A stretch of 64,000 bases of DNA from Acidobacteriota bacterium (GTDB lineage Bacteria; Acidobacteriota; Thermoanaerobaculia; Gp7-AA8), in the NCBI GenBank assembly GCA_003223645.1, contig QHVT01000015.1, forward strand, positions 1-64,000. Direction: 5' to 3'. Position numbers and translations under genes: made by a program. Positions 1-64,000 of the stretch are shown here, piece by piece. The notes beneath the pieces are model-generated. The model was not told the origin of the DNA. It worked only from the letters and a program-made list of their open reading frames with translations, and searched no databases. Positions within the stretch are counted from its first letter, which is position 1; every line of letters begins with the position of its first letter.

Positions 1-847
1 CGCCCAGATGCGCACACTGCCGCCTCCAGACGCTGTCGAGATAGTTCAGATAGATGTTCGACAGCAGCGGCGAGATCACTCCGCCCTGCGGGACTCCCGC
101 AAGCGTCGTACTCTGTCGTCCATCGTCCATCACCTTTGCCCTCAACCACTGCCGCACTAACCTCAGCACCCTTCGGTCGCTCACTCTCCGCTCGATCCGC
201 TTCATCAACACCTGATGATCCAGTGTGCCAAAGAAGTCGCGGATGTCTGCATCGAACACGTGGTTGTGTGCGGTCTTCCGCAACACTTCCAGCGCGCCGG
301 TGGCTCCCCGGCCGGGCCGGAACCCATGCGAGCTCTCCTCAAAGTCGCTCTCGAAGATCGGCTCCAAAATGAGCTTCGCCGCCGCTTGGACCACACGATC
401 ACGCACCGTCGGAATGCCCAGTGGACGCCTCCGTCCATCGGCTTTCGGGATGTACCGGCGCAGAACCGCCGCTGGCCGATACTTGCCTGCTCGCAGTAAT
501 TCGCGAGTCTCGCTGAGGAAGCGTTCCTCGCCGTACTGTTGGATCGCCGCGATCGTCTGGGCATCGACGCCCGCTGCGCCTCGGTTCCGCTTCACTCGTC
601 TCCACGCTTCCCGGAGAACGTCACTTCTCCAGATGCGGTCGTACAGCGCGTGAAAACGTCTACCCGTATGTCGCTTGGCCGCTTCCCTCAGCCGGCTTTG
701 AAGGCGTAGCACTTTGTCGATCGGCTTCTGCCTTTCGGGGTGGTTGGACCGGCTCGTTCGTCCGGTCATGCCCTCGCGCTTTCCTTCGCCACCGACGCGA
801 CCACCGCAGGGACCCTTCCCTCCGGACGCGTTGTTCTTCGCGCCCAT
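1..847 (-). CDS. ltrA: Group II intron reverse transcriptase/maturase (C-terminus outside window)
   Basis: Encodes the intron protein that copies intron RNA into DNA and assists splicing. The minus-strand reading from ATG 847 gives a basic N-terminus, then LRLQSRLREAAKRHTGRRFH, then reverse transcriptase blocks: RRYIPKADGRRRPLGIPTVR, the SHGFRPGRGA block, DADIRDFFGTLDH carrying the first catalytic Asp, and GVPQGGVISPLLSNIYLNYL. The reading frame is open to base 1. The YADD catalytic box should come next and lies outside the window, so activity cannot be judged. The bases CTGAGG directly before the ATG may serve as a ribosome binding site. The gene lies inside the intron, as is usual for domain IV-encoded proteins. 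Confidence 0.88.
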   Translation of the reverse strand, partial: MGAKNNASGGKGPCGGRVGGEGKREGMTGRTSRSNHPERQKPIDKVLRLQSRLREAAKRHTGRRFHALYDRIWRSDVLREAWRRVKRNRGAAGVDAQTIAAIQQYGEERFLSETRELLRAGKYRPAAVLRRYIPKADGRRRPLGIPTVRDRVVQAAAKLILEPIFESDFEESSHGFRPGRGATGALEVLRKTAHNHVFDADIRDFFGTLDHQVLMKRIERRVSDRRVLRLVRQWLRAKVMDDGRQSTTLAGVPQGGVISPLLSNIYLNYLDSVWRRQCAHLG

Positions 848-1306
848 CCTCAGTACTACGATCCCCTCGGACTTCCGCTGCACGGCGCTCGACTTCACCT
901 TCGGCTTATACGAGCCACCTCGTTGCGACAACAACTGCGCAGACGGACCTCCCGTGTTCCGCACTTCTCCTTCAACGCGTGCTGCGCCCCGTACCCCGGA
1001 GAGATCTCGTGCCCGTACATCTCCGGTCTTCGGAGCACGCGATGTTGCCTTCGCCGTGACATGAGCGGCTCGGCTCTCTCGTTGTGCATCTGTCGAGGCT
1101 GCAGGCTTCACTTCATGTTGCGGCCCGCGTTGTTGCTCCCTCCGCAGAGGCTTTCGACGTCCAGCTTCAGCAGCACCCATCTCTGCATGCGCTGTGGACC
1201 TGCTACCCGGCTCTCCGGCGATTACCGGGACGGGACTCTCACCCGCTGGAGAAGTGCAGCCTGAACCTCCGCTCCATTTCAGTCGCTTCGGTTCGTCACG
1301 GCGCAC
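1..1306 (-). mobile_element. Group II intron, 5' part, cut by window edge
   Basis: A retroelement read on the minus strand. Its 5' end is placed at 1306 because the minus strand there begins GTGCGCC, which fits the GTGYG start of group II introns. About 460 bases of non-coding sequence follow, which would hold the 5' RNA domains. They include a GTGAGAGTCCCG segment near 1215-1230, often seen in such introns. The reverse transcriptase gene then runs off the window. The catalytic domain V and the 3' end are not visible. The intron lies 2 bases from a perfect hairpin (1309-1340) next to the TPR gene stop codon. That placement is typical of group IIC introns, but the class cannot be fixed by eye. 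Confidence 0.8.
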
Positions 1307-1308
1307 CA

Positions 1309-1340
1309 TGACGCGATGTTGCCTCGCACACATCGCGTCA
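1309..1340 (-). terminator. Perfect 11-bp hairpin at TPR gene stop, intron target
   Basis: The arms TGACGCGATGT (1309-1319) and ACATCGCGTCA (1330-1340) pair perfectly around a 10-base loop. The stem begins with the TGA stop codon of the TPR gene and ends 2 bases before the intron 5' end. No U-run follows, because the intron starts there. It probably served as the transcription terminator of the minus-strand operon and as the landing site of the intron. Confidence 0.7.
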
Positions 1341-1820
1341 CTTCCGCCCCGATTTTTTTTCTTTCTCGGCGATCTTCTTCGCGTGACGCGATTGGCCGAG
1401 GGAGACGTTGATCGGGTTCGCGCGCGTGAGGAACGGGACGGGGGGACGCGAGCGGACGCCGAGCTCCTCGCGCACGTGTTTGAGGTAGTCGTGGTCGGGC
1501 GCGAGCTTCAGTCCGAGGTCTGCGGTGTCGACGGCTTTCTTCCGCTTTTCGGCGACGGCATAGACGCGCGCCAGGTTCGCGTAGTGATCGCCGTTGTAGA
1601 ACTCGAGGTCGATCGCGCGGCGGCAGAGATCGACGGCGAGCTTGAAGTCTTTCCGCACCAGCGCGATGCAGAGCCCGAACCACGAGAGTCCGGTCGCGGC
1701 GCGGCGCGTGTTGAGCGGCGGCGCGTCCGCGGTTCCGTAGATGTCGAGGAACATCGTCAGCGCTTCGAGGTACTCGCCTTCGTTTGCTGCGCGAATGGCA
1801 GCGGTCATCTGTCGAGTCAT
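1338..1820 (-). CDS. Small TPR-containing protein
   Basis: A 160-residue protein with tetratricopeptide-like helices, for example residues around FKLAVDLCRRAIDLEFYNGD and YANLARVYAVAEKRKKAVD. The tail is rich in lysine and arginine (HAKKIAEKEKKSGRK). It probably acts in protein-protein binding; no enzyme motif is visible. The ATG at 1820 is chosen because it overlaps the TGA of the receiver-PilZ gene by one base (TGATG), so the two genes are likely translationally coupled. A longer reading upstream in the same frame overlaps the PilZ gene and looks like shadow sequence. The stop codon forms the base of the hairpin next to the intron. Confidence 0.75.
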   Translation of the reverse strand: MTRQMTAAIRAANEGEYLEALTMFLDIYGTADAPPLNTRRAATGLSWFGLCIALVRKDFKLAVDLCRRAIDLEFYNGDHYANLARVYAVAEKRKKAVDTADLGLKLAPDHDYLKHVREELGVRSRPPVPFLTRANPINVSLGQSRHAKKIAEKEKKSGRK

Positions 1821-2527
1821 CAGATTGCTTCGCGCGAGCGAAGGCGGTGAACGTAGCGCATGATCCGCTCGCGGTCCTCTTCCGTCGGGTCGAGAAAACG
1901 CATTCCGTATTTCGGCATGGAGCCGGAGAACTCCGCCCGCAGAATCTCCGCCAGGACCTGCAGCGGTTTCGGGTCGGCCGGCAGATAGAAATGGAGTCGC
2001 ACCGGTCCATCCTGCGGCAGCATCCGGTCCACCTCGACGAGCATGCCCGAGGAAGAGATGTTGACGCTGCGTGCGAGAACGAAGCGGCCGTTCTTCTCGA
2101 GCGAGATCTCGATCTTGGTGATCGTGCGCAGCTGGCGGCGAACGGGAATCCGCGTCAGCCGCTCGACCTTCTGATCGAGATCCGGTTTTTGCAGCGGACG
2201 AAAAATCACGTCGTTGCATCCGGCGGAGAGACAGAGGTCGCCGTGCTCCGAGCTCGCGCGGTCGCAGACGAGGAGCAGCGAGATCGCGCGCGTCTCATCG
2301 TCGGAGCGGATCTCGCGGCAGAACTCCGGCGCGCTCATGTCGAAGAGGTCGTAGCCGAAGATGATGAGGTTCGGCTTCTCCATCCGCGCTTTGGTGAGGC
2401 CGTCGGAGCCGGCCAGCGCGGTCATGATCTGCATGTCGCGGCGGCGGAGGATCGTCTCCTGGAACAGCAGCGCGCCGCGCGAATGATCGACCAGGAGAAT
2501 CGATCCGACGAGCGTCTGCTCTTTCAT
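1820..2527 (-). CDS. Receiver-like domain fused to PilZ domain
   Basis: A 235-residue cytosolic protein. Residues 1-120 look like a response regulator receiver fold (SILLVDHSRG, then LIIFGYDLFDM at the usual phospho-Asp strand). The conserved Lys near the end is replaced by Arg in VIFRPLQ, so phosphorylation may be lost. Residues 125-225 match PilZ, with the RRQLR arginine motif and NISSSG in place of DxSxxG, so cyclic-di-GMP binding is plausible. It overlaps the cysteine desulfurase stop by 4 bases and the TPR start by one, so the three genes probably form an operon. Its target is unknown. Confidence 0.8.
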   Translation of the reverse strand: MKEQTLVGSILLVDHSRGALLFQETILRRRDMQIMTALAGSDGLTKARMEKPNLIIFGYDLFDMSAPEFCREIRSDDETRAISLLLVCDRASSEHGDLCLSAGCNDVIFRPLQKPDLDQKVERLTRIPVRRQLRTITKIEISLEKNGRFVLARSVNISSSGMLVEVDRMLPQDGPVRLHFYLPADPKPLQVLAEILRAEFSGSMPKYGMRFLDPTEEDRERIMRYVHRLRSREAI

Positions 2528-3636
2528 GCCGCGGAGATCTCCCTCAGTTTTCGCACCACGCGCTTCAAGTCGTCAACGAGCATCGTGATCTGTTCCGCCG
2601 TGTTGGATTTTCCGAGACCAAACCGGATCGAGCCGATCGCCGCCGCGTCGCCGGCGCCGATCGCTTTTAAAACACGCGAGGGTCCGCGCTCCCCCGAACT
2701 GCACGCCGAGCCGGACGACAACGAGAAGCGTTTCATCGCGAGAATCAACGAGTCGGCCTCGATGCGGTCGAAGGAGACATTGAGATTTCCCGGTAATCTT
2801 AACTCCCGCGGGCCATTGATCGAAACGCCGTCGATCTCCGCGAGAATCAAATTCCTCAACGAATCGCGCAATTCGGCGAGCCGCACGGCCTCTTCGCCCA
2901 TCTCTTCCGCGCGCAGCTGGATCGCGGCGCCGAAGCCGACGACGCCCGGCACGTTGACCGTTCCGGCGTGAATGCCGCGCTCCTGTCCCCCGCCGATCAC
3001 GACCGGCTCGACGCGCCTTCCGCGGCGCACGAAGAGCGCGCCGATTCCTTTCGGGCCGTAGATCTTGTGCGCGGAGAACGACGCCATGTCGACGTTCGTG
3101 AGATCGACGGCGATCTTGCCGGCGGCCTGCGTCATGTCGGTGTGAAAGAGGACTTTGTGCTGATGACAGATGGCTGCGAGCTCGGCGAGCGGCTGAATCG
3201 TTCCGATCTCACCGTTCGCCGCTTCGATCGACACGAGCCGAGTCTCTTTGCGCATCGCCGCGCGCAACACTTCCGGCTGGATGACGCCTTCGTGATCGGG
3301 CGAGAGCAGCGTGACGTCCGAACCACGCTTTCGTAGTCGCTCGGCGAGCACGATGATCGACTTGTGCTCGATCGCGGTCGTGATGAAGTGCTCGCCGGCA
3401 TGCACAAGATTCAGTGCGATGTTGTTCGACTCGGTTGCGCCGGCCGTAAAGTAAATCTCCGGCGGCAGCACGCGGAAAAAGCGCGCGACGGCGATGCGCG
3501 CATCTTCGACGGCCTGCGATGCCTTCCGCCCATGCGCGTGCGTGATCGACGCCGGATTGCCGAAATGTTCGCTGAAAAACAGCAGCATCTTTTCGACCAC
3601 GCGCGGGTCGCAGGGGGTGGTGGCGTGGTGGTCCAT
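2524..3636 (-). CDS. Cysteine desulfurase, NifS/IscS family
   Basis: A PLP enzyme that removes sulfur from cysteine for Fe-S clusters or tRNA thiolation. The 370 residues show the N-terminal DHHATTP, AIEHKSII, the PLP lysine in SAHKIYGPKG, and the active cysteine loop SSGSACSSGERGPSRVL. Length is slightly short for the family. Homologues usually start a few residues earlier, and in-frame codons upstream give LINAPYY before the ATG at 3636. No standard start codon lies there before a stop, although GGAGG boxes occur 20-30 bases upstream. The true start is therefore uncertain. It is followed by the receiver-PilZ gene with a 4-base overlap. No Fe-S scaffold gene lies nearby. Confidence 0.92.
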   Translation of the reverse strand: MDHHATTPCDPRVVEKMLLFFSEHFGNPASITHAHGRKASQAVEDARIAVARFFRVLPPEIYFTAGATESNNIALNLVHAGEHFITTAIEHKSIIVLAERLRKRGSDVTLLSPDHEGVIQPEVLRAAMRKETRLVSIEAANGEIGTIQPLAELAAICHQHKVLFHTDMTQAAGKIAVDLTNVDMASFSAHKIYGPKGIGALFVRRGRRVEPVVIGGGQERGIHAGTVNVPGVVGFGAAIQLRAEEMGEEAVRLAELRDSLRNLILAEIDGVSINGPRELRLPGNLNVSFDRIEADSLILAMKRFSLSSGSACSSGERGPSRVLKAIGAGDAAAIGSIRFGLGKSNTAEQITMLVDDLKRVVRKLREISAA

Positions 3637-3656
3637 GTAGTACGGGGCGTTGATGA

Positions 3657-3745
3657 GGCCTCCAAGCCTCCAAGTTTAGGACTTTTAGGACTTTCTAGGA
3701 CTCCTATGACGTCCTGCGACGTCCTAGACGTCCTACCATTTCCTA
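3657..3745. repeat. Tandem-inverted short repeat between desulfurase and poly(A) polymerase genes
   Basis: The left part holds GCCTCCAA copies and three TAGGAC units spaced 9-10 bases apart. The right part holds three GTCCT units, the reverse complement of the left ones (GACGTCCT, GACGTCCT, GACGTCCT). The whole could fold as a slipped hairpin. It fills the whole intergenic gap and touches the last codons of the next gene. Confidence 0.65.
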
Positions 3746-5014
3746 CCGCCGCCGCCGTCGTCGTCTCCGGGTCGTCGGCTCGCCCGCTTCTTCCTGTGCG
3801 CGTTTTACGCGTTGCGCGAAGGCCTGCCACTGCCGGAAGACGTCGACGTAGCGTCCCGAAGAAAGCGCGTAGAGCTCGAGGAGTGAGAGTGCGTCGTTGA
3901 AGGGCTCGCGATAGACGGCGCGGAATTGGGAGCGGCGGTCGGTGGGCGGCTCGAGCAGACGCCAGAGCGTTTCGAGCGCCTGCTCGATTTGATGACGCGT
4001 GCCGGAGGCGAGCGCCATGCGCGCGCAGAGCGGGAGGACGAGATCGCGGATGAAGATGATGACCTCGCCCGTCCGCATTCTTGTCTGCTTCCGCTCCTCT
4101 TCGCGCTCGATCTCTTCGATGACCCACGGCAGCATCAACACCGACATCAGCACGGCATCGGAGATCCTGCGTCCGGACTGCACGGTGCGGTCGAGCACTT
4201 CGAGCATCTTCCAAAAATACGATGCCTGCTCGCCGCGAATGGCGCCGTAGATCTCGGGCAGGAGCGGCTCGATGAGTCCGGTGTCCACCATCAACCGAAT
4301 CGCCCCGCGCGACCATCCTCGGCGCAGCAGCTCGAGGATTTCTTCCGAGACGCGCGGCGGCGATGCTTTGAGGATCTCGGCGCGATGGACGAGGATCGCG
4401 TCGTAGGTTTCCTTCTCGATCTCGAAGCCGAGGCGCGAGGCGAATTCGATCGCGCGCATCATGCGGACCGGGTCTTCGCGGAAGCGAACGCCGGGATCGC
4501 CGATGATGCGCACGCGTCCTTCCGAAAGATCGTCGATGCCGCCGACGTAGTCGATCACGGAAAAGTCGGCGATGTTGTAGAAGAGCGCGTTGATCGTGAA
4601 GTCGCGGCGCTTCGCGTCCTGAATCGGCGAGCCGAACGTGTTGTCGTCGGTGATCAGGATCTCTTCCACCTCATCCTCGGCAACCGCGACGCGCTCCGGC
4701 TCGCGGCGGAACGTCGCGACCTCCACGACCTGATCCTGAAAGATGATGTGCACGAGCCGGAACCGGCGTCCGATGATGCGGCTGTTGCGGAAGAGACGGC
4801 GCACATCGGACGGATGCGCGTCGGTGACGACGTCGAAATCCTTCGGCGTGCGGCCCATCAGGAGATCGCGCACACTCCCGCCGCAGAGATACGCGCGGTA
4901 TCCGCTGCGATGCAATCGATAGAGGACCTTCAGGACGTTCTCGGGAATGCTGCGCCGCGAGACCCGATGTCCGCTGCGATCGATGACGGTGCCGGAAACG
5001 TCACTCGTTTCCAT
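3743..5014 (-). CDS. pcnB: Poly(A) polymerase / CCA-adding nucleotidyltransferase
   Basis: Adds nucleotides to RNA 3' ends. The class II nucleotidyltransferase head carries LCGGSVRDLLMGRTPKDFD with the DxD pair, then RRDFTINALFY and the RNA-binding region GDPGVRFREDPVRMMRAIEF. These features fit the PcnB branch, but a CCA enzyme cannot be excluded by eye. The protein ends in a run of arginines (TTRRRRRRRR), which suits RNA binding. The start is set at ATG 5014 (METSDVSG), giving a 14-base overlap with the signal peptidase gene. A longer reading to 5107 is low-complexity and lies wholly within that gene, so I reject it. Confidence 0.87.
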   Translation of the reverse strand: METSDVSGTVIDRSGHRVSRRSIPENVLKVLYRLHRSGYRAYLCGGSVRDLLMGRTPKDFDVVTDAHPSDVRRLFRNSRIIGRRFRLVHIIFQDQVVEVATFRREPERVAVAEDEVEEILITDDNTFGSPIQDAKRRDFTINALFYNIADFSVIDYVGGIDDLSEGRVRIIGDPGVRFREDPVRMMRAIEFASRLGFEIEKETYDAILVHRAEILKASPPRVSEEILELLRRGWSRGAIRLMVDTGLIEPLLPEIYGAIRGEQASYFWKMLEVLDRTVQSGRRISDAVLMSVLMLPWVIEEIEREEERKQTRMRTGEVIIFIRDLVLPLCARMALASGTRHQIEQALETLWRLLEPPTDRRSQFRAVYREPFNDALSLLELYALSSGRYVDVFRQWQAFAQRVKRAQEEAGEPTTRRRRRRRR

Positions 5015-5759
5015 AGGTACTGATGCCGGGGGTGAAGTGGTACTTCCGGTCGACGATGAAGAACGATCGGTGCCACCGCGTTTTCGAGAAGAAGTGTTTG
5101 ATGACATATGCGAGCTCGCCGCCGCGCGCCTTGAGTCCGCTGCCCTGCGGCGGCGGCGCGGCGTCGAACGACCAATAAACCATGAATGCGCGTCCTTTGA
5201 TCATGCCGCGCGGCACCGGCCCCCAGAAACGGGAGTCGTGCGAGTGATCGCGATTGTCTCCCATCGCGAAAATCTGATCGGGGCCGACGGTGAACGGGCC
5301 GAAGTGATCGCGCGAGCGATACGGCTCGGGCAGCTCCGGCTTGTCAGGATAGACCTGCGGATCGTCGAACACCACATACGGCTCGTCGAGCTTGCGGCCG
5401 TTGATGTAGACCCTCTTGTCGCGGATCAGCACGGTATCCCCCGGCAGTCCGATCGCTCGCTTCACGAAGTCGATGTCGGGCTGTTCGGGAAAGCGGAAGA
5501 CGATGATGTCGCCGCGCCGCACGTCGCGGAGCGGCAGGAGGCGCGTGAGCAGGTTGTCGCCTTTCGGTCCGTAGATGAATTTGTTGACGACGATGTGGTC
5601 GCCGATTTTGAGGTTGTCTTCCATCGAGCCGCTCGGAATCTTGAAGGCCTGGAAGACGAAGATGCGCGCGAAGTTGACGAAGATGAGCGCGATCAGCAGT
5701 GCTTCGTAATACTCGCGGACCGTCGTTTTCCCCTGCTGCTTCTCATCGGCTGCTGCCAT
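5001..5759 (-). CDS. lepB: Signal peptidase I
   Basis: Membrane serine protease that removes signal peptides from exported proteins. The 252 residues begin with one membrane anchor (ALLIALIFVNFARIFVFQAF). The catalytic serine lies in IPSGSMEDN and the catalytic lysine in DFVKRAIGLPGD. The conserved GDNRDHSHDSRFWG box and the C-terminal FFSKTRWHR region complete the family pattern. The gene starts 17 bases inside the end of the upstream gene, and its own end overlaps pcnB, so it is part of the same minus-strand run. It is the only export protease in the window. Confidence 0.95.
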   Translation of the reverse strand: MAAADEKQQGKTTVREYYEALLIALIFVNFARIFVFQAFKIPSGSMEDNLKIGDHIVVNKFIYGPKGDNLLTRLLPLRDVRRGDIIVFRFPEQPDIDFVKRAIGLPGDTVLIRDKRVYINGRKLDEPYVVFDDPQVYPDKPELPEPYRSRDHFGPFTVGPDQIFAMGDNRDHSHDSRFWGPVPRGMIKGRAFMVYWSFDAAPPPQGSGLKARGGELAYVIKHFFSKTRWHRSFFIVDRKYHFTPGISTYGNE

Positions 5760-6915
5760 TCGTTCTCTTCACCTGGTCCGCAATGAAGTGCGCGGCGAAT
5801 GATTGCACGAGTTCCGGTGCAACGGCCACCGTCGCGCCTTCGCGGCGAATGTTTCCCGCCTGCACGGACGCGTCGCCGACGATGCTCGTCGCATTCGGCG
5901 CATTGGCGCCGACGACGAACGCGCGGCTCGCGTCGATCCACGGCGTTGCCTTCGCCGCGTCCCGCACCTGCCCGGTCAGCCGGCGCGCGATGACGATCGC
6001 GACGCGCGCGGTGCGCACCAGCTCCGCGCGTGCATCGTTCCAGGCGTACGGCTCGTCATCGAGCCAGACGACGAGCGGCAGTTTCTCGTTGTACTGCATG
6101 TCGCGCGGGCGCAGCACGATCGCCTCCGGCGCGATCGATTCGACTTCGACGTCGAGCGTCACCGCCGGCTGCGTCGCGAGCTTCCGGTCGCCGCCGTCGT
6201 ACTTCATCACCTCGATGCGATCCGATGCGTCCGGCGTCGAGTACACGACCGCGAACTTCTCCCCTTTCGGATCCCAGCCCAGCGCCTCGACTCGCGCGCC
6301 GGAAAAATCCGCCATGACTTGCGCCGACGTCGGGATGTGCACGGTGCGCACGAAGTCGCCGCCTTTCGAGTGCACGACGTAGCTGATCTTGTTGCCGCGC
6401 GGCGCCCACTGCACCGCGACTTCGTCCGCCGGATCGGCGGGCACCCAGCTGATCGGACTACCGTCCGTCGACACGAGCCCGATGTCGAAGCCGTTGTCCT
6501 TCTTCGCCGAGAACGCGACTTCACCGCGCGACTCGGAGACATCGAACGAGTCGATCGCCTTGAACGCCGGCGTGAGCTCGTGATCGCCGCGCACGATGCG
6601 ATTGTTGTCGACGCGCACATCGCTCGTGCGCAGCGGTTGCAATGCGGTCGTCACCTTGTCGTCGGCATCGAGCTGCACCGCGCGAATGCGCGGTGCGTGC
6701 GGGACGTCGCGCCAGGAGGGAGGGAGGCTTGGGAGTGCGGTAGCGCAAGCGACCGCTGTTAAAAGCGGCAGCGTCGCTGCCGCAGTCCAAAGCCCCCGGA
6801 CCCAAGCCCGCTTCCGCGCCCGGGGCGGGGGGATGGAGTCGCTTCGCTCCCCCACCCCGGGCTCGGAAGCGGGCTCGGGCTCGGGCTCGGGGCGTTGTCT
6901 AGAACGCAGCCGCAT
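5743..6915 (-). CDS. Predicted secreted beta-propeller protein with repeat-derived N-terminus
   Basis: The body resembles PD40/TolB-type propeller blades (FDIGLVSTDGSP, VAVQWAPRGNKISYV, VEALGWDPKGEKFAVVY). A hydrophobic segment LPLLTAVACATALP looks like a signal peptide with a possible lipid-attachment Cys. The first 35 or so residues (PEPEPEPASEPGVGE and [10 protein letters not shown]) are translated from a GC-rich palindrome at 6806-6892. ATG 6915 overlaps the end of pruA by 17 bases. No better ATG lies between the palindrome and the signal peptide, so the gene may start at a rare codon or may truly include the repeat. Substrate and role are unknown. Confidence 0.65.
   Translation of the reverse strand: MRLRSRQRPEPEPEPASEPGVGERSDSIPPPRARKRAWVRGLWTAAATLPLLTAVACATALPSLPPSWRDVPHAPRIRAVQLDADDKVTTALQPLRTSDVRVDNNRIVRGDHELTPAFKAIDSFDVSESRGEVAFSAKKDNGFDIGLVSTDGSPISWVPADPADEVAVQWAPRGNKISYVVHSKGGDFVRTVHIPTSAQVMADFSGARVEALGWDPKGEKFAVVYSTPDASDRIEVMKYDGGDRKLATQPAVTLDVEVESIAPEAIVLRPRDMQYNEKLPLVVWLDDEPYAWNDARAELVRTARVAIVIARRLTGQVRDAAKATPWIDASRAFVVGANAPNATSIVGDASVQAGNIRREGATVAVAPELVQSFAAHFIADQVKRTNGSSR
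6806..6892. repeat. GC palindrome family D, copy 1
   Basis: The left arm is CCCGCTTCCGCGCCCGGGGC and the right arm is CACCCCGGGCTCGGAAGCGG followed by GCTCGGGC repeats. The centre reads GAGTCGCTTCGCTC. The same plan occurs at 23191-23330 and 60180-60270. This copy lies in the reading frame of the propeller-like gene. Confidence 0.85.
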
Positions 6916-8500
6916 CTTGCACGGTCTTCGACTCCGGTTTCACTTTGCGTGCGATCGATTTCGCCTGCAGGAACAGGCCGAGGTAATCGCGGCCGCCGGC
7001 TTTGGAATCGGTGCCGGACATGTTGAAGCCGCCGAACGGATGCACGCCGACGAGCGCACCGGTGCACTTGCGATTGAGATAGAGATTGCCGACGAAAAAC
7101 TCTTCGCGCGCGCGGTCGAGCTTCTCCTCGTTGTCGGTGAAGACCGCACCGGTGAGTCCGAACTGCGAGTCGTTGGCGATGCGCAGTGCGTCGTCGAAGT
7201 CCTTCGCCTTGATGATTGCCAGCACCGGTCCGAAGATCTCTTCCTGCGCGATCGTCGCGCGCGCATCGACGTCGCCGATCACCGTCGGCTGGATGAAGAA
7301 TCCTTCCTGGTCATCCGCCACGCCGCCGGCGAGCAGCTGTCCTTCCTTCACGCCTTTGTCGATGTAGTCCTTGATGGTCTTGAACGCTTTCCTGCTGACG
7401 ACCGGACCGACCTGCGCGTCGCCGGACGCCGGATCGTCGATGCGCAGCGCCTTCGTCTTCTCGACAACGAGCGGCACGAGTTGGTCGTAGATCGCCTCGT
7501 CGACGATGAGGCGCGAGCACGCCGAACATTTCTGTCCCTGGAATCCGAACGCCGACGCCACGACCGCGGCCGCGGCTTCGTCGAGGTTCGACGTTTCGCG
7601 GTCGACGATGATCGCGTCCTTCCCTCCCATCTCCGCGACGACGCGCTTGATCCACAGCTGTCCCTTCTGCGCCTTCGCCGCTTCTTCGTTGATGTGCAGT
7701 CCGACTTCTTTCGACCCGGTGAAGGAGATGAAGCGGATGCGCGGATGCTGAATGAGCGGATCGCCGACTTCCGCGCCCGATCCGCTGAGGAAGTTGACGA
7801 CACCCGGAGGCAGGCCCGCTTCTTCGAGCAACGCGAAGAAGCGATACGCGATCCACGGCGACTCCGACGACGGCTTCAACACGACGGTGTTGCCGGTGAC
7901 GACGGCGGCCGTGGTCATGCCGGTCATGATCGCGAGCGGGAAGTTCCACGGCGGAATGACCGCGCCGACCCCGAGCGGGATGTACACGAGATTGTTGTCT
8001 TCCGACGGAACCTTCACGATCGGCTGTTCGCTCGCGTAGCGATACGCCTCGCGTGCGTAAAACTCCATGAAGTCGATCGCCTCGGCCGTATCGGCATCGG
8101 CTTCCGCCCACGTCTTTCCGACTTCGAGAATCATCGCCGCCGAAAACTCGTGCTTGCGCTCGCGCATCATTTGCGCCGCGCGCACAAGCAGTCCCGCGCG
8201 CACGTCGACCGGCTGCTTCTTCCAGCTCTCGAACGCTTTCCACGCGGCCTCGACCGCCTGCTCCACGTGCGCACGCGTGCCTTTGTTGAAACGTCCGAGG
8301 ACTTCGTCCTTGTGCGCGGGATTCGTCGAGTCCCAGGTGGAGAGGCCGGTGATGCGCTCGCCGCCGATGACGACCGGATACTCGCGGCCGATCTCGCCGC
8401 GCACCTTCGCAATCGCCGCCTCCATCGCGGACTTGTTCTCGGGCCTGGTGAAATCGACGAGCGCTTCGTTCTTGAATTCAGGGAGGGACGGCGTTGGCAC
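6899..8500 (-). CDS. pruA: L-glutamate gamma-semialdehyde (P5C) dehydrogenase
   Basis: NAD-dependent aldehyde dehydrogenase that completes proline breakdown to glutamate. The 533 residues match the stand-alone RocA/PruA length. Visible motifs are PPWNFPLAI (cofactor binding), SFTGSKEVG, the catalytic Glu region AEMGGKD, the catalytic Cys in FGFQGQKCSACSR, and FGPVLAI near the end. No proline dehydrogenase lies beside it here, so the first step must be encoded elsewhere or upstream. The gene faces away from the short secreted protein at 8642, with a repeat-filled spacer between them. Confidence 0.95.
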   Translation of the reverse strand: MPTPSLPEFKNEALVDFTRPENKSAMEAAIAKVRGEIGREYPVVIGGERITGLSTWDSTNPAHKDEVLGRFNKGTRAHVEQAVEAAWKAFESWKKQPVDVRAGLLVRAAQMMRERKHEFSAAMILEVGKTWAEADADTAEAIDFMEFYAREAYRYASEQPIVKVPSEDNNLVYIPLGVGAVIPPWNFPLAIMTGMTTAAVVTGNTVVLKPSSESPWIAYRFFALLEEAGLPPGVVNFLSGSGAEVGDPLIQHPRIRFISFTGSKEVGLHINEEAAKAQKGQLWIKRVVAEMGGKDAIIVDRETSNLDEAAAAVVASAFGFQGQKCSACSRLIVDEAIYDQLVPLVVEKTKALRIDDPASGDAQVGPVVSRKAFKTIKDYIDKGVKEGQLLAGGVADDQEGFFIQPTVIGDVDARATIAQEEIFGPVLAIIKAKDFDDALRIANDSQFGLTGAVFTDNEEKLDRAREEFFVGNLYLNRKCTGALVGVHPFGGFNMSGTDSKAGGRDYLGLFLQAKSIARKVKPESKTVQDAAAF

Positions 8501-8540
8501 GTCTAGGAGTCCTTTCGGCGTCAGTGTTGCTAGGAATGCA

Positions 8541-8631
8541 GGCTCAGAGGCTCAGAGGCTCAGAGGCTCAGAGGCTCAGAGGCTCAGAGGATTATCTCTG
8601 AGCCTTTGAGCCTTTGCGCCTGTGAGCCTTG
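8541..8631. repeat. GGCTCAGA tandem array with inverted arm
   Basis: Six exact copies of the 8-base unit GGCTCAGA run from 8541 to 8588. After a short spacer come inverted units TCTGAGCC, TTTGAGCC, TTTGCGCC and TGTGAGCC. The array can therefore fold into a slipped hairpin. It fills the spacer between divergent genes, where promoters would be expected. Confidence 0.9.
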
Positions 8632-8641
8632 CAAAAAACGG

Positions 8642-9340
8642 ATGCGCATCTTATCCAAAACCCTCCCGCTCCTGCTCGCGTTCGCGTGCGCGACGCCGTG
8701 GCACAACGAGCCGGTCGGTTCGGAGGTGAATCTCGCGTTCACGCTGGAGCGGAATCTCGTGACGTTCACGACCATCCGGATCGACGGGCGGTCCGGGCGT
8801 TTCATCCTGGCGAGCGCGTCGCCGCGGACGATCCTCGATCCGTCGTTCGCGAATCCGCGCCGGCCGCATCTGTTGCATTTCGGACAAAAGGAAACGCTCG
8901 CGCTTTCCAACGCGGCTCCGATGGCGCTCGGCGGCGTCGCCGACGCGCTCATCGGCGCGGACGTCTGGAACGGACACGCGATCTCGATCGACTATCACGC
9001 CGGCCTCGTATCGTTTCAGAAAGAAGGGATCGTGCCGGACGCAATGAAGCTCTATCGCTATCCCGCCGAGCCGATGATCGAAGTGGACGTGAACGGGCAG
9101 ACGCTGAACGCGGTCGTCGACACTGCGAATCCCGACACGCTCATACTGCCGTCGCCGCAGAAAGCGCGCGGCACCGCGCGCGTGCGCATCGCGGGAAACG
9201 ATTTCGGAAACGTCGACATCCAATATGCGAATGTCTCGCACCCGCGCGTCGGCAATCGGCTACTCTCCCACTTCCTTGTCACGATCGACTACGGACAACG
9301 CCTTGTCGGTTTGTGGCGCGATCCGCGGAATCCTGTTTGA
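8642..9340 (+). CDS. Exported protein with retropepsin-like features
   Basis: A 232-residue protein with an N-terminal signal segment (LSKTLPLLLAFACAT). Two half-domains recur: GRSGRFILASASPRTIL and LNAVVDTANPDTLILPS. The second resembles the active-site loop of retropepsin-type aspartic proteases, with DTA in place of DTG. The first lacks the Asp. The protein may be a degenerate, non-catalytic member, and this is an inference by pattern only. ATG 8642 is chosen because it directly precedes the signal peptide; an earlier ATG at 8606 lies inside the repeat zone. Its last bases overlap the likely start of the porin-like gene. Confidence 0.6.
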   Translation: MRILSKTLPLLLAFACATPWHNEPVGSEVNLAFTLERNLVTFTTIRIDGRSGRFILASASPRTILDPSFANPRRPHLLHFGQKETLALSNAAPMALGGVADALIGADVWNGHAISIDYHAGLVSFQKEGIVPDAMKLYRYPAEPMIEVDVNGQTLNAVVDTANPDTLILPSPQKARGTARVRIAGNDFGNVDIQYANVSHPRVGNRLLSHFLVTIDYGQRLVGLWRDPRNPV

Positions 9341-10454
9341 TTTCGCAGTCGCGCTGATCGTCGCCACCCCTCTCTTTGCACAATCGACGTTCGACCTGCA
9401 GGGCTATGTCGCCGGCCGGTGGACACGAGCAGAGGGGAAGCACGACACGACGGGCGTCACGCAATTCGGATTCGAGTGGACGCCGTCGCGCTACTTCGAT
9501 CTGCACGCGAGCGGCGTCGCGCGCGACGAAAATACCGGCGTCGTCGACGCGTACGCCGACGCGCGCGCGGTGTTCGTCAACGACGAGATCCAACTGCGCG
9601 CGGGACAATTTTTTCTGCCGACGTCGCGCGAGAACAAAGGCGAGCTGTGGACGTCGCCGTACACGATCAGTTTCTCCGCGCTGAACACATGGATCGGCGA
9701 AGAAGTGCGGCCGCTCGGCGCGGACCTCCAATGGCGCCACACCTTCGGCACTGGCCACGCGCTCACCGCCGCCGCCACCGCTTTCCGGGGCAACGACACG
9801 ATGGGCGCGCTCCTCGGATGGCGCGGCTGGCAGGTCGGCAGTCGCCTGTCCGTCTACAACGAAGCGCGTCCGCTCCCGCCGCTCCCGTCCTTCCAGACAT
9901 TCTTCGCCGACCAGCGCGACGACGGCACGAAGCCGTTCGGCAAAGACCTCGACGGCAACACCGGCGTCTCCGCGCGCGTCCGCTACTCGATCCCTCAAAT
10001 CGCGAATATCCAATACCTCTATCTCAACAATCACGGCGACCGCCAGCTGCACGACGGCGAATACGCGTGGGCGACCAAGTTCAATCTCATCAGCGGCGAG
10101 ATCATCACCGCGGACAAATACACACTCGCCGCCGAATACCTCCGCGGAACAACCGGCATGGGCAACGATCCGGCCTATGTCGAAGCGGACATCTGGTCCG
10201 CATACATCCTCTTCTCCGAAAAAGTCGGGCGCACGCGCTATTCCGGCCGCTACGATCGCTTCAAGACGACCGAAAAAGATTTCTCGCTGGCCGAAAACAA
10301 CGACGAGACCGGCCACTCCTGGACCTTGGCCTGGCTCTACGACCTCACCACCCGCCTCCGCCTCGGCGCCGAGCTCACGCAATTCAACAAAGAGCGCGCG
10401 GCGGTGAAAACGGACGCGCACACGTACACGATCGAGGGGCGTTACAGCTTTTAG
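9303..10454 (+). CDS. Porin-like outer membrane beta-barrel
   Basis: The protein has a signal peptide ending in TPLFAQS, then alternating polar and hydrophobic strands with many aromatic residues (LQGYVAGRWTRAEG, FGFEWTPSRYFDLHASGVA, RLRLGAELTQF). It ends in YTIEGRYSF, the C-terminal Phe typical of barrel insertion. The start is placed at TTG 9303, just before the signal peptide and inside the end of the previous gene. An ATG at 9225 would add an unlikely charged leader. It resembles phosphate-selective or carbohydrate porins in strand style, but the substrate cannot be read from the sequence. Confidence 0.65.
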   Translation: MSVCGAIRGILFDFAVALIVATPLFAQSTFDLQGYVAGRWTRAEGKHDTTGVTQFGFEWTPSRYFDLHASGVARDENTGVVDAYADARAVFVNDEIQLRAGQFFLPTSRENKGELWTSPYTISFSALNTWIGEEVRPLGADLQWRHTFGTGHALTAAATAFRGNDTMGALLGWRGWQVGSRLSVYNEARPLPPLPSFQTFFADQRDDGTKPFGKDLDGNTGVSARVRYSIPQIANIQYLYLNNHGDRQLHDGEYAWATKFNLISGEIITADKYTLAAEYLRGTTGMGNDPAYVEADIWSAYILFSEKVGRTRYSGRYDRFKTTEKDFSLAENNDETGHSWTLAWLYDLTTRLRLGAELTQFNKERAAVKTDAHTYTIEGRYSF

Positions 10455-10480
10455 GAGCGCGGACGTCTCGTCCGCTCTCC
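10454..10480. terminator. Hairpin between convergent genes
   Basis: GGAGCGCGGACG pairs with CGTCCGCTCTCC around a three-base loop, with one mismatch. It begins at the last base of the porin-like stop codon and faces the end of the BNR-repeat gene. A bidirectional terminator is the simplest reading. Confidence 0.55.
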
Positions 10481-10547
10481 TCGGCACGCAGGGCGACCCG
10501 CTGCGCGCGGGCCGCCCGGTCTTCTGCTACGAATGAGGCGTCAGGAC

Positions 10548-12155
10548 TCAGTACGAGATACGCGATAGATAGGTGTCGTACTGGCCGGAGGAGACCCCGA
10601 TCCACGCTGCGGTCGCTTTCTCTCCGGACGAGAACGTCCAATCCCAGACGGTCTGGTAATCCCCGATGAAGTCGTTGCCTCCCGGAGTGGAGTCGAAGCC
10701 GCTCATGTCGTGATCGGTACTGTCGATGCGTGTGCCGGACGACGAGATGTATGCCTCATAGGCGCGGTATGCGGCAGTGCCGGAAGGCTGATAGTAGTAC
10801 GTGATCACGACGTTGCCCGACGTGTTGTAGTCGAGTGCCGGCATGAACGCATTGTGGCCCGTGTACTGGACGATCGAGCTGCTCGGGCGATGCCACCCGG
10901 TGCCGTCGCGGTACGCGTACTGGACGTTCTGGGTGCCACTGACGTTGTCGTGCCACGTCAGGTCGATGTTTCCGACGGCCGCGTTGTATCGCGCATTCGG
11001 CACAGTGTTCGCGCGAATGTTTCCCGTAACGGTTCCGAGATAGATGTTCGTATTCGCCGCGATCTCGTGGGAGCCGAACGTCGAGCCATAGTCGGTCGAG
11101 CTGGCGGCTCGAATCTGATTGTTGGCGTGGTCGAGCCACATCACCCAGACTGTCCCGGTCGCTGATGAGACGACGACTTGGGGATTGAAGACTTCCGAGC
11201 CGCTTCCGTCCGAACCGCCATACGCGATCGGCGAATGCACCGTGAACGTGGAGCCGCCATTGGTGCTGGTGGCGAGGACGATTGCGGTGTTCCCGGCGTG
11301 GCCCGTGTACGGATAGTCATAGCTGACGTAGGCGACGTACACATAACCGAGGTCAGTGGAGTTGTGCCAGGAGACAGCGATGGAGGGCTTGTCGAGAAAA
11401 TACGCGGCTGGCGCGGTCGGATATCTCGAGTCGACGATGGTCGGCGACGCGGTGAAGCTGCCGTTGTCGGACGGGTCGGAATGCCAGACCACGATCGCAT
11501 TCGGCGCAGTCTCATCGCCGTTGAAGGCAATGCCGGCGCAGTAGGTCCTCAACGCTCCCTGGCCGCCAGTGGAGAAGTTCTCGGCATTGGCCGGATCGCC
11601 GCTATACGAGTAACCGGTCGACGGCACCGCGTTGTTATTGAACGGCGACGAGAACGACGTCGTGCTCGAGTAGCGAACGGCCGGATTCGGATTGTATTCA
11701 ATGAAGGTCGTGAAGGTCCTGTCGACGCCGCTGGCCGTGATCGTCGAAATGGACGGCTCGACGTCCTGGGCCGAGTTGCTGGTGATATTGATCGGCGGCA
11801 CAGCGGGAGTGGCATCGATCACAGCCGACCGCAGCCGCTTTCGCCCGTCCCTCAATTCCGGGTTTTGCGTATCGGCCGTCATTGCGCGGAGCCCCTGAGG
11901 CCCCTGAAACTGCTTCAAGAGCTGGCGATAAAGCACGGTGCTGAGGGTCGACTTCTGCAGCTGCGCTAGCGACTTGTAATACCGAGCGCCGAGCGCGCCG
12001 GCGGGCGGCGGTACGAGGACCGGGTTTGGACCCGGCGCGACGGCCGGCTGCAGTTGGTCCGCCGGAATTTTAGGCGGCGCGGAAGCGAATGCTGACTGCC
12101 AGGGACTAGACGCGAGAGTGAACAGTACGACAAGAGCAACAGCTTTGAGTTTCAT
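10548..12155 (-). CDS. Secreted BNR-repeat (sialidase-fold) protein
   Basis: A 535-residue exported protein. It opens with MKLKAVALVVLFTLASSPW, a clear signal peptide ending near AFAS. Asp-box like motifs appear in STNGGSTF and SSTDYGSTFG, and many segments read like propeller blades (VWVMWLDHANNQIRAASS, VYVAYVSYDYPY). The fold matches sialidase or exo-repeat proteins, but no catalytic Arg triad or Asp-Tyr pair can be confirmed by eye, so an enzyme name is not justified. ATG 12155 has GGAG seven bases upstream. The reading frame is open further upstream to 12557, but that part overlaps the MobA-like gene. Base composition is more AT-rich than its neighbours. Confidence 0.8.
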   Translation of the reverse strand: MKLKAVALVVLFTLASSPWQSAFASAPPKIPADQLQPAVAPGPNPVLVPPPAGALGARYYKSLAQLQKSTLSTVLYRQLLKQFQGPQGLRAMTADTQNPELRDGRKRLRSAVIDATPAVPPINITSNSAQDVEPSISTITASGVDRTFTTFIEYNPNPAVRYSSTTSFSSPFNNNAVPSTGYSYSGDPANAENFSTGGQGALRTYCAGIAFNGDETAPNAIVVWHSDPSDNGSFTASPTIVDSRYPTAPAAYFLDKPSIAVSWHNSTDLGYVYVAYVSYDYPYTGHAGNTAIVLATSTNGGSTFTVHSPIAYGGSDGSGSEVFNPQVVVSSATGTVWVMWLDHANNQIRAASSTDYGSTFGSHEIAANTNIYLGTVTGNIRANTVPNARYNAAVGNIDLTWHDNVSGTQNVQYAYRDGTGWHRPSSSIVQYTGHNAFMPALDYNTSGNVVITYYYQPSGTAAYRAYEAYISSSGTRIDSTDHDMSGFDSTPGGNDFIGDYQTVWDWTFSSGEKATAAWIGVSSGQYDTYLSRISY

Positions 12156-12211
12156 AAGGTCTCCGGGTTTTTGAATTGACCTGCAGGTTACAGCCGAGCA
12201 TGCTGTAAATA

Positions 12212-12217
12212 AGTATA
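12212..12217 (-). promoter_or_regulatory. Candidate -10 box for the BNR-repeat gene
   Basis: The 150-base gap 12156-12307 holds an AT-rich island unusual for this region. On the minus strand it contains TATACT about 57 bases before the ATG. No convincing -35 box is visible at 17 bases, so this is only a candidate. Confidence 0.3.
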
Positions 12218-12307
12218 GATGAAAGTTATTACTGAAAATGTGACCGCGCTCACTGCAGGTGGTAGTAAGTGCGTACGGGGATAAGTGCAAAGGCCCGATG
12301 AGGGACG

Positions 12308-12799
12308 TTACGCGTTTTGAGGCTCGTCGATATCGAAGGCGGCATCTTCGAACATCACCACCCGCACCTCTCCCCGATGCCGCTCCATGATCGAGCGCGC
12401 GCCGCGATCGCCGCGTAATGCGAGCAGCTCGGGAATGAAGCGCGGCGCGAAGATGGCGGGGACGCCGGCGATTCCCGCGTAGCCGGTGGCGGCGATCGGC
12501 GCATCGATCGCGATGAGTGCGCGGAGGTGGTCGGCGGTGATGCGCGGCTGGTCGCACAGCAAGAACAAAATGCGTACGTCGTTGCCGGCGCGTTCGACGC
12601 CGGCGCGAATCGACGACGCCATGCCTTCGTCCGCGTTGGGATTTGCAGCGCGGTCGACGACGATCACTTCGTCCGCGACTTCGTGCGCGATGCGTGTAGC
12701 ACGTGCGAGGAGCGTTTCGCCTTCGTAGAGGACGTCCTGCTTCGGGCGGCCGAGGCGTCGCGAGGCACCGGCGGCGAGGACGACGGCGACTACGCGCAC
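12308..12799 (-). CDS. MobA-like nucleotidyltransferase (MocA family)
   Basis: A 163-residue nucleotidyltransferase with the signature LAAGASRRLGRPKQ at the N-terminus, and FLLCDQPRI and GVPAIFAPRF further on. MocA enzymes attach CMP to the molybdenum cofactor for xanthine dehydrogenase type enzymes. The gene overlaps the XdhC-like gene by 10 bases, and this pairing supports that role. No molybdenum hydroxylase gene lies in the window. Confidence 0.85.
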   Translation of the reverse strand: MRVVAVVLAAGASRRLGRPKQDVLYEGETLLARATRIAHEVADEVIVVDRAANPNADEGMASSIRAGVERAGNDVRILFLLCDQPRITADHLRALIAIDAPIAATGYAGIAGVPAIFAPRFIPELLALRGDRGARSIMERHRGEVRVVMFEDAAFDIDEPQNA

Positions 12800-13665
12800 G
12801 CCGGTGTATTCGCCGGGTCGTGAATCGGCGCGTTAAGCTCGCGCAATGCGCGCGCGGAGCGGCGGTTCAGCACGGCCTGAATTTCGGCAATGACCGAGAG
12901 CGCGATTTCTTCAGGCGTCTCGCTGCCGAGATCGAGGCCGACCGGATTGTGGAAGCGCGGCTTGCGCGTGGCGCCGATCTCGGCGAGCAATTCGTCGCCG
13001 CGCGATTTCGGTCCCAGCAAACCGATGTATGCGATTTGCGATCGCAGCAGCAACTGGAGCGCGTCGGCGTCGCGATCGAAGTTGTGCGTCATCACGACCG
13101 CGGCGTCGTAGTCGCTCACGTCGACGGACGCGCGCGTCATGATCACGTCGATGCGCCAGCCGATCGTGCGCGCGAGATCGGCAACCGGCGCGACGTCGGC
13201 GCCGGAGCCGAAGATCGCCAGCGCGCGCCGCGGGCGAATCAGCTCGACGAGCGTCTCGCCGTCGGGCAGGCGCATCGTCCACTCGACCGGCTCGCGTCCG
13301 TTCCGACGAAAATCGGTGACCAGCGGCGGCACGTGCGCGGCATCGAACGGCTCGACAAAGAGTTCGAGGACGCCGCGGCATCCGAGTCCGAGTCCGAAGA
13401 TCATGTCGTCGGCGCGGGAAGCGTCGTACGTGATGACGCGCGGCTGCATGTCGTCGAGCCACGGACGGATGCGCGCCGCGAGATCGCGCTCCAGACATCC
13501 GCCGCTCACGGCGCCGAACGCCTCGCCGCTTTCCGTGATTACGACGCGCGCGCCGGCGCGGCGATACGTCGAGCCTTGCGTGCGGATCAGCGTCACGAGC
13601 ACGCCGCGGCGATTCTGATCAATCGTCGAGCGGCACGCGGCGATGACTTTCTCGATCTCGTGCAT
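12790..13665 (-). CDS. XdhC-family molybdenum insertion protein
   Basis: XdhC proteins bind molybdenum cofactor, mature it, and pass it to xanthine dehydrogenase family enzymes. The N-terminal XdhC/CoxI domain shows LVTLIRTQGSTYRRAGARVV and AVSGGCLERDL. The C-terminal Rossmann-like part shows LAIFGSGADVAPVA and YIGLLGPKSRGDEL. ATG 13665 gives MHEIEKVIAAC; an earlier start at 13683 is possible. The start region overlaps the end of the upstream membrane protein gene by nearly 50 bases. It is probably co-transcribed with the MobA-like gene that follows. Confidence 0.88.
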   Translation of the reverse strand: MHEIEKVIAACRSTIDQNRRGVLVTLIRTQGSTYRRAGARVVITESGEAFGAVSGGCLERDLAARIRPWLDDMQPRVITYDASRADDMIFGLGLGCRGVLELFVEPFDAAHVPPLVTDFRRNGREPVEWTMRLPDGETLVELIRPRRALAIFGSGADVAPVADLARTIGWRIDVIMTRASVDVSDYDAAVVMTHNFDRDADALQLLLRSQIAYIGLLGPKSRGDELLAEIGATRKPRFHNPVGLDLGSETPEEIALSVIAEIQAVLNRRSARALRELNAPIHDPANTPACA

Positions 13666-14989
13666 GAACTGGAACTGCCGCACGATCGTACTTCCAAACC
13701 GCCACGACCGGAATCATCGCGACGCCGATGAAGATCATCGAGCGATAGCGGAACAGCGCGCCGAAATTACTCACGCAGTAGATGAACGCCGCGCCCATCG
13801 CGATCGTCACCACGAGCACGAGCCAGAGAATCGGATTGCGCCACTGCTCGCGCGGCATACGAAACAGCGCGACGATGGCGATGAGGAACACGACGTCGAA
13901 GAAGATCGTGTCGACGTCGGCGAACGCCCACAGCCCCCTTCCGCCGCCGATACCGGCGAACGCATGCGGAAGAAAAAACGCGACGCATCCACGCAGGAAA
14001 CGCGTGGGGCGACTCTCCGGGTGTCCATATTCCGCGCCGCCGATCCTCGTGCCGCCGTCCATCCGGTCGAACGCGCTGCGCGCGCCGTCGATGATCCACG
14101 CCATCATCACCGGCGCGTGCTTCGCGTCCTCCAGGCGCGGCGACGTGATCCACGCGCGAATGGGCGGCGGCAGATAGCGCCCCGTCACGCGCACCGCGCC
14201 GGCCAGCACGCCGCCGTACATCACGATCAGCAGCATGACCGCGTGCAGCGGCTTTCGCGTGCGCAGCGAGGCGACGAAGAGCAATGGCGCGGAGACGCCG
14301 AAGAGCGCGAGCGCCCAGTACCAGCGGATGCCGGCGATCAGGCAGAAGACCGCGAGCAGCGCGAGCGTCATCAGCGCGCCGTGCAGCGCGGCGTTTTTCT
14401 CGCGATGCCACGCTCGGATCCACATCGCCGCGGTCGCGACGAACAGCGCGAACAGAAAAAGAAACAGCACGTCCTTCAGCGGCTGCGTCGACCAGAGAAT
14501 CGACGAAGGCGAGAGCGCAATCGTCGCAACGACGACGCGCGCGACGCGCACATGCTCGCCGGCGAGCTTGACGACGATCGCGCAGGTGCCGAGGTAGGCG
14601 GCGAGATTCATCAGCAGCGCCATCGAGGCGACGATGCCGAAAAGCAATCCGAACACCACCAGAATGTGCGTGAAGCCGGAGCCGTCGACATTCGGGTCGA
14701 GGTGCGTCAGCGCAGACGACCCGCGCCTGGCGATCTCCGCGACGTAGCGAAAGTACTTTCTCCCGTCGGTCGCGTAGAACCAGAAGCCGTCGCCCGCCTG
14801 CAGCCGCCGCAGAAACGGAAGATGCAGATACGAGATCCAGAAGAGCGCCTGACCGGCGATCGCGCGCACGAGAAAACCGATCGCGACCAGCGTCGAGATG
14901 GTGCGATCGCTCCGAAACGCGCGCCATGCGACGAACAGCAGTCCGCAGGCGATGGCCGTGAGGAACAGCTGAATCGTGGCGATCAGCAT
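13619..14989 (-). CDS. Polytopic membrane protein of polysaccharide locus
   Basis: A 456-residue protein with roughly ten membrane segments (MLIATIQLFLTAIACGLLFV, ILVVFGLLFGIVASMALLM, FLFLFALFVATAAMWI and others). The pattern is reminiscent of GT-C glycosyltransferases or O-antigen polymerase-like proteins. A possible acidic motif in the first long loop (DGRKYFRYVAEIARR) is not diagnostic. It follows wecB by about 10 bases in the same direction, so a surface glycan role is inferred from context. The last 15 residues lie over the start of the XdhC gene. Confidence 0.6.
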   Translation of the reverse strand: MLIATIQLFLTAIACGLLFVAWRAFRSDRTISTLVAIGFLVRAIAGQALFWISYLHLPFLRRLQAGDGFWFYATDGRKYFRYVAEIARRGSSALTHLDPNVDGSGFTHILVVFGLLFGIVASMALLMNLAAYLGTCAIVVKLAGEHVRVARVVVATIALSPSSILWSTQPLKDVLFLFLFALFVATAAMWIRAWHREKNAALHGALMTLALLAVFCLIAGIRWYWALALFGVSAPLLFVASLRTRKPLHAVMLLIVMYGGVLAGAVRVTGRYLPPPIRAWITSPRLEDAKHAPVMMAWIIDGARSAFDRMDGGTRIGGAEYGHPESRPTRFLRGCVAFFLPHAFAGIGGGRGLWAFADVDTIFFDVVFLIAIVALFRMPREQWRNPILWLVLVVTIAMGAAFIYCVSNFGALFRYRSMIFIGVAMIPVVAVWKYDRAAVPVHARDRESHRRVPLDD

Positions 14990-14999
14990 GAGGACGGGA

Positions 15000-16130
15000 T
15001 CAGTTTCCGAGTGACAAACGAAGAATCTCGGCGATGCGGCGCGACGCCTGTCCGTCGCCGTAGGGATTGCGCTGCTGGCTCATCTCCGCGCGCACGGCCG
15101 GATCGCGCAACAGCAGCCGCGCTTCCGTCACGATGTCCTCGCGTCCCGTCCCCACGATCTTCACGTTGCCCGCGCGCACGCCTTCGGGACGCTCGGTCGT
15201 GCCACGCGTCACGAGCACGGCCTTGCCGAGGTACGGAGCCTCTTCCTGCACGCCTCCGGAGTCCGTGACGATGAAATCGCTGCGCATCATCAGATGAATG
15301 AACGAGACGTAGTCGACCGGCTCGATGAGGTGAATGCGATCGCTGCCGCCGAGGATGCTGCGGACCGGCTGCTGGACATTGGGATTGAGATGGACGGGAT
15401 AGACGATCTCGACGTCGTCGTCGAGCGTCAGCTCCGCGAGCGCTTCGCAGACGTCGCGAATCGGACCGCCGAAACTCTCGCGGCGATGTCCGGTCACGAG
15501 GATCATCCGCCGCTTCGCATCGAGGAAGGAGAAGTCGCGGGCGAGACGCTCCTTCAGCACGACGTCGGACGACATGCGCAACACGGCGCGCTGCAGCGCG
15601 TCGATCACCGTGTTGCCGGTGACGAACACGCGCGCCGGATCGGTCCCCTCGCGCGTCAGGTTCGCCTTCGCATCCTCGGTCGGCGCGAAGTGATAACGCG
15701 CGAGGACCGAGATCATCTTGCGGTTCACTTCCTCCGGCCATGGCGCGCGATCGTCGCCGCTGCGCAGTCCCGCTTCGACGTGCGCGGTGTCGATGTTCGC
15801 GTAGAACGCGGCCATGCCGGCGGCGACGGCGGTCGTCGTGTCGCCCTGCACGACCACGAGATCGGGTTGCATCTCGCGCAACACGCGACCGGTCTCGAGG
15901 ATCACGTTGCCGGCGATGTCGACGAGCGTCTGGTTCGCTTTCATCAGCTGCAAATCGACGTCGGGCTTCAGATCGAAAAGCTGCAGCACCTGATCGAGCA
16001 TCTCGCGATGCTGACCGGTGGTGCAGATGCGCACGTCGAAGAGCGAAGGCTCCCGCCGAAGCTCGTCGATGACCGGGGCGAGTTTGATCGCTTCGGGACG
16101 CGTACCGAAGACGAACAGGAGTCGTTTCAT
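15000..16130 (-). CDS. wecB: UDP-N-acetylglucosamine 2-epimerase (non-hydrolysing)
   Basis: Interconverts UDP-GlcNAc and UDP-ManNAc in the cytosol. The 376 residues carry the family blocks FGTRPEAIKLAPV, VQGDTTTAVAAG, HVEAGLRSGD, VTGHRRESFGGP and TDSGGVQEEAPYLGK. Length is normal. ATG 16130 is chosen over TTG 16142 because family members start with this strand. The product can feed the UDP-ManNAc dehydrogenase at 43700. It is divergent from the glycosyltransferase at 16170, with a spacer of about 40 bases that must hold both starts. A second, more diverged homologue lies at 30454. Confidence 0.95.
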   Translation of the reverse strand: MKRLLFVFGTRPEAIKLAPVIDELRREPSLFDVRICTTGQHREMLDQVLQLFDLKPDVDLQLMKANQTLVDIAGNVILETGRVLREMQPDLVVVQGDTTTAVAAGMAAFYANIDTAHVEAGLRSGDDRAPWPEEVNRKMISVLARYHFAPTEDAKANLTREGTDPARVFVTGNTVIDALQRAVLRMSSDVVLKERLARDFSFLDAKRRMILVTGHRRESFGGPIRDVCEALAELTLDDDVEIVYPVHLNPNVQQPVRSILGGSDRIHLIEPVDYVSFIHLMMRSDFIVTDSGGVQEEAPYLGKAVLVTRGTTERPEGVRAGNVKIVGTGREDIVTEARLLLRDPAVRAEMSQQRNPYGDGQASRRIAEILRLSLGN

Positions 16131-16169
16131 ACGGTTATTCAATGGTAACCTGTGACGAACGCTCCGCCG

Positions 16170-17390
16170 ATGTCAATCATTCTCGCGTTTGTACTTGCGC
16201 CCGCCATTCTCGCGTCCATTGACTCCCTCGTACGTGCCGCTCTGGTGCTGCGGTCGCGTCCGGAAAACGGGCGCGCGCGCGGCGAGCAGCCGCGCCACTG
16301 GCTGGTGATCGTTCCCGCGCGCGCCGAGGGAACGCGACTGCAGACGACGATGAGCTCGATCGCTGCGGCGATGCGCGGACGCGACGACGTGACCGCGCTT
16401 CTGCTCCTCGACGGCGAAGACGACGAAGCAGCTGCGTCCGCGCGCGAAAACGGTTTTGCAGTACGTGTAAAACTGCCGCCCGGCCCGACGAAGGCCGCAG
16501 CGCTGGCGTGGCTTCTCTCGGATGTGGCGACCGCTGCCTCAGCGGTCACAGCGCCGCCAATGGCGGCGCCAGCGGCGCGAAGCGCCGCCGCGACCGCTGA
16601 GGGCAGCGGTCGCCACACACTCCTCGAAAACGTCGACGCGATTCTCATCATCGATGCCGGCTCGCGCGTGAAGCCCGACTTCTTCGAGCGCTTCGTGTGG
16701 CCCGAGGGAGCGGACGCGGTGCAGACGCACCTCTCGGGGGTGGCCGACTCGCACACGCATGGAAATGCTGCCGCGGCGGCTTCGCTGTCGGAGCGCTTCG
16801 CGCAGAGTCGCGAGGACCGCGGACGCGAGGCCTTCGGCTGGAACGTGCGACTGCGCGGAACGGGGACGGCATTTCGTCCGAAGACGTTCGCGGATGTGAT
16901 CCCGCGACTCGTCACGCGCATCGAAGACCACGAGGCGTCGCTGCTGCTGACCGCCGAAGGCGCGAAGATCTGCCTCGCGCCCGACGACGCGATCGTGTTC
17001 GACGAAAAGCCCTCCAGCGTCGACGCCGCCGCGTCTCAACGCGCGCGCTGGCTCCTCGGACGCTACGAGCTGCTGCTGCGCCGCGGCGGCACGTTCGCGT
17101 CGATCATGGCGAAGCATCCGCTTGAAGGCGCGGCGCTGTTCGCGGAGATTTTCGGACGTCCGCTGTCGCTCACTGTTCCGCTGCGCGTTCTCGCCGGCGC
17201 CTGGGCGATTCGCGAAGGTCATCCCATCCTCGGCGGCGCCATCGCCGGAAGCGCGGCGGTCGATGTGCTCTCGTATCTCGTCGCCGCGCGCGGCATTCCG
17301 CGCGGATCGGCGAGCTTCGCGGCGTCGTGGCTGCTCGCCGTCGTCTACGCGCCGCGCGCGCTCACGCGCTGGCTGCGCACGGACCGATGA
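16170..17390 (+). CDS. Membrane-associated family 2-like glycosyltransferase with in-frame palindrome
   Basis: The N-terminus is a membrane segment (SIILAFVLAPAILASI). The GT2-like core has WLVIVPARAEG, LLLLDGEDDE and IDAGSRVKPDFFE as donor-binding Asp motifs, then RARWLLGRYELLLRR in the QxxRW position. C-terminal hydrophobic segments follow. Residues 119-149 are encoded by a 93-base palindrome and read as an Ala-rich insert (AAPAARSAAATAEG) just before the second Asp motif. A GTG at 16152 is another possible start. It overlaps the next glycosyltransferase by 4 bases (ATGA). Substrate is unknown. Confidence 0.78.
   Translation: MSIILAFVLAPAILASIDSLVRAALVLRSRPENGRARGEQPRHWLVIVPARAEGTRLQTTMSSIAAAMRGRDDVTALLLLDGEDDEAAASARENGFAVRVKLPPGPTKAAALAWLLSDVATAASAVTAPPMAAPAARSAAATAEGSGRHTLLENVDAILIIDAGSRVKPDFFERFVWPEGADAVQTHLSGVADSHTHGNAAAAASLSERFAQSREDRGREAFGWNVRLRGTGTAFRPKTFADVIPRLVTRIEDHEASLLLTAEGAKICLAPDDAIVFDEKPSSVDAAASQRARWLLGRYELLLRRGGTFASIMAKHPLEGAALFAEIFGRPLSLTVPLRVLAGAWAIREGHPILGGAIAGSAAVDVLSYLVAARGIPRGSASFAASWLLAVVYAPRALTRWLRTDR
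16524..16616. repeat. Cloverleaf-like palindrome family F inside a glycosyltransferase gene
   Basis: The outer arms are GTGGCGACCGCTGCCTCAGC (with GGTC after it) and a right arm ending GCAGCGGTCGCCAC, one bulged G apart from perfect. Inside lie two more hairpins, GCGCCGCCA/TGGCGGCGC and GCGGCGC/GCGCCGC. The element is exactly 31 codons long and starts on a codon boundary. Confidence 0.88.
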
Positions 17391-18589
17391 AGAGGGTTTT
17401 GGTGATCACGTCACGATTTCCCTGGCCGCCGTTCAGCGGCGATCGTCTGCGCGGCGCGATCTGGCTCGATGCGCTCGCCGGCCGCGCGGAAGTCGCTCTG
17501 GTGTCGCCTCACGGCTCGGTGCCCTCGTCTGCGCCGCCATTTCGTTTTTTTCCAGCGAAGCGATCCATCGCACGCGGTGTCAGCGCAGCGCTGCGCGTCA
17601 TGCGCGAGTCGCTGCCACTGCAAAGCCTGCTCGCCGCGCCGTTTGAATGGAGCGAAGCGATCGAGCGTGCGAAGAGCGAGGCAGGACCGTTCGACGCGAC
17701 GATCGTGTTGTTGTCGCGATTGCATCCGTGGATCAGCGTCGGTGGTGCTGGAGTGGTGCGCGCCTCCGGCGCGCCTCCCGCCCAAAGGCGCGCCGGAGGC
17801 GCGCACCACTCCACCACCATCCTCGATGCCATTGATTCCTTGACACGCAACGCGAGCGAGCGCGCGTCGCAGGCGTCGCCGCTCGCGCGCTGGTTCTGGC
17901 GCATCGAAGAGCGTCGCGTCGCGCGCGCGGAAGCGGACGCGGCGAAGCATTACGAGCGCGTCCTTTTCGTCAGCGACGAAGACGGCTTTGACCGTGAACA
18001 AGACGGCTTTGCCGTCGTCTCGAACGGCGTCGCGATTCATCCGCTCGAAGAGAAGCCGCGCCGCTACGACTTCGGGTTCTGGGGACGGCTCGCCTATTTC
18101 GCCAACTCCGACGCCGCCGAATATCTCCTCGACGAGATCTGGCCGCGCATCCGCGAGCGGCGCGCCAGCGCTACACTCGCGATCGGCGGCGCGCACGCAA
18201 CGAAATCGATCCGGCGGAAAGCAAATCAGGCAGGAGTGACGTTAACGTCCCCGGTCGACCACATGCCGTCATTTTCGAGAGAGATCCGCGTGGCGCTTCT
18301 GCCGCTGCGATATGGCAGCGGCGAGTCGACGAAGACGATGGAAGCCGCAGAGTCAGGTTGTGCGATCGTCGGGACGCCGAAGGCGTTCCGCGGCGTGAGC
18401 GCGCTCGCCGCGCATGCGCGCATTTTGTCGGCGCCGGCCGCGTTCGCCGACGCCGCGGTCGCATTGCTCGACGCTCACGACGAGCGCGCGCGCATGGCGT
18501 CCGCGCTGCGCGCGGCCGTCATCGAACATCACGCGCGGCAGACGACGCTCGATCGCCTCGCGCAGATCGCGCTCGGAGACGCCGCATGA
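17387..18589 (+). CDS. Family 4-type glycosyltransferase with in-frame palindrome
   Basis: A GT-B fold enzyme of about 400 residues. The N-terminal half opens MKRVLVITSRFPWPPFSGDR, a typical start for GT4 enzymes. The C-terminal half has VVSNGVAIHP, FGFWGRLAYFAN, LLPLRYGSGESTKTMEA and an SGCAIVGTP segment, matching the donor-binding face. Residues 122-142 come from palindrome family A and separate LHPWISVGGA from TTILDAIDSLTR. ATG 17387 overlaps the stop of the upstream gene, and the end overlaps the next start, so the genes are tightly coupled. Donor and acceptor are unknown. Confidence 0.82.
   Translation: MKRVLVITSRFPWPPFSGDRLRGAIWLDALAGRAEVALVSPHGSVPSSAPPFRFFPAKRSIARGVSAALRVMRESLPLQSLLAAPFEWSEAIERAKSEAGPFDATIVLLSRLHPWISVGGAGVVRASGAPPAQRRAGGAHHSTTILDAIDSLTRNASERASQASPLARWFWRIEERRVARAEADAAKHYERVLFVSDEDGFDREQDGFAVVSNGVAIHPLEEKPRRYDFGFWGRLAYFANSDAAEYLLDEIWPRIRERRASATLAIGGAHATKSIRRKANQAGVTLTSPVDHMPSFSREIRVALLPLRYGSGESTKTMEAAESGCAIVGTPKAFRGVSALAAHARILSAPAAFADAAVALLDAHDERARMASALRAAVIEHHARQTTLDRLAQIALGDAA
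17750..17812. repeat. Palindrome family A, copy 1, in frame
   Basis: Perfect 26-base arms (17750-17775 and 17787-17812) enclose an 11-base loop. The left arm starts GGAGTGGTGCGCGCCTCCGG. The element is 63 bases, exactly 21 codons, starts on a codon boundary, and reads GVVRASGAPPAQRRAGG. Other copies lie at 49098-49168 and 58331-58392. Confidence 0.95.
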
Positions 18590-19893
18590 TCCGGCCGCGC
18601 TCGAAAGAAGCGGTGTTCCGCATCGGGCTCGCCGTCTTCGGCGACGTCGCGATCTCCTGCATCGCGCTCACCGCCGCGGTCGCAGTACGGCGCAACGTGC
18701 CGCTGCAGTTCACGAAGTCACTGCTCCCGTCGATCAACTTTCCGCTCGACATCCTCGGCTTCGTTCTCGTCACGGCGACGCTCATCGCCGCGCTGAGCCT
18801 CAGCGGTTTCTATCGCCAGCGCCTCACGCCGCGCGGCCGCCCGCGCCTCGCCGTCGCGATGGTCATGCGCGTCGTGCTCCTCACCACCGCCGCGACGTTC
18901 GTCGCGCGCCCGGTGCCGCGCACGATTCTCATCGCCATCGCGATCGTCGAGGCGATGCTCATCCCGCTGTGGCGCTGGCTGCCGCAGGCAACGATGCGCA
19001 TCCGCCCGCGACAGGCGATTCTCTTCGGCAGTCCCGCCGAAGTATCGAGCGCTCTCAGCGCACTCGATCTCACCGCCGATCCGCGGCTGCGCGTGATCGG
19101 ATGGGCGGGCGACGCGTCCGCCGAGCTTCCTGTCCCCTATCTCGGTCCGATCACGAATCTCGAAACGCGCGCGCGGTTGCGCGAAGTGGAAGAAGTGATC
19201 TGCTCCGGCTCCACGCGCGAGCGGCTCGATCTCCTTCGCGTGCGCGGTCCGCGCGGATTCCTCCTGCTCGCCTCGCACGCCGACGCCCTCCTCGCCTCCT
19301 CCACCCTCGGCTGGATCGGCGATCAGCCGCTCGTGCAGGTCGCCGTCGGCTGCGCGATCGGCTTCCAGGCCGGCATGAAGCGCACGCTCGATCTCGTCAT
19401 CGGCAGCGCGCTCGTGATCCTCACGCTGCCGCTCTGGCTCATCGCCGTGCTGGCGATCTGGATCGAAGACCGCGGACCGGTCTTCATCCGCCAGTTGCGC
19501 GTCGGACAGGGCGGCATTCCGTTCCCGATGTGGAAGCTCCGCTCGATGCGCGACGGCCGCGTGACGCGCGTCGGCTCGCTGCTGCGCAGCTATCACATCG
19601 ACGAGCTCGCGCAGCTGCTCAACGTCATCACCGGCGACATGAGCCTCGTCGGCCCGCGCCCCGAGCGCCCCGACATCGCCGACGACATTCAACGCGAGCT
19701 TCCCGACTTCGACCTCCGCTGCCTCGTGCGCCCCGGCATCGCCGGCCTGGCGCAGGTCTCGGCCGAATACGACTCCGATCCTGAAGTGAAGCTCCGCTAC
19801 GATCTGATGTACATGTGCGACTGGTCGCTGATGCTCGACGTGCGTTTGCTGCTGCACAGCGTGTCGACGTCGCTGTCGGGGAGCGGCGTATGA
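18586..19893 (+). CDS. Undecaprenyl-phosphate sugar-phosphate transferase (priming enzyme)
   Basis: Starts glycan synthesis by moving a sugar phosphate onto the lipid carrier at the inner membrane. The N-terminal half holds several membrane segments and a degenerate nucleotide-binding region (QAILFGSPAEVSSAL). The C-terminal catalytic part shows the family pattern: KRTLDLVIGSALVILTLPLW, FIRQLRVGQGGIPFPMWKLR, SLLRSYHIDELAQLLNVITG, DMSLVGPRPERP and RPGIAGLAQVS. Length (435 residues) fits WbaP-like enzymes. ATG 18586 overlaps the previous stop. This gene marks the locus as lipid-linked glycan synthesis. Confidence 0.93.
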   Translation: MIRPRSKEAVFRIGLAVFGDVAISCIALTAAVAVRRNVPLQFTKSLLPSINFPLDILGFVLVTATLIAALSLSGFYRQRLTPRGRPRLAVAMVMRVVLLTTAATFVARPVPRTILIAIAIVEAMLIPLWRWLPQATMRIRPRQAILFGSPAEVSSALSALDLTADPRLRVIGWAGDASAELPVPYLGPITNLETRARLREVEEVICSGSTRERLDLLRVRGPRGFLLLASHADALLASSTLGWIGDQPLVQVAVGCAIGFQAGMKRTLDLVIGSALVILTLPLWLIAVLAIWIEDRGPVFIRQLRVGQGGIPFPMWKLRSMRDGRVTRVGSLLRSYHIDELAQLLNVITGDMSLVGPRPERPDIADDIQRELPDFDLRCLVRPGIAGLAQVSAEYDSDPEVKLRYDLMYMCDWSLMLDVRLLLHSVSTSLSGSGV

Positions 19894-19907
19894 GGGCGAA
19901 GCCCTTC

Positions 19908-20014
19908 GGGTGTAGCGCAGACTTTCCAGCGTGTATGAGGATGAAGCCCTCCGGGTGTGGCACAGGCTTTCCAGCCTGTGCCCCGGGGGCAGGCTGGAAA
20001 GCCTGCCCTACACC
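19908..20014. repeat. Palindrome family C, one full and one partial copy
   Basis: The full copy at 19954-20014 pairs GGTGTGGCACAGGCTTTCCA with TGGAAAGCCTGCCCTACACC around CCCCGGGG. A decayed half copy (GTGTAGCGCAGACTTTCCAG) starts at 19911. A second full copy lies at 60288-60352. This fills the gap between the priming enzyme and the ABC permease. Confidence 0.9.
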
Positions 20015-20029
20015 AGATAGGAGCCACGC

Positions 20030-20872
20030 ATGAGCATCGCCCTCGAACGCGACGAGCGCGTGGTCCATCGCTACTTCGCGGGACAGAAAACGCGCTTCCT
20101 CCAGGAGTGGCGCGAGATCCTGCAGAGCGGTCATCTGCTCTACAACCTCGTGCATCGCGATCTCACCGTGCGCTACAAGCGCTCGATCCTCGGCGCGCTC
20201 TGGACGCTGCTGCATCCGCTGCTGCTCACCGGAATCCTGGTGATCGTCTTCTCGCACATCTTCCGCTTCGACATCGAGCACTACGAGATCTACCTGCTCA
20301 GCGGTCTCCTGCCATGGACGTTCTTCGCGCAGACGACGGTGTCGTCAATGGCGGCGACGGCGTGGAACGGGCCGCTCATGAAACGCGTGCGGGTGCCGAA
20401 GTCGATCTTCACGCTCTCGACCACCATCTCGGGACTGATCAATCTCGCGATCTCGTATCTGCCGCTGGTCGGGATCATGGTCATCAACGGGATCAAGTTC
20501 AAACCGGCGATGCTCTTCCTGCCGGTGTCGGTCGCGATCCTGGCGGTATTCACGTTCGGCCTCTCGTTGATGCTGTCGACGATCTCGATCTACTTCGTCG
20601 ACGTGCGCGAGATGTTCGCGGTCGCGCTGACGGCGCTGATGTATCTCACGCCGATCATCTGGCCGCTGAAGATCGTCCCGCCGAGGTTTCAGCAGATCAT
20701 CCAGGCCAACCCGCTGTACTACTTCGTCGAGATGGTGCGCATCCCGCTGCACGCAGGCATCATTCCGTCGGCGAAGCTGCTGACCGTCGCCATCGTCATG
20801 GCGCTCGCATCGTTCCTGTTCGGCTGGCTGACGTTCCGCCGAATGTCCCGCGGTTTTTATCCGCACCTGTAA
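20030..20872 (+). CDS. wzm: ABC-2 type polysaccharide export permease
   Basis: A 280-residue inner-membrane permease of the ABC-2 family. The amphipathic N-terminus runs into HRDLTVRYKRSILGALWTLL, a hallmark of Wzm/TagG proteins. About six membrane segments follow, with LLPWTFFAQTTVSSMAA and a C-terminal IIQANPLYYFVEMVRIPLH segment. It pairs with the ATPase that begins four bases after its end. It would export the lipid-linked polysaccharide across the inner membrane. The export route therefore looks ABC-dependent, not Wzx/Wzy, and no Wzx-type flippase is visible here. Confidence 0.93.
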   Translation: MSIALERDERVVHRYFAGQKTRFLQEWREILQSGHLLYNLVHRDLTVRYKRSILGALWTLLHPLLLTGILVIVFSHIFRFDIEHYEIYLLSGLLPWTFFAQTTVSSMAATAWNGPLMKRVRVPKSIFTLSTTISGLINLAISYLPLVGIMVINGIKFKPAMLFLPVSVAILAVFTFGLSLMLSTISIYFVDVREMFAVALTALMYLTPIIWPLKIVPPRFQQIIQANPLYYFVEMVRIPLHAGIIPSAKLLTVAIVMALASFLFGWLTFRRMSRGFYPHL

Positions 20873-20876
20873 AGTC

Positions 20877-21623
20877 ATGAGCTCGATCGTCTGTCGCGAC
20901 ATCAGCGTTACCTACCCTCCGCAGAAGGCGCCCAGCCTGAAGGAGTGGGCGCTGCGCCGCGGCAACAGGGCCAAGCCGTTTCAGGCGCTGACCGACGTGA
21001 ACCTCACGATCGAGCCGGGTGAAGCGTTCGGCATCGTCGGCGGCAACGGCGCGGGAAAATCGACGCTGCTGCGCGTCATCGCCGGCATCATTCCGCCGAC
21101 GCGCGGCGAGGTGATCACGCGGGGCGTGCTTGCGCCGATCATCGAGCTCGGCACCGGCTTCGACGGCGAACTCTCCGGCCGCGAGAACATTTTCTTCAAC
21201 GGCTCGCTCCTCGGCCGCTCGCGCGCGTTCATGCGCCGCTGCGTCGAAGAGATCATCGATTTCTCCGGCCTCACCGAGTTCATCGACGCGCCGCTGCGCA
21301 CGTACTCGACCGGCATGGTCGCGCGGCTCGCGTTCGCGGTCGCGACGACCATCGACGCGGAGATCGTGCTGCTCGACGAAGTGCTGGCCGTCGGCGACGC
21401 GTCGTTTTACGACCGCTGCGAAGAGCGCATCCGCCGCTTCCATCAGACCGGCGCCACGATCGTCTTCGTCTCGCACGATCTCGTCAGCGTGCGCGAGCTC
21501 TGCACGCGCGCGGTCTGGATCGATCACGGGCGCGTCGTCACGATCGGCGACGCCAACGAAGTGGCCGACGCGTACGAAAAGCGGATGCACGCGCTGCCGG
21601 CGCCGGCCGTCGCGACTGTCTGA
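20877..21623 (+). CDS. wzt: ABC transporter ATPase for polysaccharide export
   Basis: A 248-residue ATPase. Walker A is GGNGAGKST, the Walker B region is EIVLLDEVLAVGD, and the switch His lies in FVSHDLVSV. The signature loop reads YSTGM, a known variant in Wzt/TagH proteins. It ends shortly after the core domain, so it lacks the C-terminal O-antigen binding domain of some Wzt proteins. Two small coiled-coil genes follow at once, which may supply a missing partner function. Confidence 0.94.
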   Translation: MSSIVCRDISVTYPPQKAPSLKEWALRRGNRAKPFQALTDVNLTIEPGEAFGIVGGNGAGKSTLLRVIAGIIPPTRGEVITRGVLAPIIELGTGFDGELSGRENIFFNGSLLGRSRAFMRRCVEEIIDFSGLTEFIDAPLRTYSTGMVARLAFAVATTIDAEIVLLDEVLAVGDASFYDRCEERIRRFHQTGATIVFVSHDLVSVRELCTRAVWIDHGRVVTIGDANEVADAYEKRMHALPAPAVATV

Positions 21624-21624
21624 C

Positions 21625-21843
21625 ATGCGCGACCCGAAAGAATCGGCACGCCTCACCGCGGAGAACGAAACGCTGGCGTTCGAATGTCAGGTTCTTACGT
21701 CGACGAATCGCGCGCTCACCGCGAAGCTCGCAATCGTGACCGCGGAGCGCGATCGACTGAAACAGTCGCTCGCCGCAATCGAAGGCTCGCGTGCATGGCG
21801 CATCGTGCAGAAGCTGCGCGGACTCGTGGGACGGCGCTGGTGA
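21625..21843 (+). CDS. Small coiled-coil protein
   Basis: A 72-residue protein with a long predicted coiled coil (RLTAENETLAFECQVLTST, then KLAIVTAERDRLKQSLAAIE) ending in SRAWRIVQKLRGLVGRRW. That basic tail resembles the linker found at the ends of many glycosyltransferases and methyltransferases in such loci. It begins one base after the ATPase stop. It may be a membrane-tethering or length-control helper, but this is inference. Its stop codon overlaps the GTG start of the next gene. Confidence 0.6.
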   Translation: MRDPKESARLTAENETLAFECQVLTSTNRALTAKLAIVTAERDRLKQSLAAIEGSRAWRIVQKLRGLVGRRW

Positions 21844-22088
21844 GCGACGACCTCGAATACTGGCGCGAGCTCGCGGCGCAATATCAGCGCGAGCTGGAAG
21901 CGCTGCGCGCGCGCGTGCTGCGCTATCTCGAATCGCCCGAAGTCGAAAACGCCGCGGCGCTGCTGTGCGCCACGCAGGCGCGGCCGGGATGGATGCAGGA
22001 GATCGATCGCATCGACGTCGAGATCAAACAAACCGATGCGAAGAGCGCGCTCGACAGCCTCTGGAGCCGCGTCGCGACCGACGAATGA
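21840..22088 (+). CDS. Small helical protein in export operon
   Basis: An 82-residue protein starting at GTG 21840, overlapping the previous stop (GTGA). It is mostly helical, with LEYWRELAAQYQRELEALRARVLRYLE followed by an acidic and polar tail. No family is recognised. It sits between the ABC exporter pair and a glycosyltransferase, with overlapping starts on both sides, so it is probably co-translated. The reading frame is well used and lacks in-frame repeats. Confidence 0.55.
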   Translation: MSDDLEYWRELAAQYQRELEALRARVLRYLESPEVENAAALLCATQARPGWMQEIDRIDVEIKQTDAKSALDSLWSRVATDE

Positions 22089-23179
22089 AATCGCTGGCGT
22101 GGCAGACGCTGATGAATCTGCCGATCGGCTACGCGACCAGCGCGCGCGACATCCTCCGCGCCCTCGACGCGCGCGGCATGCACGTCACCTACAGCTACGC
22201 CTACGGACCCGGCACGCCGTGGCCGTTCACCGAGCCCGAGGAATCGGGCGATGCGCGGCTCGACGCGATTCGCGCGCGGCGTGAGGAAACACATCCGCCG
22301 ATCGTCGTCACGTACGCGGCGGGCAACGTGTTCTACCGCAATCACGGCAAATACAAGATCGGCTTCACGATGCTCGAGGTGAACGGCTTTCCTCCCGACT
22401 GGGTTCGCCAGGCAGACGCGATGGATGAGATCTGGACTCCGACGGAGTTCAATCGCCGCGGTCTCCTCGACAGCGGCGTGACCAAGCCCGTCCACGTCAT
22501 CCCCCTCGGCATCGATCCCGATCGCTTCCATCCCAATGCGCCGCGCATCCCGAATCGCAACGGCGACTTCGTCTTCCTCGCCAATTTCGAATGGGGCGCG
22601 CGCAAGGCGCCGGAGATTCTGCTGCGCGCATTCAACGCGACCTTCCGCGCCGGCGAGCGCGTGATCCTCGTCTGCAAGACCATGAATCGCGACCCCAACC
22701 TCGACGTCCCCAACGAAATCCGCGCGCTGGCGCTCCATCCCCGCGGCGGCCGCATCTACTTCCTCCACAACCACGACATCCCGCACGCGGAGCTCGCCAC
22801 GCTCTATCGCTCCGCCGACTGCTTCGTCTCCCCCTCGCGCGGCGAAGGGTGGGGCCTGCCCGTGCTCGAAGCAATGGCCTGCGCCCTCCCCGTCATCGCC
22901 ACCGACTGGGGCGGCCACACCGCATTTCTCGATCCCAACGACACCTACCCGCTCCGCATCCACGGCCTAACATCCGCAGAACCCAGCGGAGCCGTTTACT
23001 ATCGCGGCCTCTCGTGGGCGGAGCCGGATGAACAGCATCTAGGCGAGTTGATGCGGTACGTGTACGAACATCAGGACGAAGCGCGCGCCAAGGGACAACG
23101 GGCGGCGGAGCGCGTACGCGCGAAATTCACGTGGGAAGAAACGGCAAAGCTCATCGTAGCAAGGATCGCAGCAATCTAA
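22085..23179 (+). CDS. Glycosyltransferase (GT-B fold, group 1)
   Basis: A 364-residue cytosolic enzyme. The C-terminal GT-B half shows [35 protein letters not shown], and [20 protein letters not shown] with the EX7E-like glutamates. The N-terminal half opens [20 protein letters not shown]. Its ATG overlaps the stop of the small helical gene. A GC palindrome follows its end at once. Donor and acceptor are unknown, but the placement after the exporter and the priming enzyme fits chain assembly. Confidence 0.88.
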
Positions 23180-23190
23180 GACGCCTTTCC

Positions 23191-23330
23191 CGTGCCCGCG
23201 CCCGCGCCCGCTTCCGCGCCCGGGGCGGGCGGCCGAGCGAAGCATACATTCCCCCGCCCCGGGCTCGGAAGCGGGCGCGGGCTCGGGCGGGCACGGGCTC
23301 GGGCGCGGCTCGGGCGCGGCGCGGGCGCGG
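23191..23330. repeat. GC palindrome family D, copy 2, extended
   Basis: The core CCCGCTTCCGCGCCCGGGGC pairs with GCCCCGGGCTCGGAAGCGGG. Both flanks carry runs of CCGCGC or GGCGCGGGCTCGGG. It fills the gap between two glycosyltransferase genes. Compare 6806-6892 and 60180-60270. Confidence 0.88.
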
Positions 23331-23339
23331 GAAGATAGA

Positions 23340-24782
23340 ATGTCCCTAATGCCCCCTGTCCTCTCCGTCATCGTCCCCTGCCATAACGAGCGCTCGACCG
23401 TCGCCGAGCTGCTCAAGCGCGTCCTCGCCGTCCCCGTCTCCAAAGAAATCATCGTCGTCGACGACGCCTCCACCGACGGCTCTCCGGACATCGTCGAAGA
23501 GATCGCGCGCCGCGAGCCCGTCATTCGACTGCTGCGGCAGGAGAAAAATCAGGGCAAAGGCGCGGCATTACGCCGCGGATTCGAAGAGGCGCACGGCGAG
23601 ATCGTGATCGTGCAGGACGCCGATCTCGAATACGAGCCGCGCGAATATCCGCGTCTCCTCCAGCCGATCCTCGACGGCGATGCCGACGTCGTTTACGGCT
23701 CGCGCTTCGCCGGACACCCGCGCCGCGTGATGCTCTACTGGCACACCGTCGGAAACGCGTTCCTCACCTGGCTCTCCAACATCACCACGAACCTCAACCT
23801 CACCGACATGGAGACCTGCTACAAGGCCTTCCGCCGCGAGGTCATCACATCCATTCCGATCGAGTCGAACCGTTTCGGCTTCGAGCCGGAGATCACCGCG
23901 AAAATTGCGCGCCGCGGCTATCGCATCTACGAAGTCCCGATCTCGTACCACGGCCGCGAATATTGGGAAGGAAAGAAAATCGGCTGGAGAGACGGCGTCA
24001 GCGCGATCTGGACGATTTTCAAGTACGGCATCTTCTACCGCGGCGACAGCGAAGCCGAAGGGTATGTGACGCTGGAGCGCATGGGACGCCTGTCGCGCTA
24101 CAACAAATGGATCTGGCAGAGCATCGCCCGCCACGTCGGAAACCGCGTCCTCGAAGTCGGCGCCGGGATCGGCAACATGACCCGCGTGATGTACGGCCGC
24201 GAGCTGATCGTCGCCACCGACGTCGAGCTGCCCTACCTGCACATCCTTCGCAACCGCTTCTCGCGCAATCCGACCATCACCGTCGCGAAGCTCGACCTCA
24301 ATTCCGACGACGACTGCGCGGCGTTGAAGCAATACGGCTTCGACACCATCGTCTGCCTCAACGTCCTCGAGCACATCGAAAACGACCGCGGGGCATTGCG
24401 CCGCCTCCATCAGCTCCTCAATCCCGGCGGCAACCTGCTCCTCTTCGTCCCCGCCGATCCGGCGCTTTACGGAACGATGGACAAACAGGTCGGCCACTTC
24501 CGCCGCTACGCGTCCAACGAGCTCCGGGCGTTGATCGAGTCCGAAGGATTCTCGGTGCCGGAGATCTTCCACCAGAACTACTTCGGCCGCTTCGGCTGGT
24601 GGCTCAACGGTCGCCTCCTGCGCCGCGCGCACGTGCCGGCCGGACAGTCCCGAATTTTCGATTTATTCGTGCCGCTGCTGCGCCGCATCGAAGGCAAAAA
24701 TCCGACGAAGGGATTGAGCATCGTCGCGATTGCCACGAAGCCGTTGTCGCAGGCGCAAGCCGCGCAACACGACGTGGCCTAG
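23340..24782 (+). CDS. Glycosyltransferase family 2 fused to SAM methyltransferase
   Basis: A 480-residue fusion. Residues 5-235 resemble dolichol-phosphate-mannose synthase type GT2: [40 protein letters not shown] and [11 protein letters not shown]. Residues 250-460 are a class I methyltransferase with [16 protein letters not shown] and [20 protein letters not shown]. Such fusions occur where a sugar is added and then methylated, or the methyltransferase may act on another substrate. ATG 23340 or 23349 could be used. The gene follows a long GC palindrome and ends at a family B repeat. Confidence 0.9.
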
Positions 24783-24795
24783 GAGACTCTGCACA

Positions 24796-24899
24796 GTGTC
24801 ATCCTGAGCCGCGAAGACGGCGAAGGATCTCCCGCCGACGGAGCGCTGGTCGTGCTTCGGCGGGGGATTCCTCGCCATCTTCGCGGCTCGGAATGACAC
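24796..24899. repeat. Palindrome family B, copy 1
   Basis: GTGTCATCCTGAGCCGCGAA at the left pairs with TTCGCGGCTCGGAATGACAC at the right, with GACGGCGAAGGATCTC inward. It lies between convergent genes. The remainder of the gap up to 25042 holds a short hairpin (AGCCGGC/GCCGGCT, 25028-25044) and nothing else I recognise. Confidence 0.92.
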
Positions 24900-25042
24900 G
24901 AGACGATTGTGCCGAGCTTCCCTAGGAGCTTGCGCGGCAGGAACGACGATCTCAGGCGCGTTGCGCCGCTCGAAGCCGCAGGTCGTGACGTGGCGACAAG
25001 CATGCCGCGAGGCGGAGCAATCCACGCAGCCGGCCGTGCCGG

Positions 25043-26362
25043 CTAGATGTTCCACGGCGTAGACCACGTTCCGAGCCGGAGCCACGCCCGGAAATCCTGC
25101 CCCAGCTCGAAGTCGCGCCAGCTGTAGATCGACGCGATCGGCTCGCGGCCGAGCATCCGCCCGTTCCATCGGGAAGCGGGATAGCAAAACGCGCCGTTGA
25201 ATTGCACGAAAATCGACCAGACCAGGAGGACGACCGCGGCGCGGTGCGTCCATTGTGGCAAACGGTTCCAGACGTCGGCCGCCGCCAGCGCGAGAATCGG
25301 GAGAATGTCGACCAGATATCGCGGACCGAAGGACCACCCTCCCCACCAGTTTTCAAACGCGCCCGAGATCAGAAGGTGAATCAGTGCGGCGATGCCGAAC
25401 GACAGCAGGACCGCACTGCGTGCCTTGCGACTGAAGAGCTGCAATCCCAGGCCGAGAATGCCGAAGATCGCAATCGGCGTGAAGATCAACAGGCCGCGAT
25501 TCGGACTCACGAGCAGACCGAGCGTGCCCGTAACTCCCCATTTCGTGAAAACCGCCCGCAGCGTGGACCCGAGGAACACACCGTAAAAGCCGCTCACGTT
25601 TCCCCAATAACGCCAATTGACGAACAAGGTAAATGCCACAAGCGGAATTGCGGCGATCCCAAACACCAGCGCGTATTGAAACCATGCCCGCCGCCCCATG
25701 ACGATCGTGGCCGCAAAACCGGCGAGAAGAAACAGGCCTGCGGTCGGCCGCGCAGCGACCGCCATGGAAAGCGTGATGCCCGCGCCGGCGGCGGCCCACC
25801 GCGGAAAATCAGGCCAGGTCAGAAACCATAATGCGGCCGTAACCGACGCGGCGACCACGGTCTGTTGCCACAACATCTGGCTGGCTGTAGCCCACATCGA
25901 CGTGCCGATGCCGAACGCAATCGCCATCCAGAATGCCGGGCGCGCGGACAAGGTACGGCGCACTGTCAGCCAGAAGATCAACACTGCAAATGCAGTGATC
26001 GTCGCCGACGCGTATTTCTCCACAAACTCGCTCATGACGAACAGGACATGCGCCGACGGTTTGCCGCCGACGGACAGAAATGTGTACACCGGCATGTAGA
26101 CCGGCAGCGCGGCCAATGACGTGCCGACCGGATACATCGAGATCAGCGAGCCGTTGCGCTCGTGAATGGAGAAGACGCGCGCCGGCTTATCGATGTCGTC
26201 GCGGAACATATCCAGCCGCGGCGTCCGGCCGCGGAGGATGGAAAACGGGATGAGTCGATTGGGAATCGTGTCGCCGCCGCTCACGTAAGGCAGCGTGCGA
26301 CAGTTCCCCAAATAGACCGCCCAGCAAAGCACGAACAGAAGAAGGCCCTGCCGCCGGTTCAC
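25043..26362 (-). CDS. Polytopic membrane protein, GT-C like, paralogue 1
   Basis: About 439 residues with ten or so membrane segments. The first long loop carries NCRTLPYVSGGDTIPNRLIP and later SLISMYPVGTSLAALPVY. The paralogue at 36088-37404 is similar along its full length, including FGPRYLVDILPILALAAAD and GAFCYPASRWN. Both start at GTG with the shared minus-strand bases CGCTCGTGAA, so GTG 26362 is preferred over ATG 26383. The topology and loop aspartates suggest a GT-C enzyme using lipid-linked sugars, but this is inference. Confidence 0.7.
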   Translation of the reverse strand: MNRRQGLLLFVLCWAVYLGNCRTLPYVSGGDTIPNRLIPFSILRGRTPRLDMFRDDIDKPARVFSIHERNGSLISMYPVGTSLAALPVYMPVYTFLSVGGKPSAHVLFVMSEFVEKYASATITAFAVLIFWLTVRRTLSARPAFWMAIAFGIGTSMWATASQMLWQQTVVAASVTAALWFLTWPDFPRWAAAGAGITLSMAVAARPTAGLFLLAGFAATIVMGRRAWFQYALVFGIAAIPLVAFTLFVNWRYWGNVSGFYGVFLGSTLRAVFTKWGVTGTLGLLVSPNRGLLIFTPIAIFGILGLGLQLFSRKARSAVLLSFGIAALIHLLISGAFENWWGGWSFGPRYLVDILPILALAAADVWNRLPQWTHRAAVVLLVWSIFVQFNGAFCYPASRWNGRMLGREPIASIYSWRDFELGQDFRAWLRLGTWSTPWNI

Positions 26363-26426
26363 GAGCGCGATTGTAGTCCTCATCACTGCGGCGCCGCCGG
26401 AAACTACGCTACACTTCGCCGTCTCC

Positions 26427-27419
26427 ATGGCGAAGCGAATCCTGGTTGTGGGAGGCGCCGGCTACGTCGGCGGCGCGATCACCGATCGGCTGATCGAGGC
26501 CGGCCACCAGGTTCGCGTCTATGACGCGCTGCTCTACGAAGAGAGTTACTTCAAGCCGGTCGACTTCGTCTTCGGCGACGTCCGCGACCGCGACAAGCTG
26601 CTTCCGCTCCTTCGCTGGGCCGACGCCGTGGTCTGGCTGGCCGCGCTCGTCGGCGACGGCGCGTGCGCGCTCGATCCCGAGCTGACGCGCGCGATCAACG
26701 TCGATTCCGTCGCGTGGCTGCGCGAGCATTTCCCCGGCCGCATTCTTTTCATGTCGACGTGCTCGGTCTATGGAGCGATGGACGGGATCCTGACGGAGGA
26801 GTCGGCGACGAATCCGCTGTCCCTCTATGCGGAGACGAAGCTCGAAGCGGAAAGAATCCTCGCCGACAGCGACGCCATCTCCTTCCGCCTCGGCACGCTC
26901 TTCGGCCTCGGCGACACGTACTCGCGCATCCGGATGGATCTCGTCGTCAATACGCTGACGGTGAAGGCGTGCTTATACAAAAAAATCAGCGTGTTCGGCG
27001 GCAATCAATTTCGGCCGCTCCTGCACGTGCGCGACGTCGCGGAAGCCGTCGTCGCGAATGTCGACACCAGGCATCGCGGGATCTTCAATCTTCAGGCGAA
27101 GAACATGAAAATCGTCGACATCGCCGAACTGCTCGCAGCGCAGGTGCCGGATCTGCAAATCGTACGAACGGAAATGAAGTTTCAGGACGCCCGCAATTAC
27201 AGCGTCTCCAGCCGCAAGGCGGAAGAGGCGTTCGGCTTCGCGCCGAAGCGCAGCGTGGAAGAGGGAATCGCGGAAATGCGCCGGCTGGTCGTCGAAGGGC
27301 GCATCTGCGACATCAGCAGCGCGCGCTTCTCCAATAATGAATTTCTCCGGCCGCTGCTCGTGACTCCGCACAATCCCCTCGGATACGAAATCAAAACGGC
27401 CGCCCGCATCCGCCGCTGA
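26427..27419 (+). CDS. NAD-dependent sugar epimerase/dehydratase (extended SDR)
   Basis: A 330-residue Rossmann enzyme. The cofactor loop is VVGGAGYVGGAI, the catalytic Ser lies in STCSVYGAMDG, and YAETK supplies the Tyr-Lys pair. FGGNQFRPLLHVRDVAEAVV is typical of the nucleotide-sugar subgroup. Substrate cannot be named. It heads a compact plus-strand group: epimerase, cupin epimerase and two family 2 glycosyltransferases, with overlaps or gaps of a few bases. The group probably makes and transfers one modified sugar. Confidence 0.9.
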   Translation: MAKRILVVGGAGYVGGAITDRLIEAGHQVRVYDALLYEESYFKPVDFVFGDVRDRDKLLPLLRWADAVVWLAALVGDGACALDPELTRAINVDSVAWLREHFPGRILFMSTCSVYGAMDGILTEESATNPLSLYAETKLEAERILADSDAISFRLGTLFGLGDTYSRIRMDLVVNTLTVKACLYKKISVFGGNQFRPLLHVRDVAEAVVANVDTRHRGIFNLQAKNMKIVDIAELLAAQVPDLQIVRTEMKFQDARNYSVSSRKAEEAFGFAPKRSVEEGIAEMRRLVVEGRICDISSARFSNNEFLRPLLVTPHNPLGYEIKTAARIRR

Positions 27420-27422
27420 CCC

Positions 27423-27863
27423 ATGAACGAGCCGACTCTCATCAAAGGCCAGCTCAGCGTCGACGATCGCGGCGAAGTCGGATTCGTCAATGAATTCGCA
27501 TTCGCCGGCGTGAAGCGCTTCTATACCGTGGCCAATCACCACCGCGGTTTCGTGCGCGCGTGGCACGGCCATCGGAACGAAGCGAAATTCGTCACCGTCG
27601 TTTCCGGATCGATGCTGATCTGCTGCGTGGCCATTGACGACTGGCAATCGCCGTCCAAAGACCGGCCGGTCCATCGCTTCGTTCTGAGCGCACAGTCGCC
27701 GGCCGTGCTCGCGATTCCGGCGGGTTACGCGAACGGATTGATGTCGCTCACGGACGACGCGAAAGCCATGTTCTTTTCGACGTCGACGCTGGAAGAGTCG
27801 CGCGGCGACGATTATCGCTATCCATCGCGGCACTGGGATCCCTGGAGCGTCGAAGAGCGCTGA
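27423..27863 (+). CDS. RmlC-like cupin sugar epimerase or isomerase
   Basis: A 146-residue single-domain cupin. It contains GFVRAWHGHRNEAKFVTVVS, which resembles the conserved RGxRxWHxH strand of dTDP-sugar 3,5-epimerases, and IPAGYANGLMSL, the second conserved strand. It is shorter than RmlC (about 180 residues), so a related isomerase role is also possible. It begins 3 bases after the epimerase and its stop overlaps the next start. It likely acts on the product of the preceding enzyme. Confidence 0.8.
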   Translation: MNEPTLIKGQLSVDDRGEVGFVNEFAFAGVKRFYTVANHHRGFVRAWHGHRNEAKFVTVVSGSMLICCVAIDDWQSPSKDRPVHRFVLSAQSPAVLAIPAGYANGLMSLTDDAKAMFFSTSTLEESRGDDYRYPSRHWDPWSVEER

Positions 27864-28594
27864 TGCCGGAGCTCAGCATCATCCTCCCCTCGTTCAATGA
27901 GGAGCAGCATCTTCCGGAGACGCTGGAGAAATTGCACGACGTGGTGACGCAGACGTCGCTCGACGTGGAGACGATCGTGCTGGATGACGAGAGCCAGGAC
28001 AAGACGCTGGAGGTCGCGACCGATCTCGCCGCCCGTTATCCGGCGCTGCACGTGCGCGTGTTCCATCACGTCCGCCAGCGCGTCGGCTTCGGCGCGGTCG
28101 CGCGCTTCGGAATCGCGCATGCGCGCGGACGCTACTGCTGTTTCGTGTCCGCCGACGGCGTCGATCCGGTCGAGCTGATTCCGGAATTCGTCAAGCGGCT
28201 GCGCGCGGGCGCGCATCAGGTGCAATGCTCGCGGTATATCCGCGCCGCGGACGCGCGGTCGGTGCCGCGGAAATACCGGATTTATCAGAGCGTGTACCGC
28301 CGCCTCGTTCGCTGGCTCCTCGGCCGCGAGATCACGGACAGCACGTACGCGTTCCGCGCGTTCGACCGCGTCTACGTGCAGGCTCTCGGCCTGACGTCCA
28401 ATCGCTTCAGTCTCTGTCCCGAGATCACGTTCAAGATCGTCCTCAGCGGCGGCGTGAGCGAGCTGATTCCCGGCCAGCCCGCGCCTTACGACGCCGGCGG
28501 CTCGAATAAATTCAAACTCTCCAACGAGACCCTCGGCTACGCCTACGTCCTCTTGCGCGCGTGGATGCATCAGCGGAAACTCTATTGGTTTTGA
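27863..28594 (+). CDS. Family 2 glycosyltransferase
   Basis: A 243-residue GT2 enzyme. SIILPSFNEEQHLPETL opens the GT-A fold, IVLDDESQDKTLEV holds the donor-binding Asp pair, and CCFVSADGVDPVELI fills the DxD position. A GREITDSTYAFRAFDR segment matches the dolichol-phosphate-sugar synthase subgroup. It lacks membrane segments, so it may make a lipid-phosphate sugar for the GT-C proteins of the locus. ATG 27863 overlaps the previous stop by one base. Confidence 0.88.
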   Translation: MPELSIILPSFNEEQHLPETLEKLHDVVTQTSLDVETIVLDDESQDKTLEVATDLAARYPALHVRVFHHVRQRVGFGAVARFGIAHARGRYCCFVSADGVDPVELIPEFVKRLRAGAHQVQCSRYIRAADARSVPRKYRIYQSVYRRLVRWLLGREITDSTYAFRAFDRVYVQALGLTSNRFSLCPEITFKIVLSGGVSELIPGQPAPYDAGGSNKFKLSNETLGYAYVLLRAWMHQRKLYWF

Positions 28595-29319
28595 GCGACT
28601 CCCCTTCGTTCGCCGTGGTGATTCCGATGTTCAATGAGGAAGCCGGCGCGTCCGCCTGCGTGAGCACGGTCTGTGCGGAGTTGCAACGGCTCGATCCGAA
28701 CGCGCGCTTGTTCGTCGTCGAAGACGGCAGTCGCGATCGCACTGCCGAAATTCTCGGCGATCTCGAGAGCATGACGCCCGCATTGAAGGTGCTGTTTCAC
28801 GCCGAGAATCGCGGCTACGGACAGGCACTCGTCACCGGAGGCCATGCAGCGCACGACACGGGATTCGACTACGTCGTGTTCATGGACAGCGATCTCACGA
28901 ACGATCCGAAGGACATCGCGCGATTTCTACCGAAAATGCGCGAGGGACACGACTGCATCAAAGCTTCGCGCTACATTCCAGACGGCGGAATGATCGGTGT
29001 GCCGTGGTTCCGCCGCGTGATCTCACGCGGCGCGAATAGTGTGGCGCGAATCCTGATGCGCATTCCCATTCACGACCTCACCAACGGATTCCGCGCCGTG
29101 CGCACGTCGGCATTCGTTCGGATTCCCTTCCGCGAGCGCAAATTTGCGATCATCATGGAAGAGCTGTATCACATGAAGCGGATGGGCTGTTCGTTTGCGG
29201 AAGTGCCGAACATTTTGCGCGCGCGCAGCGGCGAGCAGCGGGCGACGAGTTTCTCGTACAGGCCGTCGACGTTCGCGCACTATCTGAAATATCCAGTGAA
29301 GTCGTTTCTGGGGCTTTAG
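28591..29319 (+). CDS. Family 2 glycosyltransferase
   Basis: A 242-residue GT2 enzyme with AVVIPMFNEEAGASACV, FVVEDGSRDRTAEIL, VVFMDSDLTNDPKDIA and HDLTNGFRAVRTSAFVR. This again matches the polyprenyl-phosphate sugar synthase type. The start is taken as TTG 28591 because it overlaps the previous stop (TTGA). GTG 28561 would add ten residues inside the upstream gene. Its end is followed by nested family B palindromes. Confidence 0.87.
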   Translation: MSDSPSFAVVIPMFNEEAGASACVSTVCAELQRLDPNARLFVVEDGSRDRTAEILGDLESMTPALKVLFHAENRGYGQALVTGGHAAHDTGFDYVVFMDSDLTNDPKDIARFLPKMREGHDCIKASRYIPDGGMIGVPWFRRVISRGANSVARILMRIPIHDLTNGFRAVRTSAFVRIPFRERKFAIIMEELYHMKRMGCSFAEVPNILRARSGEQRATSFSYRPSTFAHYLKYPVKSFLGL

Positions 29320-29320
29320 T

Positions 29321-29552
29321 GTGTCATCCTGAGCCGCGAAGACGGCGAAGAATCCCCCAGGGAACCTTGAACAAGTCGTCATCCTGAGCCGGCGAAGCGC
29401 GGCGAAGGATCTCAAAAATGCGAAACGCTCTAATTTCGAGATCCTTCGCCGTCTATGCGGCTCAGGATGACGTGCATCAGATGTTGTTCAGAGTTTCCCT
29501 AGTCGTTCTTACGCCGGGGATTCCTCGCCGTCTTCGCGGCTCGGAATGACAC
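29321..29552. repeat. Nested family B palindromes (copy within copy)
   Basis: An outer element has arms 29321-29359 (GTGTCATCCTGAGCCGCGAA) and 29514-29552 (TTCGCGGCTCGGAATGACAC at its end). Its inner stem is GGGAACCTTGAACAA against TTGTTCAGAGTTTCCC. Between these lies a complete inner copy at 29377-29472, CGTCATCCTGAGCCGGCG to CGGCTCAGGATGACG. It fills the gap before the reductase gene. Confidence 0.88.
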
Positions 29553-29563
29553 GTCACAGGAAG

Positions 29564-30364
29564 ATGCGAATTCTCGTCATCGGCGCGTCTGGAATGCTCG
29601 GCTCCGCCGTGTGCCAGGTCCTGCCTGATGCTAGAGGTGTAAGCCGTCGCGCCGGCAATTTCGATATCGACGCCGACCTCGATCCACTCGTCCAAGGCTA
29701 CGACTGGATCGTCAACGCGGTCGGCGTCACCAAGCCAATGGCACAGCGCGACGATCTGTACCGCGTCAACACACAATTCCCGCGCGCACTGGCGAATGCC
29801 GCCGAACGTTCCGGCGCACGCGTCATCCAAATCGCCACCGATGGCGTCTTCTCCGGCGCTCGCGGTTCGTACAAAGAGAGCGATCCTCACGACGCGACGG
29901 ACGATTACGGCCGCTCCAAGAGCCTCGGCGAGGTGCAATCGCCCGCCGTTCTGCACCTGCGCTGCTCCATCATCGGTCCCGAGCCGCACGAGCCGCGTTA
30001 TCTGCTGGAATGGCTGCGCCGTCAGCCGCAATCAGCCATTGTCCCCGGCTTCACCAATCACCTCTGGAACGGCATCACGACTCTGCATTTCGCGCGCATC
30101 CTTACCGGCATCGTACGCGGCGTGGACGTCCCGCCAGTGCAGCACGTGATTCCTGCAGGCGTCATTACGAAAGCCAACCTGCTGCGCGAGCTTGCGCGCG
30201 CCTATGGACGCACGGACCTGCGCATTGAAGACGTCGAAGCGCCCGAAGCGATCGATCGAACGCTCATTACCGAACGGCCGGACGTCAACGCCGCATTATG
30301 GCGGGCGGCGGGTTACCACCATCCGCCGGCGATTCCGCAAATGATCGACGAGCTCGCCCACTAA
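29564..30364 (+). CDS. RmlD-like sugar nucleotide reductase
   Basis: A 266-residue SDR of the RmlD substrate-binding family. ILVIGASGMLGSAVCQVL is the cofactor loop. ATDGVFSGARGSYKESD and DYGRSKSLGEVQ provide the active-site Ser/Thr and YxxxK. RmlD reduces dTDP-4-keto-rhamnose, but the family has other members, so the substrate is open. ATG 29564 has AGGAAG just upstream; an in-frame ATG at 29546 lies inside the repeat. It stands alone between a family B nest and a family E palindrome. Confidence 0.85.
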   Translation: MRILVIGASGMLGSAVCQVLPDARGVSRRAGNFDIDADLDPLVQGYDWIVNAVGVTKPMAQRDDLYRVNTQFPRALANAAERSGARVIQIATDGVFSGARGSYKESDPHDATDDYGRSKSLGEVQSPAVLHLRCSIIGPEPHEPRYLLEWLRRQPQSAIVPGFTNHLWNGITTLHFARILTGIVRGVDVPPVQHVIPAGVITKANLLRELARAYGRTDLRIEDVEAPEAIDRTLITERPDVNAALWRAAGYHHPPAIPQMIDELAH

Positions 30365-30372
30365 CGAAAACA

Positions 30373-30442
30373 GTGGAGCGGCGGCCGCCCTCGGCCGCCG
30401 ATTTCTCGCGAGAGGCCGGCGGCCGAGGGGCCGCCGCTCCAC
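30373..30442. repeat. Palindrome family E between convergent genes
   Basis: GTGGAGCGGCGGCCGCCCTC pairs with GAGGGGCCGCCGCTCCAC, with CGGCCGCCG/CCGGCGGCC inside and ATTTCTCGCGAGAG at the tip. It lies between convergent ends at 30364 and 30454, so it may act as a bidirectional terminator. I see no second copy in the window. Confidence 0.85.
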
Positions 30443-30453
30443 AAGTCCTGTCC

Positions 30454-31635
30454 TTACAGCCCGTCCTCGCGGTACGAGCGGCTGATGTCGAGATGATAAT
30501 TCTCCGGACGATGGCGGCGGAAGCCGTCGCTGCGCATGCGCTCCGTCAAATCCGCAATTACGCGCTGCGACGCGTTGCCGTCGCCGAGGTTGTGCTCCCA
30601 CGTTTTTCCATAGAGCGACTCGAGCTTCTGGAACACGACGTCCGCCGGATAATCAGCGGGACGCGTCGGGTCATATTTGACGGATGAGCGCGCGTCATAC
30701 ACCTGCGGACGCTCGGTCGATTTGCGGATCTGGAGCGACGGCACCTGCAATACACACGTCTCTTCGACGACGGTACCGGAATCGGTCAACAGGCCGCGCG
30801 AGTTCACCATCAGCGCGAGCATTTCCTCGTAGCCGATCGGGTCGACCATGACGACGTTCTTCGGCAGCGCGATCCCGTATTCCTGCAATACTTTTTGCGT
30901 GCGGTAGCTGGCCGTGAAATACACCTTGCGGTCGGTGCGGCCGACGAGTTCGATGATCGTCTCGAAGCTCGAACGGATGTGCACGTTCTCGCGGCGATGG
31001 CAGGTCATCAGATAAAATTCGCCGCGCTCCAGGCCGCGCGAGCGGAAGAACTCGGCCGTCGCCAGATCGTCGTAGAGCTTCTTGCGCTTGTAGTAATACT
31101 CATTGAGCACGTCCACGATCAGGTTCTGCACGATGACGATATTCGCGGGATTGAGTCCTTCCGCCACTCCCTGCGCCTTGTATTCGGGGAAATACGTGTA
31201 AATGACGTCGGCGAGGTGGTCGATCGTGCCGCGGTATTTCTCCTCCGGCATCCGCCAGTCGTACGAGCGCATGCAGCCTTCGATGTGCACGATCGGGAGA
31301 TTGAGCTGCGCCGCGGCCAGACAGCCCATCACCGTATTCGTGTCGCCGAGAAACACCGCCGCCTCCGGCCGCATCTCGTCCAGCACGGGATAGAGTTTCG
31401 AAATGACCGCCGAGCTGACCTCGGCGTCCGTGCCGCCGGTGGCATTGAGCTCGATCTCGGGCGGTTCCACGTTCAGCTCCCGAAAGAAAATGTCCTTGAG
31501 ATTGTCGGAATAATGCTGCCCCGACCAGATGAACACGACGTCGAATTCGGTGGACGCCCGGATCCCGTTCAGGATGAGACTCGCGCGGATGACGTCGGGG
31601 CGAATTCCGAGAATGATTGCCAATTTTTTCTTCAA
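30454..31635 (-). CDS. UDP-GlcNAc 2-epimerase family protein, second copy
   Basis: A 393-residue member of the WecB family, clearly diverged from the copy at 15000. Aligned blocks are LGIRPDVIRASLI, FLGDTNTVMGCLAA, HIEGCMRSYDW (HVEAGLR in the first copy), MTCHRRENVH and LLTDSGTVVEET. The changed HIEGCM block suggests another sugar nucleotide, for example a bacillosamine or fucosamine pathway substrate, but this is inference. It is 13 bases downstream of the C-methyltransferase on the same strand, so both probably act on one deoxysugar. Confidence 0.88.
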   Translation of the reverse strand: MKKKLAIILGIRPDVIRASLILNGIRASTEFDVVFIWSGQHYSDNLKDIFFRELNVEPPEIELNATGGTDAEVSSAVISKLYPVLDEMRPEAAVFLGDTNTVMGCLAAAQLNLPIVHIEGCMRSYDWRMPEEKYRGTIDHLADVIYTYFPEYKAQGVAEGLNPANIVIVQNLIVDVLNEYYYKRKKLYDDLATAEFFRSRGLERGEFYLMTCHRRENVHIRSSFETIIELVGRTDRKVYFTASYRTQKVLQEYGIALPKNVVMVDPIGYEEMLALMVNSRGLLTDSGTVVEETCVLQVPSLQIRKSTERPQVYDARSSVKYDPTRPADYPADVVFQKLESLYGKTWEHNLGDGNASQRVIADLTERMRSDGFRRHRPENYHLDISRSYREDGL

Positions 31636-31648
31636 TGAATGTTCCTTC

Positions 31649-32845
31649 TTAGAAAAATCTGAGGTCCGGCAGAGGCGTCGACCAGATTCCCTCGAACCAC
31701 GATTCCTTGGAGCGGATCAGATCGGCGTAGTTCCACGCCGTCACGAAAATGTAGTCGGGCGGATGCTTCTTCAATTCATCGGGAAATACGATCGGCGTGT
31801 GCGTGCCGGGCATCAGCTTGCCGGCGCGGAGCGGCGACGCATCGACCATACCGCCGAGGTAATGCATGGCGGCGGCGTTGACCCACATCGTGGCCTTGCC
31901 GGCGGCGCCGTAGCCCCAGATCGAATATCGCGACGCCAGCGCCGCGAAGGTGTCGCGCACGATGCGAATCTTCGACAATGAGCGGCGTCCGAATTCGTCC
32001 CACGTCTCCGGCTCATTGAGGCGGTGGCCGCTCTCCCACGCGTCCAATTCGTTCGTTGCCGCCGTCGGCGACGCATTGGCTTCCATCGACGCCACAATGC
32101 GCAGTGCGCCGCCATGCATCGGCAGCCGCTCCGCATGCGTCACTTGAAATCCGTAACGCGACAGCAGCGGACTAATCGTGCCGAGGCTGTAGAACGTGAG
32201 GTGCTCGTGATAGAGCGTGTCCCATTGCAGCTGATCGAGCAGATCGCCGGCGTACATCATCTCGAGGACGAGACGACCGTCCGGCTTCAACAGCTCGCGC
32301 GCGCCCTCGAGAATCGCTTCCGGATGGTCATTGTGCGCAAACGCGTTGCTGCCGGTCACAATGTCCGCGCGTCCGTATTCCGACGCGATCGCGCGCGCTG
32401 ATTCCGCGTCGAAGAAGCCGGCAATGGCCTTCAGACCGCGATCGCGCGCCATGTCCGTGATGTTCTGCGAGATGTCGACGCCGACCGCGGTGATGCCGGC
32501 TTTTTCCAGCGGCTCCAGAAGCACGCCGTCATTGCAGCCGAACTCCACGACCAGCCGCGGATCGAAACGCTCCTTGAGCCACGACGCGTACGATTGAAAA
32601 TGCTGGACGAGCGGCTGCACGGTCGACGACGAAAACGCATAGTCCTGAAAGAGGACGTCGGGATCGACCGGCTCGGTGATTTGCACGAGCCCGCACGCGT
32701 CGCAGGTATGGATCACCAGCGGAAAGCGGCGCTCGCCCGCAATCGCCTCGGGACCGCTGAGGAACCCGCCGGCCAGCGGCATTTCGCCGAGGTCGAGGAT
32801 GGGGTGGAGCTGCGAGCCGAGACAGGCGCGGCACGTGCCTTTCAT
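31649..32845 (-). CDS. Sugar C-methyltransferase-like protein with N-terminal zinc site
   Basis: A 398-residue protein with three regions. Residues 4-55 hold a four-Cys zinc site (CRACLG and CDACG). Residues 95-200 hold a SAM fold (VVEFGCNDGVLLEPLEKAG). The C-terminal third (YSIWGYGAAGKATMWVN and PDYIFVTAWNYADLI) matches the methyltransferase 14 type domain. This order is that of TylC3/NovU sugar C-methyltransferases, which act on dTDP-4-keto sugars. It precedes the second 2-epimerase homologue and faces away from another methyltransferase gene at 32894. Confidence 0.9.
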   Translation of the reverse strand: MKGTCRACLGSQLHPILDLGEMPLAGGFLSGPEAIAGERRFPLVIHTCDACGLVQITEPVDPDVLFQDYAFSSSTVQPLVQHFQSYASWLKERFDPRLVVEFGCNDGVLLEPLEKAGITAVGVDISQNITDMARDRGLKAIAGFFDAESARAIASEYGRADIVTGSNAFAHNDHPEAILEGARELLKPDGRLVLEMMYAGDLLDQLQWDTLYHEHLTFYSLGTISPLLSRYGFQVTHAERLPMHGGALRIVASMEANASPTAATNELDAWESGHRLNEPETWDEFGRRSLSKIRIVRDTFAALASRYSIWGYGAAGKATMWVNAAAMHYLGGMVDASPLRAGKLMPGTHTPIVFPDELKKHPPDYIFVTAWNYADLIRSKESWFEGIWSTPLPDLRFF

Positions 32846-32893
32846 GAGCGGCGCGCATCATAACCGAGATCCGGCCGGTATAATCGCGAGTCC

Positions 32894-33772
32894 GTGACGT
32901 CCACCCGACACGATTGCATCGCCTGCGGCGCGGAGCAGCGCCTCGCGTTTCACTACCGGAATTACGATTATTTCCGCTGCCGCCGCTGCGGGCACGTCTC
33001 CACCCTTCCGCTGCCCACACCGGAGCAAATCGATCAGCATTACAAAGCGCAATTCATGGACGGCAATTACCTCCTGTTGCTGAACGACCGCGGCCGGTAC
33101 ATGCCGGTTTATGAGGGTTTCGTGCGCGCGCTCGAGAAAGAGTTGTCTCGGAAAGGCGAATCCCTGGCGGGCAAGAGCGTGCTCGACATCGGCTGTTTCG
33201 CCGGCGATCTGCTCGCCATCATGCGTGACCGTGGCGCGGACGTTTGGGGCGTGGAGCTGCAGTCCGATGCGGTCGCCATTGCCAACCAACAATTACCCGG
33301 CCGCGTTTTGCAGAGCGACGTCCACTGCACGGAATTTCCGGTGATGCAGTTCGACGTCATCACCTTCACCGGCGTCATCGAGCACCTCCTCGATCCCGCC
33401 CGCTTCCTCGGCCGGGTCCGCGATCTCGTCAAACCGGGCGGCCTGATCCTCCTGCAGACGCCCAATTCGGCCTCGCTGTTCGCGCGCGTCCTGCGGAAGT
33501 ACTGGCCTCCGTACGCGCCGGTCGAGCACATCCACCTGTTCACCGAGCGAAGCCTCCGCGCGTTGCTCGAACAGCACGATTTCCGCGTCGTCGAGACGTC
33601 GCAGCATTGGAAAAAACTCCCGGTCTCCTACGTGTACAACATGTTCCGCAATTTCGGACCCGAATTTCACCGGCTCTTGAAGCCGGCCTACGGATTACTC
33701 CCCCGCTTCGCGCGCGAGGCTGTCCTGCCGTTCTACATCGGCGAAATGATCGTCGTTGCGACGCGCGTGTAA
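32894..33772 (+). CDS. SAM-dependent methyltransferase with N-terminal zinc site
   Basis: A 292-residue protein starting at GTG 32894. CIACG and CRRCG form a zinc-ribbon, then SVLDIGCFAGDLLAIM is the SAM loop, FTGVIEHLLDPARFL the post-II motif, and VRDLVKPGGLILLQTPN motif III. Substrate is unknown; sugar or lipid carrier are both possible. Its last 78 bases overlap, on the opposite strand, the last 78 bases of the YfhO-like gene at 33695. Both frames look real, so this is a true antisense overlap. Confidence 0.85.
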   Translation: MTSTRHDCIACGAEQRLAFHYRNYDYFRCRRCGHVSTLPLPTPEQIDQHYKAQFMDGNYLLLLNDRGRYMPVYEGFVRALEKELSRKGESLAGKSVLDIGCFAGDLLAIMRDRGADVWGVELQSDAVAIANQQLPGRVLQSDVHCTEFPVMQFDVITFTGVIEHLLDPARFLGRVRDLVKPGGLILLQTPNSASLFARVLRKYWPPYAPVEHIHLFTERSLRALLEQHDFRVVETSQHWKKLPVSYVYNMFRNFGPEFHRLLKPAYGLLPRFAREAVLPFYIGEMIVVATRV

Positions 33773-36106
33773 TGCCAGCATCGCTGTCGCGATCAACAAA
33801 GCGATCGCGGAAATCACCAGCCCCGCCGTCATGCCGGGAGGCCAGTACGAGAATTGGACGATCGACACGCCGGCCGGGACCTCAATCGCGCGAAATGCGT
33901 AATTCGCCGCGAGGATCGGCGTCTCTTTTCCGTTGACCCGTGCGGTCCAGCCGGGAAAATTCGTCTCCGACGCAGACAGTAACGACGGACGCGGACTGAA
34001 CGCGCGCAGGCGATATCCATTCAATCCGAAATGTTCCACTTGCACGGTGCCGGCGCCCCGATCCATCGCGTCCGAAGCAAAGCCCGGCGCACGCTCGAGC
34101 AACAGATGATGCGGAGCGCGGTGCGGAAGCTCGCGCAATGCTTCAGCCGCCGTGACGACGGCATAGTTGCGCGTCAGCGAATAGCGGGGAGCGGATGAGC
34201 GGCGGAACACGACGACGACGGCGTCGGAGTACGTTTGCATAAATCCGCGCTTCGGCGCTTCCGCCAGGATATTGCCGTAGGTCGAAGAGACCACCATCCG
34301 GTCGATGGCAAAGGCATCGAGAACGGCGTCCGCGGGAATGGTCTTGCATTCGCGAAGCGGCGGGTCGGGGCGGGAATCGAAGGAACGATGATGCAACTCG
34401 ATGTAGCGGTCCGAATTGAAGACGAACAGCGAGTCGACGCTCGCGATCCCGAACGGCGAATTCACGTTGGCCGGGAAAAACCCCATCGGCAGGACGCGGC
34501 CGAGGGTCGGCTGCGCCTGGAGGTGGCGCACGAATCGCGACGGATGGTCCCAATAGTTCCAGCGCTGCTGGCGCGGAAACGAGGCGTGGCTCATCCCCTC
34601 CAGCGCGAGGAGCGCGACAATCGCGATTCCGAACGTGCGATTCTTCAAAACGACCGCGGCAATCAGCAGCAATCCTGCAACTGCAAAAATCACGAGCATC
34701 AGCCAAAACTCGGCCAGCCAATGACGCGCCGCGGCGGTTCCCTCCACACTGAACCCTACGAATAGCCGCAGAAATGCGCCGGCGAGGATGATCAACGCAA
34801 TCGCGATCGTCCACCAACGCGGTCGCTGTTCCAGCAGAACATCGACGGTGATTCCGGCGCAGACGGCCAGACAGAACCCGAGCAAAATCCCGCCGTACCA
34901 CGAAAAGTGAATCGCATTGAAGACCGGGAGTTTCCCGAGCCATTGAACCGGCGGAACGCCGAAGATCTTCAAGAGCACCAGCAAGCCGGCGATTTGAAAG
35001 AGCAACAGCGGAAACGGCCTCGCGCGGCCGAGCGTCATCATCGCCAGAAGCAATCCCGTAACGCCGAAATAAAAGAGATTGCTCTCCGACACCGGAAGCC
35101 CTTGCAACGCCGGCGCGCCGGAAACCAGTCGCGGCGACAGCAACTGCAAAACCTGCGATCGATCGAGCGTTTGTAAACCGGTATCTCGATAGAAGCGGGC
35201 TGCCGATTGCGACCCGCGCATCAGTTGAAACGCCGGCAGGTAATAAAACGCGACTAGTCCGACGGAGAGAATCGCGGCACCGGCGAAGCGCGTAACGAGG
35301 ATCCGCTTTCCCGCCTGTTCCGGGTCGAGCGCGATCACAATCGCTGCATAAATGACAGTCAGGCCGAACGCGAACAACAGCACCGGCGGAAAACTGGCCA
35401 GGGCTACGAATGCGTAGGCAAAGCTCGTCACCATTGCCCGCCGCCACGTCGGTTTGTGAAGCAGCCACGCAGTCGCGGTGAGGACAATCGGCATGCCGAT
35501 GACGGCCTGGCCGATGAATCCCGGCACGGTCTGGACGACCGTGCCCGAGAACAGGAACGCGATTCCGCCGGCGCGGCTCGCCAGTACGCTGAGGCCGTGT
35601 TTTCTCAGAAATGTGTACGTGAAGAAGCCGGCGGCAAGCAATTGCGCGAGGATGTAGAAGTTCTTCATCCACGGCTCGTTGCCCGCGAGCGCGATCGCGA
35701 ATACCGGCGGGAGAAAGTATGAGGGCAGCAAATTCGCCATCGACGGGACTCCGCCGCCGATGGATGGGTCCCACAATGGAAATTCACCGCGCCGCAGCGA
35801 TCGCTGCAGCAGCTCCGTCGCGGGCTCGCTCTGCCACCACGGCCCGCCCGGATCGTGCACATTCGCCCACGGAACCGTGCCGAGCGAGTCGAAATAGCGC
35901 TGCCGGTGAGAGCCGGGTCCGTGATTTTCGGGCGTACACGCCATCCCCACGGGATTGAAGCCGTCGCCGGCAATCAGCGACTCTCCCCGAAAGATCACGT
36001 TGGGAAACGTCGCAATGATGAGAATCGCAAACAACGCCGCGGAACGGAGTAGTTCTCCGCGGCCGATCGTGAAGAAGAATGGGCGGCTCAATGGGGCGCC
36101 GACCAT
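33695..36106 (-). CDS. YfhO-family membrane protein, paralogue 2
   Basis: About 803 residues with a dozen membrane segments and a long C-terminal extracytoplasmic domain. The first loop carries the family pattern (GRGELLRSAALFAILIIA, FPLWDPSIGGGVPSMANLLP). The end is VNGKETPILAANYAFRAIEV and VQFSYWPPGMTAGLVISAI. YfhO proteins are GT-C-like and act in wall or lipoteichoic acid glycosylation in Firmicutes. Here the link is inferred. It overlaps the GT-C-like gene upstream by 19 bases. A close relative lies at 37401, so the pair arose by duplication. Confidence 0.85.
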   Translation of the reverse strand: MVGAPLSRPFFFTIGRGELLRSAALFAILIIATFPNVIFRGESLIAGDGFNPVGMACTPENHGPGSHRQRYFDSLGTVPWANVHDPGGPWWQSEPATELLQRSLRRGEFPLWDPSIGGGVPSMANLLPSYFLPPVFAIALAGNEPWMKNFYILAQLLAAGFFTYTFLRKHGLSVLASRAGGIAFLFSGTVVQTVPGFIGQAVIGMPIVLTATAWLLHKPTWRRAMVTSFAYAFVALASFPPVLLFAFGLTVIYAAIVIALDPEQAGKRILVTRFAGAAILSVGLVAFYYLPAFQLMRGSQSAARFYRDTGLQTLDRSQVLQLLSPRLVSGAPALQGLPVSESNLFYFGVTGLLLAMMTLGRARPFPLLLFQIAGLLVLLKIFGVPPVQWLGKLPVFNAIHFSWYGGILLGFCLAVCAGITVDVLLEQRPRWWTIAIALIILAGAFLRLFVGFSVEGTAAARHWLAEFWLMLVIFAVAGLLLIAAVVLKNRTFGIAIVALLALEGMSHASFPRQQRWNYWDHPSRFVRHLQAQPTLGRVLPMGFFPANVNSPFGIASVDSLFVFNSDRYIELHHRSFDSRPDPPLRECKTIPADAVLDAFAIDRMVVSSTYGNILAEAPKRGFMQTYSDAVVVVFRRSSAPRYSLTRNYAVVTAAEALRELPHRAPHHLLLERAPGFASDAMDRGAGTVQVEHFGLNGYRLRAFSPRPSLLSASETNFPGWTARVNGKETPILAANYAFRAIEVPAGVSIVQFSYWPPGMTAGLVISAIALLIATAMLALHARRNDDHFADVERQDSLAREAGE

Positions 36107-37404
36107 GTTCGCAGCTCGCGCCACGCCTGAAAATCCTGCCACAGCTCGAAATTGCGCCAGCTGTAGATATTGTGGACAGGATCGGGGCCGAGCATCCGCT
36201 CATTCCATCGTGAGGCGGGATAGCAAAAAGCGCCGTCGATTTGCACGAGGATGGACCAGACGAGCAGGACGACCGCGGCGCGGCGAGACCATAGTGGCAA
36301 GCGGCTCCAAATGTCGGCCGCGGCCAGCGCGAGGACCGGCAGAATGTCGACGAGATAGCGCGGGCCGAAGGAAAAGCCGCCCCACCATGCTTCGAACGAT
36401 CCGCAGATCATAAGGTGGGCGAATGCGGCAATCCCGAAGCTCAGCAGCACCGGATTACGGCCGTCGCGGGTGAAAAGCTGCATGGCGAGGCCGACGATGC
36501 CGAAAAATGCGATCGGGGTAAAGATCAGCAGCCCGCGGTTCGAGCTCACAAGCAGGGCGTGCACGCCGTGGGCCGCCCACCTCGTGAAGATCGCCCCGAG
36601 AATCTTGCCTAGAATCTCATGGTAAAAGCCGCTCAAATGGCCGAAATCACGCCAGTTGATCCACAGCGCGAATGCGATGAGCGGAATTGCGGCCATGCAG
36701 AACGACAATGAGGATCGAAGCCAGTCTCTCCGCGCCATGACGGCGGTTGCGATCAGGCCTGCGACAAAGAACAGCCCCGCCGTCGGACGCGCTGCAACCG
36801 CCATGGAGAGCACCAGGCCCGCGCCTGCAGCGGCCCGCCGTGGAAAGCCGGGCCATGTCAGAAAATACAAAGCCGCAGTGATGGACGCGGACACGACTGT
36901 CTGTTGCCACAGCATCTGACTGGAGATTCCCCACATCAGAGTGCCGAGGCCGAAGGCGATCGCCATCCAGAACGCGTGACGCTGCGGCAGTATCCGGCGC
37001 ACCGTCAGCCAGAACATCCAGACCGCAAATGCCGTAATCGTCGCTGCCGCGAACTTCTCCGCGTACTCGCTGAGCACGAACAACACGTGAGGATCCGGCT
37101 TTCCGCCGGCCGTGAGAAACGCATACACGGGAACGTAAACCGGCAAGGCCGCCAGCGCCGTACCGACGGGATACATCGAGATCAGCGATTTTCCGCGCGC
37201 GTGAATGGAAAAGGGCAGGCCTAACCGGTAAATATCCTGGTCGAACATGTCCAGCCGCACCGTCCCGCCGCGGAGGATGGCAAACGGAATAAGGCGATTG
37301 GGGATCGTGTCCGCGCCGCTCCCGTAAGGCACCGTGCGGCAATTCGCCATGTACGCCGCCCAACAGAGGACGAACACGAGAAGGCCCGGCCGTCTCCAAT
37401 TCAC
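36088..37404 (-). CDS. Polytopic membrane protein, GT-C like, paralogue 2
   Basis: A 438-residue paralogue of the protein at 25043-26362. Shared segments include NCRTVPYGSGADTIPNRLIP, SLISMYPVGTALAALPVYVP, FGPRYLVDILPVLALAAAD and GAFCYPASRWNERMLG. It starts at GTG 37404, overlapping the stop of the upstream YfhO paralogue (GTGA). Ten or so membrane segments are visible. It probably uses polyprenyl-linked donors, made by the DPM1-type GT2 enzymes nearby, but this is inference from topology. Confidence 0.72.
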   Translation of the reverse strand: MNWRRPGLLVFVLCWAAYMANCRTVPYGSGADTIPNRLIPFAILRGGTVRLDMFDQDIYRLGLPFSIHARGKSLISMYPVGTALAALPVYVPVYAFLTAGGKPDPHVLFVLSEYAEKFAAATITAFAVWMFWLTVRRILPQRHAFWMAIAFGLGTLMWGISSQMLWQQTVVSASITAALYFLTWPGFPRRAAAGAGLVLSMAVAARPTAGLFFVAGLIATAVMARRDWLRSSLSFCMAAIPLIAFALWINWRDFGHLSGFYHEILGKILGAIFTRWAAHGVHALLVSSNRGLLIFTPIAFFGIVGLAMQLFTRDGRNPVLLSFGIAAFAHLMICGSFEAWWGGFSFGPRYLVDILPVLALAAADIWSRLPLWSRRAAVVLLVWSILVQIDGAFCYPASRWNERMLGPDPVHNIYSWRNFELWQDFQAWRELRTWSAPH

Positions 37405-39743
37405 GAGCGGGATTGTATCGGATTCAGCGCGATGAACGCGACCAGCAGCGCGACCGCAGAAATCACGATCCCGATGGTCATGCCGGGGGGCCAGTAGCGA
37501 AATTCGACCGTCGATCGTCCGGCCGGAACTTCGATCGCGCGAAACGCGTAATTCGCCAGCAGAATCGGCGTTAGACGCCCGTTGACTGTTGCCGTCCAGC
37601 CGTCGATTTTCGTTTCCGACGCGGAGAGGAGCGCGGGCACCGGCGAGTCGACGCGAAGCCGGTACGAATTCAGTCCGAAATGCTCGACCCGGATCGCGCC
37701 GCCGGCCGGCATTTCCGCGGCGGACAGAAATCCCGGCGGCTTCTCGAGCAGCAGCCGCCGCGGCGGGCGCGTTTCGAATTCATAGAACGCTTCGGCGCGA
37801 TCGCGAACCGCATAGTCGCGCGTCAGAAAATATCGCGGCGCGGACGGTCTCGCGAACACGAGCGTGTCGGAGTCGCGATGAATGAGTGGGTATCGGCGGC
37901 TCACGGCCTCGCCCGCCAGCCACTTCAATTTGCTCAAGATGACGATGCGATCGATGGCAAAGGCGTCGAGGACGTTGTCCGGCGGAATGACCGAGCATTC
38001 GCGAAGCAGAATGTATTCGCTCGAGCCGAGGTAGCGGTGATGGAGATCGGCGTACCGGCTGGAGTTGAAGGTGAACTGGGAATCGGTGCTGCCGATGGAA
38101 TACGGCGAATTCGTATTGGCGGGAAAAACTCCGAACGGCAGCATGCGGCCGAGGCTCGGCCGGGCGAGCAGCGCCCGAACGTATTGCGGACGATGCTCCC
38201 AATAGTTCCACGCCGGTTGCCGGGGAAAGGTCGCATTCGTAATCCCCTCGGCCGCAATGAGCGCGAGGATCGCGACGCCGGCATACTTGAATTTGTACCG
38301 CGCCAGGATCAGTGCGGTCGCGAGGACGAAGAAGAGCAACGCGACCCTATAGTCGGAGATCCAGCGCCAGTATTGCGGATGCGCCGTCGCCTCGCGCAAC
38401 CCGATCCTGTACAACAGGAAGAACATTCCACCCACGACCGCAATGGAGCCGATGACCGAGATCAACAGCAGTTTTCGCTGCAGCAACAAGTCGACGGCAA
38501 CACCGGTCAGACAGGCGAGCAGAAATCCGAGGAGAATGCCGCCATAGGATGAGAAATGCGTTGCGTTCAAGATCGGCAACTTGCCCAGCGCCTGAATGGG
38601 CTGAACACCGAAAAGCTTCAGGACCAGGAGCGCTGTCGCGATTTGCAAAATCAGGAGCAATGGCGCGGGCCGGATCCGCGCGAAGGTCGCAAGCACGAGG
38701 ATCAAGCCAGTCACGCCGAAGTAGTAGAGATTTCCCGGCGCGCTATAGACGGCGGGAGCGAGATAGGAGGGCACGCCCTCCATCAGGACCGGCGACAGGA
38801 TTTTGAAAATACCGCGGCGAGTGAAAGACGCCAGGCCGGCATTGTGATAGAAGCGTTGAACGTCGTCGGCCCCGCGGATGACATAGGCCGCGGGGATGTA
38901 ATAGAACGCGACCAGCGCAAGCGACAGCCCGACCGCTGCGCTGAAACGCGCTGCCAGCAGTCCCCTCCCCCCCTCCCGCCCGGCGAAGACAATCACCGCA
39001 ATCGCATAAAACACGACCAGCGAAAATGCGAGCACAAGGATGGGGGGAAAGCTCGCCAGCGCAATCATCGCGTAGACGAGTGCGGCGACGGCGGTCCGCC
39101 GCCAGGTCGGCCGCTGCAGCAGACGCGCCGTCACTACGAGCACGATCGGAATTCCGGCGACGGTCTGTCCGAAGAATTCGGGGGCCGTCTGCACGACCGC
39201 GCCGGAGAACATGAACGCGATTCCGGCGGCGCGGCTGCCAAGGACGCCGACGTTGTGTTTTCGGACGAAGACGTAGGTGAAAAAACCGCACGACAGAAGG
39301 ATCAGCAGGCTGTACAGATTTTTCAGCCACGGCTGATTGCCGAGGAGCGCGACGAGGAACGAGGGCGGGAAAAAGTACGCGGGCGTCAGATTGGCCATGC
39401 TCGGAACGCCGCCGCCGATGTACGGGTCCCACAATGGAAATTCACCGCGCCGGATGGAGCGCTTCAGCAGCTCCAGCGCCGGCTCGCCCTGCCACCACGA
39501 GGAGCCGGCATCCTGAATATTCGCGTACGACGAGATGCCGCGCAGCTCGAAGTACTCCTTCGAGCGTACGTGCGGACCGTAATTCGCCGCCGTGAACCCC
39601 GCCGAAAGAGGATTGTAATTATTGCCCGGAACCAGCGACTCGCCCTGAAACACGACATTGAAGAACGCGGCGATGACGAGCAGCGCGAACAACGCCGCCG
39701 AACGGAGCGCTTCGCCGCGATCGATGTCGACGAAGATCTTCAT
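37401..39743 (-). CDS. YfhO-family membrane protein, paralogue 1
   Basis: A 780-residue membrane protein closely related to the one at 33695. Matching segments are RGEALRSAALFALLVIA, FPLWDPYIGGGVPSMANLT and FRYWPPGMTIGIVISAV. Multiple membrane segments are followed by a soluble domain that begins near the FPRQPAWNYWEHRPQYVRAL stretch. ATG 39743 overlaps the lipoprotein stop by four bases, so the upstream gene and this one are coupled. The longer reading to 39956 lies inside the lipoprotein gene. Role inferred as glycan decoration at the outer face of the inner membrane. Confidence 0.87.
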   Translation of the reverse strand: MKIFVDIDRGEALRSAALFALLVIAAFFNVVFQGESLVPGNNYNPLSAGFTAANYGPHVRSKEYFELRGISSYANIQDAGSSWWQGEPALELLKRSIRRGEFPLWDPYIGGGVPSMANLTPAYFFPPSFLVALLGNQPWLKNLYSLLILLSCGFFTYVFVRKHNVGVLGSRAAGIAFMFSGAVVQTAPEFFGQTVAGIPIVLVVTARLLQRPTWRRTAVAALVYAMIALASFPPILVLAFSLVVFYAIAVIVFAGREGGRGLLAARFSAAVGLSLALVAFYYIPAAYVIRGADDVQRFYHNAGLASFTRRGIFKILSPVLMEGVPSYLAPAVYSAPGNLYYFGVTGLILVLATFARIRPAPLLLILQIATALLVLKLFGVQPIQALGKLPILNATHFSSYGGILLGFLLACLTGVAVDLLLQRKLLLISVIGSIAVVGGMFFLLYRIGLREATAHPQYWRWISDYRVALLFFVLATALILARYKFKYAGVAILALIAAEGITNATFPRQPAWNYWEHRPQYVRALLARPSLGRMLPFGVFPANTNSPYSIGSTDSQFTFNSSRYADLHHRYLGSSEYILLRECSVIPPDNVLDAFAIDRIVILSKLKWLAGEAVSRRYPLIHRDSDTLVFARPSAPRYFLTRDYAVRDRAEAFYEFETRPPRRLLLEKPPGFLSAAEMPAGGAIRVEHFGLNSYRLRVDSPVPALLSASETKIDGWTATVNGRLTPILLANYAFRAIEVPAGRSTVEFRYWPPGMTIGIVISAVALLVAFIALNPIQSRS

Positions 39744-40270
39744 TCGACATGAACGGGCACGAGCAGCCGTCGCGCGCCGGTATTTCCGAACCACCCCACC
39801 ATTTCCTGGACGGCATCGAATTGCAGCTCGTAGTCCCCTGCCGACGGCGGCGCCGTAATGACCGCGGGAATGGTCTGCCACTGTTCCGGAGGCAGCGACG
39901 CGGTGAGATTGAATCGCGACAGGAAACCGGGGCAATCGATGCCGTGCGCACCGCACCAGCGATGGCTGATGCGCACGGAGAATTGTCCGCGCCGATAGGC
40001 CGGAGTCGACTCCGCTGCGGGCCAGAGCTCGTCGCCGGCGTTGCGGACTTCAACGCCGAGGGAGAGCGTCATGCCGTGCGCGATGCGCGGGGGAAGGACT
40101 AGCGGCTTCCACTGAATTTTCATCCCCGACGGCGACAGCAATGCAGGAGTCGGAGCCGTCGATGTCGCCGCGATCCGCGCGGGCCCGTGACCCGGCCGCC
40201 GGCCGCACGCAGAGCCTACGGTCAGGACGCAGACAGCGATCCCCACAATGACGCAGTCGCGGACTGTCAT
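39740..40270 (-). CDS. Predicted lipoprotein of the YfhO operon
   Basis: A 176-residue exported protein. The N-terminus TVRDCVIVGIAVCVLTVGSA is a signal sequence ending in a cysteine, a possible lipid-attachment site although the -3 position is atypical. The body forms an immunoglobulin-like beta sandwich by eye (LSLGVEVRNAGDELWPA, YELQFDAVQEMVGWFGN). Similar small domains occur at the ends of some glycosyltransferases. ATG 40270 is preferred over 40330, which lies within the divergent spacer. It is the first gene of a four-gene minus-strand operon. Confidence 0.65.
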   Translation of the reverse strand: MTVRDCVIVGIAVCVLTVGSACGRRPGHGPARIAATSTAPTPALLSPSGMKIQWKPLVLPPRIAHGMTLSLGVEVRNAGDELWPAAESTPAYRRGQFSVRISHRWCGAHGIDCPGFLSRFNLTASLPPEQWQTIPAVITAPPSAGDYELQFDAVQEMVGWFGNTGARRLLVPVHVE

Positions 40271-40340
40271 GAGCGGGCTGAATCGTAGCCGAACGCTACC
40301 TGCCGTGCTAGACTCGCGCGCCAATTTCAACCGTCCCTCG

Positions 40341-42608
40341 ATGATGTCCTCTCACGATCTGAACTCTCGCTTCACAGGAGTGCGTTGTCTCGTCACCGGC
40401 GGCGCCGGTTTCATCGGCAGCAATCTCTCGCGCGCGCTCGCGGCGGCGGGCGCGAAGGTGACGGTGCTCGATGATCTCTCGACCGGGAGTCTCGACAATC
40501 TCGCCGACGTCCCGCAGGCAGGAATGCCTGCGCCACATCAATCGAACATCCGTTTCGTGCGCGGCGGCGTCGCCGACTCGCCGCAACTGCGCGAGCTCGT
40601 GCGCGACAGCGACTACGTCTTTCACATGGCCGCGCAAGTCGGCAACGTGAAGTCGATCGAGTTTCCGGTCTCCGACGCGCAGTCGAACATCCTCGGCACA
40701 GTGCGCGTGCTCGACGCCGCGCGCGGGTCGAGCGTGAAGCGCATCGTCTATTCCAGCTCGTCCGCGATTTTCGGAGAAGCGGAGCGGCTGCCGATCGACG
40801 AGTCGCATCCGCAGCGGCCGGCGAGCTTCTATGCATTGAGCAAACAGACCGGCGAAAAGTACGCGCTGCTCGCCGCGTCGCTCTGGAACGTGCCGGCGGT
40901 GTGTCTCCGCTATTTCAATGTCTATGGCTTCCCGTCGGAAGAGAGCGACTACAGCGGGGTCATTTCGATCTTCTTTCGCCGTCTCGGCGAAAACCAGCCG
41001 CTGATCATTTACGGCGACGGCGAGCAGTCGCGCGACTTCGTCTATGTGCTCGACGTCGTCAACGCGCTCATGCGCGCGGCGACTGCCGGAACGCCGGGCG
41101 AGGTCTACAACATCGGCACCGGCAAAGCGTCGACGATCAACGACGTCGCCGCGGCCGCGATGTACGCGACCGGCAAGACCACGACGATCGAAAAGCGCGA
41201 CTCACGCGCCGGCGAAGTGCGTGACAGCGTCGCCGACATCTCGAAAGCACAGCGCGACCTCGGCTATCAACCGCAATACGACTTGCGCAGCGGACTGCGC
41301 GAGTACTGGACGCGGATGGAGGAATCCAGACGCCGTCATCCTGAGTCGGCGAAGCACGACGAAGGATCTCAAAATGCGCAAACGCCTGCCATTTCGAGAT
41401 CCTTCGCTGTCTCCGCGGCTCAGGATGACGTGAAGATTCTCGTGCTCATTCAACACGGCGACGATCGCGAGCTGCTCACGCGCTTCCGCTTCGAGGCATT
41501 CAATTCTCAGCCGGTCATGGTGGATTCGCCCGGCGACTACGGCGCATTTCGCGAGCTGCTGCGCGAACAGAAGCCGGCCGCGTGTCTGTCGCTGTCGTCG
41601 GGAACCGCTGCCGGATTGCTCGCGCTGGCGTGCGAGAGCGAGCGCGTGCCGATGTTCTCGGTGATTGCGAGCGCAGCGGAGCTGGACGCGATTCCGATCG
41701 CGGACGCCGATCCGCCGCGCACGTTTTTCCTCGGCGCACGCGACGTCGTCGTGCGCGCGCTTTCCGACGCGCGGTACGGACGCACGCTCCTGCCAACGGG
41801 ACATCCGCGCGATGAAGGCGCAGCCGATCGCATGCTGCAAGCGATCCGTTCTGCCGGTCAGCACGTTGACGATCGTCCGCAGCTGAGCGTCGTCGTGCCG
41901 GCGTACAAAGAGTCCGGCAATCTCGATCTCGTCTGCGACCGTCTCCTCGGCGTGTTCGACCGCGACGACGTGTCGGCGGAGATTCTGCTCATCGACGACT
42001 CGAGTCCGGACGACACGTACGAAGTGGCGGTGCGGCAGATGTGGAAGTCGCCGCGCATCCGCGCGTTCACGAAGCCGACGCCGCGCGGGATGGGCAATGC
42101 GATTCAGTATGGCATCGACCGCGCGCGCGCGCCGATCGTCGGCATCACGATGGGCGACGGCTCGGACCAGGTGGAGCGCCTTCCGGAGATGTACCGCAAG
42201 GTCGCGAACGAAGGATACGGACTGGTCATCGGGTCGCGTTATCGCGCGAAGGAAAACTACGAAGCGGTGCCGCGTCTCTATCGCTTTTGGAGCCGCTGTT
42301 TTCGTCTGACCGCGTGGGCGGTCGTCGGCGTTCGACTCAGTGATTACACGAACGCCTTTCGCGTGTTCGACCGCCGCATCTTCGCGCGCTATGGCCCGGA
42401 AAGCGGCGGCTTCGAGATCTCGCCGGAAATTACGTTCAAGGCATGGTTCGCGACCAAGCGCGTCGGCGAATTGGACGTGCGCCATCTCAAACGCACGTCG
42501 GGACAGAGCAAGTTCTCGTTCTTGCGCGCGGGACCGGGATACGGAAAGATACTGTTCAAGGCGTTCGTGAACCGGCTCACGGGCCGTTGGTTCACGCTCG
42601 ACTGGTAA
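40341..42608 (+). CDS. Sugar epimerase fused to glycosyltransferase through a repeat-derived linker
   Basis: A 755-residue fusion. Residues 1-330 are an extended SDR (CLVTGGAGFIGSNLSRAL, SSSAIFGEAERLPIDES, FYALSKQTGEKYALL). Residues 332-363 are encoded by a family B palindrome. Residues 364-512 form an unassigned domain with LVLIQHGDDRELLTRF at its start. Residues 514-755 are a DPM1-type GT2 (SVVVPAYKESGNLDLV, LIDDSSPDDTYEVA, GITMGDGSDQVERL). ATG 40341 or 40344 starts the epimerase. A GTG at 41430 (GTGAAGATTCTC) could also start the second half separately, as the gene at 42757 starts with the same GTGAAGATTCT. Whether one or two proteins are made is unknown. Confidence 0.82.
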   Translation: MMSSHDLNSRFTGVRCLVTGGAGFIGSNLSRALAAAGAKVTVLDDLSTGSLDNLADVPQAGMPAPHQSNIRFVRGGVADSPQLRELVRDSDYVFHMAAQVGNVKSIEFPVSDAQSNILGTVRVLDAARGSSVKRIVYSSSSAIFGEAERLPIDESHPQRPASFYALSKQTGEKYALLAASLWNVPAVCLRYFNVYGFPSEESDYSGVISIFFRRLGENQPLIIYGDGEQSRDFVYVLDVVNALMRAATAGTPGEVYNIGTGKASTINDVAAAAMYATGKTTTIEKRDSRAGEVRDSVADISKAQRDLGYQPQYDLRSGLREYWTRMEESRRRHPESAKHDEGSQNAQTPAISRSFAVSAAQDDVKILVLIQHGDDRELLTRFRFEAFNSQPVMVDSPGDYGAFRELLREQKPAACLSLSSGTAAGLLALACESERVPMFSVIASAAELDAIPIADADPPRTFFLGARDVVVRALSDARYGRTLLPTGHPRDEGAADRMLQAIRSAGQHVDDRPQLSVVVPAYKESGNLDLVCDRLLGVFDRDDVSAEILLIDDSSPDDTYEVAVRQMWKSPRIRAFTKPTPRGMGNAIQYGIDRARAPIVGITMGDGSDQVERLPEMYRKVANEGYGLVIGSRYRAKENYEAVPRLYRFWSRCFRLTAWAVVGVRLSDYTNAFRVFDRRIFARYGPESGGFEISPEITFKAWFATKRVGELDVRHLKRTSGQSKFSFLRAGPGYGKILFKAFVNRLTGRWFTLDW
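41334..41430. repeat. Palindrome family B, copy in frame between two domains
   Basis: CGTCATCCTGAGTCGGCGAA pairs with CGCGGCTCAGGATGACG, with GACGAAGGATCTC against GAGATCCTTCGCTGTC inside. It contains no stop codon in the frame of the flanking gene and joins an epimerase to a glycosyltransferase. Confidence 0.93.
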
Positions 42609-42620
42609 ATGGGGATAGAC

Positions 42621-42716
42621 CGTCATCCTGAGTCGGCGAAGCGCGACGAAGGATCTCGGGATGCGAAAGATCTGCAATTTTGAGATCCTTCGCCGTCTAC
42701 GCGGCTCAGGATGACG
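42621..42716. repeat. Palindrome family B, intergenic copy
   Basis: CGTCATCCTGAGTCGGCGAA pairs with a right arm ending CGGCTCAGGATGACG. Its loop GGGATGCGAAAGATCTGC is close to that of the copy at 41334. It lies 12 bases after the end of the fusion gene. Confidence 0.93.
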
Positions 42717-42756
42717 GCAGCATGCGTCGCACACGGCTTCAAATGGGGGACATTGC

Positions 42757-43683
42757 GTGAAGATTCTGGTTACCGGCGGTTTGGGCGCGGTGGGTTCGCC
42801 GCTCGTGGCGCAGCTGCGCGGCCGCGGACACGAAGTGTGGGTGCTCGACCGCCCGCATCATCACGGACTCAACGGCCATTATTACTTCCGCGCCGACGTC
42901 GGCGAATTCCGGCAGGTCGAAAACGTGATGGAGCAGGTGAAATTCGACTTCGTCTATCACGCCGCCGCTGAATTCGGCCGCATCAACGGCGAGGATTTCT
43001 ACGAGACGTTGTGGCGCTCCAATGCCGTCGGCACGAAGAACATGATCCGGCTGCAGGAGCGCCATCGCTATCGCATGGTCGTGTTCTCCAGTTCCGAGAT
43101 TTACGGCGACTGGGACGATCTGATGCTCGAGGACACACCCAATGAGCATCCGATCAAGCAGATGAACGACTATGCGATCTCGAAATGGGTCAATGAGCTG
43201 CAGGTCTACAACTCCGCGGCCGTCAACGGCACCGAGACCGTCATCGTGCGTCTGTTCAATACCTACGGGCCGGGAGAGCCGTACAGTGACTATCGCAGCG
43301 TGATCTGCAAGTTCATCTATTCGGCATTGCACGACCTCCCCTACACCGTTTATCTCAATCACCACCGCACGTCGTCGTACATCGACGACACGAGCCGGAC
43401 GCTGGCAAACATCTCCGAGAAATTCCGCGCTGGGCGCGTCTACAACATCGCCGGCGGCACGTATCACGACATCAAATCGATCTCCGACACGATCCTTCGC
43501 CTCTGCGGGAAAACCGACAAACTGGTGAAGTACGTCGACTACGAGGTCCACAATACCCGTGACAAGAGGACGTCCGCGGCGCGGGCGATCGAAGAGATCG
43601 ACCACCGCGAGACGGTCGGCCTGGAGGAAGGCATTGCACGAACCATCGACTGGCAGAAACAGTACTACGGCGCCGGCCGTTGA
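42757..43683 (+). CDS. NAD-dependent sugar epimerase/dehydratase
   Basis: A 308-residue extended SDR. ILVTGGLGAVGSPLVAQL is the cofactor loop, VVFSSSEIYGDWDD holds the catalytic Ser, and DYAISKWVNEL holds the Tyr and Lys. RLFNTYGPGEPYSDYRSVIC matches the nucleotide-sugar 4-epimerase/dehydratase type. GTG 42757 is the only sensible start. It is followed after 16 bases by the UDP-ManNAc dehydrogenase. Exact substrate is unknown. Confidence 0.9.
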   Translation: MKILVTGGLGAVGSPLVAQLRGRGHEVWVLDRPHHHGLNGHYYFRADVGEFRQVENVMEQVKFDFVYHAAAEFGRINGEDFYETLWRSNAVGTKNMIRLQERHRYRMVVFSSSEIYGDWDDLMLEDTPNEHPIKQMNDYAISKWVNELQVYNSAAVNGTETVIVRLFNTYGPGEPYSDYRSVICKFIYSALHDLPYTVYLNHHRTSSYIDDTSRTLANISEKFRAGRVYNIAGGTYHDIKSISDTILRLCGKTDKLVKYVDYEVHNTRDKRTSAARAIEEIDHRETVGLEEGIARTIDWQKQYYGAGR

Positions 43684-43699
43684 GGCGCCGGACGTTAAA

Positions 43700-44926
43700 A
43701 TGCAGCTGAGGGCAATCCGCAGCGTCGCCGTCATTGGAGCCGGCTATGTCGGCCTGCCGCTGTCGCTGCATCTCGCGAAAGCCGGACTGCAGGTCACGGC
43801 GGTGGACGTCGATCCGACCGTCGTCGCCGAGATCAACGAGCGACGCGCGAAGGTCGAAGAGAAGGAAGACTTCGAAAAGTACTTCCGCGATCCCGACGTG
43901 CAGCGCAATCTCCGCGCGTCGACGACGCCCGTGAAAGCCGATGCGTTCATCATCGCCGTCCCGACCCCGATTTATGAAGACAGCAAAGCGCCCGATCTGC
44001 GCGCCGTCACCGCGGCGACGGAGTCGATCGCGCCGCTCGTCGAGCGCGGCAATCTCGTGATCGTCGAGTCGACGATTCCGCCGCACACCACGGAGAAAAT
44101 CGTGGCGCCGATTCTGGAGAAATCAGGACTGAAGGCGGGAACGGATTTCCTCCTCGCGCATTGTCCCGAGCGAATTTTGCCCGGGAACATCATGGCCGAG
44201 GCGATTTATAACGCGCGGATCATCGGCGGGATCAATGAGGAGTCGACGCGCGCGGCGACGGCGCTCATGGGCACGTTCGTTAAAGGAAAACTCCTGGCTA
44301 CGAACGCACGTACCGCCGAATTCGTGAAGCTGATCGAGAACTCGTATCGCGACGTGAACGTCGCGTTTGCGAATCAGGTTGCGGTTCTTTGCGACGAGCT
44401 CGGCATCGACACCGGCGAAGCGATCGCGCTCGCCAACGAACATCCGCGCGTCGACATCCTCGACCCCGGCATCGGCGTCGGTGGTCACTGCATCCCGGTG
44501 GATCCGTGGTTCCTCGTGCACGCGTGTCCCGAAACGTCGTCGCTGATCCGCGCCGCGCGCGTTACCAACGACAGCATCCCCGCGCGCACGGCCGCGAAAA
44601 TCCTGCAAGCCGTCGCCGATGTCGAGCACCCGCGCGTCGTCTGCCTCGGCGCAACGTACAAGCCGAACGTGCGCGATCTCCGCGAGAGCCCCGCGCTGCA
44701 CGTGTTCGAGCTGCTGCGCGGAGAGGGACTCGACGTGTCGCTCTACGACCCGCTCGTCTCCGAATACGCGTGCGACTCCGTGCTGTCCGCGGCGCGCGGC
44801 GCGGATCTGCTGGCGATCCTCGTGCCGCACGATCTGATCGTGACGGAGATCCGCTATCGCCGCGGCGCAGTGCTCGACGCGATGCGGCGGCCAAGGATCA
44901 TGGCGTTTTCCCCAGGCGTGATTTGA
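43700..44926 (+). CDS. wecC: UDP-N-acetyl-D-mannosamine dehydrogenase
   Basis: Oxidises UDP-ManNAc to UDP-ManNAcA with two NAD. The 408 residues show the cofactor loop SVAVIGAGYVGLPLSLHL, the FIIAVPTP segment, FVKLIENSYRDVNVAFANQ, the catalytic Cys in GVGGHCIPVDPWFL, and GATYKPNVRDLRESPAL. Other UDP-sugar 6-dehydrogenases share these blocks, but GGHCIPVDPWF is the WecC form. With wecB at 15000 the pathway from UDP-GlcNAc is complete. ATG 43700 follows the previous stop by 16 bases. A longer upstream reading lies in the epimerase gene. Confidence 0.92.
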   Translation: MQLRAIRSVAVIGAGYVGLPLSLHLAKAGLQVTAVDVDPTVVAEINERRAKVEEKEDFEKYFRDPDVQRNLRASTTPVKADAFIIAVPTPIYEDSKAPDLRAVTAATESIAPLVERGNLVIVESTIPPHTTEKIVAPILEKSGLKAGTDFLLAHCPERILPGNIMAEAIYNARIIGGINEESTRAATALMGTFVKGKLLATNARTAEFVKLIENSYRDVNVAFANQVAVLCDELGIDTGEAIALANEHPRVDILDPGIGVGGHCIPVDPWFLVHACPETSSLIRAARVTNDSIPARTAAKILQAVADVEHPRVVCLGATYKPNVRDLRESPALHVFELLRGEGLDVSLYDPLVSEYACDSVLSAARGADLLAILVPHDLIVTEIRYRRGAVLDAMRRPRIMAFSPGVI

Positions 44927-44930
44927 CTCG

Positions 44931-45035
44931 GTGTCATTCCGAGCCGCGCAGACGGCGAGGAATCCCCGGCAAAAAGACGCTGCTCGCTCCGTAGGCGGGG
45001 GGATCCTTCGCCGTCTTCGCGGCTCAGGATGACAC
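44931..45035. repeat. Palindrome family B between convergent genes
   Basis: GTGTCATTCCGAGCCGCGCA pairs with TTCGCGGCTCAGGATGACAC. It occupies nearly all of the gap between wecC and the large glycosyltransferase gene, and it ends on the stop codon of the latter. It could serve as a shared terminator. Confidence 0.93.
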
Positions 45036-47695
45036 TATCGCGCGCGCGGATCTTCTAGTCGGTCGATCCGCTCTTCGATGTTCTGCAGCCGTTCGGTGAC
45101 GCCGTCGGCGAGGCCGCGCATCTCCAGGCGCAGACTCTCGCGCGAGCTGCGGATCGACTCGAGCATGGCACGATCGACTTCGCGCTCGTGGACCCAGTAG
45201 TTGCGGATGAGGCGCAGCATGATGCGGCGCCAGAGGTTAGCGACCATCGGGAAGCGCGATGGGCGGTTGGGATCGGGACGCGCGATCAGCGTCTCCGCAC
45301 GTTCCTCCGCCGGGATCGCGCCGACGCTGGCGATCTTGAGCGAGCGCGCGCTGCGGCGCGGGCGGCGGATGGCGGTGCGGCTGCTGTCCTCAAGGAGTTT
45401 CTGCAGCTGCGGCGCGCGCGCGGCCGGACTGTGATGCTCGGCGATGTCGCGCTTCGCCTGCTCGCCGATCGCTTTCGCTTCCTCGGGATGTTCGAACACG
45501 CGCCGCAGAAGCGACGCGGCCGCATCGACGTCCGGCTCCGCCCAACATGCGGTCGCCGGATACACCGGCGTTCCCTTCGGCACCGGCACGGTGCGCGCGG
45601 GAACGAGGTAGCTGTTCTCGGGAGTCGTGAACTCCATCGTCGACGACGCAGCGGTCGTGATGACCGGCTTGCCGATGGACATCGCTTCGGCGACCGTCAA
45701 TCCGAATCCTTCGGCGCGATGGAGCGAGATGTACACATCGCACGTGTTCATCAGCGCGAGCAACTCTTCGGCTGAGCGATAGCCGTCGATGATCGTGATG
45801 TCACGGCGATCGGTCACGGCGATGCGCAACTGTTCGAGCTCCGCGACGTGCCGATGACCGTTCACGCTCTTGATGCAGAGCTGCGCCTCCCCTTCGCGCG
45901 GAAACGCGCGACGGAATGCCTCCACGATCGCCAGCGGATTCTTGCGCTCGAACACGCTCTCGAAGTCGAAGCAGAACAGTGCGAGAAATCCGTCGCGCAA
46001 TCCGAGCTCTTTGCGCGTGCGCGGAAAAACTTCGGGGACGACGACCGGCAGCGGAAACGAGCGCACCGGCACGTGCAAGCGCTTGCGCACTCCATCCGCG
46101 GTGTACGCGCTGATGCCCCACACTTCGTCGAGGTACTCGGCGTTGCGCGCCATCCACGCGGGAATGTCGTCAACCTCCCACGCCCACACGCCGATGTTGT
46201 AGCGGTTCTCGAGAATCCCCTCCCCCATCTTCTCGATGAACACCGGCACCTGGTCGGCATTCACGCAGATGAGATTGGTGTCGTAGATCGCGCGATCTTT
46301 TGCCTCTGATGAAAAACGATGCTGCTGCCGGTTGATCGTCTCCTTGAACGGGATCACGGCGTACGGAATGTTCGCCGCCTTCAGCGCGGCGACGATCGAG
46401 CGTCCGACCTGTCCGGTCCCGCTCTCCGCGAACACGTAGCCGTACAGATTCACGCCGCGCTCGATCGGCAACGTCGCCGTCGCCGTGCGCGACGCGGGGA
46501 AAAGCTCCGCCGGCATTTCCCTGGTGATGTCGCCACCGTCGACGACCCACGACACGAAGCGATCGGCATCGCGTCCGGAGATGTCCGGAAACGCGGCGCG
46601 AAGGTCGGGCCGCTGCCGGTGGAACTCCTCGAGATATCGCGACACGGACGTGTCGGACGAAAACGGCTCGCGCAAAAACTCGACGAACTCCTCCGCGCCC
46701 TCTTTCGTGAACGGATCGGGCAGCGTCGGCGTCTGTCCCTCCGCTTCCTGTCGCAACAACTCGCGGCGGTAGACGCGACGAATCGCTTTGCCGAGCGGCA
46801 TTCCGTTCGCCGCGGTGTTGTAGCGATACGGAACGCGCGTGTACTTCGTGTGCTCCTGGCGGCGAAGCTGTTTCGCATACTCGCGACACAAAGCCGCGAG
46901 CGCGGGATGATCGCTGAGACGGATGCGCGGCGTGTCGCCCTGATACTTTGAGAGCAGATGCGGCTTGTCGGCGTTGAATCCGCTGAAATGAAAAAAGCGC
47001 AGCGGCACGCCGGCGACGACATACGGACCGCTGCCGTTCTGCACGTTGCGATTCGGCAGGTTCCAGTACGCGACGTTGCAGCCGGGATCGCGCAGGACAT
47101 AGTGCGGAAAATAGCTCGGCACGAGATCGATCCACTTCTGATCGAGGAAATACCCTTCATCGACCGCGTGCACGCAATCGCGGCGCAGCCGCTCGGCCCA
47201 CCAGTCGAGAAACGGCGCGCCGCTTTTTCCGACGCCGAGGAAGCCGAGGTTGTACGTGCCGGAGATCAGGAGATCGCGCTCCGAGGGCATCAGACCGTCA
47301 CGCGGCAGCGGCTCGGTCGTGTGCGGATTGAGGACGATGCCGTGCTCGGTCGCGAGCTCGCCGATGTCGGACAGCGGAGCGAACACCTGGATGTCGGGAT
47401 CGAGATAGAGCACCGGCTCGTCGTGGCGCTCGAAGAGGTATTGGAACCCCCATGGCTTGAGCGCGGTCGAGAGCTCGACCACGTCGTAGATCGTGGCCAT
47501 GCGATGAAACTCTTCGACGCCGCCGAGGGGGAGGGCGGTCGGGAGGATGACGTCGGCGAAATCGAGCTTCGACGACTCGTCGCCGTCGACTAAAACGACC
47601 GCGAGGCGGAGGCCGTCATTCGTACGTGCAAGCGACTCCGCGAGCACGCCCGCAAAGCCCAGATAACTCTGTGTGCAGATTGTATAAACACGCAT
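45035..47695 (-). CDS. Two-domain glycosyltransferase (GT8-like plus GT4-like) with coiled-coil tail
   Basis: An 886-residue protein. Residues 1-310 resemble a GT-A enzyme acting in the manner of GT8 (YTICTQSYLGFAGVLAESL, VLYLDPDIQVFAPL with DxD, and GTYNLGFLGVGKSG). Residues 410-760 are GT-B (NLYGYVFAESGTGQVGRS, IGVWAWEVDDIPAWM, SLHRAEGFGLTVAEAMSIGK). The last 100 residues are basic and then form a coiled coil (VDRAMLESIRSSRESLRLEM). The gene is likely to add two sugars of one repeat. It follows the minus-strand glycosyltransferase at 47750 after about 55 bases. Confidence 0.87.
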   Translation of the reverse strand: MRVYTICTQSYLGFAGVLAESLARTNDGLRLAVVLVDGDESSKLDFADVILPTALPLGGVEEFHRMATIYDVVELSTALKPWGFQYLFERHDEPVLYLDPDIQVFAPLSDIGELATEHGIVLNPHTTEPLPRDGLMPSERDLLISGTYNLGFLGVGKSGAPFLDWWAERLRRDCVHAVDEGYFLDQKWIDLVPSYFPHYVLRDPGCNVAYWNLPNRNVQNGSGPYVVAGVPLRFFHFSGFNADKPHLLSKYQGDTPRIRLSDHPALAALCREYAKQLRRQEHTKYTRVPYRYNTAANGMPLGKAIRRVYRRELLRQEAEGQTPTLPDPFTKEGAEEFVEFLREPFSSDTSVSRYLEEFHRQRPDLRAAFPDISGRDADRFVSWVVDGGDITREMPAELFPASRTATATLPIERGVNLYGYVFAESGTGQVGRSIVAALKAANIPYAVIPFKETINRQQHRFSSEAKDRAIYDTNLICVNADQVPVFIEKMGEGILENRYNIGVWAWEVDDIPAWMARNAEYLDEVWGISAYTADGVRKRLHVPVRSFPLPVVVPEVFPRTRKELGLRDGFLALFCFDFESVFERKNPLAIVEAFRRAFPREGEAQLCIKSVNGHRHVAELEQLRIAVTDRRDITIIDGYRSAEELLALMNTCDVYISLHRAEGFGLTVAEAMSIGKPVITTAASSTMEFTTPENSYLVPARTVPVPKGTPVYPATACWAEPDVDAAASLLRRVFEHPEEAKAIGEQAKRDIAEHHSPAARAPQLQKLLEDSSRTAIRRPRRSARSLKIASVGAIPAEERAETLIARPDPNRPSRFPMVANLWRRIMLRLIRNYWVHEREVDRAMLESIRSSRESLRLEMRGLADGVTERLQNIEERIDRLEDPRAR

Positions 47696-47749
47696 GAGAG
47701 AGGACCTTCATCATATCCGCCGAGGCAGTTTTTTGCACTCGACGTAACC

Positions 47750-49999
47750 TCATTCGTGCGCATCTTCGCCCCACTTCTCGCGATAGCGCTGCCGGTTCTC
47801 GTCGAAGAGCCGCGCGTACTCGGCGTCGCCGAGGAGGCGGAACGAGGCCTTCTGCCAGTGATGCACGAACGCGTCGCGCGCGCAGACGATCTCGTAGCCG
47901 AGATCGCGGACGCGGCGCGCGTAGTCGTCGTCCTCGAACATGCCGACGACGAAGCGCTCGTCGAGCGGTCCGACTCTCTCGAACGTTTTGCGACGCATCA
48001 CGACGCAGAACATGCCGAGCATGCGAATCGGAAACGTCTCGCCGTCATGCGTGCGCGTGTACGTCGCCGCCCACCGCGGCATGTCGCGGACGTCGGAGTA
48101 GCCGACGTCGATCTTCGCCTCGTTGCCGACCGCGTTGCTGACCGGACCGACGAGACCGATCGACGGACGCGCGACGAGATGGCGGATCAGCGCGGCGAGC
48201 CAGCCGCGCGGAACGACGGTGTCGTTGTTGAGGAGGACGAGGCAGTCGCCGCTGACATGTGCGAGTCCGAGGTTGTTCGCCGGCGCGAAGCCGGAGTTGC
48301 GATCGTTGTAGATCACGCGCAGGTTCGCGTACTTCTCTTCGAGCTCGCGCAGCAGTTCGACGGTTCCGTCAGTCGACGCATTGTCGACGACGATCACTTC
48401 GAAGTTCGGCCACTCCGTCCGCGCGAACAGCGTCTCGAGGCAGAGCAGATTGATGTCGCGGTTGTTGTACGTGACGATGACGATCGACGCGCGCGTAAAC
48501 GCGGACGCGGTCGCGCGTTCGATCTCCGCGACGCGGTGGTCCCAGGTTTGTTCGCGGGCGAAGGCGCGGCGTTGTGAGATGGCGGATGGCGGATGGCCGA
48601 TGGCGGATGCATCAGCGTCTTTGCCATCTGCCATCTGCCATCTGCCATCTGCGTCTTTGCCATCTGCCATCTGCCATCTGCCATCCGTTTCTTTCAGGGC
48701 GGATTCGATCTCGCGCTCGAACTCATTCGCGTCCGACGCGAGTTGCACGAGCGGCGCGAGTGCGGCGACTTCCGGAATCGGCACGGACACCACCGGCTTC
48801 CCGCCCGCCAGCATCTCGTACACCTTCACCGGATTCGTCGCCTCGGTCAGTCTCGTCCGCTTGAACGGAATGATCGCGACGTCGAATCGCGCGAGCCAGT
48901 GCGGGATCGCCTCGTACGGCTGCTCGCCGGGCAGCGAGACGTTGGTCAGTTTCGCGAGCCGCTCGACGTCGGCGCGATACGTCGAGCCGACGAGCACGAA
49001 GTCCCAATCGGGTCGTCGCTGCGCGAGCTCGGCGACGAGGCCGGAATCGAACCAGTCGGCGATCGCGCCGTAGTAGCCGATCAGCGGGCGCCGGGTTGGA
49101 GTGGTGCGCGCCTCGGGCGCGCCTTTCGTTCCCCCGCCCGAAAGCGCGCCGGAGGCGCGCACCACTCCGCCAGCGTCGGCATCAATCGCAAAATGTTCGT
49201 AGTCGGCGGCGTTGCGAACGAGAATCACGTTCTTCGCGTGCGCGCGCGCCTTCTTTTCGAGCTGCGCGGACGATGCGACGACGAGATCCGCGTTCGCGAG
49301 CAGCTCGCGCTCCTGCACGACCAGCGAGTCGATCGCGCCGGTGAAGCCGGAGTGATCGTCCATGCAGTCGTACACGACCGGCCATCCGAACGTTTCGTGA
49401 ACGCGGCGCGCGAGCGGCCACCACGATGGGAGTTGCACGAACGTCGCGGTCGCGCCGAGGGAGAGATCGCGGCGGAGAGCGTCGAGCGAGTGGAAGATGC
49501 GCTCGCACGCGCGCTCGTCGAGCGGCTCGTTGTACAAGTCGACGGCCGGTCCGCGCAGCGAGACTTCGTACACGTTCGGCGCTTTCTTCGTGATCTTCCA
49601 CGGCGCGCCGAACGGGCGGAACTGATGGCGGATGTAGAAGACGCGATGTCCGGCTGCGCCGAAGCGCGTCATCAGTTGTTGCGGGCGTTGAAAACGAAAG
49701 TCCCAGTCGATGATCGGCAGGCAGACGATGTCGTGCTTGTTTTCGACTTCCGGCGCGAACGGCTCTTTGCCGGCGACCGCGCGGCGCGACGACGACGCGT
49801 TGCGCGTCGCGAGAAACGGATCGATCAGTCGCTTCTTCGCGGTCCGCAGCCATTGAATGCGTCGAATACCGGGCATGCGTCCGATGCGCGTGAGGAGCGC
49901 ACGCAGAAAACGCGGCCCCTGCCCCACTCCGAACTTCGCCGAAAGCTCGCGGCTGATTTGATCGGCGCCGCTGCCGGCGCGCTGCTGCTCGTCATCCAT
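47750..49999 (-). CDS. Two-domain glycosyltransferase (GT1/GT4 plus GT2) carrying two in-frame repeats
   Basis: A 749-residue fusion. Residues 85-430 are GT-B type (IVCLPIIDWDFRFQRPQQLM, VYDCMDDHSGFTGA, IPFKRTRLTEATNPVKVYEM). Residues 500-740 are GT2 (IVIVTYNNRDINLLCLETL, VVDNASTDGTVELL, LLNNDTVVPRGWLA, FEDDDYARRVRDL). Residues 278-301 come from palindrome family A. Residues 439-474 come from a tandem hairpin and include the direct repeat DGRWQMADGKDA. Both inserts lie at domain or lobe borders. It overlaps the upstream membrane gene by 8 bases. Confidence 0.87.
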   Translation of the reverse strand: MDDEQQRAGSGADQISRELSAKFGVGQGPRFLRALLTRIGRMPGIRRIQWLRTAKKRLIDPFLATRNASSSRRAVAGKEPFAPEVENKHDIVCLPIIDWDFRFQRPQQLMTRFGAAGHRVFYIRHQFRPFGAPWKITKKAPNVYEVSLRGPAVDLYNEPLDERACERIFHSLDALRRDLSLGATATFVQLPSWWPLARRVHETFGWPVVYDCMDDHSGFTGAIDSLVVQERELLANADLVVASSAQLEKKARAHAKNVILVRNAADYEHFAIDADAGGVVRASGALSGGGTKGAPEARTTPTRRPLIGYYGAIADWFDSGLVAELAQRRPDWDFVLVGSTYRADVERLAKLTNVSLPGEQPYEAIPHWLARFDVAIIPFKRTRLTEATNPVKVYEMLAGGKPVVSVPIPEVAALAPLVQLASDANEFEREIESALKETDGRWQMADGKDADGRWQMADGKDADASAIGHPPSAISQRRAFAREQTWDHRVAEIERATASAFTRASIVIVTYNNRDINLLCLETLFARTEWPNFEVIVVDNASTDGTVELLRELEEKYANLRVIYNDRNSGFAPANNLGLAHVSGDCLVLLNNDTVVPRGWLAALIRHLVARPSIGLVGPVSNAVGNEAKIDVGYSDVRDMPRWAATYTRTHDGETFPIRMLGMFCVVMRRKTFERVGPLDERFVVGMFEDDDYARRVRDLGYEIVCARDAFVHHWQKASFRLLGDAEYARLFDENRQRYREKWGEDAHE
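48578..48684. repeat. GATGGC tandem hairpin, in frame, with 36-bp direct repeat
   Basis: Read on the minus strand, a 36-base unit occurs twice, starting GATGGCAGATGGCAGATGGC and encoding DGRWQMADGKDA. It is followed by inverted units GCCATCGGCCATCCGCCATC. The overall plan, tandem unit then reverse-complement units, matches the arrays at 3657 and 8541. Confidence 0.9.
49098..49168. repeat. Palindrome family A, copy 2, in frame
   Basis: Arms 49098-49123 and 49143-49168 differ at two positions. The loop is 19 bases and itself contains TTTCG/CGAAA. On the minus strand it reads GVVRASGALSGGGTKGAPEA, in the phase used by the other two copies. It interrupts the GT-B domain of the host gene. Confidence 0.93.
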
Positions 50000-51674
50000 G
50001 AATGCTCTTGGGCGCGAGCATGCCGAGGACCCGGCCGCTGCTCGAGATCAACATCGCCTGCACCTTGTGATCGCCCGGCTTCAGATCGGGGACGCTCGCG
50101 GTGATCGTCCATCCCACCGGCGGCAGCTCCCGCTTGAAAAATTGATTGACGTCGGGCCGCGTGAAGAACGCCGAGGTCTGTCCGACGAACGTTCCGTCGA
50201 CGAACAACGCGATCGTGCGCGGCGTCGTGTTGCTGCCGACGAGCGCCCAGCCTTGCGCAGTCACGGATGTTTGTTTGATCGCCGCGAGGTCGATCGTGCC
50301 GGTAAACGCGGCCGCGTCATCGGACGTGCTCGTGGAGAACGTGTCCGGGACGTTGGAGAACGGACCGAGGCGCCATCGCTCGAGCGTCACCGCGTTCTGG
50401 CGAACGAACAGACCGTCGGCGGCGAAGAGATTCGCCAGACACGGAACGGGCGCCGTGCGATAGCTGCGCAGACACGGCAGTGTCGCCATGTTTTGCTGCC
50501 GCGTGGCCTCGGCGATTCCCCAGCCGACGCGAATCGCTCTCACGTGCTGCACGACCGCGGCGATGACGACGATCGCGGCGCAGGCCGCGGCGAGTTTGAA
50601 TACCGTCGTCCGCCGGGGAATCCGCCGCAGCAGATCGACGCCGAGGATGAGGATCGCGATCGGAATGAAGATCGTGATGGTCAAGTAGCGCGACGCCGTC
50701 GCGAATTCTTTCCAGGCGAGCGAGCGTCCGCCTGCGATCGCGCCGGCGGAGAGCAGCGAGAAAAGCGCGAGCGCGAGCCAGGGATAGGGATCGAGTGTCG
50801 TCTCCGACGCGGCCGCGCGTCTTCTCCACGCGATCACGAGCAGCAGCAGGAGCAGTAGCAGGAAGACACCCGCGACGACACCGGCGACTGCGTTTCCGCC
50901 GCCGAAGTTGTCGCCCGCGACGGACGTGAACAACGCGAGGACGTCCGCCGGCGCGCGTTCGATCGCGCCGACATAGTTCGGCGTTTGATCGCCCGCGCGG
51001 CGATGGAAGCCGTGGTAGCCGGCGATGTAGAGAATCACCGCGACGATCATCAGCATCAGCCACGGCAGCGCCTTGCGAAACGATCGCCTGCGCCACGCGA
51101 CGAAGAGCGTGATCACCGGCCAGATCAGCAGTCCGTTGGCGAACGAAAACGTCGCGCCGAATGCCGTCAGCGCGGCCGCGGCCTGATCGCGAAATCGAAG
51201 CGGCTCGTTCGCGAGCAGCAGGATCGTCAGCAGCGCGAAGAAATTCATCAGCGGGATCTGAAACTGCCAGCCGACGAGAAGGTTGTGATACTGCGCGATC
51301 GAGAGGAACAGCCATCCGATCGGGACGATCAGCCACTCCGGCGCATTCGTTTTCTTCAGCAGTTGCCAGACGACGAACGCGCCCGCCATCATCAGGAAGG
51401 CCGAGAGATACATCTCGTCCTTGACGTTGTATTTCGTGAACGGAGCGAGCACGAGAATGATCGCCTTCGGAATCGGTATGCGATGCTCGCCGTAGTGTTC
51501 GAAGAGCGCCGCTTGCCAGTGATTGCCGGAGTAAAACGCGTCGACGGTGCTCATGAAGTGCCATTCGTCGTGCACCGGCACGTTCACGCCGAATCGCTTC
51601 ACGAAATAGACGGCGAAGATGCCGGGCAGGAGAATCCCGAGCAGGAGCCACACGAGCGACCGCCGCGAATGCAT
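49992..51674 (-). CDS. Polytopic membrane protein with C-terminal beta domain
   Basis: A 560-residue protein. The first 400 residues contain ten or so membrane segments (SLVWLLLGILLPGIFAVYFV, GVVAGVFLLLLLLLLVIAW) and an early acidic loop VPVHDEWHFMSTVDAFYSGN, as in GT-C glycosyltransferases. The C-terminal 120 residues resemble a sugar-binding or CBM-like sandwich (VTAQGWALVGSNTTPRTIAL, PPVGWTITASVPDLKPGDH). It is the first gene of a three-gene minus-strand group with the two fusion glycosyltransferases. Function is inferred from topology and context. Confidence 0.68.
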   Translation of the reverse strand: MHSRRSLVWLLLGILLPGIFAVYFVKRFGVNVPVHDEWHFMSTVDAFYSGNHWQAALFEHYGEHRIPIPKAIILVLAPFTKYNVKDEMYLSAFLMMAGAFVVWQLLKKTNAPEWLIVPIGWLFLSIAQYHNLLVGWQFQIPLMNFFALLTILLLANEPLRFRDQAAAALTAFGATFSFANGLLIWPVITLFVAWRRRSFRKALPWLMLMIVAVILYIAGYHGFHRRAGDQTPNYVGAIERAPADVLALFTSVAGDNFGGGNAVAGVVAGVFLLLLLLLLVIAWRRRAAASETTLDPYPWLALALFSLLSAGAIAGGRSLAWKEFATASRYLTITIFIPIAILILGVDLLRRIPRRTTVFKLAAACAAIVVIAAVVQHVRAIRVGWGIAEATRQQNMATLPCLRSYRTAPVPCLANLFAADGLFVRQNAVTLERWRLGPFSNVPDTFSTSTSDDAAAFTGTIDLAAIKQTSVTAQGWALVGSNTTPRTIALFVDGTFVGQTSAFFTRPDVNQFFKRELPPVGWTITASVPDLKPGDHKVQAMLISSSGRVLGMLAPKSIHG

Positions 51675-51710
51675 ACGCCCGGTTCATAGCACACCCGGCA
51701 ACTCTTCTGC

Positions 51711-53339
51711 ATGCGCATCGCGCTCCTCGCTCTTCTTCTCGCGGGTTGTGGAGCGGCGGGCTCTCAGCCCGTCGGGTCTCGCGCAACAGCGACATTCGAC
51801 ATCATCATCCGCAACGGCGACGTCATCGACGGCACCGGCGCTCCACGCAAACACGCGGACGTCGGCATCCGCGGCGACACGATCGTCAGCGTCGGCGATC
51901 TCTCGCACGCAACCGCGACGACCGTGATCGACGCAAACGGCCAGGTCGTCACTCCCGGCTTCATCGATCTCCTCGGCAACTCCCAGTCCGCCGTCCTCAT
52001 CGATCCGCATCTCGAAGGAAAAGTGCGGCAGGGCATCACCACCGAGGTCACGGGCGAAGGCTTTTCGCCCGGCCCGCTCGACGAGGCGATGGCCGCGGAG
52101 ATGGAGCGCACGAAGCCCAGCGGCTGGCCTCCCGTCACCTGGCACACCCTCGGCGGTTTCATGCGCGTCGTCGAGCAGCGCGGCAGCGCGCTCAACTTCG
52201 CGTTCTTCATCGGCGCGCGCAATCCGCGCGAGATGGTGATCGGCCACGCCGATCGTCCTCCAACCGCGGACGAACAGAAGCGGATGAACGCGATCGTGAA
52301 GCAGGCGCGCGACGAAGGAGCGGTCGGACTCGCGAGCGCGCTCATTTATCCGCCGGGCCGCTTCGCGACGACGGACGAGCTGACGTCGATGTCGCGCGTC
52401 GCGGGCGCGTACTGGACGCACCTGCGCAACGAGGCGAGCGGCATCGACGCCGCGATCGACGAGGCGATCCGCATCGGCCGCGAAGCGAAAGTGCCGGTCA
52501 ACATCTTTCATCTGAAAATCGGCGGACAGCAAAACTGGGGATCGATGCCGCGCATCGTGAAGAAGATCGAGGCCGCGCGAAAGAGCGGCGTCGACATCGC
52601 GGCGAACATCTATCCCTATCTCGCGACGTCGACAGAGCTGACGTCGATCGTGTCCGCATGGGCGCTCGAAGGCGGGTATCTGAAGTTCGTCGAGCGCCTG
52701 CACGATCCCGCGACACGAGCGCGTATCGCGAACGAACTGCGCGCAGGACGACTGCAAGGCAACAGCGCATCATCAATCTCGATTCGCGGCACACCATCGA
52801 AGCGGCTCGACGCGATCGCGAAAGAGATGAACGTCGATCCCGCGGAAGCAGCGCTGCGCTTGTTCGAGGCGAACCCGAAGTCGCCGATCGCGATCTTTTT
52901 CTCGCTGAGCGAGGACGACATGAAAGTCGCGCTCGTCCAGCCGTGGGTCGCCTTCGGCTCCGACTCCGGCTCCGTCCCGCCGTCATGGCGCGACGCCGGT
53001 GCACACCCGCGCGCGTACGCAACGTTCACACGCGTCCTCGCGAAGTACGTGCGCGACGAGAAGCTGATCACGTTAGAAGAGTGCGTTCGCAAGATGACGT
53101 CGCTCGCGGCATCGCGCGCAAAGCTTGCCGATCGCGGCGTTCTTCGTCCAAGGATGAAAGCAGATATTGCCGTGTTCGACATCGCGAAGCTGCGCGATGT
53201 GTCGACGTATGACGATCCGCATCATTACTCCGAGGGCGTGTCGCAGGTGATCGTGAACGGGAAGTTGGTGATGCACGATGGGCAGATGACAGAGGTGTTG
53301 CCCGGGCGGGTGGTAAGGGGGGTTAGGAGGATTTTCTGA
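51711..53339 (+). CDS. D-aminoacylase-like amidohydrolase lipoprotein lacking HxH motif
   Basis: A 542-residue exported lipoprotein. RIALLALLLAGCGAAG holds a good lipobox (LAGC). The amidohydrolase frame shows IIIRNGDVIDGTGAPRKHAD, then VVTPGFIDLLGNSQ where the family normally has PGFIDxHxHxD. GITTEVTGEGFSPG, THLRNEASG and VNIFHLKIGG keep later histidines. The C-terminal YSEGVSQVIVNGKLVMHDG is normal. The loss of the first two metal ligands matches a subgroup with LLG in this position, which may use another metal arrangement or be inactive. It ends 17 bases inside the NACHT gene. Confidence 0.82.
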   Translation: MRIALLALLLAGCGAAGSQPVGSRATATFDIIIRNGDVIDGTGAPRKHADVGIRGDTIVSVGDLSHATATTVIDANGQVVTPGFIDLLGNSQSAVLIDPHLEGKVRQGITTEVTGEGFSPGPLDEAMAAEMERTKPSGWPPVTWHTLGGFMRVVEQRGSALNFAFFIGARNPREMVIGHADRPPTADEQKRMNAIVKQARDEGAVGLASALIYPPGRFATTDELTSMSRVAGAYWTHLRNEASGIDAAIDEAIRIGREAKVPVNIFHLKIGGQQNWGSMPRIVKKIEAARKSGVDIAANIYPYLATSTELTSIVSAWALEGGYLKFVERLHDPATRARIANELRAGRLQGNSASSISIRGTPSKRLDAIAKEMNVDPAEAALRLFEANPKSPIAIFFSLSEDDMKVALVQPWVAFGSDSGSVPPSWRDAGAHPRAYATFTRVLAKYVRDEKLITLEECVRKMTSLAASRAKLADRGVLRPRMKADIAVFDIAKLRDVSTYDDPHHYSEGVSQVIVNGKLVMHDGQMTEVLPGRVVRGVRRIF

Positions 53340-54030
53340 CGAAGTCGTCCGGCATTATTGCGTCCGTGAGAAGTCCGAGAATCTCGAGCTCAACGCTTTC
53401 ACCCTCGGCGTACTGCTGCACGATCGGCTCGAAACGCGCCGCGTCGATCGGCGGCCAGTGCGTTCCTTCGACGTCCGGCAGCGGCCGCGTCGACACTGCA
53501 TTCGCTACGTTCGAGAAGAACGTGCCCAGGTCTGTCGAGGAAAAGGGACGCAGCGTCAGGATCGGCGTGGTCTTGAAGAGAAATGGGCTGTCCGCCACTT
53601 CTGCCGATGGCCGGCCGGTCAGGATGACGCGAATAGGGACAACGCGGTTCGAGAGAAATTCGCCGCGAAGCTGCTCGAGCATCCGGTTGAGACGGATTTT
53701 GAACCCCTCGGAGACCGAGATGCTGATCTCGTCCCATCTGTCGAGGATCAGCACATACGGGCAGATGTCGGCGCCGCGAAAGCGCACCGACTCTTTGAAG
53801 ATCGCATTGCCGTTGAACGGATCGTCGGGCGGCGGATAGGCGAGCAGATCATGCCGGCTATCGTCGCCGTACCGGAGTGCCTCGGCCAGCGCCTCCGAAA
53901 CGGGACGGTTCCGCTCCAGCCGGATGTGCCGCAGCAGCACGCGGATCGGGCGCAGTCCCTGCCGGACCAGTTCCGCGGACAGCCACTGCGTGAATGCCGA
54001 CTTCCCGCTGCCGGCAACTCCCTGAATCAC
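53323..54030 (-). pseudogene. NACHT-type NTPase, C-terminal half after an in-frame amber stop
   Basis: The frame is the same as that of the gene half at 54193-54939, separated by TAG at 54193-54195. From 54192 on it reads VDTECGKLTWGEIRDHSPD and GGRQRLGETVLDLL, then the Walker A IQGVAGSGKSAF and ICPYVLILDRWDEI as Walker B. The GTG at 54030 could give a short product that starts right at Walker A, but the conserved lead-in argues that this is one gene broken by a single codon. The protein stops at 53323, soon after the NTPase core, so the C-terminal repeats seen in many NACHT or STAND proteins are absent. Confidence 0.72.
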
Positions 54031-54192
54031 GATCGCGTCGCGAAACTTTGGATCGCCGAGGAGGTCAAGGACTGTTTCGCCGAGGCGCTGGCGCCCACCC
54101 CACTTCTCCGAAAACGGATCGACGCGCTCGTGCTTGTCCGGTGAGTGATCGCGGATCTCTCCCCACGTCAGCTTGCCGCACTCCGTGTCGAC

Positions 54193-54939
54193 CTAGATGT
54201 GGCTGAGCGCGAAGGCCTCCTTCCCGAATACGGGATACTCCTGATACAGCGCACGCTGGTAAGCGGCGTGCTCCATCAGCGCGGCGATCGACGTCCGCTC
54301 GCCGGTTCCCGCCTCCATGTATGTCCGGAACGGGGCGAATTTCTCGCGCGTGTCGCGATGCGAGAGCAGCGTCTTGAGATGAACGACGAAGCGCTGATGG
54401 ACCTCGTTCTGCAGCTTCAGGCGTTCCGCCGCGTTGTATCCGACGCCCGCCGTGCACTCGTTCAGCAGCTCGTCGGCGTACTTGACGAAAGGATGCGCCA
54501 GCGCATCCGCGAAGGTGACGCGCGTGAAGTCGAGCGCTTCCTCCGGCATGACATCGCCCATCGAGCGCAACTTTGCGGACAGCACCTCCGGTTTGGCCAT
54601 GGCGTGACGCGGCGCGCCCACCGCCTCGGCTGCCTGCACGAGCGATTGCTCGTAAGCCAGCGTGAACGCGAGCAGTCCCAACCTGGCCGGATCATCGATC
54701 GACGTGAGTCGCTCGAACAACATCACCGCGAACTTGACGACCGGCACGACGTCCGCGATCGTCGATCCAAGCGCGGACAGCCAGGGAGAGCTCTTCCCGA
54801 TCGCGCTCACGAAATCGGCCGACTTCAGACCGTCGACCGCGTCGGCGAAGAATTCGTTGATGGAGTGAATCCGTCCGACCGTGCTGCCGATCGACCGTTG
54901 TTCCTCGGTTGAAACATTGAGTCGCTGCAGAAGACTCAT
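54193..54939 (-). CDS. NACHT-type NTPase, N-terminal half
   Basis: A 248-residue helical region from ATG 54939 (MSLLQRLNVSTEEQRSIG) to an amber codon at 54193-54195. It contains no recognised effector domain, only helices such as LMEHAAYQRALYQEYPVFGK. An adaptor or N-terminal effector role is possible. The next codons continue in frame into the NTPase core, as the lead-in VDTECGKLTWGEI and Walker A show. The tail HI*VDTECG suggests a former Tyr codon (TAC to TAG), one base change. A satellite of palindromic units lies directly upstream. Confidence 0.6.
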   Translation of the reverse strand: MSLLQRLNVSTEEQRSIGSTVGRIHSINEFFADAVDGLKSADFVSAIGKSSPWLSALGSTIADVVPVVKFAVMLFERLTSIDDPARLGLLAFTLAYEQSLVQAAEAVGAPRHAMAKPEVLSAKLRSMGDVMPEEALDFTRVTFADALAHPFVKYADELLNECTAGVGYNAAERLKLQNEVHQRFVVHLKTLLSHRDTREKFAPFRTYMEAGTGERTSIAALMEHAAYQRALYQEYPVFGKEAFALSHI

Positions 54940-54992
54940 CTCATCTGTCAGGTTACACCCTGAGACGGGCCACCATCGATGCAAGAGGCGTT

Positions 54993-55388
54993 GCCGAAAT
55001 CGATGCAACCTGCTTCGATCGGACTGACAGCGTCATCTAACGAACTGACAGTGTCAGTTCAATCGATGCAGCCCCCTTCGATCGAACTGGCCCCGTCAGT
55101 TCAATCGATGCAGCCTCCTTCGATCGAACTGACAGCGCCAGTTAACGAACTGACAATGTCAGTTCAATCGATGAAGGCTGCTTCGATCGAGCTGGCAGCG
55201 TCAGTTCAATCCATGCAGCCTCCTTCGATCGAGCTGACAGCGTCAGGTAACGACCTGGCAACGCCAGCTCAATCGATGAAGGCTGCTTCGATCGAGCTGG
55301 CAGCGCCAGCTAATTGATGAAGCGTGTTTCGATTGAGCTGACAGCGTCGGCTAACGAGCTGACCGCGCCAGCTGAATCGATGCAGCCC
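54993..55388. repeat. Higher-order satellite of 42-bp and 21-bp palindromic units
   Basis: The order is 42-21-42, repeated as a 105-base unit about 3.7 times (last 42-mer is 41 bases). The 21-base units carry perfect palindromes: GAACTGACAGTGTCAGTTC at 55042-55060 and GAACTGACAATGTCAGTTC at 55147-55165. In the third copy both arms change together (CTGGC/GCCAG), keeping the pairing. The array fills the 590-base space between divergent genes; a plus-strand frame from 54979 stays open across it (SMQPPSIELT repeats) but lacks a ribosome site. A 50-base stretch at 55389-55440 is a GC hairpin, GCCCCGGCGGCGGG and following. Confidence 0.88.
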
Positions 55389-55495
55389 CGGCGGCGGGAC
55401 GCCGCCGATCCAGCCGGCGGGGACGGCGGCGTTCCGCTATACCTTCAAAATGATCTTGCGCCGGTACAACACGCCGTTGATTTTTAAACAGACTG

Positions 55496-55524
55496 TTGAT
55501 TTTTCCACATCGACGCGCTACATT
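55496..55524 (+). promoter_or_regulatory. Candidate promoter of BlaI-like gene, possibly leaderless
   Basis: TTGATT at 55496-55501 and TACATT at 55519-55524 are separated by 17 bases. The ATG of the repressor begins 7 bases after the -10 box, where transcription would start, so the message may be leaderless. The words GTTGATTTTT at 55476 and 55495 form a direct repeat that could be an operator. Support is by pattern only. Confidence 0.5.
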
Positions 55525-55530
55525 GACGTC

Positions 55531-55917
55531 ATGGCACGCGCAAAACCGAAGCTCAGCCGACGCGAGCAGGAAGTCCTGGACATCATTTACGCACGCGGAC
55601 ATGCCACCGCCGCCGAGGTGCGCGACGACATGGACGACCCGCCGACCGACGCCGCGGTGCGGACGACGCTGCGGATCCTGGTCGCCAAGGGACACCTGCG
55701 CATCGAACAGGACGGGCCACGTTACGACTACCGGCCGACCGTGGCGCGCACGACCGCGCAGCGGTCGGAGCTGCAACACATCCTGAAGACGTTCTTCGGC
55801 GGCTCCACGGAGAGCGCGCTGGCCACGCTGCTCGATCTGCAGCCGGGACAGCTAACGCCGGAGACGCGCCGCCGTCTGAAGAAGATGATCGACGACGCCG
55901 CGCGGGAGGGACGCTGA
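55531..55917 (+). CDS. BlaI/MecI-family transcriptional repressor
   Basis: A 128-residue winged-helix repressor. KLSRREQEVLDIIYARGHAT opens the HTH, followed by AAVRTTLRILVAKGHLRIEQ and the wing PRYDYRPTVART. The C-terminal half (ALATLLDLQPGQLTPETRRRL) is the dimerisation helix region. Family members block a target operon until cleaved or released by a membrane M56 protease, which here is the very next gene. ATG 55531 fits a candidate promoter placed 7 bases upstream. It ends 1 base before that protease gene. Confidence 0.9.
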   Translation: MARAKPKLSRREQEVLDIIYARGHATAAEVRDDMDDPPTDAAVRTTLRILVAKGHLRIEQDGPRYDYRPTVARTTAQRSELQHILKTFFGGSTESALATLLDLQPGQLTPETRRRLKKMIDDAAREGR

Positions 55918-55918
55918 C

Positions 55919-58087
55919 ATGGATGCAACACTGCTGCTGAAGGCCACTCTCCTGCTCCTGCTCGCCCTGTGCGCGGGACAGCTTTTGCGCCGTGCTCCCG
56001 CGGTGACACGCCATCGCTGCTGGAGCGTCGCATTCGCGGCGCTGCTGCTCTTGCCGCTCCTGACACTCACGCTGCCGGCGCTCGTCCTTCCGATGCCGGC
56101 GAAGTGGGAGCGAACGGCCTCTCCTGCCGTCACTCATGTTCCAGTCGTCGCGCCGGACGTCGTTGTTGCAAAGACGCCCGCAACGCCGCCGCCATCGGTT
56201 CCGATGCCGGACCGCCCGGTACCCGGCCGCATTCGCATCACGCTTCGTGACGCGCTTCTCGCGGCATGGGGGATCGGCAGCGCGTTCGCGATCGCGGCAC
56301 TGCTCGTCGCGCTGTGGCGCGTGCGGCGCCTGTCGCGATCGGCCGCGGAGTGGGACGATCCGGAGTGGCGCGCGGCGGCGGACGGAGTCGCGTCACGTCT
56401 CGGATTCCGGCGGCCGATCCGGCTTCTCGTCAGCGACGCCGTCACGGCGCCGATGGCCGGCGGAATCCGCCGTGCGACCGTGTTCCTGCCGGCGTCGTGC
56501 CGCGCATGGGCCGCGGATCAACGCGACGTCGTCCTCGCGCACGAGATCTCCCACATGGCGAGCCGCGATCCGCTGCGGCATGTGCTGACGCGCCTCGCCG
56601 TCGCGCTGTATTGGTTTCATCCGCTGACGTGGATCGCCGCGCGTCAGGCCGGCGCCGCGCGCGAAGAGGCATGCGACGACGCCGTGATCGCCCTCGGCAC
56701 ACTCCCATCCGCGTACGCGCAGGTTCTCCTCGGCTTCGCCGAATCGATTCCACCCAATCCGCAAATGATCGCGGCGCTGCCGATGGTGCGGCGCTCGCTT
56801 CTGGAGAAACGACTCATGGCCATTCTCGGCAATCCCCGTCCCTCCGCTCACCGTCTCGCGCTGCTTCCCGTGCTCGCCATCGCCGTCTTCACGGTCGTGA
56901 TCGCGGCCGCGCAACCCGGCACGCCCGCCGCCCCTCGCATCATCGCCGCGGTGGCGACCGCGCCGATCGCGACCGTGTCGGTCAACGCCGCCGCGGCGCT
57001 GGCGCAGCCGCAGAGTGTTGACGAGCCGCAGAGTCATGACGAGCCGCAGAGGATCGAGGAGCAGCAGACCGACGACGTCATCGTGAATTCCGGCGACGCC
57101 GAGGCATGCTGGGGCCGCGGCATCACCGGCTCGTTCCACGGCAGCATGTCGACGTCCGACAGCGGCGGCCGCACCATTATCCACGAGCAGATCGGCACCC
57201 GGGGCAGTACGCGGATCATTCAAAAGCGCCTCGGCGATCTCCGCGTCTGCATGATCGCCGAAGGGATCGACCGCCTGACCGCCGACCCGCCCGGTCAATG
57301 GCCGGCAAAGGCGTTGCGGTTCGTGATGGAAGCGCGCCGCGGCAGTCACGTGCAGCGGCTCGATGGCGACGGGGACCAACGGCTCACGTGGAGCGTCGAC
57401 GGCCGCGAGCAGCCGGTCGACGCCGCAGCGGAGCAGTGGCGCGACCGCATGCTGGCGGTGTTCGACACGATCTGGGAGATCTCGACCCTGCGCGGCCAGG
57501 TCAGCTCCCTGCGCGGCGAGATCTCGAGCATCCGCGGCAACGAGAGCTCGCTGCGCGGCGAGATCTCTTCGGCCCGCGGTCAAGTCAGCTCCCTGCGGGG
57601 GCGGATCTCGTCGATCCGCGGCGAGAAAAGCAGCATGCGCGGCCGCATCTCCTCGATCCAGGGACACGTCAGCTCCCTGCGCGGCGAGATCTCGTCCGAG
57701 CGCGGCTCCATCTCCAGCCTGAGAGCCGCCGGCTACCGCGCTTCCGAAGAAGAGATCGCGCGTCATGAGAAAGCGATCGACCGGCTGGAAAAGGAGATTC
57801 GCGACTACAACGAGGAGGCGCGCGTGGCGGCCGTGGAGCGCGAGATCGATGCGCTCGACGCGGACGGCAAGATTGCCAAGGTCGAGGCCGAGATCCGCGC
57901 GTTCGATGTCGACGGCCAGGTCGCGGCGATCGAGCGCCGCATCGAAGGGATCGACGTCGACGGCAAGATCGCCGCGATCGAGCGGAAGATCGATGCCCTC
58001 GACGCGGATCGCCGTGTATCGGAAATGGAGCGGCGTCTGGATGAGCAGCTGCGGCGGCTCGAAGCCGCGGTCGACGCGGCGCGCTAG
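55919..58087 (+). CDS. BlaR1-like M56 metalloprotease with heptad-repeat sensor region
   Basis: A 722-residue membrane protein. Hydrophobic segments lie near residues 8-25, 38-60, 112-135 and 315-340. The zinc site is VLAHEISHMASRDPLR at residues 205-221 (His208, Glu209, His212), and REEACDDAVIALG gives the third ligand area. A beta-lactam binding domain is absent. Residues 522-605 consist of about eleven 7-residue repeats (SSLRGEISSIRGNESS and so on), then charged coiled-coil repeats around IDALDADGKIAKVEAEI. The sensor is probably a long coiled coil in the periplasm. It ends 4 bases past the end of the NagX-like gene (convergent). Confidence 0.87.
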   Translation: MDATLLLKATLLLLLALCAGQLLRRAPAVTRHRCWSVAFAALLLLPLLTLTLPALVLPMPAKWERTASPAVTHVPVVAPDVVVAKTPATPPPSVPMPDRPVPGRIRITLRDALLAAWGIGSAFAIAALLVALWRVRRLSRSAAEWDDPEWRAAADGVASRLGFRRPIRLLVSDAVTAPMAGGIRRATVFLPASCRAWAADQRDVVLAHEISHMASRDPLRHVLTRLAVALYWFHPLTWIAARQAGAAREEACDDAVIALGTLPSAYAQVLLGFAESIPPNPQMIAALPMVRRSLLEKRLMAILGNPRPSAHRLALLPVLAIAVFTVVIAAAQPGTPAAPRIIAAVATAPIATVSVNAAAALAQPQSVDEPQSHDEPQRIEEQQTDDVIVNSGDAEACWGRGITGSFHGSMSTSDSGGRTIIHEQIGTRGSTRIIQKRLGDLRVCMIAEGIDRLTADPPGQWPAKALRFVMEARRGSHVQRLDGDGDQRLTWSVDGREQPVDAAAEQWRDRMLAVFDTIWEISTLRGQVSSLRGEISSIRGNESSLRGEISSARGQVSSLRGRISSIRGEKSSMRGRISSIQGHVSSLRGEISSERGSISSLRAAGYRASEEEIARHEKAIDRLEKEIRDYNEEARVAAVEREIDALDADGKIAKVEAEIRAFDVDGQVAAIERRIEGIDVDGKIAAIERKIDALDADRRVSEMERRLDEQLRRLEAAVDAAR

Positions 58088-59169
58088 ACCTTGAGGATGA
58101 TGTTGCGCCGATAAAGCACTTCGAGAATCGCCCACCAGAACGCGACGAACGCGAGCGCCCAGAGCAGTGATGCGATGTGCGGCTCGAAGACTTTGAACGG
58201 CTTGTACGTCCAGGCGTGCAGCGTTTTGCCGCCGATCCTGATGATGCCCATGAGCCGCGCCATCGCGCCTGATCCGAGAAAGGCGATGAGCGGGTTCACG
58301 CCGTAGACGACGAACGGTCGCGTCCAGCCCGGAGTGGTGCGCGCCTCCGGCGCGCCTTCGGCCGGAGGCGCGCCGGAGGCGCGCACCACTCCCCGAATGT
58401 CGATCACCCAGATGCAGATCGCCAGCAGCACGCAGGCGAAGCCGGCGGTGAAGACGACGTAGGAACTGGTCCAGAGATTCTTGTTGATCGGGAACCAGAC
58501 ATGCCACGCGAGTCCGATCGCGACTCCCATCAGGCCGACGGCTGTCAATTTCTTGATATCGCGCTCGCGAACCCACGGCGTCATGAGAACCCCGCACAAG
58601 GACGTCGCGATCGCCGGGATCGTCGACAGCGGTCCCTCGGGGTCCCACGTTTTCGCGCTCTTCCAGATGTGATTCGGTGCGAGCACTGCGCGGTCGATGC
58701 TTGCCGCGACCGTCGCATCCGGCGGCTCGAGCGGTCCGCGCGTGAGGATGAACCAGTAGCCGAGGAGGATGATCACCGTGATCGCGATCATCACTTTCTT
58801 TGAACAGTAACGCGCGATCAGCGCGGCGAGGATGTAAACGACGCCGATGCGCTGCAGCACGCCGGAAAAGCGCAGCGTCGACAAATGAAAATAGGGAAAT
58901 GCGTTGAGCAGCAGTCCGCAGAGGATGATCAGCGCGCCGCGGCGCAGGATCTTCAGCGGCTCCTTGCGTGACAATTCGGTGGTGATGCCGACGATGAAGA
59001 GGAAGAACGGGAAGATGAGGTCCGTCGGCGTCCAGCCGTGCCATTCCGCATGGTCGAGCGGCCAGTAGATTGCGCCCCACGACCCGGGATTGTTGACCAG
59101 CAGCATCGATGCGACGGTGGCGCCGCGGAAGACGTCCAGCGAGACAAGACGAAGGGAAGCGCCCCTCAC
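58084..59169 (-). CDS. NagX-like (HGSNAT-type) membrane acyltransferase with in-frame palindrome
   Basis: A membrane protein with about ten segments, starting from GTG 59169 (RGASLRLVSLDVFRGATVA). The family pattern LDVFRG, LVNNPGSWGAIYWPLDHAEW and GWTPTDLIFPFFLFIVGI with its conserved His is clear. It also shows GVLQRIGVVYILAALIA. Family members transfer acetyl groups to sugars. Residues 260-280 are translated from palindrome family A and sit in the loop before a TM segment. A longer start at 59298 would add residues encoded by another repeat (PLAPHGGERVAEGRVRG), so that part may or may not be made. Confidence 0.82.
   Translation of the reverse strand: MRGASLRLVSLDVFRGATVASMLLVNNPGSWGAIYWPLDHAEWHGWTPTDLIFPFFLFIVGITTELSRKEPLKILRRGALIILCGLLLNAFPYFHLSTLRFSGVLQRIGVVYILAALIARYCSKKVMIAITVIILLGYWFILTRGPLEPPDATVAASIDRAVLAPNHIWKSAKTWDPEGPLSTIPAIATSLCGVLMTPWVRERDIKKLTAVGLMGVAIGLAWHVWFPINKNLWTSSYVVFTAGFACVLLAICIWVIDIRGVVRASGAPPAEGAPEARTTPGWTRPFVVYGVNPLIAFLGSGAMARLMGIIRIGGKTLHAWTYKPFKVFEPHIASLLWALAFVAFWWAILEVLYRRNIILKV
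58331..58392. repeat. Palindrome family A, copy 3, in frame
   Basis: Perfect 26-base arms (58331-58356 and 58367-58392) with a 10-base loop. On the minus strand it reads GVVRASGAPPAEGAPEARTT. It lies in a loop of the NagX-like membrane protein. The arms are identical to those of copy 1. Confidence 0.95.
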
Positions 59170-59288
59170 CCGGCCTTCGGCCACCCTCTCCCCGCCGTGC
59201 GGGGCGAGGGGCAACTCGGCACGCGTGTCGTTTGTCGCCCTTCTCCCCGCTTGCGGGGAGAAGGTGCCTGAAGGGCGGATGAGGGACG
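59160..59288. repeat. Hairpin pair family H at gene start
   Basis: Two hairpins stand side by side: CCCTCTCCCCGCC/GGGGCGAGGG and CCTTCTCCCCGC/GCGGGGAGAAGG. The outermost bases CCCTCA and TGAGGG also pair. The sequence is of a type widely repeated in bacterial genomes. It overlaps the start region of the NagX-like gene. Confidence 0.8.
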
Positions 59289-59301
59289 CATCACTCAATC
59301 C

Positions 59302-60126
59302 TTATCCCCTCAAAATTCGATACGTCTTCAAATGCCGCAGCGCATCCTGCTTTTGTCCGCGCCGCTCGTAGATGCCGGCGAGGTTGTAATGCGCGTCCGC
59401 ATTTCCCGGACTCAATTCGATCGCGCGTTTGTACGCGCGTACTGCATCGGCGGTGCGTCCGAGGTCCTCGAGGGCGACGCCGAGGTTGAACGCGGCCGTC
59501 TCGTGATCGGGATCGCCTTCCAGCGCGGCGCGATAGCGTTTTTCCGCGAGCTGCGGCGCGCCCTGCTCGTGCAGGATGCGGCCGAGATTCACGTTCGCGT
59601 CGGGATGATCGGGCTCGACTTTCAGCGCGCGCTCGTACGCATCGATGGCCTGTTCGATCGACGACATCTCGAGCTCGCATCCGAGCTCGTACCATTCGTC
59701 GGCGTCGACCTCGTGCGGACGCTCGCGCGCGTCGGCCGCGTTGCGATGAATCAGCGGCTGCGCCTTCCGCGCGAGATCGGCCACCGCGAAGTCGAAGAGC
59801 GATTGCCCCGACTCCGGATTCCACACCACCTCCCCATCCCGCACGATCACGCGCTCTCCGTCCGCCGTTATTCTAACGCCAGTGAGCGTCCGTCCTTCCG
59901 GCAATTGGTCACGCAGCCTCTGCAATACGCGACGCACTTTTCGCGGAGGAATGTTTGCGGCGGTCAACTCACCCGCGGTGCGCAGCAGAATCAGATCGTG
60001 AAATCCGAATCGCAATTCGCCGCGCGGCCCGCGCTCGGGGTCGAGAAATCCCTCCGTGGCGTACGCGCGGATCTGGGCCGGCGATAACCCGAGCATCGCC
60101 GAGACCTCGCGGAGGGAGTAGGACAT
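59302..60126 (-). CDS. MerR-type helix-turn-helix protein with TPR tail
   Basis: A 274-residue protein. Residues 1-55 are a MerR-like HTH (SYSLREVSAMLGLSPAQIRAY, then GELRFGFHDLILLRTAGEL). After a linker come three TPR units (AIDAYERALKVEPDHPDANV, AEKRYRAALEGDPDHETAAF, AVRAYKRAIELSPGNADAHY). The fusion suggests a regulator that senses or binds a partner protein. ATG 60126 is preferred because the earlier frame to 60234 runs over a GC palindrome. Target genes are unknown. Confidence 0.8.
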   Translation of the reverse strand: MSYSLREVSAMLGLSPAQIRAYATEGFLDPERGPRGELRFGFHDLILLRTAGELTAANIPPRKVRRVLQRLRDQLPEGRTLTGVRITADGERVIVRDGEVVWNPESGQSLFDFAVADLARKAQPLIHRNAADARERPHEVDADEWYELGCELEMSSIEQAIDAYERALKVEPDHPDANVNLGRILHEQGAPQLAEKRYRAALEGDPDHETAAFNLGVALEDLGRTADAVRAYKRAIELSPGNADAHYNLAGIYERRGQKQDALRHLKTYRILRG

Positions 60127-60179
60127 GCCGCGATCATTGTACGGCCCCTGATCCGCCCCATTGCGCACGCACTTGCGCG

Positions 60180-60352
60180 CCCGAGCCCGCGCCCGCGCCC
60201 GGGGTGGGCGAGCGAAGCGACTATGGTCCCCCACCCCGGGCGCGGAAGCGGGCGCGGGCGCGGGCGCGGGAACTTCTCCGCATTGCTCCGGTGTAGGGCA
60301 GGCTTTCCAGCCTGCCCCCGGGGCGCAGGCTGGAAAGCCTGCGCCACACCGG
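60180..60352. repeat. Stacked palindromes: family D copy 3 and family C copy 2
   Basis: 60180-60270 is family D (CCCGCGCCCGCGCCCGGGGT against CACCCCGGGCGCGGAAGCGG). 60288-60352 is family C (CCGGTGTAGGGCAGGCTTTC against GAAAGCCTGCGCCACACCGG). They fill the gap between two minus-strand genes. Confidence 0.9.
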
Positions 60353-60360
60353 GAAGGGTC

Positions 60361-60834
60361 TCAACCCGCCAGCCTTGCCGCCCGGCGTCGATGAATGCTC
60401 CACGAGATGAACTGATACGAGCCGCCGAGGATCACCGCGACGACCGCCGTTCCAAACGAAGCGCGATGCGAACGAAGAATGATCGCGTAGCCGGCGATCG
60501 CGAGCGGCAGGTAAAGCGCGACGCCCGTCACCACGCCGGGCGAATAGCGTTTGCCTTTCATCGTTGCGATGAAGTGAAAGACTCCGTTCGCGAACAGCAG
60601 CGCCATCACCGTCAGAAACAACGCCGCACCGTACGGCGATGGTCCGTCGACGCCGACAGAGAAGCACGCGAAGAGAAGCGCGACGTTGATCCAAAAGAGA
60701 AATCGTCGCGAGACGCTCGCAGCGATGTCGGGCAGATACGAGCGATACCAGACGGCGAAGCCGCCCGGCCATGCGAATTCTTCGACGATGTGGAGGGACG
60801 CGGCGAGGAGAGGGAGCCAGAAGAGGATGTTCAC
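60361..60834 (-). CDS. HXXEE-domain membrane protein
   Basis: A 157-residue protein with four or five membrane segments. The HIVEE motif lies at residues 15-19, and later GVFHFIATMKGKRYSPGV and GGSYQFISWSIH. This is the HXXEE family, whose function is not known. Its start is preceded by the 3' end of ku (60908) on the same strand, 73 bases away, so the two could be co-transcribed. Confidence 0.75.
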   Translation of the reverse strand: MNILFWLPLLAASLHIVEEFAWPGGFAVWYRSYLPDIAASVSRRFLFWINVALLFACFSVGVDGPSPYGAALFLTVMALLFANGVFHFIATMKGKRYSPGVVTGVALYLPLAIAGYAIILRSHRASFGTAVVAVILGGSYQFISWSIHRRRAARLAG

Positions 60835-60907
60835 GACCTATGTTTTACGGCCGTGAACATCCGATGGCATGTGCCGAAGCGCAGGTCGGCGCAGCGTGAC
60901 TTTCGGC

Positions 60908-61831
60908 CTATCTCGCGCGCGCCTTCGGCGCCGCCACGCGCTTCGCGCTCGCGGCCGGCGCGCGCTTCGGCGCTTTGCGTTCCTGCTTGGACTTGATCGG
61001 CATCTTCGCGGGCGCGGACGCTCTCATCGGCGCGGCCTTTGGAGCGGCGACCGGCTTGGGCGACGCGCCGCCGAGGCTGCGGCGCAGCGCTTCCATGAGG
61101 TCGATGACCTGCGCCTGCGGCTCTTCGGCGAGCGCGGCAGTGATCTCTTCGCCTTCGACCTTCTTCTGAATCAGGCCTTTGATGCGGTCCTGCACTTCGT
61201 CGCGATAGTTCTCGGGATGGAACTCGTCGCTCGCGCTCATCTCCGCGAGCTGGACCGCCATCTTCAGCTCGTTGTCTTTGACCGTCGTATCGCCGAGATC
61301 GATCTCGTCGATCGAGCGGACTTCATTCGGATAGAAGAGCTGCTGCATCACGAGCCCGTCGCCGAGGGGGCGGATGACGACGAGGTAGCCCTTGCCGCGG
61401 GCCGCGTACTTTGCGACGGCCCAGCGTCCGGTTTCCTTCAGCGCGGCCGCGAGCAGCGAGTACGCGCGCGATCCGTTCTTGTCGGGGCCGAGGTAGTACG
61501 GCTTCGCGAAATAGATCGGATCGATCAGATCGGACTTCACGAACTCCGTGATGTCGATCTGCTGGGTGCTCTTTTCCTCGAGCGCCTTCAGCTCTTCGTC
61601 GGAAAACAGCACGTACTGCCCCTTCGAGAATTCGTAGCCCTTGACGACTTCGGTGCGGTCGATCGTCCGCTCGTCGGTCGGGCAAAAGAGCTGCTGTTGA
61701 ATCCGGCTGCCGCACTCTTTGTGCAGCATGTTGAAGTTGATCCGCTCCGACGACTCGGCCGCGGAGAAGAGTTTCACCGGAATCGAAACGAGTCCGAAGG
61801 CAATCTGTCCTGTCGCAATCGCACGTGGCAT
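60908..61831 (-). CDS. ku: Ku protein of non-homologous end joining
   Basis: A 307-residue homodimeric DNA end-binding protein. RAIATGQIAFGLVSIPVKLFS is the conserved N-terminus, KGYEFSKGQYVLFSDEELKAL and FAKPYYLGPDKNGSRAYSLL form the barrel, and FHPENYRDEVQDRIKGLI is the bridge end. The last 50 residues are a Lys/Pro/Ala-rich tail (KSKQERKAPKRAPAASAKRV), which in other bacteria binds DNA and stimulates ligation. No LigD gene lies nearby. Its start is divergent from the alkyltransferase-like gene, with 97 bases between them. Confidence 0.95.
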   Translation of the reverse strand: MPRAIATGQIAFGLVSIPVKLFSAAESSERINFNMLHKECGSRIQQQLFCPTDERTIDRTEVVKGYEFSKGQYVLFSDEELKALEEKSTQQIDITEFVKSDLIDPIYFAKPYYLGPDKNGSRAYSLLAAALKETGRWAVAKYAARGKGYLVVIRPLGDGLVMQQLFYPNEVRSIDEIDLGDTTVKDNELKMAVQLAEMSASDEFHPENYRDEVQDRIKGLIQKKVEGEEITAALAEEPQAQVIDLMEALRRSLGGASPKPVAAPKAAPMRASAPAKMPIKSKQERKAPKRAPAASAKRVAAPKARAR

Positions 61832-61927
61832 GTAGACACCTCTGAGTTGCTTTTGGAAACGCAGAATTGCGGGCCGTTAATCCGAGATTCGATGCCCAGA
61901 AACCTGTGCATTTTACAATGCCGGCGC

Positions 61928-62293
61928 GTGAATCGCTATGCGCTGATCTGGTCCGTCATCCGCAAAATTCCGCGCGGCCGCGTCGCCACGTACGGCCAGA
62001 TCGCGGAGCTGGCCGGCCTCGAAGGCCATGCAAGACAAGTCGGTTACGCGCTGCACAATCTTCCCGAGAGAAGCGACGTCCCGTGGCATCGCGTCGTGAA
62101 TTCGCGCGGCGAAATCAGCCCGCGCAGCGCCGGAGATTCCCACGAGCTGCAGAAATTTCTACTCGAAGAAGAAGGCGTGGAGTTCGACCTGAGGGGGCGG
62201 CTGGAGCTGAAGCGATTTCAGTGGAAGGGAAAACGGGAGCGGCCTTCCGGCCGCTCCCGACGAAACGTCACGGACAAGTCGAAAACGCGCTGA
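61928..62293 (+). CDS. Alkyltransferase-like (ATL) DNA repair protein
   Basis: A 121-residue protein of the MGMT fold. The HTH region reads IPRGRVATYGQIAELAG, then ARQVGYALHNL, and the active-site box is PWHRVVNSRGEISP. In methyltransferases this box is PCHRV; Trp in place of the Cys marks ATL proteins, which bind alkylguanine and recruit nucleotide excision repair instead of removing the group. GTG 61928 starts close to the fold; ATG 61892 would add 12 residues. The C-terminal tail runs over a hairpin (62234-62259). It faces away from ku. Confidence 0.88.
   Translation: MNRYALIWSVIRKIPRGRVATYGQIAELAGLEGHARQVGYALHNLPERSDVPWHRVVNSRGEISPRSAGDSHELQKFLLEEEGVEFDLRGRLELKRFQWKGKRERPSGRSRRNVTDKSKTR
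62234..62259. terminator. Hairpin between convergent genes, inside the ATL tail
   Basis: CGGGAGCGGCC pairs perfectly with GGCCGCTCCCG around TTCC. It lies 35 bases before the ATL stop codon and just past the 62268 end of the minus-strand gene, so it may terminate that gene. In the ATL frame it reads RERPSGRSR. Confidence 0.6.
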
Positions 62294-64000
62294 CGTCCTG
62301 CAGCGGACCGTACTTTGTTCCGAGCGGATTCGTGTACGTCTTCACGGCGCCCGTCTTCGTATCGGTCACGCGCGCAGTGACTTCGACGTCGGTGAGGCCG
62401 GCACCGAAGACCCAGTAGCGCGCGTTGAGATCGCAGGCGTTGAGCACCTTGATCACGACCTCCACGTTGTCGGCGCCGAAGAACCAGAAGTATCCGGAAT
62501 CGGCGGTCAGCTTGACGGCACGTCCGGTGCCGGTCGTGCCGCTGCCGGTGCGCCAATCCGTCTCCACCTTGAAGCGATTGTTGTTGAGACACATCGCCGT
62601 TGCGGAGGGAATGCAGCTGCCGCTCGTCTCGCAGACATCGCCGATACCGTCGTAGTCGGAGTCGAGCTGATCGCGATTCGCGACGTTCGCGCAGTTGTCG
62701 CACGCGTCGCCGATGCCGTCGCCGTCATGGTCGGACTGACTGGCGTTGCTGAGGAACGGACAGTTGTCGGCGGAATCGCTTTTGCCGTCGCCGTCGTGAT
62801 CGCCGCGCTGCGCGCTGCGGCCCCACCGCTGAATCGAGGCAGCGATCGCCGCCTGCAGCTGGGAGAGATCGTTGTTGCCGACGTTGTACACCGCGCCGCC
62901 GGTGAGCGACGCCATCTCGGCGAGCGGACCCTTGGTGATCTCCTCGAGCGGCAGCGCGCCGGCGAGCGCGAGCGCCTGCTTCGTCGGCGGAGTCTGCGTC
63001 GAGAACGACGACGACTCGACAGGCGTCGTGGACAGCGGATTCGGATTGAACGTGAGACCGAAGAACATGTTGTTCGCGGACTGCGTCGCGATCTCGTTCA
63101 ACACGGTGGTGCGTCCCGCGACGGGACTCGAACCCGCGAACGGATAGTTCGCCTCGGTATCGCGGTTATGGAACGACTCCGGATACGTGAAGTGGTAGAT
63201 GACCATCGGATAGAGCCGGCCCAGGCTCACCGGCGGGATCTCGCCCGGCCCCGTGTAGTTGACCGGAGGCGCGAGATCGCGGCCGCTCGACGTCAGCACC
63301 TGATAGATCGCTTCGTATTGCGACTCCGGCTCGTCGGAACCGAATTTCTGCGTCAGCAGCGCGAGCGCCGCCGGCAGGTTCGAGGGATCGGCGCTGAACG
63401 TCGTCTCCACGCGATACGCCCATTCCCCGGACACTCCGTACGGCGAGAACGGGAAGTCGACGTGGCTGACGACGGCGAAGCGCGCGTTCGGATCGAAGGC
63501 CTTCCACTGATTCGCGATGATCGGAATCTGCTGGACCCACTGCGGCAGAAGCGCGCCGGTACTGCCGGTGATGTCCATGATGAACACCACGTCGGTGCCG
63601 TTCTGCGCCTGCAGCGTCCAGCCGATGTCGCGCATCAGCGGCAGCGAGAGCGCCACGAGATGATTCGATCCCGTGTACGACGGCTCCATCAGCTGATTCG
63701 GAAAAGCGGAGGTGCTGAAGTGCGATACCGATGATCCTCCCTGGAACGGATTGGGCCCGTGTATCTGTACGTGATTGCCGGGGAAGCCCGCGGTGAGCGG
63801 AATCGCCGCGGCCGCCGTGAGCGTGTTGGCGCCGATCCAGTGCAGATTCGGATCGCTCGTGCCGCACGTCGCGCGCTGCGCGTCCGTGCCGGCGGCGTAC
63901 GACGAAGGCGTGGCACCGTGGCATTCGAGATTGAGCATGTAGGTGTCGTTGGATCCCATGAACTTCACGCCCGTCGACGCGTTGACGAAGGTCTGAAATC
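62268..64000 (-). CDS. Secreted protein with VWA-like domain and TSP3 repeats, N-terminus outside window
   Basis: The frame is open to base 64000, so the start lies outside. The middle holds a VWA-like domain (DVVFIMDITGSTGALLPQW, with Thr in the DxSxS motif). Thrombospondin type 3 repeats follow (DHDGDGKSDSADNCP, DHDGDGIGDACDNC, DSDYDGIGDVCE), which bind calcium. The end domain (NNNRFKVETDW, SGYFWFFGADNVEVVIKVL, TGAVKTYTNPLGT) is one I associate with Acidobacteriota secreted proteins. The part nearest the edge (FQTFVNASTGVKFMGSNDTY) suggests a preceding enzyme-like domain. The 3' end overlaps the ATL gene by 26 bases on the opposite strand. Confidence 0.82.
   Translation of the reverse strand, partial: FQTFVNASTGVKFMGSNDTYMLNLECHGATPSSYAAGTDAQRATCGTSDPNLHWIGANTLTAAAAIPLTAGFPGNHVQIHGPNPFQGGSSVSHFSTSAFPNQLMEPSYTGSNHLVALSLPLMRDIGWTLQAQNGTDVVFIMDITGSTGALLPQWVQQIPIIANQWKAFDPNARFAVVSHVDFPFSPYGVSGEWAYRVETTFSADPSNLPAALALLTQKFGSDEPESQYEAIYQVLTSSGRDLAPPVNYTGPGEIPPVSLGRLYPMVIYHFTYPESFHNRDTEANYPFAGSSPVAGRTTVLNEIATQSANNMFFGLTFNPNPLSTTPVESSSFSTQTPPTKQALALAGALPLEEITKGPLAEMASLTGGAVYNVGNNDLSQLQAAIAASIQRWGRSAQRGDHDGDGKSDSADNCPFLSNASQSDHDGDGIGDACDNCANVANRDQLDSDYDGIGDVCETSGSCIPSATAMCLNNNRFKVETDWRTGSGTTGTGRAVKLTADSGYFWFFGADNVEVVIKVLNACDLNARYWVFGAGLTDVEVTARVTDTKTGAVKTYTNPLGTKYGPLQDVSAFSTCP

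Follow-up and report, generated by a model that had tools for sequence, protein, structure and literature searches.

Among the palindromic repeats described in bacteria, the closest to the element considered here are the CGTC-tagged REPs, which occur mostly as head-to-head dimers without a transposase and include RPE-4 and RPE-6 of R. conorii (Di Nocera et al. 2013, PMC3733652); copies of these repeats inside genes are reported in the same paper. RPEs are palindromic repeats that lie in frame in unrelated protein genes and are read as an extra peptide segment (PMC3733652, PMC10969869, PMC2229807). ORF fusions have also been described for MITEs of the ERIC/RU-1, RU-2, RU-3, and Correia types (Delihas 2007, PMC2759123, PMC2229807) and are taken up again in a 2024 review (PMC10969869). 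In the portions of these sources available to us, the MITEs give residues to ORFs, one case loses its normal stop, and the elements are proposed as a source of new proteins; however, they join one gene or conserved domain, sometimes together with a spacer, and not two genes. In-frame insertion of such palindromes is known behavior, and a two-gene outcome is unusual: the open-access literature yielded no report of two whole adjacent genes joined by such a repeat, most subscription papers lying outside that search, and among the matches listed for an 11-base stretch of the repeat, the papers were unrelated by title and abstract.

The locus described here lies in a 64,000-nt stretch of DNA from an Acidobacteriota bacterium (contig QHVT01000015.1, positions 1 to 64,000; hereafter the window). 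An earlier note on this DNA placed a palindrome between an SDR epimerase and a second coding part and described the two as linked by a 32-residue peptide with no stop. The exact span of the palindrome, its fold, and its repeat status are all confirmed, and the frame runs uninterrupted through the element (Table 1). The element begins with CGTCATCC and finishes with GGATGACG, folds at -61.5 kcal/mol (z -8.7; 0 of 200 shuffles equally stable), is free of stops in 2 of its 3 frames, and encodes in the frame of the epimerase the 32 residues RHPESAKHDEGSQNAQTPAISRSFAVSAAQDD. The hairpin was also considered as an intrinsic terminator and rejected as such, there being no T run 3' of it. A probable history is that separate epimerase and GT2 operon genes, both of sugar metabolism, the stop of the one and the start of the other overlapping as GTGA, were fused when a 97-nt CGTC-type REP dimer inserted exactly at that overlap. 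Its length (97 = 1 mod 3) would have shifted the former TGA out of the reading frame and set epimerase and glycosyltransferase (GT) in the same frame. The outcome would be one ORF in which the repeat supplies 32 linker residues between epimerase and GT, and its expected main product would be one bifunctional polypeptide with a mass of about 83 kDa.

Table 1. Coordinates of the features discussed (window positions, or positions within the named locus)
Feature	Position	Strand	Remarks
Group II intron domain match	1113-1248	-	RF02003, 95.5 bits
Continuous fused ORF	40248..42608	+	786 residues from longest possible start; no internal stop
SDR (NAD-dependent epimerase/dehydratase) part, complete	40341..41333	+	from alignment to separate homologues
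Palindromic repeat, head-to-head dimer with CGTC-tagged arms	41334..41430	.	97 nt
AGGA, possible ribosome-binding site for GTG 41430	41422..41425	+	putative function
TGA directly 3' of element	41431..41433	+	overlaps GTG start as GTGA
Family-2 glycosyltransferase (GT) part	41430..42608	+	GTG start, stop TAA 42606-42608
Second copy of the same repeat family	42621..42716	.	96 nt; in spacer between GT and next gene, genes stay unfused
Next cluster gene, GTG start	42757..43683	+	SDR-like by sequence reading; same order in L039
Element in L063 (G000:C3:4160-9160)	2496-2589		94 nt; YfhO-family gene
Element in L148 (G000:C46:33051-38051)	2496-2590		caspase-type peptidase, in frame
Genes ending at element TGA			L110, L131, L134, L081, L087, L111, L112, L137, L141, L145, L071, L117, L118, L121

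The element belongs to an abundant repeat family. Its arm pattern occurs 94 times in forward and 95 times in reverse orientation in the 6.38-Mb genome, where a reversed control pattern gives 0 and 0, and it is matched in 26 of 60 genomes, own included, with 0 matches in the same-genus genome G001 and 408 in G010. From 96 stretches around listed copies, taken as a large sample of the genome's copies and not all of them, a profile search recovered 123 non-overlapping places, 72 of which carry both canonical ends (full copies). By our own gene calls, which give a coding fraction of 0.887 in the sampled stretches, 66 of these full copies are intergenic, 48 between same-strand genes, 10 between convergent and 8 between divergent ones. 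The earlier statement that the element elsewhere lies between genes therefore fits these 66, but not the 5 copies inside ORFs (the window copy included), and one further copy sits at a contig edge. Only one of the 51 places without both canonical ends falls inside a called gene (L097), and it was rejected as an in-gene copy, since its frame looks spurious. Among 50 elements sampled from G007 and G012, a single possible in-gene arm was seen, in L190 (5784-5825, G007), an RNase R-like ORF with one arm-like stretch read as VILSGGDREGSL, which may be an insertion or chance. Over both strands of the 72 full copies (144 readings), stops are absent from the first frame in 83, from the second in 62, and from the third in 1. 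Fourteen upstream genes stop at a TGA that the element itself carries (CGTCATCCTGA), and in 6 cases a gene is called as starting at the element's ATG.

In its architecture this family shares several traits with the CGTC-tagged REPs. The tag itself is conserved, with 53 of 54 aligned two-armed copies beginning and 52 of 54 ending with the sequences found at the edges of the window copy, and in single-arm folds of the two consensus arms the four tag bases are unpaired and outside the stem. Outer A-T pairs are likewise shared, the window family pairing ATCCT with AGGAT. Head-to-head dimers are common to both: 64 of 109 exact-pattern places are paired and 45 single, although the latter may have a diverged partner. 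Both also lack a flanking tyrosine transposase, as a Y1_Tnp search gave one match in the genome, and the 3.3-kb stretch around this match contains none of four element motifs. This sole Y1_Tnp gene without a flanking element, together with the CGTC tag, sets the family apart from GTAG-type REPs with a dedicated RAYT. The dimensions differ, however. In the available description of the CGTC-tagged REPs the stem is 8-9 bp, the loop 4-5 bp, and the 3-nt tail mostly CCA, whereas the arms of the window family are longer (35-37 nt), have an interrupted stem, and carry the consensus tail CTC. The consensus arms are imperfect hairpins, with 5 bp, a 2x2 internal loop, and then 4 bp in arm 2, or 4 plus 2 bp with a bulge after the internal loop in arm 1, and with terminal loops of 6 and 3 nt. 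Because stem, loop, and tail depart in this way, the element is best called CGTC-REP-like, and none of the four families compared by description was assigned. A further difference is that the window copy joins two complete adjacent genes, an arrangement without counterpart in the available text of PMC3733652, in whose main text the word 'fusion' occurs 0 times.

As far as alignment with homologues tells, neither half of the fused ORF is truncated, epimerase and GT both being complete. Translated from ATG 40341, a likely epimerase start chosen by comparison with homologues, the ORF would give 755 residues and 83 kDa, and Pfam places an Epimerase domain at residues 48-290 (1e-58) and Glycos_transf_2 at residues 547-715 (3.6e-21) of the fused ORF. 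The epimerase part is 57 % identical to its counterparts in L041 and L039, two relatives described below, and ends 1 residue short of the former and 6 short of the latter. The GT part, the first G of whose GTG start is supplied by the element, is 55 % identical to that of L041 with the N-domain included and 70 % identical to that of L039, which has no N-domain. This N-terminal domain of about 145 residues (41430-41861) has no Pfam match and is present in 2 of 396 phylum genomes, its own being one of them; since the L039 orthologue lacks it, only L041 speaks for its presence in the ancestor. Alignment of the GT with L041 begins at the first residues, the N-domain of L041 having some extra ones. 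With hexamer scores trained on the long ORFs of this genome, the coding signal stands at 0.60 in the epimerase body, 0.48-0.60 in the GT, and 0.75 in the first 40 GT codons, and falls to -0.19 inside the element; on either side no other frame exceeds 0.19, and the signal keeps to the same frame up to both element edges.

These measures also bear on whether the locus is decaying or unexpressed, in which case the fusion would be without consequence. The GT is patchy, 3 of 396 phylum genomes, its own among them, giving a GT-domain match at E <= 1e-40, and this would suit such a fate; yet the two domains run to full length and use codons as coding DNA does, the ORF has no other stop or frameshift, and the following cluster genes are full-length open reading frames, all of which make decay improbable.

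The earlier note also pointed to the start of the second coding part, GTGAAGATTCT, as nearly the same as that of the gene at 42757, and 11 of 12 nt indeed agree. Little weight is given to this likeness because both sequences encode MKIL, in both genes what reads as the beginning of a Rossmann-type strand. Duplication as its source was rejected on the same ground, the L039 gene also starting with ATGAAGATTCT. An AlphaFold2 model of the GT, set aside as weak (mean pLDDT 51.3, alignment of three), places a strand at residues 2-7, following the GTG start.

Relatives with split genes, a check that the note had proposed, do exist. The comparison covered two relatives that carry the gene pair, L041 (G218, same phylum) and L039 (a Holophagales MAG), both distant from the window at 55-72 % identity. 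Each lacks the element and has epimerase and GT in separate frames overlapping as GTGA (stop TGA 1292-1294 and GTG 1291 in L041; stop 5990-5992 and GTG 5989 in L039). By reading of ORF translations, L039 continues with a gene like that at 42757 of the window and then one like that at 43559. A third GT relative, in G147, is 40 % identical, and a GT search of 60 genomes, own included, gave no orthologue at useful identity, the best-scoring matches outside the own genome reaching 33-34 %. When the flanks of the window copy are joined without the 97 nt, TGA follows immediately after ...YWTRMEESRR, the expected end of the epimerase. The TGA next to the element is thus probably the former epimerase stop, still present and shifted out of frame. 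The gene fusion is well supported at the DNA level.

Besides the window copy, four full copies are found in frame within ORFs (L063, L148, L079, and L146). The L063 insert is absent from the orthologue in the same-genus genome G001 (57 % identity), where the alignment has a 29-residue gap. In L148 the palindrome sits inside the catalytic domain, upstream of the SGHG motif, and the insert is absent in 8 of 8 homologous loci examined, three further loci with C-terminal pieces only having been left out; the caspase domain is 41-42 residues longer there than in homologues, of which the element alone accounts for 33. L079 (97 nt) and L146 have no Pfam match and are membrane proteins by reading, and their copies are read, from frame and codon bias, as interrupting single genes; no homologue of L079 was found among 20 genomes searched other than itself. 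With in-frame insertions in unrelated genes that are absent from homologues, as in L063 and L148, the repeat behaves like the coding palindromes of Rickettsia, a likeness in mode of working and not in family membership. In the available accounts, RPEs decorate single genes, whereas the window copy bridges the stop/start junction of two genes, in a host that is not Rickettsia.

The in-frame copies raise the question of how much DNA such an event adds. The L063 gene stays in frame around an element of 94 nt, so its net insertion must be 93 or 96 and not 94, and joining its flanks naively likewise yields a junction TGA, there a false stop. L063 and L079 (94 and 97 nt) would both fit a net length of the element minus one. 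Under this rule the net insertion in the window would be 96 nt and the empty site, having no stop, would already read through, such that the two genes would have been joined in frame beforehand and the element would have entered the linker later with the frame unchanged. There is little to recommend this order of events, as the GTGA overlap in separate frames in both relatives argues against a read-through empty site, though the relatives are distant. A stop-distance test on 15 genes running into an element (14 ending in one plus the window gene) also favors the full element length, if weakly at this sample size. Removal of the exact element length L leaves the nearest stop at a median of 35 nt, whereas L-2, L-1, L+1, and L+2 give 62-199 nt, and L-3 and L+3, which keep the frame of L, give 29-47 nt. 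Stops in the junction codon arise in 4 of 15 genes with L, 3 of 15 with L-1 (right side), and 6 of 15 with L-3 (left side); the count alone leaves the boundary unfixed because L-1 and L-3 give similar or higher values. An insertion at the GTGA overlap is still preferred, with a net gain that would be 96 or 97 nt.

A search for empty sites by joined flanks returned one candidate (L067 vs L097), too repetitive to fix boundaries. L067 and L097:350-440 carry another repeat family with GGCAGAAG/CTTCTGCC units in inverted arrays, which flanks the palindrome in L067. In L145, L117, and L121, removal of the element re-creates TAG or TAA over the junction, as if the insertion had occurred in a stop codon.

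Element length proves decisive for the outcome at the junction. Each of the 72 full copies was placed there in silico in both orientations, and the 144 substitutions gave fusion in 33 cases, a tailed epimerase ending at TGA in 50, and a stop inside the element in 61. These outcomes are explained by length: at 1 mod 3 the genes fuse in 33 of 42 substitutions, at 0 mod 3 the epimerase ends at the retained TGA in 50 of 66 and inside the element in 16, and at 2 mod 3 a stop falls inside in 36 of 36. The length of the element thus works as a random switch between a fused gene and two separate ones, and fusion is a common chance outcome that needs no selection. Copies of 97 nt fuse the genes in 21 of 24 substitutions. 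Changing one nucleotide of the element would be enough to separate the genes again, and a single-base error would mean two genes. Should the true element be 96 nt, through assembly error or polymorphism, the epimerase would gain a tail of about 32 residues and stop at TGA 41431-41433, leaving the GT as a separate gene. It is true that 96 nt is the most frequent length, with 21 of 72 full copies compared with 12 of 72 for 97 nt, and the 96-nt copies placed at the junction end at TGA in 36 of 42 substitutions and inside the element in 6, and never fuse. Yet copies of 97 nt and loops of 27 nt recur in the genome, 97 nt being on that account an ordinary length, and a true length of 96 nt at this site is very unlikely.

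A weightier alternative, unlikely but the most serious of those considered, accepts the open frame and predicts two proteins nonetheless, with the GT made from a new start at GTG 41430 or from a transcript cut at the hairpin and read-through as a minor product. The GTG start and its GTGA context are kept as in the relatives, AGGA stands 4 nt upstream of the GTG, and the hairpin could slow ribosomes or be cleaved, the cleavage of REP or MITE hairpins being discussed in available parts of earlier work (PMC3733652, PMC2229807). Against this, the spacing of the AGGA is short, and the motif lies within an element arm, where it is paired in the hairpin with an unpaired probability of about 0 in the local fold; AGGA and the first base (G) of the GTG pair with a probability near 1, and separate initiation of the GT therefore looks poor. 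Termination-reinitiation at GTG 41430 cannot work, as no in-frame stop precedes it. With no termination at the junction and the only evident GT start signal buried in a very stable hairpin, a single polypeptide would be expected.

The suggestion of the earlier note that repeats may create multidomain proteins is borne out by this locus as a fusion in DNA, but not as a recurrent event, since only the window copy joins two genes among the 49 full copies at same-strand positions (the 48 called as tandem and the window copy). A broader role, in which CGTC-type REP dimers, thanks to open frames and varying length, would serve as ready-made in-frame linkers that on insertion at a stop/start overlap weld operon genes into a functional bifunctional enzyme (in the window a sugar-nucleotide epimerase tethered to a GT), with one-nucleotide changes in the loop switching between fused and separate states, is doubtful.

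The usual explanation for a gene fusion is that the DNA separating two genes was deleted. At this locus the evidence points to a one-step fusion by insertion of a small repeat, which would have left both proteins whole and supplied the linker between them. The locus also calls for caution in annotation, as a single base in a repeat decides whether one gene or two are called. If the fused protein is made, the locus would show directly how a mobile palindrome can build a multidomain enzyme, and the 'coding palindrome' behavior of the Rickettsia type would extend to another bacterial group.
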